Shown piece by piece: positions 1-21,196 of a stretch of 21,196 bases of DNA. Under the pieces are notes generated by a model that ran no database searches, had not been told where the DNA came from, and worked only from the letters and a program-made list of their open reading frames with translations. Position 1 is the stretch's first letter. Each line of letters opens with the position of its first letter. Source of the stretch: a virus; IMG/VR virus record IMGVR_UViG_3300043015_000506, positions 1 through 21,196 of that record. The stretch is one strand, 5' to 3'. Both the position numbers and the translations under genes were made by a program.

Positions 1-663
1 GGCAGCTTTAACAATTGCGATTGCTTCTTTCTTTTCGGCTGAAGCTAATTGAGAACCACCTGCTTTCTTTAATGAAATCTTTTCGTTGAAGTCAGAAGAT
101 GCAATATCCGTCTTTGGAGTTTTATTCCTTGCGCCAGATTCTTTCCATATAGGACCAAGACTTACTGAACCAATACCACGACCAGTTTGAACTAACTGTT
201 TGGCAGATAAACCTTTCTTAAAGTTTTCGGCAATTGTAAATGATTGTTCTGAGTACTTATCCCAATATTTCATTGCGACTTCTTCTGTCGCAGGATCTGT
301 ACTTACACCATTTAATTTATTATAAGCAAATACAATAAGGTCTTCCCACTCTGCACCAGAAGGAATACCTCCTCCTTCTTTATAATGAGTGAAGGCAGAT
401 GACTTATAGCCTTGTCCGCCTTTTAATCGAATAACCTTTCCATCAGGTCCTTTAATAAATTTCTCAATTTCACCAGTTTCTTTACCTACTGAAACTTCGA
501 CTTTACCGCCTGATACTATTTCAAATACATCACCCTTAGTATAACCAAGTTTGCCTAGTTCAGCAAAGTCGGTACCTTTCCAAACAACCTTATGACCAAT
601 TACATAGTCGGGTTTCATTAGAGAAGCTTCATTGATAGAAGCAAATGTTTTAAATCTGCGCAT
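1..663 (-). CDS. Unknown late phage protein, PD-(D/E)xK nuclease-like motifs (3' part cut off)
   Basis: The frame is open from an ATG at 663 to the left edge (221 codons seen), so the C-terminus is missing. The N-terminus MRRFKTFASINEA is of a kind often seen in T4-like late proteins. Visible in order are a small Lys/Gly-rich beta region (residues about 45-82), a helix with GAEWEDLIVFAYN (103-115), and then TPKTDI (182-187) followed by KISLKK (195-200) and GSQL (203-206). The E-W-E helix, the Asp of KTDI and the S-L-K triplet are spaced as in PD-(D/E)xK restriction-like nucleases, with Ser replacing the usual Asp/Glu. This is motif reading, not a proven homology. A perfect T4-type late box lies 34 nt upstream, so it is probably a late gene, separate from the early gp41 operon that ends at 715. 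The ribosome site is weak (AGG). Confidence 0.75.
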   Translation of the reverse strand, partial: MRRFKTFASINEASLMKPDYVIGHKVVWKGTDFAELGKLGYTKGDVFEIVSGGKVEVSVGKETGEIEKFIKGPDGKVIRLKGGQGYKSSAFTHYKEGGGIPSGAEWEDLIVFAYNKLNGVSTDPATEEVAMKYWDKYSEQSFTIAENFKKGLSAKQLVQTGRGIGSVSLGPIWKESGARNKTPKTDIASSDFNEKISLKKAGGSQLASAEKKEAIAIVKAA

Positions 664-697
664 AAATAACCTGTGTTAAATCTAGTGTACTTTAGTT

Positions 698-705
698 TAT
701 TTATA
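698..705 (-). promoter_or_regulatory. T4-type late promoter TATAAATA
   Basis: The minus strand reads TATAAATA exactly, the T4 late promoter -10 box recognised by gp55 with gp33 and the sliding clamp. It lies 34 nt before the ATG at 663 and just past the stop codon of gp41, so it starts a new late transcript. No -35 element is expected for this class. Confidence 0.8.
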
Positions 706-714
706 CAGATAAGT

Positions 715-2157
715 CTATCTAAGTTCTACATCTCCAAAGACATTTTTACCAGGTTTACGTTTATTTAGCCTAAGGCCAATATCGGTCTTGTCAAATACAG
801 GACCATCATCATAATTCTGTTTCTTTCCCGGCGATTGACCACCTCCAGGACCGTCAAGATTTATATTGCTCTGAGCCGATTCTTCCAACTCATAAATCTT
901 CATCTTTGCTCTTTCGATACCAACTAGGAATCTTCGATAATAACTGATGTCTCCCCAACGATTCTTCAACTGTTTAATCATCAGTTGATTCATTTCGTCA
1001 AGGTATTCAGAACTAACAAGACCAAAGATTGCATCTGCCGTATGAGTAATACCCATAGATTCAGAAGTATTTGTTAAGTCAACATCAGAGTTACCATAAG
1101 CGTCTCTGTTATATTGAGAAGATGTAACGATTGCACAATTGTATTCCATTGCCAATCCACGAACTTCTTCTGCGATTGATTTAACTAAAGTATAACTGTT
1201 TGCCGCTGCTGCACCTTTAACTCGAGAGGAAGAACAAATATTCAGGTAATCTAAAAAGATAACATCAGGACTGAAGTTCTTTTTAAGTTTGAGTTCATTC
1301 AGCAAATGTCTGAAATGACCACTATGTGCAGAGCCTGTTGGAAATTCTTTAATAACCAACTTACCTGTTGTCTTTGTTTTGTAACGAGCCATTCTTTTTT
1401 CAAATACATCACGAGGTACTTCAGCAACTTCGTCCAAAGTAATATCCATAATGTTTGCGTCAATGCGACGGCCGATTTCTTCAGCAGCCATTTCCATTGT
1501 AATATACAGAACATTCTTTCCATACATCAAATGATTTGCTGCCATGTGACATTTAAGTAAAGACTTACCACCACCTGTTGTTGCCAACAAGACAGTCATA
1601 GATTTACGAGGTATGCCACCTTTTGTAATTTTGTTAAGGATGTCAATATCAAATGGAATCCTTTCTTCTTTGCGATGATAATGTTCATAACGATCGTCAA
1701 CATCTTCAAGGAAATCATGACCTACTGATTGGTCAAAACTGATACCTAAACTATCAGATAGCAACCTTGGTATTTCACCTTTTCCTTGGTCAGTATTTTG
1801 TCCGTCAAGAATAAGGATTGACTTTCGGATACTATTATATAAATCTTTATCTTGACAAAACTTTTCCGTTTCATCAATTAAAAATTCTATATTGGTATCT
1901 TTATCAATAGTCATTTCACTAACTAATTGATGAACACCTTGATATGTATCTTCAGTCAGATCCTTTCTTTTATCAACAGCAATCTTTAAAGCTTCAAGAG
2001 AAGGCGGCTCCTTGTACTTTTCTAGGTACTCGGAAGCCGTCTCAAATACTTTACGAAGAACGGTATCATCAAAGTAATCTTCTTTAAGATAAGGATATAC
2101 CTTTCGGCAATAGTCCTCATTCAGAATCAGATTCGATAGTATCGTCTTCTCGAGCAT
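715..2157 (-). CDS. 41: Replicative DNA helicase, gp41/DnaB family
   Basis: Hexameric 5'-3' helicase that unwinds the phage replication fork on the lagging strand and works with primase and the gp59 loader. From the chosen start (480 aa) there is an N-terminal helical domain (about 1-150) and a RecA-fold motor: Walker A TTGGGKS near residue 195, the LYITMEMA segment near 220, Walker B PDVIFLDYLN near 300, and a following SSQYNRDAYGNSD segment. The layout and LYI(T/S)MEMA match T4 gp41. An ATG at 2172 is in frame, but GGAGG (2164-2168) sits inside that extension, 6 nt before the ATG at 2157, so 2157 is preferred. The gene overlaps the end of uvsX by 41 bp, implying translational coupling. It is the last gene of the early replication operon. 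Confidence 0.95.
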   Translation of the reverse strand: MLEKTILSNLILNEDYCRKVYPYLKEDYFDDTVLRKVFETASEYLEKYKEPPSLEALKIAVDKRKDLTEDTYQGVHQLVSEMTIDKDTNIEFLIDETEKFCQDKDLYNSIRKSILILDGQNTDQGKGEIPRLLSDSLGISFDQSVGHDFLEDVDDRYEHYHRKEERIPFDIDILNKITKGGIPRKSMTVLLATTGGGKSLLKCHMAANHLMYGKNVLYITMEMAAEEIGRRIDANIMDITLDEVAEVPRDVFEKRMARYKTKTTGKLVIKEFPTGSAHSGHFRHLLNELKLKKNFSPDVIFLDYLNICSSSRVKGAAAANSYTLVKSIAEEVRGLAMEYNCAIVTSSQYNRDAYGNSDVDLTNTSESMGITHTADAIFGLVSSEYLDEMNQLMIKQLKNRWGDISYYRRFLVGIERAKMKIYELEESAQSNINLDGPGGGQSPGKKQNYDDGPVFDKTDIGLRLNKRKPGKNVFGDVELR

Positions 2158-3181
2158 CATTTCCCTCCACATTAGTCAGCTTGTACTTTCTTTCAACAAA
2201 TTTATTAAATGAATCGTTTTGGATTAGGTCTTGGAAGAAACTATCATCTTCTTCAATATCCTTTCCTCTACGTTTCGGTTCAATAATTTCACCAGTTTCA
2301 AGGTCAGTCAAATTATACCATCCTTGTGTTGCCTTTGTAATATGACCGGATTCAATCGCAAGATCCATTAAGGAACTCCACTTTTGAATACCTGAATCAT
2401 ATAATACTTTAAACGGCAGCTTTGCTTTTTCTTTTACGTATCTTGACTTTTCAATATTGATAGTAAATTTCCAACCTGCTAGGTCAGTACCATCTTTCTC
2501 TTGGGCCTTAGATATAATAAAGATTTGATTCGCAGAATAGTAAATACCTGTACCACCTGAAATAATGTTCTTAGGAAATAACCCAATCTCTTTATATGTA
2601 TGGTTAACTGCGATACAAGGAATATCCTTTGTAGTCAGTTTAGGTGTAATGATTCTGAACAATGACTTGAGTGCTTTTGCTCTCGACATATCCGCTACTG
2701 ATTTTTCATTCATAGCATCCTCAACTTCTTTCTTCGAAGCAAGGTTACCGATTGAGTCAATCATTAGGAATACATTGTCACCTTTCGATACTTCGTCCAA
2801 TCTTTTTGTAATATCAAACTTTAGTTGTTCAACATCTTCAATTGGAATGTGAAGTACTCTTGTTGTATCAATATCAAAAGATTCTAAATACTCAGGTGTA
2901 ATACCATATTCAGAATCGTATAACAAAGCAACACCTTTCGGGTACTTTTTCAAATAAGCCTTCATACAATATAAGCCGAGCAAAGTTTTGAAACTTTTTG
3001 ATTCTCCTGCTACAACTGTAAGACCTGGGATAAGACCACCTTTCAACGAACCACTAAATGCAATATTTACAATAGGTAGTTCTGTTTGAATAGGATCCTT
3101 ATCTTTAAAGAAAGCAGAATCAGATAGAGCAGATGCCTGCTTTATTGACCCAGCTTTTAACATTTTATCGAGTAAACTCAT
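2117..3181 (-). CDS. uvsX: UvsX recombinase (RecA/Rad51 family)
   Basis: Strand-exchange ATPase for phage recombination, repair and recombination-dependent replication. It loads on ssDNA covered by gp32. The protein (354 aa) follows T4 UvsX closely: N-terminal DKMLKAGS helix, Walker A GESKSFKT at 59-66 (GPSKSFKS in T4), LLYDSEYGITPEYL near 87-99, Walker B FLMIDSIGNLASKKE near 138-152, then DMSRAKALKSLFRIITPKL and CIAVNHTY, and an acidic C-terminus. A GTG at 3193 is in frame, but GGAG at 3188-3191 is 6 nt before the ATG at 3181, which gives MSLLDKML like the T4 start, so 3181 is used. It follows the 94 aa gene almost directly and overlaps gp41. Confidence 0.96.
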   Translation of the reverse strand: MSLLDKMLKAGSIKQASALSDSAFFKDKDPIQTELPIVNIAFSGSLKGGLIPGLTVVAGESKSFKTLLGLYCMKAYLKKYPKGVALLYDSEYGITPEYLESFDIDTTRVLHIPIEDVEQLKFDITKRLDEVSKGDNVFLMIDSIGNLASKKEVEDAMNEKSVADMSRAKALKSLFRIITPKLTTKDIPCIAVNHTYKEIGLFPKNIISGGTGIYYSANQIFIISKAQEKDGTDLAGWKFTINIEKSRYVKEKAKLPFKVLYDSGIQKWSSLMDLAIESGHITKATQGWYNLTDLETGEIIEPKRRGKDIEEDDSFFQDLIQNDSFNKFVERKYKLTNVEGNDAREDDTIESDSE

Positions 3182-3182
3182 T

Positions 3183-3467
3183 TTATTCTCCACTTAAAAT
3201 TTGATGTAACTTATCGGCAAACGCATCAAGTTTCTCATATCGGTTTGGCCAATATATGTAATCCTTTTCTGGGTTAGCTTTTAAGTTGTTCAATAACGGT
3301 ACGACCGCATCATATAGTAATTGAGCCTTAGCAGCGTTCTGTTCAGCAGAAGCAGATGTTGTTTCAACCTGTTCCTTTGCTTGTTGAACTACTTCCAATT
3401 CATCGGCGTCAACAGCAGTAAAACCAAAATCAAAATCAAGTATAGTGGTTTCTTTTTCTATAGACAT
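3183..3467 (-). CDS. Small conserved T4-like phage protein between gp32 and uvsX
   Basis: This 94 aa protein has no function known to me. An acidic N-terminal part (TTILDFDFGFTAVDADELE) leads into a helical Ala/Gln-rich stretch (about 25-55) and a conserved-looking C-terminal part with VVPLLNNLKANPEKDYIYWPNR (about 55-77). I recall related small genes before uvsX in marine T4-like phages. That position suggests a helper role in replication or recombination, which is inference. AAGGAG sits 5 nt before the ATG. That ribosome site lies just after the T-run of the gp32 terminator, so the gene is read only by transcripts that pass the terminator. Confidence 0.85.
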   Translation of the reverse strand: MSIEKETTILDFDFGFTAVDADELEVVQQAKEQVETTSASAEQNAAKAQLLYDAVVPLLNNLKANPEKDYIYWPNRYEKLDAFADKLHQILSGE

Positions 3468-3478
3468 ATAATCTCCTT

Positions 3479-3506
3479 AAAAAAGGAGGGCACCGAAGTA
3501 CCCTCC
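3479..3506 (-). terminator. Strong rho-independent terminator with UUCG tetraloop after gp32
   Basis: On the minus strand GGAGGGTAC and GTGCCCTCC form a 9-bp stem (one G-U pair) closed by a C(UUCG)G tetraloop and followed by six T residues (3479-3484). It starts 10 nt past the gp32 stop. It would let gp32 be made in excess over uvsX and gp41 downstream, with read-through for the rest. Confidence 0.9.
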
Positions 3507-3515
3507 GTGCTGTTA

Positions 3516-4439
3516 TTAACTACGTGCCAATTCCTTAAAGATACTAAGGTCATCATCATCACTAGCGGTTGAGCCTACATTAGGTTCAGCCGTTGCCATT
3601 ACTGGTTCAGCTGTATCGTTGGACATATCAGATAAATCCAATTCATCAGCAGTTTCAGTTACCGGTGCAGAAGCAGTCGGTTCATCATTTTGTAAATCAA
3701 GAACACGATAGAGTTTAGTTTTCAACTCGGAATATGACTTGAAGTTCTTTTCAGAAACAATTTCTTCGAGAGAATGTTGTTCTCCCCAAATTCTTTCCAA
3801 CTCAGCATCGTCTTCAGACAATGGTGAAGCAGGGTCGAACTCAGACTTGTCATAGTTAGGATAACCTTCAAACTGTCTGATTTTGAGACGGAAGTTTGCT
3901 CCTTCCCATAGGTCAAACGGATTTACTGGATCCTCATCTTCAAAAGTTGGATTCATTAAATCATTCAACTTATCAAAGATTTTCTTACCGAATTGATAAA
4001 GGAATACTTTACCTTCGTTTTCAGGATTGCCTGAATCTTTAACGATATAGACATTAGCAGTATACTTGAGCCTGCGCTTTTGCTTACGTGCTTGGTCTTT
4101 ATCAGATTCAACTCCACTATTCCACAGTTTAGAATTAAACTCAGAAACAGGATCATCCTGGTTCAATGTGGTTAGTGAATTTTCGATATACCATAAACCT
4201 GTAGGTCCTTGGAATCCATGATCCCACAACCTTACGAAAGGCATTTCTTCACCTTGAGGTGCAGGCAAGAAACGGATTACTGCGAATCCATTACCAGCTT
4301 TGTCTCTCGTTGGTTTCCAAAATTTTCCTGCGTTAGGGTCTTGGTATGATTTTGAAGATATCTTTTCAAGTTGAGAGTTCAACTTATCCAAGGTCTTCGT
4401 GCGATTCTTCTTCAGAGAAGAGAAGTCTGTTAGTGCCAT
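3516..4439 (-). CDS. 32: Single-stranded DNA-binding protein gp32
   Basis: Cooperative ssDNA-binding protein of the phage fork (307 aa; T4 gp32 is of similar size). The N-terminal basic segment KKNRTKTLDKLNSQLEKI is the cooperativity region. The core includes GFAVIRFLPAP (51-61), the LWDHGFQGPTGLWYIEN block (71-87) and YTANVYIVKDSG. The C-terminus is an acidic low-complexity tail ending in SDDDDLSIFKELARS, as in T4, where the tail docks gp59, UvsX and polymerase. The zinc ligands of T4 gp32 are mostly gone: the His of DHGF (H74) is kept, but the first Cys position is Ser88 and the CPVC motif reads DPVS (96-99). The ribosome site is AAGGAG. It lies between a leader with a tandem repeat and a UUCG terminator, and a promoter inside gp59 may serve it specifically. 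Confidence 0.96.
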   Translation of the reverse strand: MALTDFSSLKKNRTKTLDKLNSQLEKISSKSYQDPNAGKFWKPTRDKAGNGFAVIRFLPAPQGEEMPFVRLWDHGFQGPTGLWYIENSLTTLNQDDPVSEFNSKLWNSGVESDKDQARKQKRRLKYTANVYIVKDSGNPENEGKVFLYQFGKKIFDKLNDLMNPTFEDEDPVNPFDLWEGANFRLKIRQFEGYPNYDKSEFDPASPLSEDDAELERIWGEQHSLEEIVSEKNFKSYSELKTKLYRVLDLQNDEPTASAPVTETADELDLSDMSNDTAEPVMATAEPNVGSTASDDDDLSIFKELARS

Positions 4440-4450
4440 AATTTTTCTCC

Positions 4451-4470
4451 TTATATAGCGTTATATAGCG
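4451..4470 (-). repeat. Tandem 10-bp repeat in the gp32 leader
   Basis: Two exact copies of CGCTATATAA (minus strand) lie side by side between gp59 and gp32 and run into the gp32 ribosome site (AAGGAG). In RNA the two UAUAUA blocks could pair as a weak 6-bp hairpin with loop ACGC. T4 gp32 represses its own translation by binding an AU-rich leader, so this repeat is a candidate operator, by inference. Confidence 0.6.
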
Positions 4471-4475
4471 TAGTA

Positions 4476-5081
4476 TTAAATATCAAACCGTTCCTTGACC
4501 ATTGTCTTAAAACGATTTGGTTCAAACTCCAAGAAAGGTTTATACTTTCTGGATTTGTCTATTATATCAAAACTAACATGTTTGTCAACTATTTTCTCAC
4601 TCCAGTACGAAAATATATTCGCCATGAAAGCTAAAATAGTAAACGTCTCAAGACTAATCTTCTTTTGTAATAACAATGTCATCACAAGAGGATGTTGTCC
4701 ATCGACTGATATAAAGTTTCGCTTGTATTCATCATTAAGATGAGCAAGCTCGGATTTGAAGACATAACCTAATGATTCTATCTTTTTCCTCCAATTCATA
4801 TATCTGGCTTCGCCTTCGCTGTCAAGCAAATCGCGTACCCAGATGTTTTTATTTATTAAAAGATTACTTAAAATGAGTCCTTGAACATCATCTTTTTTCG
4901 CTAATTTTGCGAATGAATAGGCATCGTTTCGAGACATAAATGTTTCGTAATTTGCACGTACCTTTCCATTGTATTTAAAGTAATCGTAATTGTCCGTTGT
5001 AAAATGTTTTTTCAATGCTAAGAATTTAACATAAGCATTAAAACTATCATCACTTGCTAAAGTCTGTGATATCTTGTTCAT
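4476..5081 (-). CDS. 59: Helicase loader gp59
   Basis: Loads gp41 helicase onto gp32-coated fork DNA. This 201 aa all-helical protein resembles T4 gp59 in length and in segments such as YDYFKYNGKVRAN near residue 32 (T4 has a KYDVIKYNW stretch), the mid-protein LILSNLLINKNIWVRDL, and KKISLETFTILAFMANI near 139-155 (T4 NIISFETFILL). Its place between gp33 and gp32 is the T4 gene order, which strengthens the call. The ATG at 5081 lies inside the 3' end of the gp33 gene (32-bp overlap), with an AAGGA site very close to it. A consensus promoter for gp32 appears embedded near codons 165-174. Confidence 0.9.
   Translation of the reverse strand: MNKISQTLASDDSFNAYVKFLALKKHFTTDNYDYFKYNGKVRANYETFMSRNDAYSFAKLAKKDDVQGLILSNLLINKNIWVRDLLDSEGEARYMNWRKKIESLGYVFKSELAHLNDEYKRNFISVDGQHPLVMTLLLQKKISLETFTILAFMANIFSYWSEKIVDKHVSFDIIDKSRKYKPFLEFEPNRFKTMVKERFDI
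4561..4588 (-). promoter_or_regulatory. Candidate internal sigma-70 promoter for gp32
   Basis: The minus strand has TTGACA (4583-4588) and TATAAT (4561-4566) with a 16-bp spacer, inside the gp59 coding sequence. Both hexamers are perfect. Transcription would start near 4554 and read gp32 after a leader of roughly 115 nt. Being inside a gene, it could still be chance. Confidence 0.6.
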
Positions 5082-5325
5082 CTTCCTTCTTCACCATCTT
5101 TAAAGTAACTGCCTCAGTCCGAATCTTTTCTTTCAAGATAGAACTCTTCTTTACGATTTGAGCAATTGTTTCTATTTCAATTCCATTCTTCTCGGAGAAG
5201 TCGACTAAGGCGTCAATATATGGAACTCCTTTTGAAATATGTTTGCTTATTTCGTGATGGATTTTATCGGGTGTTAGAGCTACAACGGACATATCAGTTT
5301 TTTCCTTTGAATTCTTTTTTGTCAT
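5050..5325 (-). CDS. 33: Late transcription coactivator gp33
   Basis: T4 gp33 links RNA polymerase to the sliding clamp and, with gp55, opens late promoters. This 91 aa protein matches the T4 gp33 core: SKGVPYIDALVDFSEKNGIE (32-51) aligns with the T4 EFGMSYLEATTAFLEENSIP segment, followed by IAQIVKKSSILKEKIRTEA like T4 FIPSGIIEKIQSEA. The order gp33-gp59-gp32 is also as in T4. The basic N-terminus MTKKNSKEKTD precedes a second in-frame ATG at 5292. The near promoter (5337-5365) would start RNA only about 5 nt before the ATG at 5325, so proximal transcripts would be almost leaderless or use 5292. Transcripts from the far promoter carry AAGG (5331-5334) 5 nt before 5325. Confidence 0.85.
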   Translation of the reverse strand: MTKKNSKEKTDMSVVALTPDKIHHEISKHISKGVPYIDALVDFSEKNGIEIETIAQIVKKSSILKEKIRTEAVTLKMVKKEDEQDITDFSK

Positions 5326-5336
5326 GTATACCTTAT

Positions 5337-5365
5337 ATTATATACTAGTTAACTGCGTATGTCAA
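5337..5365 (-). promoter_or_regulatory. Consensus sigma-70 promoter, proximal, for gp33 operon
   Basis: Minus strand: TTGACA (5360-5365), 17-bp spacer, TATAAT (5337-5342). Both hexamers are perfect, preceded by AACTA as in other promoters of this window. The predicted start near 5330 is only about 5 nt from the gp33 ATG and downstream of its AAGG ribosome site. Confidence 0.85.
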
Positions 5366-5426
5366 TAGTTATTTTTGAAATGTATAATAAACCTGCTCAG
5401 CTGAAGTATTTCAACCGGACAAGTCT

Positions 5427-5455
5427 ATTATAACAAAGTTTTACTTAGATGTCAA
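5427..5455 (-). promoter_or_regulatory. Consensus sigma-70 promoter, distal, for gp33 operon
   Basis: Minus strand: TTGACA (5450-5455), 17-bp spacer, TATAAT (5427-5432). It lies 90 bp upstream of the proximal copy. The initially transcribed DNA holds TGAA-N4-TTCA (5402-5413) and the palindrome TCAGCTGA (5397-5404), either of which might be an operator. The 214-bp gap 5326-5539 otherwise holds only these signals. Confidence 0.85.
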
Positions 5456-5519
5456 TCTATTTATTAAGTTAACATGTGGACTTCGATTATGACCATTCAT
5501 GAGATTTATTCTTTGACAA

Positions 5520-5547
5520 AAGTATAACACCAAAAGTGTCTATACTT
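5520..5547 (-). terminator. Hairpin at the end of pcyX, probable terminator
   Basis: AAGTATA-ACAC and GTGT-TATACTT pair (11 bp, one bulged base at 5540) around the loop CAAAA. The hairpin includes the pcyX stop codon at 5540-5542. On the minus strand the stem is followed by a short T-rich run (CTTTTG). The run is weak, so termination may be partial. It separates the late bilin operon from the early replication promoters just downstream. Confidence 0.5.
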
Positions 5548-6235
5548 CTTCAAATAAAACATTCTCTACATATTGATTCTTGCGTTCTTCAGGTACACCC
5601 ATTGCGAGTATTGAAGAATGAAGCATCTTATTCATTTTCTGATTACGACAATATTTGTTCTGTGCTTCTTTTGTATTCAGACAATCTAATTTCTGATGAA
5701 CAGGATTTCCCATCTCTGAACAATAAAAAGTAACTAAGTTCAAAGCCATCTGACAAAGTTGGTCTGTTTCTAATCCTTCTCTTATTGAACCTGCGCCTAC
5801 AATATTTTCGGAAAAGATTTCTTTTGCCCAGTCAGGCATCTCTCTTGCTCTTGTCCAAGTTAGTTCTTCGGTTTCGTATTTAAACTTATCTAGGAATACA
5901 TGACCTCGGTCGTGAAGTGGAGAGTAATCGCAAAAGCAACCTGATATCTTTTTAGGATTAGCAACAATATCTAAACCAAAGATAGGAAGGTCAACATCAA
6001 ACTCAGGAAACACATTAATATGCATTAACCACAATTTGTTTTTACCTACAGGTTCAATTGTTTTTAAATGACATTTGCGAATAATGTCGTTTGACCAAAA
6101 GTGATCTTCCCAACCGTTTAAGTCTGCTGTGTGTTTAGGATTATCATAACGTTCCATATAGGAATCAAACACATTACAGATTTCCTCTGATAAATTTCTC
6201 AATCTATCAAAGAGAGGACTTTCAATTTTATTCAT
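5540..6235 (-). CDS. pcyX: PcyX-type ferredoxin-dependent bilin reductase
   Basis: Reduces biliverdin with electrons from ferredoxin. Phage PcyX is reported to make phycoerythrobilin although it is related to PcyA. The 231 aa protein has the family core: NGWEDHFW (40-47), IRKCHLK (52-58), WLMHINVFPEFDVDLPIFG (69-87), LDIVANPKKISGCFCDYSP (88-106). H72 and D89 are 17 apart and align with the PcyA catalytic pair His88/Asp105. The PcyA Glu76 position, in its HLE motif, is Lys58 here, allowing for a 2-residue insertion, which fits PcyX rather than true PcyA. The start is the ATG at 6235, which overlaps the heme oxygenase stop (ATGAATAA); a longer open frame to 6349 only shadows that gene. The two genes form a late operon. 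A ferredoxin from the host is presumably needed, as none is seen here. Confidence 0.88.
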   Translation of the reverse strand: MNKIESPLFDRLRNLSEEICNVFDSYMERYDNPKHTADLNGWEDHFWSNDIIRKCHLKTIEPVGKNKLWLMHINVFPEFDVDLPIFGLDIVANPKKISGCFCDYSPLHDRGHVFLDKFKYETEELTWTRAREMPDWAKEIFSENIVGAGSIREGLETDQLCQMALNLVTFYCSEMGNPVHQKLDCLNTKEAQNKYCRNQKMNKMLHSSILAMGVPEERKNQYVENVLFEEV

Positions 6236-6848
6236 TGTCTTCCCAACCGCCCATCTGTCTTGCCATCGCATAATTTTCTGGTTCGTAATCTTCTGCGTTG
6301 TTTCGATAGTTTTCCATGAGCTCGTGGAATAACCTTTCTGCATATTCAAAACATATCATTGCTTCGTCAGCCATTCCATCATGTAATAATTCTCTTACTT
6401 GTTTAATCAACTCTGCTCTGTTTTCAAATTCATACATAAGACCTGCGCCGGGAACATTTCTTTTAATGATTTGACCACCGTGAGCATCTCCAAAGTGTCT
6501 TACATACAAATGAGCAAGTAATGCTTCGTTATCACCATCTTCGAGAAGTTTATGAATATGTTTATTATATTCTATAACGGATTCAAAGTTTTCTTCAACT
6601 TCTTCTAAATCGTAAGTAGATTGTAATTCTGATAAATCTTCTTCAATTAAAGTTGACCTAAAGATAGGTTCTAATTCCATCGGTACTTCAACCGCTGATT
6701 CCAATACCATATAATTTTGTAATTGGGCGTGTAAATATTCTTGGTAAAGTTTAGGACTGATATTCCCAGAAAGTAACATATCGGCAAATTCAGTTCTTTC
6801 TGCGTTATCGTGGTGTTGCCTTGTTAGTTCTTTTAAATTGTTTGCCAT
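6228..6848 (-). CDS. ho1: Heme oxygenase (biliverdin-forming)
   Basis: Opens heme to biliverdin IX-alpha, CO and iron, using ferredoxin as electron donor. The 206 aa helical protein shows the proximal heme-ligand motif HxxAE (H13-D-N-A16-E17) and the distal glycine kink HFGDAHGGQ (118-126), equivalent to GDxxGGQ of known heme oxygenases. These two motifs make the call secure. GAGGAAAC gives a good ribosome site for the ATG at 6848. The stop overlaps the pcyX start by 8 nt, so product and consumer of biliverdin are made together. A perfect late box begins 40 nt upstream, so expression is expected late in infection. Phages with phycobilin genes usually carry such a pair, but a matching light-harvesting apparatus is absent from this window. 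Confidence 0.94.
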   Translation of the reverse strand: MANNLKELTRQHHDNAERTEFADMLLSGNISPKLYQEYLHAQLQNYMVLESAVEVPMELEPIFRSTLIEEDLSELQSTYDLEEVEENFESVIEYNKHIHKLLEDGDNEALLAHLYVRHFGDAHGGQIIKRNVPGAGLMYEFENRAELIKQVRELLHDGMADEAMICFEYAERLFHELMENYRNNAEDYEPENYAMARQMGGWEDNE

Positions 6849-6887
6849 TTCGTTTCCTCATGATTTAATTCATTTTGTATATGAAAG

Positions 6888-6895
6888 TATTTATA
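6888..6895 (-). promoter_or_regulatory. Late promoter TATAAATA for heme oxygenase-pcyX
   Basis: Exact TATAAATA on the minus strand, 39 nt before the heme oxygenase ATG. It overlaps the opposite-strand box at 6892-6899 by four bases, forming the palindrome TATTTATAAATA. Confidence 0.8.
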
Positions 6896-6899
6896 AATA
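6892..6899 (+). promoter_or_regulatory. Late promoter TATAAATA for the lipase operon
   Basis: Exact TATAAATA on the plus strand, 40 nt before the lipase ATG at 6940. It shares bases TATA with the divergent box, so the two promoters probably cannot be opened on the same molecule at once. Confidence 0.8.
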
Positions 6900-6939
6900 A
6901 TTGCTGAACTCAATTGTATATATCTCAATGGGAGAACTT

Positions 6940-7686
6940 ATGAAAAATAAAGTACAATTTGATGATGTAAAAAGTGAAGCTATTAAAAAAGCAGAAATGG
7001 CAAAAATTGCATATGAAGATGGTAAGGAAGCCAAACCATTATTCAAAGCATTAGGTTATACCGGTCATAAATTTATTGATAAAGACGGCGCACAAGCTCA
7101 TTGTGTTTGGAATAAAGAAGAATTCGTTCTATGTTGCCGCGGTACTGAACCTACAGAACTCAACGACCTTAAAGCAGATTTAAATATTTGGCCTGATAAG
7201 GCTCAAGTTGGTGGTTGGGTACATAACGGTTTCCAAAACGAAGTTGACGATATCTGGGAAGACGTTATGAAAGAATTTGGAAAACATTCAGATAAAAAGA
7301 TTTCAATTTGTGGACATTCATTAGGTGGAGCAATGGCAACAATTGCTGCTTCAAGATTAAAAGTACACAAACCTGTTCTATATACATTTGGATCACCAAG
7401 AGTTGGTAATGCCGAGTTTGTAAAGAACATGTCAAGTGTTGAACATTATCGTTTTGTTAATAACAATGATTTAGTTACAGTCATACCACCTTGGGTTATG
7501 GGTTACCGTCATCACGGTACAGTTATGTATTTTAACTATAACGGTATTATCAAGAACCTTGCTTGGTGGAGAAAGTTGAAAGATAAACTACGAGGTATTG
7601 TGACTTCGTGGATTAATCTAAAGCCTTTTGACGGCCTTGCAGACCACTCAATGGATAACTATACAAAATATACTAAGGACAACTAA
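6940..7686 (+). CDS. Class 3 lipase (alpha/beta hydrolase)
   Basis: Serine hydrolase likely to cleave acyl esters of lipids, with a possible role in damaging host membrane at lysis. The 248 aa protein has the nucleophile elbow GHSLGGAMA (Ser127), the TFGSPRVGN block (149-157), RFVNNNDLVTVIPP with the likely catalytic Asp177, and a C-terminal DHSM with the likely catalytic His236. The oxyanion-region CRGTE (66-70) is also typical of lipase_3. There is no signal peptide. A TTG at 6901 is in frame but would lie at the transcript start, whereas GGGAGAA precedes the ATG at 6940 by 4-5 nt, so 6940 is chosen. It is the first gene of a late operon with small membrane proteins (TAATG coupling to the next gene). 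Confidence 0.92.
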   Translation: MKNKVQFDDVKSEAIKKAEMAKIAYEDGKEAKPLFKALGYTGHKFIDKDGAQAHCVWNKEEFVLCCRGTEPTELNDLKADLNIWPDKAQVGGWVHNGFQNEVDDIWEDVMKEFGKHSDKKISICGHSLGGAMATIAASRLKVHKPVLYTFGSPRVGNAEFVKNMSSVEHYRFVNNNDLVTVIPPWVMGYRHHGTVMYFNYNGIIKNLAWWRKLKDKLRGIVTSWINLKPFDGLADHSMDNYTKYTKDN

Positions 7687-8054
7687 TGGACATTTTAGAG
7701 AGGCTATTATCAGATACCTTATGGATTTATACAGCAATCCTTGGTTCAATCGCAGGCGCAGGATTCTTGTTTTGGTTTAAAGATACAAGAATGGCAACTT
7801 GGGCGGTAGCAAAATTTGACGGTATTTTAGAATATCTTGTAATTCGTTGGGGTTGGACTTGGTTACAAAATGACCCTGAGGCTTGGAGAAAAAAGTATCC
7901 TCGTATTACTGGAAAAATTGATGAGCTTGAAGATAGAATAGAAATTCTTGAAGTAGATTCACATCCTCCTGTTGCTCCTGGTGGAACAACTGAGCTTAAA
8001 TCGTTGATTGATGATATCAATAAAAGATTAGATAATCTTGAAAAGAAAAAGTAA
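7686..8054 (+). CDS. Membrane-anchored coiled-coil phage protein, unknown function
   Basis: This 122 aa protein has one N-terminal membrane segment (LWIYTAILGSIAGAGFLFWF, residues 12-31), a Trp-rich region (VIRWGWTWLQNDPEAWRKKYP, about 52-72), a predicted coiled coil (ITGKIDELEDRIEILE), a Pro/Gly linker and a second heptad stretch at the end (IDDINKRLDNLEKKK). It starts in the lipase stop codon (TAATG) and ends the same way into the next gene, so the three are translationally coupled. I recognise it as a type recurring in marine T4-like phages but know no function. With the lipase next to it, a role in lysis or at the membrane is possible; this is inference. Confidence 0.85.
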   Translation: MDILERLLSDTLWIYTAILGSIAGAGFLFWFKDTRMATWAVAKFDGILEYLVIRWGWTWLQNDPEAWRKKYPRITGKIDELEDRIEILEVDSHPPVAPGGTTELKSLIDDINKRLDNLEKKK

Positions 8055-8368
8055 TGGAACTAACCGATGCAGCAATATCTAAAGCAATTGAAAAAACGTC
8101 AGGATCGCAACCTAGCTATATTAGGTTGGGTGTCACTGCTGGTGGGTGTGTTGGGTTTGAGTATATTATTGAATATGCTAATAAAATTAATAATGATGAT
8201 ATTGTAACTGATTACGGAAAGTTTAAGATAGTCATAGATAAGTTGTCCGAGTCGTATCTTAAAGATGCAACATTGGATTGGATGAAGGAAGGATTGAACG
8301 AATCGTTTAGAATTATCAATCCAAACGAAACCGCTTCTTGCGGTTGTGGAGTATCAATAGGATTTTAA
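8054..8368 (+). CDS. A-type iron-sulfur carrier (IscA/ErpA/HesB family)
   Basis: Carries or assembles Fe-S clusters for delivery to apo-proteins. The 104 aa protein has the complete ligand set of the family: Cys32 in TAGGCVG and Cys96-x-Cys98 in SCGCG near the C-terminus. The spacing of 64 and 2 residues is the same as C35, C99 and C101 in E. coli IscA. Length and the C-terminal CGCGVSIGF-type end are normal. It is coupled by TAATG to the membrane protein upstream. Such genes are known in marine phages. The likely client is unknown. Ferredoxin, the electron donor for the divergently encoded heme oxygenase and PcyX, is an attractive guess. Confidence 0.92.
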   Translation: MELTDAAISKAIEKTSGSQPSYIRLGVTAGGCVGFEYIIEYANKINNDDIVTDYGKFKIVIDKLSESYLKDATLDWMKEGLNESFRIINPNETASCGCGVSIGF

Positions 8369-8369
8369 A

Positions 8370-8531
8370 ATGGAATTTATATTATTAGCAATTATGCTAA
8401 CTTCTGTGACCTACTGTGTGGTAAGCTTGCTATTCATTAGGGAAGGAAGTAAAGGTATCACTAAACCTTACGTAACTAAAGACGGTAAGAAACATACCGC
8501 TCGGAAGTCTCGTATAGATTATATAGTGTAA
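8370..8531 (+). CDS. Small single-pass membrane protein
   Basis: 53 aa. An N-terminal hydrophobic segment (MEFILLAIMLTSVTYCVVSLLFI) is followed by a basic tail with KPYVTKDGKKHTARKSRIDY. It starts 1 nt after the Fe-S carrier stop, in the same operon. The ribosome site is weak, so coupling is likely. No family recognised. The N-out or N-in topology and a tiny basic tail resemble many phage accessory membrane peptides. Confidence 0.65.
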   Translation: MEFILLAIMLTSVTYCVVSLLFIREGSKGITKPYVTKDGKKHTARKSRIDYIV

Positions 8532-8550
8532 AATAAAAAAGGAGAAAAAT

Positions 8551-8715
8551 ATGTTAGATTTTATTAAAGATAGATTAGTCGAAAGAACTTCATTAGACGG
8601 TGGCGTACTAATCGCAATATGCGGGTCTATAATTTTATTCGGTGGTATTGTAAAACTTGCAGCCTGGGTTGGTCTAGGTTGGGGAGTATATACTTTAGTT
8701 AAAGGCGAAAAATAA
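8551..8715 (+). CDS. Small Gly-rich membrane protein
   Basis: 54 aa with a strong ribosome site (AAGGAG, then an AAAAAT spacer). One long hydrophobic, Gly-rich stretch (about residues 18-50: GVLIAICGSIILFGG, VKLAAWVGLGWGVYTLV) could form one or two membrane passes. It ends in KGEK*, with its stop overlapping the start of the EF-hand membrane protein (TAATG). Size and hydrophobicity would suit a holin-like or accessory membrane role, but nothing specific proves this. Confidence 0.7.
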   Translation: MLDFIKDRLVERTSLDGGVLIAICGSIILFGGIVKLAAWVGLGWGVYTLVKGEK

Positions 8716-9038
8716 TGGAAGAAGAACTTAAAGCAAGCGGACATCATCCTGCTGATACAAATGGAGACGGTAAAGTTTCCAAAGTCGAAGAGGCAATGTA
8801 TTTAGAGTTTAAGAGAAAAGAACTCGAAGACCAGGATGCAATGAGAGATGCACAACGTAGTATGGCATGGTTCTCATTATATGGAATGTTAGCATATCCT
8901 GTTTTAGTAATCGGATCCAATGTGGTCGGTTATGAAAAGGCAGCTGATATCTTGGGCGATATGGCAGGAGTATATTTTATTGCTGTTGCTGGTATTGTTG
9001 CTGCATTCTTTGGTGCACAAGCTTGGACTAAAAAGTAA
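8715..9038 (+). CDS. Membrane protein with a single EF-hand calcium loop
   Basis: 107 aa. The N-terminus has a canonical 12-residue EF-hand loop: D14-x-N16-x-D18-G19-K20-x-S22-x-x-E25. A charged helix follows (about 26-48), then two hydrophobic segments (MAWFSLYGMLAYPVLVIGSNVV and AGVYFIAVAGIVAAFFGAQAW). So a soluble Ca2+-binding head sits on two membrane passes. It is the last gene of the late lipase operon and ends at a strong terminator. Function is unknown. With the lipase (some are calcium-dependent) and the small membrane proteins it could belong to a lysis or membrane-remodelling set; this is inference. Confidence 0.85.
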   Translation: MEEELKASGHHPADTNGDGKVSKVEEAMYLEFKRKELEDQDAMRDAQRSMAWFSLYGMLAYPVLVIGSNVVGYEKAADILGDMAGVYFIAVAGIVAAFFGAQAWTKK

Positions 9039-9041
9039 AGG

Positions 9042-9062
9042 AAGGGGCGCAATGCCCCTTTT
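9042..9062. terminator. Bidirectional terminator between convergent operons
   Basis: AAGGGGC (9042-9048) and GCCCCTT (9054-9060) form a 7-bp GC-rich stem with a 5-nt loop. On the plus strand it is followed by TTTTATTATTT. On the minus strand it is followed by a pyrimidine/T-rich run, and it lies just after the stop of the convergent gene at 9064. Confidence 0.85.
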
Positions 9063-9063
9063 A

Positions 9064-9327
9064 TTATTTCTCTACTGAATGTAGAGTTTCTATTTTGACG
9101 GTGTCATGATAATCACCATCGGAAAAATCTCTAATAGCGGTTTCTTTATATAAGTAACCATCTTTAACTCTATAAGAAACAACTTCTTTTCTAAATACAC
9201 CTTCCATTTTACTTAACGAAGTTTTAAACGGTCCTTCGTTATATACATCAAATGGTTTGGTTGCTTCGTCAATCATCTTTTTCTTAAGAGGTGTTAATAC
9301 CTCAACATTGTGTCCTTTATAATTCAT
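9064..9327 (-). CDS. Unknown 87 aa phage protein
   Basis: No family recognised. The protein is small, charged and predicted to be mixed beta/alpha: GHNVEVLTPLKKKMIDEATKP at the start, then FRKEVVSYRVKDGYLYKETAIRDF and a short acidic end. No signal peptide or membrane segment. GAGGAA inside the end of the upstream gene provides its ribosome site, and only 3 nt separate the genes. It is the last gene of the probable late tail-fibre operon and ends at the bidirectional terminator. Confidence 0.8.
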   Translation of the reverse strand: MNYKGHNVEVLTPLKKKMIDEATKPFDVYNEGPFKTSLSKMEGVFRKEVVSYRVKDGYLYKETAIRDFSDGDYHDTVKIETLHSVEK

Positions 9328-9330
9328 AAT

Positions 9331-10065
9331 TTATTCCTCTTCAGGGGGTTGTTGGTCTGGGTGAGTACCCTCTAACCATTGTAATCTTTCTGGGTCGTCT
9401 TCAGGTTCAAATTCTCCATCAACTCCTTCCTCACCAGGGATTGGTGTTGATGTTGTTAATCTAAGACCAGAATTACCAAGTTCGTTTTCTTGTATTGCAT
9501 GAGCAGGAACAATAGTTGTGTTAGCTTCGCCTGGTACAATTTCACCTGCCATATCTCCATCTCGTGCTCGAGCCATTCGAGCATTCTGAATCCAATCAGG
9601 ATTGTTTGTTACTGTATCATTATAAACAGTTGCTATATGGTCAAAGAATGCTGTACCTGGTCCTAGTGTTTGAAAATCCCAAGTTAGGTAATTTACTTCG
9701 TCCCAAAATGCTTCTCTTGCTGCATGATATTCATCAGCATACATATATGATTTACTTCCCGCTTGGTTGCGACCAATTAGTATCATTGTTCCAACGAAGT
9801 GAGTACCTTCTACAAATCCTGAAGACATTGTTAATGCATAACCATCTTCTGAACATACAAAAACAACTCCGCCTGCATCAGCTGAATTTAAATGAGATTG
9901 AAATTGTGTACGAATATATTCACGCTTTGCTTCATTGTCACCAGCAGCGACAGGTGTGCCTTCCCAAGGATAGCTTCCATTATTTAAGTTATCAATACAA
10001 TCATCAAACATTCGGTTGAAGTCTGTATCGTTAATCTCTGTTATTAAATCAAATCTTATTGCCAT
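9331..10065 (-). CDS. Unknown 244 aa protein, probably structural or appendage-associated
   Basis: No family recognised. The body (1-160) is globular and rich in Asp, Tyr, Trp and Gly (for instance GGVVFVCSEDGYALTMSSGF near 65-84). The last 60 residues are an acidic, Pro-rich, low-complexity tail with PGEEGVDGEFEPEDDPERLQW and ending in QQPPEEE. It starts 9 nt after the tail-fibre-like gene, with AGGA before the ATG, so both are on one late transcript. This placement suggests a virion or adhesin-accessory protein (inference). Confidence 0.82.
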   Translation of the reverse strand: MAIRFDLITEINDTDFNRMFDDCIDNLNNGSYPWEGTPVAAGDNEAKREYIRTQFQSHLNSADAGGVVFVCSEDGYALTMSSGFVEGTHFVGTMILIGRNQAGSKSYMYADEYHAAREAFWDEVNYLTWDFQTLGPGTAFFDHIATVYNDTVTNNPDWIQNARMARARDGDMAGEIVPGEANTTIVPAHAIQENELGNSGLRLTTSTPIPGEEGVDGEFEPEDDPERLQWLEGTHPDQQPPEEE

Positions 10066-10074
10066 TATATAATC

Positions 10075-10659
10075 CTATTGTGGTGTTTCAGGTGAAAGTA
10101 CTGCTCCGTTTGAATAAGGAGCTGTACCAAAAACATAACTGTTTCCCCAAATCCAACTTGTCCTATTGTTGTTATAGTCTCTGTTCCAACTTGCGTTCGC
10201 GGTGTATAAAGTATATGAACCGTCGGTATATCGGTTAAACCAATTCCTTGGTAAAATACCTCTCATATAAATTACTTGAGAATAGTTTTGCTGATTTTTA
10301 AATGTTGTCCAAACTCGATAAAACGCAAGTATTGTTGCTCCTCGGTAATTTGTTGGATTGATTGAACCCATCGCAGGAACAATCTCTCCGGTTGAATAAC
10401 CATAGTTACGAATAAAGTTGGTGCCGATGAGAGCCTGACCACATACTAGATGCCAACCTCTATGTGTATTATAGAAGTCTGCCATATCAATTGTTCCGCT
10501 TGTAGGAACTGTTGTGTTATGTCCTGAACCGTAACTATGAACTCTCGTCGCATTAACACCGCCTCTATAGTATTCGGCCATGTCCGGACTACCACTCGCA
10601 CCAAACTGGTTACGAATGTCATTCAAAGAAATTGTACCTGAACCTTGTAATCTACTCAA
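10075..10659 (-). CDS. Tail-fibre/appendage-like protein
   Basis: 194 aa. The N-terminus has the motif SGTISLNDIRNQFG...SPDMAEYYRGG (about 7-34), which recurs in fibre and appendage proteins of marine T4-like phages. A second, shorter copy, SGTIDMADFYNTH, is at about 58-70. The rest is Tyr/Asn/Gly/Trp-rich with few charges, as in beta-rich fibre domains. The start is TTG at 10659 with AGAGG 9 nt before it; no better ATG exists near the motif. A late box variant (GATAAATA) is just upstream. Likely a virion surface or receptor-contact protein; the exact place on the particle is not visible. Confidence 0.8.
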   Translation of the reverse strand: MSRLQGSGTISLNDIRNQFGASGSPDMAEYYRGGVNATRVHSYGSGHNTTVPTSGTIDMADFYNTHRGWHLVCGQALIGTNFIRNYGYSTGEIVPAMGSINPTNYRGATILAFYRVWTTFKNQQNYSQVIYMRGILPRNWFNRYTDGSYTLYTANASWNRDYNNNRTSWIWGNSYVFGTAPYSNGAVLSPETPQ

Positions 10660-10680
10660 TTGAATATACCTCTTTTGATA

Positions 10681-10688
10681 TATTTATC
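10681..10688 (-). promoter_or_regulatory. Variant late promoter GATAAATA
   Basis: Minus strand GATAAATA, one base off the T4 late consensus, 21 nt before the TTG start of the fibre-like gene. It overlaps the stop of the 70 aa gene upstream and marks the change from the early accessory region to late genes. Confidence 0.5.
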
Positions 10689-10899
10689 AATCAACGAGCA
10701 ATTGGATTATTCCATTCTCCCAATTTTCTACAACGTCTCTTGCGTAAGATTCACTTTTACCAGGAAGCTTCCTTGATTCTACTACTTGACCATTTTCCAA
10801 TAAGTCCACAATATACATTGTATCTGGACCTCTTGAGCCTGATTCATTATTACCCGTTACGGCTTCCCTACGAATATGTGCTTGTCGAGTTTTACTCAC
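10687..10899 (-). CDS. Unknown 70 aa protein
   Basis: No family recognised. A basic N-terminus (MSKTRQAHIRREAV) precedes a compact part with DTMYIVDLLENGQVVESRKLPGKSESYARDVVENW. GTG start inside the stop region of the upstream gene (GTGAGTAA), with GGAG 7 nt before it. It is tightly coupled within the minus-strand chain of small genes that ends here. Confidence 0.75.
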   Translation of the reverse strand: MSKTRQAHIRREAVTGNNESGSRGPDTMYIVDLLENGQVVESRKLPGKSESYARDVVENWENGIIQLLVD

Positions 10900-11074
10900 T
10901 TTCTTTCTCCAATTCAGATTTTAAAACAGGTACACCATGATGTGTATACCCTATTACTTCATCTTTTTCAAATAGGTTATAAAAACTTACACCTATAATT
11001 CCAATCCATAAAACAACTCCACTCCATAATAAAAGCTTTGTTGATTCATATGCTAATTTATCCAAAAACGACAT
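10892..11074 (-). CDS. Small single-pass membrane protein
   Basis: 60 aa from the ATG at 11074 (MSFLDKLAYES), preceded by GGAAAA. Further upstream in-frame codons run through the neighbouring gene and lack a ribosome site. One membrane segment (LLLWSGVVLWIGIIGVSFYNLF, about 15-36) is followed by a charged tail. It overlaps both neighbours by a few bases. Function unknown. Confidence 0.7.
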   Translation of the reverse strand: MSFLDKLAYESTKLLLWSGVVLWIGIIGVSFYNLFEKDEVIGYTHHGVPVLKSELEKESE

Positions 11075-11273
11075 TTGCTTTTCCAAGTTTATTACGTCTT
11101 TCCAATTCAATTTTGATTTTTCTTTTATCTCTTTTCTTTGTACTCGAAGCATTATACTTTTCTATTAAAGCCCCATTAGAATATACTTTAATATAATCAT
11201 GAGTATATTCAAATGAAGGCCTTGCGGCTCCTCTTACAATCTTTCTTGCGCTTTGTCCTAATTTAACTGGCAT
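11058..11273 (-). CDS. Basic 71 aa protein, unknown
   Basis: No family recognised. Strongly basic, with KKRDKRKIKIELERRNK (about 46-62), so nucleic-acid contact is possible. The first half has a short beta-like part (YIKVYSNGALIEKY). AAGGAG precedes the ATG. It overlaps the genes on both sides by 11 and 17 bp. Confidence 0.7.
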   Translation of the reverse strand: MPVKLGQSARKIVRGAARPSFEYTHDYIKVYSNGALIEKYNASSTKKRDKRKIKIELERRNKLGKANVVFG

Positions 11274-11556
11274 CTATTCTCCTTACTGCTTCAATAATCC
11301 TATCCGCACAGGGATCATTGAGATAACCATAAATTCCTGGGTCGGCTTGGTCATAGTCATCTAATATTTTTAATACTTCTTCGTAGGGCGGATCCTCGAA
11401 GTCTCCATCTTTGTTTATTATCGCAAGCTCCCAAAGTCCTTTCTTATAACCATAAGAACCTGGAAATTTAACTAATGAAATTATATATCCATTCTCAAAG
11501 TTAAATTCTTTACGTACCCCACCATACCAAGATTGTGATTTAGGCCACTTCGCCAC
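11263..11556 (-). CDS. Unknown 97 aa phage protein
   Basis: No function recognised. Segments such as SWYGGVRKEFNFENGYIISLVK and GLWELAIINKDGDFEDPPYEEVLKILDDY look like a small alpha/beta domain and resemble short proteins recurring in T4-like phages. The start is GTG at 11556 with AGGAG 6 nt before it, inside the 3' end of the DUF2693-like gene (17-bp overlap). Confidence 0.78.
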   Translation of the reverse strand: MAKWPKSQSWYGGVRKEFNFENGYIISLVKFPGSYGYKKGLWELAIINKDGDFEDPPYEEVLKILDDYDQADPGIYGYLNDPCADRIIEAVRRIDAS

Positions 11557-11833
11557 TTGCTGCTCCTGAAGGATAACCTTCCTCCCATGATATAACTGTA
11601 TTTAACCTAAAAGATCTCCACGCTTCTTTATCAATTGCCCATGCGGCAACATGATCTGAATCTGCGCTAAAATCTTTAATGATTGTTTTTACAGAATGTT
11701 CTTCAAGTACATCTGGGTTCAATGTACATGGCATAATACGAATCTCTTCAGTATTAATCTTTTTAAATACAACCGTCACAACACCTTTCTTTAAAGCGTT
11801 AATCAAATTTTGTGTTTCTGTTTTTTCCATCAT
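11540..11833 (-). CDS. DUF2693-like small phage protein
   Basis: 97 aa. KKGVVTVVFKKINTEEIRIMPCTLNP (15-40) and the later AWAIDKEAWRSFRLNTVI match the pattern of DUF2693: a beta strand pair with a CTL motif, then a (W/D)x(D/E)..(A/G)WRSF motif. This family is common in phages and has no known activity. ATG codons at 11833 and 11830 are both possible. AGGAG is 3 and 6 nt away, favouring the second. It follows tRNA-Arg(ACG) by 10 nt on the same transcript. Confidence 0.8.
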   Translation of the reverse strand: MMEKTETQNLINALKKGVVTVVFKKINTEEIRIMPCTLNPDVLEEHSVKTIIKDFSADSDHVAAWAIDKEAWRSFRLNTVISWEEGYPSGAASGEVA

Positions 11834-11843
11834 ATACTCCTGT

Positions 11844-11918
11844 TGGCGCCCCCGAAAGGAATCGAACCTCTAGTTGTCGGTTCGTAGCCGACTGTTTTAT
11901 CCGTTAAACTACGAGGGC
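11844..11918 (-). tRNA. tRNA-Arg (anticodon ACG)
   Basis: A cloverleaf fits: acceptor GCCCTCG/CGGGGGC, anticodon stem GTCGG/CCGAC with loop CTACGAA (anticodon ACG, read as ICG), T-loop TTCGATT, discriminator G and an encoded CCA. Its 5' end touches the stop codon of the membrane-protein gene at 11919. It would read CGU, CGC and CGA codons once its A34 is deaminated. Confidence 0.95.
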
Positions 11919-12203
11919 TCATAATAAATTAGACCACCACTGCATCCACCATTGACCGTGATCTCTTACGATACCAATAGCCAATATAACAAACGCAGCT
12001 CCATTCAAAAGAATAAGTGCTCGGTCTTCCCAAAGCAAACTTACCCATAACCATAAACCTATTCCAAAAAAGCTAAAATATAAATCAAGCAAATGGAACT
12101 CTGACCCTGCTGACCTAAAAATAATTGCTGATAATACTAAAACGGATGCTACCCACTTTACGTACCAATCAATTTTTCTTTCACCTTTTTCAGAACGAAT
12201 CAT
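11919..12203 (-). CDS. Polytopic small membrane protein of marine T4-like type
   Basis: 94 aa with about three membrane helices (WVASVLVLSAIIFRSAG, YFSFFGIGLWLWVSLLW, ALILLNGAAFVILAIGIV) after a charged N-terminus MIRSEKGERKIDWYVKW. Proteins of this pattern recur in marine T4-like phages, but the function is unknown to me. It starts within the stop of the 55 aa gene (TAATG). Its own stop abuts the tRNA-Arg 5' end, so tRNA processing would trim the message right after the stop. Confidence 0.82.
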   Translation of the reverse strand: MIRSEKGERKIDWYVKWVASVLVLSAIIFRSAGSEFHLLDLYFSFFGIGLWLWVSLLWEDRALILLNGAAFVILAIGIVRDHGQWWMQWWSNLL

Positions 12204-12370
12204 TAACCTATCTCAACTTCTTCAATAATATTTTCTGTTGGCATATCAACAATATATCCATCAAGTCTACGGACGTATGTTCGTCCGCCTTCTACTTTTT
12301 CAATTGTTCCAGCAACTTCGAGTGTTTGTTCTTCATGCAACTCGTGTGCATACGTTATTTTCTTTTTCAT
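12203..12370 (-). CDS. Unknown 55 aa protein, probably small beta fold
   Basis: Start chosen at ATG 12370 (MKKKITYAHELHEEQ), with AAAGGAATT before it and an ATGA overlap with the HAD gene stop. The longer frame to 12403 would lie within that gene. The part EQTLEVAGTIEKVEGGRTYVRRLDGYIVDMPTENI looks like an SH3- or KOW-type small beta barrel, but this is only shape reading. No function recognised. Confidence 0.7.
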   Translation of the reverse strand: MKKKITYAHELHEEQTLEVAGTIEKVEGGRTYVRRLDGYIVDMPTENIIEEVEIG

Positions 12371-13074
12371 AATTCCTTTAACCTCTCCCAGGTGTCTTGC
12401 CAAGATTCAACAGGATGGTTCCATCCCATCTTACCTAAGTCAATTACTAATGCAAGTGGATAATCATTTCCACCATAAGCCATTCTATCTCCGAAGAAAT
12501 GAATAAACTCATATTCTTTATTTAGGATTTTAGCCACTTGTGACTTATCATTACCTCTAGGAATAATATCAATACTTATCTGTCCACCGATACTTGCGTG
12601 TACTGCTGGATATAGACGATTAATATCTTCTACGATTTGATGTCTTTCCTTATTCCTTGAATCCCAATCATAATATTGTTGTCTTTGTTGTTCATTTGCA
12701 TTACGACCAACGACAGAGAAATTAATCATACCTGTTCTAATCTCTAAATGATCTCCTGCCTTAATTGGATATTTGCTTCTATGAACAAACTGAGTTAAGT
12801 AATGTTTAAATTCATAATCAGGAGTATAGTCATTTTTACTAACACGCCTATTCTTCTCCCAATACTCGTTTCCATTGCAGTGCCAGACTCCCTTGACAGA
12901 CTCGTATAAATTTGGACCTATTTGTTCAAAGGTCTTTTGTCTGTCGGATCCAGTGACGAAATAGACGTCATTGTTTTTCGCAAATTCAATCATATAGGAT
13001 TCAAATTCAGAGTCAATAGGTTTCCGTGAATCTGTCAATGTTCCGTCTACATCAAATACAAATACTTCTTTCAT
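12367..13074 (-). CDS. Phosphomannomutase-like HAD-family enzyme
   Basis: The eukaryotic-type PMM family interconverts mannose-6-phosphate and mannose-1-phosphate, feeding GDP-mannose. The 235 aa protein follows human PMM closely: nucleophile motif FDVDGTLTDSRKPID (D8, D10), VTGSDRQKTFEQIG, HCNGNEYW, LEIRTGMINFSVVGRNAN (the Arg-rich substrate part of the cap), GGQISIDIIPRGNDKSQ, and FFGDRMAYGGNDYPLA near the C-terminus for Mg2+. All catalytic motifs are present, so it may be active. It lies next to tRNA-Thr and overlaps the next gene by ATGA. A link to sugar modification of host surface or phage DNA is inference. Confidence 0.88.
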   Translation of the reverse strand: MKEVFVFDVDGTLTDSRKPIDSEFESYMIEFAKNNDVYFVTGSDRQKTFEQIGPNLYESVKGVWHCNGNEYWEKNRRVSKNDYTPDYEFKHYLTQFVHRSKYPIKAGDHLEIRTGMINFSVVGRNANEQQRQQYYDWDSRNKERHQIVEDINRLYPAVHASIGGQISIDIIPRGNDKSQVAKILNKEYEFIHFFGDRMAYGGNDYPLALVIDLGKMGWNHPVESWQDTWERLKEL

Positions 13075-13087
13075 AACGTTTCCAATA

Positions 13088-13163
13088 TGGTGCCGGATGC
13101 AAGAATCGAACTCGCGACCTTCTCATTACAAGTGAGCTGCTCTACCTGCTGAGCTAATCCGGC
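13088..13163 (-). tRNA. tRNA-Thr (anticodon TGT)
   Basis: Acceptor GCCGGAT/ATCCGGC, D-arm GCTCAGCAGGTAGAGC, anticodon loop CTTGTAA (TGT), T-loop TTCGATT, discriminator A and encoded CCA. Much of it matches bacterial tRNA-Thr(UGU). The outer pair of the anticodon stem is mismatched (G-A). The stop codon of the upstream small gene (13154-13156) lies inside its 5' acceptor/D region. Confidence 0.95.
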
Positions 13164-13324
13164 AGTTGTTCCTCAACAAGTTTCTTTACTTGTTCAAATT
13201 TATACCACAGACCACTATACATTGTTTCTCTACCGTCAGGCCAATTCACAATGTACCTTTTATAACCGTAAGGTCGTTCAGAAAAGATTCTGATATCACC
13301 GTATGATTCTTCTAACAATCTCAT
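13154..13324 (-). CDS. Unknown 56 aa protein overlapping tRNA-Thr
   Basis: ATG at 13324 overlaps the preceding stop as ATGA. The protein has beta-like ERPYGYKRYIVNWPDGRETMY (about 16-36) and a helical end, KFEQVKKLVEEQLPD. The tidy overlap with the upstream gene and the sensible composition support it. It ends with TAG ten bases inside tRNA-Thr, so processing of the tRNA 5' end would remove its stop codon from that RNA molecule. Function unknown. Confidence 0.75.
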   Translation of the reverse strand: MRLLEESYGDIRIFSERPYGYKRYIVNWPDGRETMYSGLWYKFEQVKKLVEEQLPD

Positions 13325-13533
13325 ATGTACGTTTCAATTACAGGCTTTGGCATTTTATTAAATACATAGTCAGCGTAATCCTTATACATTCGCAGCATCA
13401 CTTCGTTTTCTTGTGCTGCTGACTGTAGCCTACGACTATTATTCTTTCCTCTTGTCCAAACTGAATGGTCGTCTGAATATTCATAATACCAATCATGACT
13501 TTGTAGTTCTTTAAAGTATTCTACTAAGTTCAT
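13321..13533 (-). CDS. Unknown 70 aa protein of T4-like phages
   Basis: The segment QSHDWYYEYSDDHSVWTRGKNNSRRLQSAAQE (about 11-42) is rich in aromatic and charged residues and resembles a short protein I recall from marine T4-like phages. The end MYKDYADYVFNKMP is helical. AAGGGAATAAAC precedes the ATG. It overlaps the genes on both sides (23 bp and 4 bp). Function unknown. Confidence 0.82.
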   Translation of the reverse strand: MNLVEYFKELQSHDWYYEYSDDHSVWTRGKNNSRRLQSAAQENEVMLRMYKDYADYVFNKMPKPVIETYI

Positions 13534-13654
13534 TGTTTATTCCCTTATGTTTAGTATAACCACGGCTTGCTGCCTTCTTACGATCTTTGTGCGTAGCAGG
13601 CTTATTGAACTTATTACAGTTCTTCGCTACTGGATTTGATTTGTTCCTTTCCAT
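13511..13654 (-). CDS. Very small basic protein (47 aa)
   Basis: ATG at 13654 opens 47 codons in a frame different from both neighbours, overlapping them by 41 and 23 bp. The sequence NPVAKNCNKFNKPATHKDRKK followed by RGYTKHK is strongly basic and looks like a conserved small T4-like protein that I recall from related phages. AAGG lies about 10 nt upstream. It could bind nucleic acid or ribosomes; no function is known. Confidence 0.68.
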   Translation of the reverse strand: MERNKSNPVAKNCNKFNKPATHKDRKKAASRGYTKHKGINNELSRIL

Positions 13655-13799
13655 TTTTTCTAAACCTTTTGTTATAACCTTTCTTAATACTTTTAGTAAC
13701 GCCTGATTTAGTCAAGTATATATACCACTTGCGACATTTAGTTAGAGCATCGTATTCTGCTCCGCCTTTTAGAGGTATTCTTTCTTTCTTCTTAGACAT
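13614..13799 (-). CDS. Basic 61 aa phage protein
   Basis: KKERIPLKGGAEYDALTKCRKWY (4-26) is a motif I associate with small conserved T4-like proteins. It is followed by basic TKSIKKGYNKRFRKNGK. Net charge is strongly positive. AAAGG lies close to the ATG. It is the first gene after a perfect sigma-70 promoter at 13836-13864, so it is an early gene. Function unknown; nucleic-acid or host-target binding is possible. Confidence 0.8.
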   Translation of the reverse strand: MSKKKERIPLKGGAEYDALTKCRKWYIYLTKSGVTKSIKKGYNKRFRKNGKEQIKSSSEEL

Positions 13800-13835
13800 T
13801 ACCTTTTATCTAAACCTTTGTATAAAAACATATTT

Positions 13836-13864
13836 ATTATAACATACTTTATTAAGAATGTCAA
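13836..13864 (-). promoter_or_regulatory. Consensus sigma-70 promoter for the 61 aa gene group
   Basis: Minus strand TTGACA (13859-13864), 17-bp spacer, TATAAT (13836-13841). Both hexamers are perfect. The start would be near 13829, 30 nt before the ATG at 13799. It sits at the end of the 148 aa gene. Confidence 0.85.
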
Positions 13865-13867
13865 TCT

Positions 13868-14314
13868 TTAGTCCCATAGGGATTCAAAATATTTGCCAAA
13901 TAAACGAAAGCCATTACTTATTCGTTCTTGTTCTATACGAAATGAGTCGTCAAACGGATTGTATCGCATAAACACTTCCTCTAGATTTACCTTACAATCA
14001 AATGCATATATCATTTCGTCTAAAATCCAATTCCACCTTTGTTCGTATTGGCCCCAAAATAATTCGTCTTGCTCTTTACTGCTAAAAAAATCACGCTGAA
14101 TTGCTTCGTTGTCAGGGGTTCCTTGTTTAGGCAGATGTGGAACATCTTCATCGTCAACTATGGGTGAACCGTGTGTAGTCTCTTTTAGCTGTTTGAGCAT
14201 AGGTAAAATAATAGGAGCAAGTGTATGGTCTATGGACCAAGTATCAAAGTCGTCTATACGAACATTAATTGTCTGGTCGCCATCAACGTTGTAATTAGAT
14301 ATTTCGACTTTCAT
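13868..14314 (-). CDS. Conserved 148 aa T4-like phage protein
   Basis: WSIDHTLAPIILPMLKQLKETTHGSPIVDDEDVPH (about 27-61) and RWNWILDEMIYAF (about 92-104) are the hallmark blocks of a protein found in many T4-like phages, with no function known to me. No membrane segment or enzyme motif. The start lies within the end of the preceding 51 aa gene (20-bp overlap), with AAAGG upstream. Confidence 0.87.
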   Translation of the reverse strand: MKVEISNYNVDGDQTINVRIDDFDTWSIDHTLAPIILPMLKQLKETTHGSPIVDDEDVPHLPKQGTPDNEAIQRDFFSSKEQDELFWGQYEQRWNWILDEMIYAFDCKVNLEEVFMRYNPFDDSFRIEQERISNGFRLFGKYFESLWD

Positions 14315-14450
14315 ATATTTCTAAACCTTTTTTAATTGCATCCAATAAAGCAGATTGAAGTAGTGCTGTAAGGACTTCATTGTCCATATCAATCTGCAGT
14401 GTTGCACTACCATCTTCGTGTTCCGTTACTTCTGTTACTACAATATCCAT
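14295..14450 (-). CDS. Conserved small acidic protein (51 aa)
   Basis: ATG at 14450 overlaps the stop of the 71 aa gene (TGATG) and the gene ends inside the next start. Sequence: MDIVVTEVTEHEDGSATLQID then MDNEVLTALLQSALLDAIKKGLE. A short beta part leads to an amphipathic helix. It resembles small proteins next to the 148 aa gene in T4-like phages. Function unknown; a partner of that neighbour is possible. Confidence 0.75.
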   Translation of the reverse strand: MDIVVTEVTEHEDGSATLQIDMDNEVLTALLQSALLDAIKKGLEIYESRNI

Positions 14451-14665
14451 CAGTAGTGTTCTATTCCTAAATGTTCGCCTTCACTAAAATGATAGCCCAT
14501 TGATATCATAAATTTTTCTAATACTTCAATCATATCATCTTTGCTCAAATCTTTTTCCATTACGTCAATGGTGATTCGTGTATTAGTTGAACTTTTATCT
14601 TCGTATGGATTGCATATCAATTGAATATAAGGTTTCTCTTCTGCGGGTTTATGATCCCAAGTCAT
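14450..14665 (-). CDS. Unknown 71 aa protein
   Basis: No family recognised. Beta-like KPYIQLICNPYEDKSS and TRITIDVMEKDLSKDDMIEVLEKFMISMGYHF suggest a small alpha/beta fold. AGGA lies before the ATG. It follows tRNA-Trp by 32 nt on the minus strand and is coupled by TGATG to the 51 aa gene. Confidence 0.76.
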   Translation of the reverse strand: MTWDHKPAEEKPYIQLICNPYEDKSSTNTRITIDVMEKDLSKDDMIEVLEKFMISMGYHFSEGEHLGIEHY

Positions 14666-14697
14666 TATTATTATCCTGTATAGTTAATGTTACTGGG

Positions 14698-14768
14698 CAG
14701 ACCAGCACGGAGTTGAACCGCAATTTTCAGTTTTGGAGACTGACGTAATACCATTATACCACTGACCT
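14698..14768 (-). tRNA. tRNA-Trp (anticodon CCA)
   Basis: Acceptor AGGTCAG/CTGGTCT (with two G-U pairs), anticodon stem TCAGT/ACTGA with loop CTCCAAA (anticodon CCA), T-loop TTCAACT, discriminator G. The next bases are CCC, not CCA, so the 3' end must be repaired or added by the host enzyme, unlike the three other tRNAs here. It lies 7 nt from tRNA-Arg(TCT). Confidence 0.9.
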
Positions 14769-14775
14769 ATAAATT

Positions 14776-14852
14776 TGGCACGCCCACCAGGACTCGAACC
14801 TGGAACCTACAACTTAGAAGGCTGTTGCTCTATCCAATTGAGCTATGAGCGC
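14776..14852 (-). tRNA. tRNA-Arg (anticodon TCT)
   Basis: Acceptor GCGCTCA/TGGGCGT, D-arm GCTCAATTGGATAGAGC, anticodon stem ACAGC/GTTGT with loop CTTCTAA (TCT), T-arm CCAGG-TTCGAGT-CCTGG, discriminator G and encoded CCA. It reads AGA, a codon frequent in AT-rich phage genes. Confidence 0.96.
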
Positions 14853-14863
14853 ATTTCCAAATA

Positions 14864-15289
14864 CTAACTCTGTTCAAACTCATTCATATATTCAATCATG
14901 AGTTTCTTCTGTAACCTTCGAGCCTCTTTTTCCCAAGGCTGTTCCCAATACGCAGTTTCGGTGTGGTCCTTACCTTTCCAATACTGTAAATTTTCTGTAA
15001 GCTCCTTACGAGCAAACTGTTTCACATGAACTAATTCATGAGCTAATGTCGACATCCAATTCCCATACAATGCGACATCAATAATAAAATTTCTCGGATC
15101 CACCGACTCGCAAAGTCCTTCACTGTGGGAGTTGTCTAAAAAGAGCTTGTGATGGAACTTAATATGAATGTTGGTACGGAGTCGATTTATACCAAGTTCT
15201 TTTGTAAAGAACTTGACTGCCATCAAGGCCTGTGCCTGTAAATTCATATCTAACTGCCCGTCGCGAGGACCCGAGAAACAAACTTGCAT
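14864..15289 (-). CDS. HELVH zincin-like (SprT-type) protein
   Basis: 141 aa with STLAHELVHVKQFARKEL near residues 80-97. HExxH with a following helix is the zinc-protease signature, here H-E-L-V-H. A third ligand could come from the HTETAYWEQPWEKEARR region near 111-127, where Glu/His are available. Similar short HELVH proteins are common in T4-like phages. Whether it cleaves protein or only keeps the fold is unknown. No signal peptide, so it would act in the cytoplasm. The ribosome site is weak and the gene starts 3 nt after the two-helix membrane gene. tRNA-Arg follows 11 nt later. Confidence 0.85.
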   Translation of the reverse strand: MQVCFSGPRDGQLDMNLQAQALMAVKFFTKELGINRLRTNIHIKFHHKLFLDNSHSEGLCESVDPRNFIIDVALYGNWMSTLAHELVHVKQFARKELTENLQYWKGKDHTETAYWEQPWEKEARRLQKKLMIEYMNEFEQS

Positions 15290-15292
15290 ATT

Positions 15293-15445
15293 TTATAATC
15301 CAAAAATTAAAAATAATATTAATAGAGAGAACAGCAAAAATGTGTTTTCCCAAACTGTCTCCGCAAGCCATAAACAAATCTTAATGACTGCGAAGAAACA
15401 AATGGCTACTACGAGAGCAGCCGCAAAAAACCAGATTAGTTCCAC
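15293..15445 (-). CDS. Two-helix hydrophobic peptide (50 aa)
   Basis: GTG at 15445 overlaps the stop of the 79 aa gene. GGAGG lies 12 nt before it, somewhat far. The product is almost wholly hydrophobic: ELIWFFAAALVVAICFFAVI, a short loop with AETVWEN, then TFLLFSLLILFLIFGL. So two membrane passes. Holin or antiholin-like in form, but many T4-like phages have such peptides of unknown role. It would be early here rather than late, which argues against a holin. Confidence 0.6.
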   Translation of the reverse strand: MELIWFFAAALVVAICFFAVIKICLWLAETVWENTFLLFSLLILFLIFGL

Positions 15446-15675
15446 TCTGGGTCGAACCCTCCTTCGTTATACGTTGGAGTCAATCCTAGCTCAATGGCTG
15501 GGTCAAACTTGTCGTCAGAATATAACGCAAAGTCTTTCATTTTCGCAAGCTTAGCAGCAGCACGTTCGTTCTTAGCGTTTTCTCGTGCTTCGGCAGTTGC
15601 CATTTCCTTTTGGTACTTTACCTTTTCCTTTTCTAGGAATTTCTTAATTTGTTCAAATGTCATTGACTTACTCAT
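15436..15675 (-). CDS. Small charged helical protein (79 aa)
   Basis: No family recognised. The first half is a long charged helix (FEQIKKFLEKEKVKYQKEMA... AKNERAAAKLAKMKDFA), likely coiled coil. The end is an extended SDDKFDPAIELGLTPTYNEGGFDPEWN. The start is coupled to the gene upstream by TAATG. Same early operon as the 110 aa gene. Confidence 0.8.
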   Translation of the reverse strand: MSKSMTFEQIKKFLEKEKVKYQKEMATAEARENAKNERAAAKLAKMKDFALYSDDKFDPAIELGLTPTYNEGGFDPEWN

Positions 15676-16007
15676 TACGCAGCCTCCATTTCATTTTCAA
15701 AGTATTCATTAACATAAGCAGATACAATCTTTGAAGTACCACCGATATGCCATCTGTATTCTTTGTTAGACATTGCTTCATAACCACCGTCGTAATCTTT
15801 CCAATTGTAAATTGTAAAAGGACGGATAGCATTGTGGTCAAAATCTTCGATATTCATTTCCCACTCAATATCGACCTTACCGTCACCAGAGGTTTCAGTA
15901 CATTGTGGATGACCAAAGACCTTGACTAGGTCTGCGTAAGATGCCTCAATATAGCCTTGAAGCGAGGTGGACACGAATGTTGTCCTTGGTTTGATTTCAT
16001 AATTCAT
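15675..16007 (-). CDS. Conserved 110 aa phage protein, unknown function
   Basis: STSLQGYIEASYADLVKVFG (about 14-33), SGDGKVDIEWEM and FTIYNWKDYDGG followed by YRWHIGGTSKIVSAYVNEYF are blocks I recall in a small protein family spread over unrelated phages; no function known. The ATG at 16028 is in frame, but GGGAG lies 5 nt before the ATG at 16007, which is preferred. A perfect sigma-70 promoter at 16041-16069 starts its transcript near 16034, making it an early gene. Confidence 0.82.
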   Translation of the reverse strand: MNYEIKPRTTFVSTSLQGYIEASYADLVKVFGHPQCTETSGDGKVDIEWEMNIEDFDHNAIRPFTIYNWKDYDGGYEAMSNKEYRWHIGGTSKIVSAYVNEYFENEMEAA

Positions 16008-16040
16008 AACAACTCCCATTGTTTTCAAATTTCAGATTAT

Positions 16041-16069
16041 ATTATACTCTATTTGGGCTATCTTGTCAA
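16041..16069 (-). promoter_or_regulatory. Consensus sigma-70 promoter for the 110 aa gene operon
   Basis: Minus strand GCTATTGACA, with TTGACA at 16064-16069, 17-bp spacer and TATAAT (16041-16046). It would drive the chain 15675-15293-14864 and the tRNAs beyond. Confidence 0.88.
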
Positions 16070-16080
16070 TAGCTAGACTG

Positions 16081-16121
16081 AAAAAAGTTCTATAATTTTT
16101 AGGAATATCCATAGAACTTTT
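16081..16121 (-). terminator. AT-rich hairpin terminator after the 61 aa Cys-rich gene
   Basis: AAAAGTTCTAT (16083-16093) and ATAGAACTTTT (16111-16121) form an 11-bp perfect stem with a 17-nt loop. On the minus strand it ends in six T residues. It lies 8 nt past the stop at 16129 and before the next promoter, so it isolates that gene. The low GC of the stem leaves some doubt. Confidence 0.65.
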
Positions 16122-16128
16122 AGTTATA

Positions 16129-16314
16129 TCAGACACCATGCGTCATATGTTCGTATGCATCAGGACAGGTATTGATGTCTTCTCCGCAACCACAGGTATT
16201 ATCCTCGTCAATATCTGGAGCTCCAACCAGAGACCTTATTTGTGCCTCTGTATACCTTTGTTCTCCATCTCTGATTGACTGTTCAGCCAACAATTTAATA
16301 TATTCATTTTTCAT
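16129..16314 (-). CDS. Small Cys-containing protein (61 aa)
   Basis: The helical N-terminus MKNEYIKLLAEQSIRDGEQRY is followed by TEAQIRSLVG and a Cys cluster NTCGCGEDINTCPDAYEHMTHGV near the end (three Cys plus two His). This could hold a zinc ion, by inference. AAAAGGAG precedes the ATG. It is a one-gene early unit with its own promoter (16348-16376) and terminator. Function unknown. Confidence 0.8.
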   Translation of the reverse strand: MKNEYIKLLAEQSIRDGEQRYTEAQIRSLVGAPDIDEDNTCGCGEDINTCPDAYEHMTHGV

Positions 16315-16347
16315 AATTTAACTCCTTTTCCGATTTCATATACAACT

Positions 16348-16376
16348 ATTCTATACTATCTCATAACGAATGTCAA
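16348..16376 (-). promoter_or_regulatory. Sigma-70 promoter for the 61 aa Cys gene
   Basis: Minus strand GGCTATTGACAT, with TTGACA at 16371-16376, 17-bp spacer and TAGAAT (16348-16353). One base off consensus in the -10. It diverges from the plus-strand promoters of the topoisomerase operon. Confidence 0.82.
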
Positions 16377-16442
16377 TAGCCAATATGAAAAAATTTGATT
16401 TTTTTCTCCTTATACAATATATAGATACCAGACGATAGTGAA

Positions 16443-16458
16443 ATTAACTATTGACATT
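16443..16458 (+). repeat. 16-bp direct repeat, copy 1
   Basis: ATTAACTATTGACATT, identical to copy 2 at 16550-16565, 107 bp apart. Each copy carries the -35 box of a promoter. The unit between them holds the structured RNA candidate. Confidence 0.85.
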
Positions 16459-16479
16459 CACAATGAAACCTGTTAGAAT
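16451..16479 (+). promoter_or_regulatory. Sigma-70 promoter P1 upstream of the topoisomerase operon
   Basis: TTGACA (16451-16456), 17-bp spacer, TAGAAT (16474-16479). It would start RNA near 16486, directly ahead of the structured segment 16492-16552. Confidence 0.82.
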
Positions 16480-16485
16480 GGTATC

Positions 16486-16552
16486 ATAATGAATTGCTGG
16501 AGAGGGTGGTAAGGCGCGAACTCGTAGAGAAGGTGCAGCCCTGAAAGCAATT
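16486..16552 (+). ncRNA. Candidate structured leader RNA or small RNA
   Basis: A purine- and G-rich island, unlike the AT-rich surroundings and free of a usable ORF. AATTGCT (16492-16498) pairs with AGCAATT (16546-16552) to close it. Inside, AGGG (16503-16506) pairs with CCCT (16539-16542), and GCGC (16514-16517) with GGTGC (16532-16536, as G-C, C-G, G-U, C-G). It starts right at the P1 transcript start and ends just before P2. No riboswitch or ribozyme class was recognised. Confidence 0.5.
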
Positions 16553-16565
16553 AACTATTGACATT
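16550..16565 (+). repeat. 16-bp direct repeat, copy 2
   Basis: Second copy of ATTAACTATTGACATT. Its first three bases also form the end of the closing stem of the RNA candidate. Confidence 0.85.
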
Positions 16566-16586
16566 GACCTTCAACTGTGGTATAAT
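16558..16586 (+). promoter_or_regulatory. Consensus sigma-70 promoter P2 for the topoisomerase operon
   Basis: TTGACA (16558-16563), 17-bp spacer, TATAAT (16581-16586). The start near 16593 leaves about 19 nt before the GTG at 16612, enough for its GGAGA site, and rules out the in-frame codons at 16558 and 16585 as starts on this transcript. Confidence 0.87.
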
Positions 16587-16611
16587 GGCAATTGATGATG
16601 GAGACAATATA

Positions 16612-18441
16612 GTGGCAACGAACACTGAACAATTTAGAATACTTACGGCACGACAGCATGTTCGTGAACGTATCGGTATGTACATGGGTTCAAGTTCTCA
16701 GGAAGACATCGAAAGATTTGTTCTTGGAGAATGGAAGAAAGCAAAGTATGTACCTGCACTATCAAAGATGGTTGACGAAATTCTTGATAATGCAATTGAC
16801 GAAGCAATTCGTACTAATTTTAAATACGCAAATAAAATCAATGTAAGCATTCGCGGTAATTCTATTACAGTGACAGATAACGGTCGCGGTATTCCTCAAG
16901 ATAAAATATTTGACGAAACAAGTAAAGAAGAACTTTTACGACCTGTTGCTGCATGGACAAGAGTTAATGCAGGTACCTCATTTGATGATGAACGAGTTAC
17001 GATTGGAACTAACGGTGTCGGCTCTGCTGCTACGAACTTCCTATCGGAATCTTTCTCAGGTAAAACTTGGTCTAATAAAAAATACATACAAGTTGATTGT
17101 AAAGATGGTGCTGATACATTAAAAATTAAAACAGGCGATAGAGCAGGTCATGGTACCGAAGTAACCTTTACTCCTGACTTTAGTTTATTTGAGGTTGATA
17201 GTTTAGAAGAACTTGATACGATTACATTAATTGAAGATCGTCTTATCAGTTTACAAATGGCTTTCCCAGAAATCCAATTTAGCTTTGATAAGAAAAGAGT
17301 TAAAGTAAAAGACATTAAACAGTATGCTGCTTTATTCAGTGATACTACAATTCTTGAGAAGACTGATAATCTGTCATACTTTATTGCACCTTCAGAGGAT
17401 GGATTTAGAACGAATAGTTTTATAAATGGTGTTAACACAAGACAAGGTGGTACTTATGTAGATGTCTTTATGAACGCTATTATAGATGAACTCGTTGTTA
17501 AAATTAAAAGACGTCATAAAGTCGAAGTATTAAAAACTACAATTAAGAGTGGTTTAACCTTTGTGATGTTTGCTAGGAACTTTACGAATCCTAAATTTGA
17601 TTCTCAAACAAAAGAAAGGTTAACGAATCCTTGGGGAGAAATCAAATCCCACATGGAATCTTGCGGTGTTCGTGATGGTGCTTGGCTTGCTCAAAAGATT
17701 TTAAATACACCTGATATTATTGACCCAATTATTGAGGCGCAGTTAGCAAAGAAACTTGCTGCAGATAAAAGAGCTGCTACATTGGCTCAAAAGAAACTCC
17801 GTAAGGTTAAGGTTGCTAAACATATATCAGCAAATAAAGATGATGCAACATTAAAGATTGTGGAAGGTGATTCTGCGATGGGATTCTTATTAAAGGTTCG
17901 CGACCCTGATAAGGTTGGAGCATTTCCACTCCGTGGTGTTATTATGAATACCTGGGATATGAAACCTGCTGAGGTATTAAAGAACAAAGAACTATCTGAA
18001 TTGGTTGCTGTATTAGGATTGGATATTAACGATCCTAATTCTGTTGACAATATGTCTTATCAACATATCGCAACATTAACTGATGCTGACCATGATGGTA
18101 TTGGACATATCAGTCCATTGCTGATTGCGTTCTTTTACAAATTTTGGCCTCGTCTGTTAACTGAACAGAGAGTAATGATTACGAGAACACCTATTATGAT
18201 TAGTTCAAAAGGTGATGAAGTTGAATGGTTCTATACTTATGAAGAAGCAAGTTCGTTTAAGAATAAGCAATCTACATATAAGCACAGATACATTAAAGGT
18301 CTAGGTTCATTAACCGAAGATGAGTATAGTACTATTATTAATTGTCCGAAGTATGATGTAGTCACAGTTGATGATGCATCAGTATTTCAAATGATGTTTG
18401 GTAAGGACAGCAATTTAAGAAAGGAGTATATGTTTGGATAA
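16612..18441 (+). CDS. 39: DNA topoisomerase II large subunit (gp39-gp60 in one chain)
   Basis: ATPase and TOPRIM subunit of the phage type II topoisomerase, used in replication fork work. 609 aa. GHKL ATPase motifs: EILDNAIDEA (56-65), TVTDNGRGIP (87-96), GTNGVGSAATNFLS (132-145). TOPRIM motifs: VEGDSAMG (417-424) and TLTDADHDGIGHI (488-500), with IKGLGSLTEDE near the end. In T4 these parts are split between gp39 and gp60; here one chain holds both. The start is GTG at 16612 with GGAGA 7 nt before it; earlier in-frame codons fall inside the promoter. It heads an operon with the gp52-like subunit. Confidence 0.95.
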   Translation: MATNTEQFRILTARQHVRERIGMYMGSSSQEDIERFVLGEWKKAKYVPALSKMVDEILDNAIDEAIRTNFKYANKINVSIRGNSITVTDNGRGIPQDKIFDETSKEELLRPVAAWTRVNAGTSFDDERVTIGTNGVGSAATNFLSESFSGKTWSNKKYIQVDCKDGADTLKIKTGDRAGHGTEVTFTPDFSLFEVDSLEELDTITLIEDRLISLQMAFPEIQFSFDKKRVKVKDIKQYAALFSDTTILEKTDNLSYFIAPSEDGFRTNSFINGVNTRQGGTYVDVFMNAIIDELVVKIKRRHKVEVLKTTIKSGLTFVMFARNFTNPKFDSQTKERLTNPWGEIKSHMESCGVRDGAWLAQKILNTPDIIDPIIEAQLAKKLAADKRAATLAQKKLRKVKVAKHISANKDDATLKIVEGDSAMGFLLKVRDPDKVGAFPLRGVIMNTWDMKPAEVLKNKELSELVAVLGLDINDPNSVDNMSYQHIATLTDADHDGIGHISPLLIAFFYKFWPRLLTEQRVMITRTPIMISSKGDEVEWFYTYEEASSFKNKQSTYKHRYIKGLGSLTEDEYSTIINCPKYDVVTVDDASVFQMMFGKDSNLRKEYMFG

Positions 18442-18742
18442 TCTTTGCTTTGATTGTGGTCTCTGTTGTAATGGTACACTATTTGATAAAGTTGACATAC
18501 CAGGAGAAGATGATTTGTTATTACCTTGTGTTAACCTAACATCAACTAACAAATGTGCAATATACGAAAACAGACCAAAGCCTTGTCAAGATTATGTATG
18601 TATAATGTTACACAACTATACAGTAGGTAAAATGACAAAGGAAAATGCGTTACGATTAATTGATGATGTAAAATCTGGAGTCGTAACAAAACAAGAATTT
18701 AAAAGAGTGGATAACAACAAGATTATAGGTAATTATTTATGA
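18434..18742 (+). CDS. YkgJ-like Cys-cluster protein
   Basis: 102 aa with eight Cys: C5-x2-C8-x2-C11-C12 at the N-terminus (CFDCGLCC), then C32, C41, C51 and C56 (CAIYENRPKPCQDYVC). This pattern fits the YkgJ/UPF0153 family, thought to bind zinc or iron. No activity is firmly known. TTG start at 18434 with AAGGAG (18421-18426) 7 nt before it, overlapping the end of the topoisomerase gene. The end overlaps the next start (ATGA). Lying between the two topoisomerase subunits, it is made with them; a function in that enzyme is only a guess. Confidence 0.85.
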   Translation: MDNLCFDCGLCCNGTLFDKVDIPGEDDLLLPCVNLTSTNKCAIYENRPKPCQDYVCIMLHNYTVGKMTKENALRLIDDVKSGVVTKQEFKRVDNNKIIGNYL

Positions 18743-20088
18743 GTGATTTAACAGCTTACATTAGTGAAAACAATTTAGGAACAGAGTATCCTATTTCAAA
18801 GGTAGCAGCTAACGAATGGAAATCATTCGCAATGTATACCGTTGAATCTCGTGCTATTCCAAATATGATTGATGGACTCAAACCTGTTCAAAGGTTCTAC
18901 CTATATTCCTCTATCTTAAACAGTAAGAAAGATTTTAAAAAGGTATCTGCAGTCTCAGGTATTATATCAGATTATGGTTATAATCATGGTGAAGCATCTG
19001 CGGCAGGCGCAGGTCAATTAATGGCAGCAACTTGGAACAACAACATTTGCTTAATTGAAGGTCGCGGTTCATTTGGTACTCGACTTGTTCAGGAAGCAGG
19101 TGCTCCTCGTTATGTTTATTCTCGACTCTCTGACAATTTTAACAAATATATTAAAGATATTGATTTGAGTCCGGCACATGAAGATCCTGAGCACGAACCA
19201 CCTCAATTCTATTTACCTATCATTCCTATGGTACTTGTAAATGGAACAAAAGGTATTGCGACAGGATTTGCTACAAACATTCTTCCGCACGATCCTCAAG
19301 ATCTTGCTAAGGCTTGTCTTCAGTATATTAATAACAATGCAATACGAACTCCAATCCGAGTCAAGTTTCCGGATTACACAGGAGAGGTTGAGCAGAGTAC
19401 TGAAGATCCCACCAAGTATGTTTCGTATGGTACTTTTAAACGACAGGGTAAAACCTTAGTCTCCATCACAGAAGTACCATACGGCTTTGACCGAGAAGGA
19501 TATGTTAAGGTACTTGATAAGTTAGAGGAAGATGGAGATATTGTATCTTACGACGATCTTTGTGATAAGAATGGATTTAGGTTTGAGGTTAAACTCAAAT
19601 TAGCCTCCTCTAAATGGAACGATGCTAAGCTTATTTCTAAGTTTAAGTTATCCAAGCCATATTCGCAAAACATCACAGTTATTGATTTTGACGGCAAACT
19701 CCGAGAATATGCGGATGCAAAAACACTTCTAAAGGACTTTTGTGACTACCGCCTTGGGATACTACAGCAGAGAATTGACGCTGAAGTAGCAAAGTATACT
19801 GAAGAGGTTCGATGGCTTAAAGTTAAGATGGAGTTTATTCAAGCGTTTATTGATAGTCGTATTGTAATGAAAGACAATACAAAGGCACAGGTCGTTAAAC
19901 AAATAATGCAAGAGACATCTGCACTAGGAGGTGACACAAACAGATTGCTCGCATTAAGTATCATTAACCTTACAAAAGACGAAATTGTAAAGTTAAAGAA
20001 ACAGATTGAAGAAACAAACAAAACTTTGAGCTTTTGGACTAAGACAACACCTACTGAACAATTTAATACAGACTTGGAGAATATATAA
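18739..20088 (+). CDS. 52: DNA topoisomerase II medium subunit (gp52)
   Basis: Breakage-reunion subunit. 449 aa, close to T4 gp52. The winged-helix part contains SRAIPNMIDGLKPVQR (37-52), as in GyrA/ParC RAIP..DGLKPVQR. YNHGEASAAGA follows near 81. The active-site Tyr125 is in GAPRYVYSRLS, after Arg124. FYLPIIPMVLVNGTKGIATGFATNILPH (157-184) is the typical tower-start block. The C-terminal part has a long coiled-coil (EVAKYTEEVRWLKVKMEF...). Starts within the stop of the YkgJ-like gene (ATGA). Confidence 0.95.
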   Translation: MSDLTAYISENNLGTEYPISKVAANEWKSFAMYTVESRAIPNMIDGLKPVQRFYLYSSILNSKKDFKKVSAVSGIISDYGYNHGEASAAGAGQLMAATWNNNICLIEGRGSFGTRLVQEAGAPRYVYSRLSDNFNKYIKDIDLSPAHEDPEHEPPQFYLPIIPMVLVNGTKGIATGFATNILPHDPQDLAKACLQYINNNAIRTPIRVKFPDYTGEVEQSTEDPTKYVSYGTFKRQGKTLVSITEVPYGFDREGYVKVLDKLEEDGDIVSYDDLCDKNGFRFEVKLKLASSKWNDAKLISKFKLSKPYSQNITVIDFDGKLREYADAKTLLKDFCDYRLGILQQRIDAEVAKYTEEVRWLKVKMEFIQAFIDSRIVMKDNTKAQVVKQIMQETSALGGDTNRLLALSIINLTKDEIVKLKKQIEETNKTLSFWTKTTPTEQFNTDLENI

Positions 20089-20089
20089 A

Positions 20090-20281
20090 ATGGTAGACGG
20101 AAAATTTACACAAATTAAAAATACGTTAGTACAGCAGTTCCCTGATGGATTTAGAATTCTTAAAGAATCAGATCCTGATGATAAGTTCTTGGTTGTTGAC
20201 GAACTTGATTTGAAACCTGGGTCAACATATAGAGTGGGTCCTAATGGATTTTTTGAATATGTTGGTAATGATTACGAATGA
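20090..20281 (+). CDS. Small conserved protein (63 aa)
   Basis: GKFTQIKNTLVQQFPDGFRILKESDPDDKFLVVDELDLKPG then STYRVGPNGFFEYVGNDYE. It looks like a compact alpha/beta fold with Asp/Gly turns. It starts 1 nt after gp52 and ends ATGA into the next gene. No family recognised. The tight link suggests expression with the topoisomerase. Confidence 0.8.
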   Translation: MVDGKFTQIKNTLVQQFPDGFRILKESDPDDKFLVVDELDLKPGSTYRVGPNGFFEYVGNDYE

Positions 20282-20439
20282 AAAATATATGGACAATATG
20301 GAAGTATGCATTAGGAGGGTTCTCTGATGAAAAGACCGAACCCTATGATAATTATGTGGCTTTGCTTCGGACTCTTATTGTGGGGGTTAACTTTTTAACC
20401 TGCTTCTTTATTATGGCAAATGTCATACACAATTGGTAG
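20278..20439 (+). CDS. Small membrane protein (53 aa), conserved type
   Basis: MKNIWTIWKYALGGFSDEKTEPYDNY is followed by one membrane helix, LLRTLIVGVNFLTCFFIMANVI. I recall near-identical small proteins in marine T4-like phages, with unknown role. Start inside the previous stop (ATGA). It fills the gap before the methyltransferase, so no long non-coding stretch exists here. Confidence 0.8.
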   Translation: MKNIWTIWKYALGGFSDEKTEPYDNYVALLRTLIVGVNFLTCFFIMANVIHNW

Positions 20440-20442
20440 ATT

Positions 20443-21147
20443 ATGGAAAAGAAACATTTAAACTTAAACTTATTAACTGAGGGACTTCCGTTAACGGATG
20501 TTCAAACTTTATATCATGAATTCTTTTATAGAAAAGATTATCAATGGTGGCGTGACGTTGAGCTTGGTGATACTGTTGTCGATATTGGTGCTTGTGTTGG
20601 CTTTTTTGTATGTCATGCTTTGGATCGTGGTGCTAATCGTATCATTGCCGTTGAGCCTTCTCGCCCTCATCTCAAAACGCTTATAAGAAACATATCGGAT
20701 TATTTTATTGACCACGGAAAGGTTCCTGTCTTACCTATTGAGGCCGGGATTGGTTCAACAGCAAATCATTTTGCGAATGTCTATTCAGACCATAAAGATT
20801 ATAAAAAGATGTCTTTCTTAGATCTTGTAGTTGATTACGATATCCCAAAGATAGATTATTTAAAAATTGATTGTGAAGGTGGAGAGTATGGTATCTTTAC
20901 CGAAATGAATCTTCCGTATTTGAAAAACAACGTAAAACATATTGCTTGCGAGTTTCATTTAAACGCATACAGCGGTTGTGTTAAACAATGGCAAAAATTT
21001 CGCGATGGTCTATTAAGAGAATTTGATGTTAATCAAGTAAGATTCCTCGAACATGAAGATAGAGAAAAAGCTTACGACGATGAGTTTTTAAATAAAGGAG
21101 ACTTTAGTAAGTGGTGTTCCTTTATGTTGTTTATTACCAATTCTTAA
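20443..21147 (+). CDS. FkbM-family SAM-dependent methyltransferase
   Basis: 234 aa. The Rossmann motif I GDTVVDIGACVGFFVCHAL (42-60) binds SAM. AVEPSRPHLKTLIRNI (69-84) holds the acidic end of strand 2. IDYLKIDCEGGEYGIF (about 135-150) is the FkbM signature DxEGxE. These enzymes O-methylate sugars or small molecules, and phage copies often sit near glycan or surface genes. It is 3 nt after the small membrane gene, with a weak ribosome site. The 3' end overlaps a convergent gene by 14 bp. The true substrate cannot be told. Confidence 0.92.
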   Translation: MEKKHLNLNLLTEGLPLTDVQTLYHEFFYRKDYQWWRDVELGDTVVDIGACVGFFVCHALDRGANRIIAVEPSRPHLKTLIRNISDYFIDHGKVPVLPIEAGIGSTANHFANVYSDHKDYKKMSFLDLVVDYDIPKIDYLKIDCEGGEYGIFTEMNLPYLKNNVKHIACEFHLNAYSGCVKQWQKFRDGLLREFDVNQVRFLEHEDREKAYDDEFLNKGDFSKWCSFMLFITNS

Positions 21148-21196
21148 CATATATCATAAATGTATTTGGAAGGTGATCTTCCCAATCATCATACCA
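21134..21196 (-). CDS. C-terminal end of a convergent gene (partial)
   Basis: On the minus strand the last 20 codons before TAA read WYDDWEDHLPNTFMIYVKNW. The frame is open to the right edge. The pattern N-T-F-M-I-Y-V-K-N resembles the end of FkbM-type proteins (compare CSFMLFITN of the neighbour). It could be a second methyltransferase or a glycosyltransferase. Too short to be sure. Confidence 0.45.
   Translation of the reverse strand, partial: WYDDWEDHLPNTFMIYVKNW

Follow-up and report, generated by a model that had tools for sequence, protein, structure and literature searches.

Why a T4-like phage should carry genes that would break heme open and reduce the resulting bilin, and at which stage of infection they would be used, is the question raised by this locus; the reason why phages carry heme oxygenase and a bilin reductase with a heme-precursor gene was described as 'still enigmatic' in the text of PMC11480375. 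The window analysed here, a 21,196-base record of an uncultured virus, holds a heme oxygenase (HO) and a bilin reductase (FDBR), both on the minus strand. They probably constitute a heme-degrading auxiliary operon of an uncultured family of aquatic T4-superfamily phages, transcribed late from one half of a two-way late palindrome. The features concerned are the following:

6228..6848, minus strand: heme oxygenase (HO), 206 aa; PF01126 Heme_oxygenase, E 1.3e-20; proximal motif HDNAE, distal motif GDAHGGQ
5540..6235 (ATG 6235), minus strand: FDBR of a 'Lys clade', 231 aa, with Lys58; PF05996 Fe_bilin_red, E 5.6e-18
6888..6899, both strands: palindrome TATTTATAAATA, made up of two T4-type late boxes that overlap and point in opposite directions, recognised by sequence and conservation
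6940..7686, plus strand: class-3 lipase, gene 1 of the divergent operon, ATG at 6940; PF01764, E 1.8e-23
7686..8054, plus strand: membrane/coiled-coil protein of the divergent operon; from the ORF list, no family above cut-off, PHROG matches weak
8054..8368, plus strand: A-type Fe-S carrier (Fe-S_biosyn), gene 3 of the divergent operon; PF01521, E 3.6e-13
5427..5455, minus strand: sigma-70 promoter-like site TTGACA-17-TATAAT before gp33, 12/12, with TG ahead of the second hexamer
5337..5365, minus strand: second 12/12 sigma-70 promoter-like site before gp33
5050..5325, minus strand: gp33, late-transcription coactivator; PF16805, E 3.6e-12; phrog_254, E 7.6e-13

The initial annotation had described a heme oxygenase with HxxAE and GDAHGGQ motifs coupled to the reductase by an 8-nt overlap, and the open reading frames, the Pfam matches and the motifs HDNAE and GDAHGGQ bear this out, the FDBR start and the HO stop overlapping at 6228-6235. 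Its assignment to a T4-like phage with its own gp33 and topoisomerase is likewise correct, as gp33 (PF16805) and topoisomerase II genes (at 16.6-20.1 kb) are found in the window. Downstream of FDBR, the minus strand continues with gp33, gp59 (PF08993), gp32, a small gene, UvsX and gp41. The operon had been placed between the T4 replication core and a lipase operon; the neighbours are as claimed, although the arrangement was understated, since the same palindrome seems to serve as promoter for the lipase operon too. Hints of the host point in different directions: UvsX is closest to that of a Synechococcus elongatus phage and of Sinorhizobium phages (among the 12 best listed of 2405 records), and the 8 best-listed matches of the topoisomerase all belong to Vibrio phages. 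Between the genes for both topoisomerase II subunits (window 18434-18742) lies a small Cys-rich protein with CxxCxxCC near its start, which weakly matches PHROGs of unknown function. A 107-aa protein at window 8715-9038, present in many related loci, contains the motif DTNGDGKVS, which resembles an EF-hand, and seems to span the membrane twice; by its look it could be holin-like.

When viral contigs were scanned for the reductase, 75 loci were obtained. The gene next after the cassette is gp33 in 74 of them, the remaining one (L041) ending too early, and HO is present in 66, the other 9 starting near or within the reductase. A second scan was run with a divergent clade member as query and the best 80 of its 127 relatives were kept, many contigs being duplicated from the first; for palindrome and promoter counts, 115 rows were reduced to 28 representatives at 90% HO DNA identity. 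In all compared rows with both genes, HO and FDBR touch or overlap, and the length of the overlap varies from 1 to 29 nt depending on automated start choice.

The perfect late box that had been noticed before HO is indeed there, and it is part of a larger element. TATTTATAAATA is a 12-bp palindrome in which two copies of TATAAATA overlap head to head, one per direction: the first occupies 6888-6895 of the minus strand and begins 47 nt ahead of the HO ATG, and the second lies on the plus strand at 6892-6899, facing the lipase. The element agrees with a T4-type late promoter in having the exact TATAAATA, no -35 element and a position near a start codon. Concerning the late-transcription factors, gp33 is encoded in the window, and gp55 and gp45 were seen only in a related 89 kb contig. 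The number of octamers was rejected as evidence, since it stands at chance level: the window holds 3 copies of TATAAATA against 2.74 expected, with no enrichment, and 6 of WATAAATA against 6.33 expected. Despite this, position and conservation argue for a late box above chance. In the 89 kb contig, 12 of the 14 octamer sites lie 8-100 nt before a start, whereas the 55 other arrangements of these letters average 2.5 and never exceed 9; the same count gives 6/8 in a 50 kb and 5/6 in a 43 kb contig, ranking top in both, and 2/3 in the window alone, where it is tied with the best other letter orders.

Regarding conservation, the whole palindrome occurs once each in contigs of 89, 50, 43 and 21 kb, the last being the window, with about 0.1 per 100 kb expected from independent letters, and it was found in 0 of 80 canonical PcyX loci. 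Upstream of HO, it is kept in 60 of 61 rows when the window is counted with the first set, the exception being L022. Among the 28 representatives, 24 carry the 12-mer, two (L289 and L293) a 14-bp palindrome, TATTTATATAAATA, with both octamers intact, one (L022) the divergent octamer only and one (L284) none; by row, the same four states account for 107, 5, 2 and 1 of 115, some contigs being counted twice. The columns flanking the 12-mer in the 24 loci are far less conserved, mostly below 1 bit, those of the 12-mer itself having 2 bits by row selection. Each half is about as far from a start codon as a promoter would be: the distance from box to HO start is 44-63 nt in the 24 representatives with the 12-mer, and that from box to the start of the divergent gene is 36-57 nt in 20 of 27, an earlier TTG having been chosen automatically in the other 7. 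On the far side of the palindrome the neighbouring gene varies, coding for a lipase or for small coiled-coil or membrane proteins, while the palindrome itself is retained. A leader hairpin, as an RNA element between box and HO, was also considered in L284, L289 and L293 and rejected, the folding energy being no better than that of shuffles (z of -0.03, 0.61 and -0.30, respectively).

A perfect palindrome conserved as one block is also what the binding site of a dimeric regulator would look like, with no promoters involved. We consider this explanation very improbable, since each half is an exact T4 late octamer and single octamers precede other genes in the same phages. Moreover, the spacing between the halves shifts and the octamers do not: in L289 and L293 the overlap shrinks from 4 to 2 nt with both octamers still perfect, which argues for two octamers rather than one operator. 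Discounting the palindrome would, in addition, leave the HO operon without a recognised promoter. A 12-bp two-way late promoter, if real, would constitute a compact regulatory part.

Octamers elsewhere in these phages accompany several other genes. In the 89 kb contig, a late box stands directly behind a phage lysozyme gene and precedes a small gene together with a pair of Rz-like spanins, whose function is a late one (L226:14420-16086), and the order of lysozyme, box, small gene and spanins recurs, by sequence likeness, in a 37.6 kb contig (L299:6267-7811). A 593-aa cytidyltransferase-like protein with a DUF5824 tail also lies behind TATAAATA (L226:4838-6619). Separately, L226:9400-10851 encodes a 483-aa protein of the ATP-grasp (RimK-like) kind whose tail resembles a zinc protease. 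An attempt to tie the box to capsid genes did not succeed: no gp23 was found in 16 contigs of the clade, the search controls also matching nowhere, and when 18 Mosig proteins were compared with clade contigs, HO, PcyX and a single 2OG oxygenase were the only ones to match.

The promoters of the neighbouring operon present a clear contrast. The strongest sigma-70 match in the 150 nt preceding HO scores 8 or 9 of 12 positions in 28/28 representatives, whereas the last 250 nt before gp33 hold a 12/12 site in 26/28 (with a spacer of 17, or 18 in L289), an 11/12 site in one and none in L284, where the gap measures 39 nt. Within HO-FDBR itself, sigma-70 matches reach 10/12. Sites of 11-12/12 number 36 in the 89 kb contig, 34 of them perfect, compared with 4.7 in 10 shuffles; consensus promoters thus mark many operons of these phages, and the pigment operon lacks such a mark. 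Considering the conserved palindrome, the lack of a strong sigma-70 match before HO and the 12/12 sites before gp33, late control of the pigment operon appears well supported by sequence, and the late timing that had been proposed from the box alone now finds support beyond the original claim. As counter-evidence, L284 has neither the box nor a gp33 promoter in its short gap, and L022 has the divergent box only. With a conserved late box and perfect early promoters one gene away from each other, part of the cassette's purpose becomes a question of timing.

The two kinds of promoter are not strictly separated everywhere. Divergent from HO, sigma-70 matches of 11/12 occur in 3 of the 27 loci scored, and the divergent operon may not be purely late. 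In addition, before some genes TATAAATA is only a few bases away from a perfect sigma-70 site (L299:7945-7985, L299:8502-8543 and L226:16120-16160), which suggests promoters used both early and late; therefore, the box alone does not mean late-only expression. The 34 perfect TTGACA-TATAAT sites of the 89 kb contig (G003; L224-L227, L060) are, as early-type promoters, unusually strict. A terminator-like site was not found between the late-box operon and gp33 (window 5326-5540), and late read-through from HO-FDBR could raise gp33, itself a late coactivator.

We hypothesize that HO cleaves the heme ring, yielding biliverdin, CO and iron, and that FDBR then reduces biliverdin, possibly using ferredoxin electrons. 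One half of the palindrome would serve for late transcription of the pair by the host RNA polymerase together with gp55, gp33 and the gp45 clamp, and the other half would drive the divergent operon, usually including the A-type Fe-S carrier. The adjacent replication operon has its own perfect sigma-70 promoter sites, of early type, so that the two programmes would be kept separate. A phage ferredoxin (PF00111) was found above cut-off in 0 of 16 related contigs, which are possible fragments; one match below threshold contains stops.

Both enzymes are recognised with ample scores. HO reaches 74.5 bits with PF01126 (cut-off 23), and HxxAE and GDxHGG are present in 116/116 related rows, the precise distal motif being GD[AM]HGG in all 116 (some contigs counted twice). 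The HO of the clade is 35-41% identical to that of Mosig, and in the canonical-PcyX loci the distal motif is GDLSGG in 57/67; GD[AM]HGG thus appears to be a sequence mark of the clade's own HO. FDBR scores 65.9 bits with PF05996 (cut-off 31), its best PDB sequence match is the PcyX 5owg (E 1.1e-33), and its AlphaFold model (pLDDT 90.8) has the PcyA/PcyX fold, with structural matches to PcyA (TM 0.80 by query length), PcyX, PebA, PebB and phytochromobilin synthase. Its identity is 28-33% to known PcyX and 21-26% to PcyA.

The active site sets this reductase apart. At the positions of PcyX Asp55, His69 and Asp86, the last two numbers being counted on from Asp55 in the 5owg chain, 104 deduplicated rows show K/H/D in 32/32 sequences of this clade, D/H/D in 25/25 PcyX and E/H/D in 44/44 PcyA. 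The catalytic His and Asp (equivalents of PcyA His88 and Asp105) are therefore kept in all 32 clade rows, and Lys stands both for Asp55, described as the PcyX-specific catalytic residue in PMC11480375, and for Glu76, which according to PMC10151467 is PcyA-specific and required for 18-vinyl reduction. A wider count, with rows reaching the protein start only, gave Lys in 71/71. For the tree, 278 rows were reduced to 182 different ones and these to 104 at 92% identity, the canonical PcyX comparison set being the best 80 of 194 loci and PcyX being the sole representative of the AX clade of PMC10151467. The reductase forms a clade by itself (support 98/91), which adjoins PcyX (100/99), with the Peb enzymes as far rows. 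Both clades sit on a shared branch of 5.78 changes per column, and their pairing could partly owe to the length of that branch. Alphaproteobacterial PcyA is absent from the tree: a search yielded 0 in 397 further genomes of that group, no plasmid, and none by title among 53 loci. The label 'PcyX-type' given by the initial annotation is therefore only partly right, the reductase being a probable sister of known PcyX rather than PcyX proper, given the separate clade, an identity of about 30% and the Lys that replaces the PcyX-specific Asp55. A tree placing the reductase outside PcyX, named at the time as the outcome that would speak against this label, is what is observed if PcyX means the crown of known sequences, and not if it means PcyX plus its sister clade.

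Since Lys replaces the catalytic acid of the relatives and the clade is separate, the product of the predicted reductase cannot be assumed. An ordinary PcyX operon, whose reductase makes phycoerythrobilin like EBK42635 or the Mosig-type PcyX as a pigment supply for a photosynthetic or light-sensing host, would agree with the top PDB match to 5owg, with the sister position of the clade and with the retained hemO partner. Nevertheless, we regard it as doubtful, because identity to PcyX is just 28-33%, because Lys occupies the Asp position in every clade row, and because the freshwater viral enzyme CB_2, likewise without Asp55, gave PCB rather than PEB according to PMC11480375. It is also weakened by the lack of a phycobilisome protein: PF00502 was found in 0 of 16 larger related contigs, all possibly fragments, in agreement with the absence of phycobiliprotein reported for the window at the outset. 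An invariant Lys at a position linked with regiospecificity in PcyA and PcyX (as described in PMC10151467 and PMC11480375) would offer a natural test of how these enzymes choose a double bond.

If not pigment, the gain could be iron. Late heme turnover with iron recovery is our slightly favoured guess of the purpose, with some reduced bilin as a product, and it is favoured because 16 of the 20 representatives with at least 1500 nt of sequence there have an A-type Fe-S carrier on the divergent strand. In its complete form, this explanation holds that HO frees iron late, that the co-controlled carrier takes it up, for Fe-S enzymes of the phage or for virion iron, and that FDBR merely clears biliverdin. 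This form is possible and we advance it tentatively. It is in line with the finding that, in the 89 kb contig, a gene for a NifU-like Fe-S scaffold (L227:7911-8368) lies behind TATAAATA, at only 14 nt, too close for an ordinary leader, and a role of iron was discussed in PMC11480375; but the evidence is of linkage only, the carrier is missing in 4 of the 20, and nothing known links the operon's lipase and membrane proteins with iron. The late box would equally suit a shutdown of the host in which the phage would break down respiratory heme or release CO ahead of lysis. This we consider improbable, since a bilin reductase would then be superfluous and three related contigs carry a heme-precursor gene, itself with a late box within reach.

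That precursor gene encodes 5-aminolevulinate synthase (valaS) and was found in 3 of the 16 larger related contigs, two matches being above cut-off and one being cut by the contig end. In all three it lies directly behind nrdB (by Pfam in one, by sequence likeness in two), in a ribonucleotide-reductase run 29-33 kb from the reductase. A perfect sigma-70 site occurs at or near the head of this run in 3/3, about 5 kb upstream (89 kb contig at 69682, the gene being at 74502; 50 kb contig at 5929; 37.6 kb contig at 28502). A copy of TATAAATA is also within reach in 3/3, at 69119 in the 89 kb contig (before the gene that precedes the run), at 2352 in the 50 kb contig (between nrdA and the gene before nrdB) and at 28536 in the 37.6 kb contig (where the run begins). 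With both kinds of site in reach, 5-aminolevulinate synthase looks early and possibly also late, and HO-FDBR looks late only; the octamers near valaS thus weaken a clean scheme in which heme is made early and broken late. A more far-reaching proposal would join these observations: a new specificity class of FDBR, with Lys for the catalytic acid, whose product would be neither PCB nor PEB but another bilin, or else a mixture, and a fused late promoter that works both ways and so ties the breakdown of heme to the assembly of Fe-S clusters, in a timed heme programme with breakdown held to late and phage 5-aminolevulinate synthase possible from early on. Taken as a whole, we rate this proposal as unlikely.

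Operons of hemO and pcyX in phages are already known. As far as the literature examined shows, the Lys clade, the two-way late palindrome and the early/late contrast with gp33 are new, and the clade may already stand in the tree of PMC11480375. The nearest known systems are the hemO-pcyX marine myophages (PcyX EBK42635, 5owg; Pelagibacter phage Mosig EXVC030M), which have the same two genes in the same order, and in Mosig the cassette also overlaps and sits among late-type genes. The neck gene gp13 is on the same stretch in 74 of 81 published-type PcyX loci (Mosig and the best 80 of 194), and this structural-gene context was counted as support for the late reading. In those phages the cassette lies at the neck genes gp13/gp14, whereas here it lies beside gp33; they have TATAAATA within the upstream 150 nt in just 3 of 62, whereas this clade has its own palindromic box; and their PcyX has Asp55 and their HO mostly GDLSGG, in contrast to Lys and GD[AM]HGG here. 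With the valaS-hemO-pcyA/X phages of PMC11480375, the related contigs share the 5-aminolevulinate synthase, found in 3 of 16, like the 'broken cassette' of that paper; here, however, valaS is 29-33 kb away from HO-FDBR and behind nrdB, and the main text of PMC11480375 contains neither nrd, ribonucleotide nor gp32, and the four occurrences of 'promoter' listed from it refer to cloning. The PcyA of cyanobacteria and cyanophages has the same FDBR fold and the equivalents of His88 and Asp105; the clade differs from it by Lys at the Glu76 equivalent and by an identity of 21-26%. Finally, the box is the octamer of the T4 late promoter (TATAAATA, at -13 to -6; PMC2988020, PMC1524935), likewise without a -35 element, with gp33 in the window and gp55 and gp45 in a relative. 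Titles and abstract starts among the T4 late-promoter literature matches listed name no shared palindromic late promoter, and the consulted parts of PMC2988020 and PMC1524935 describe late transcripts of either polarity and no such shared promoter, whereas in these phages two boxes are fused head to head within 12 bp.
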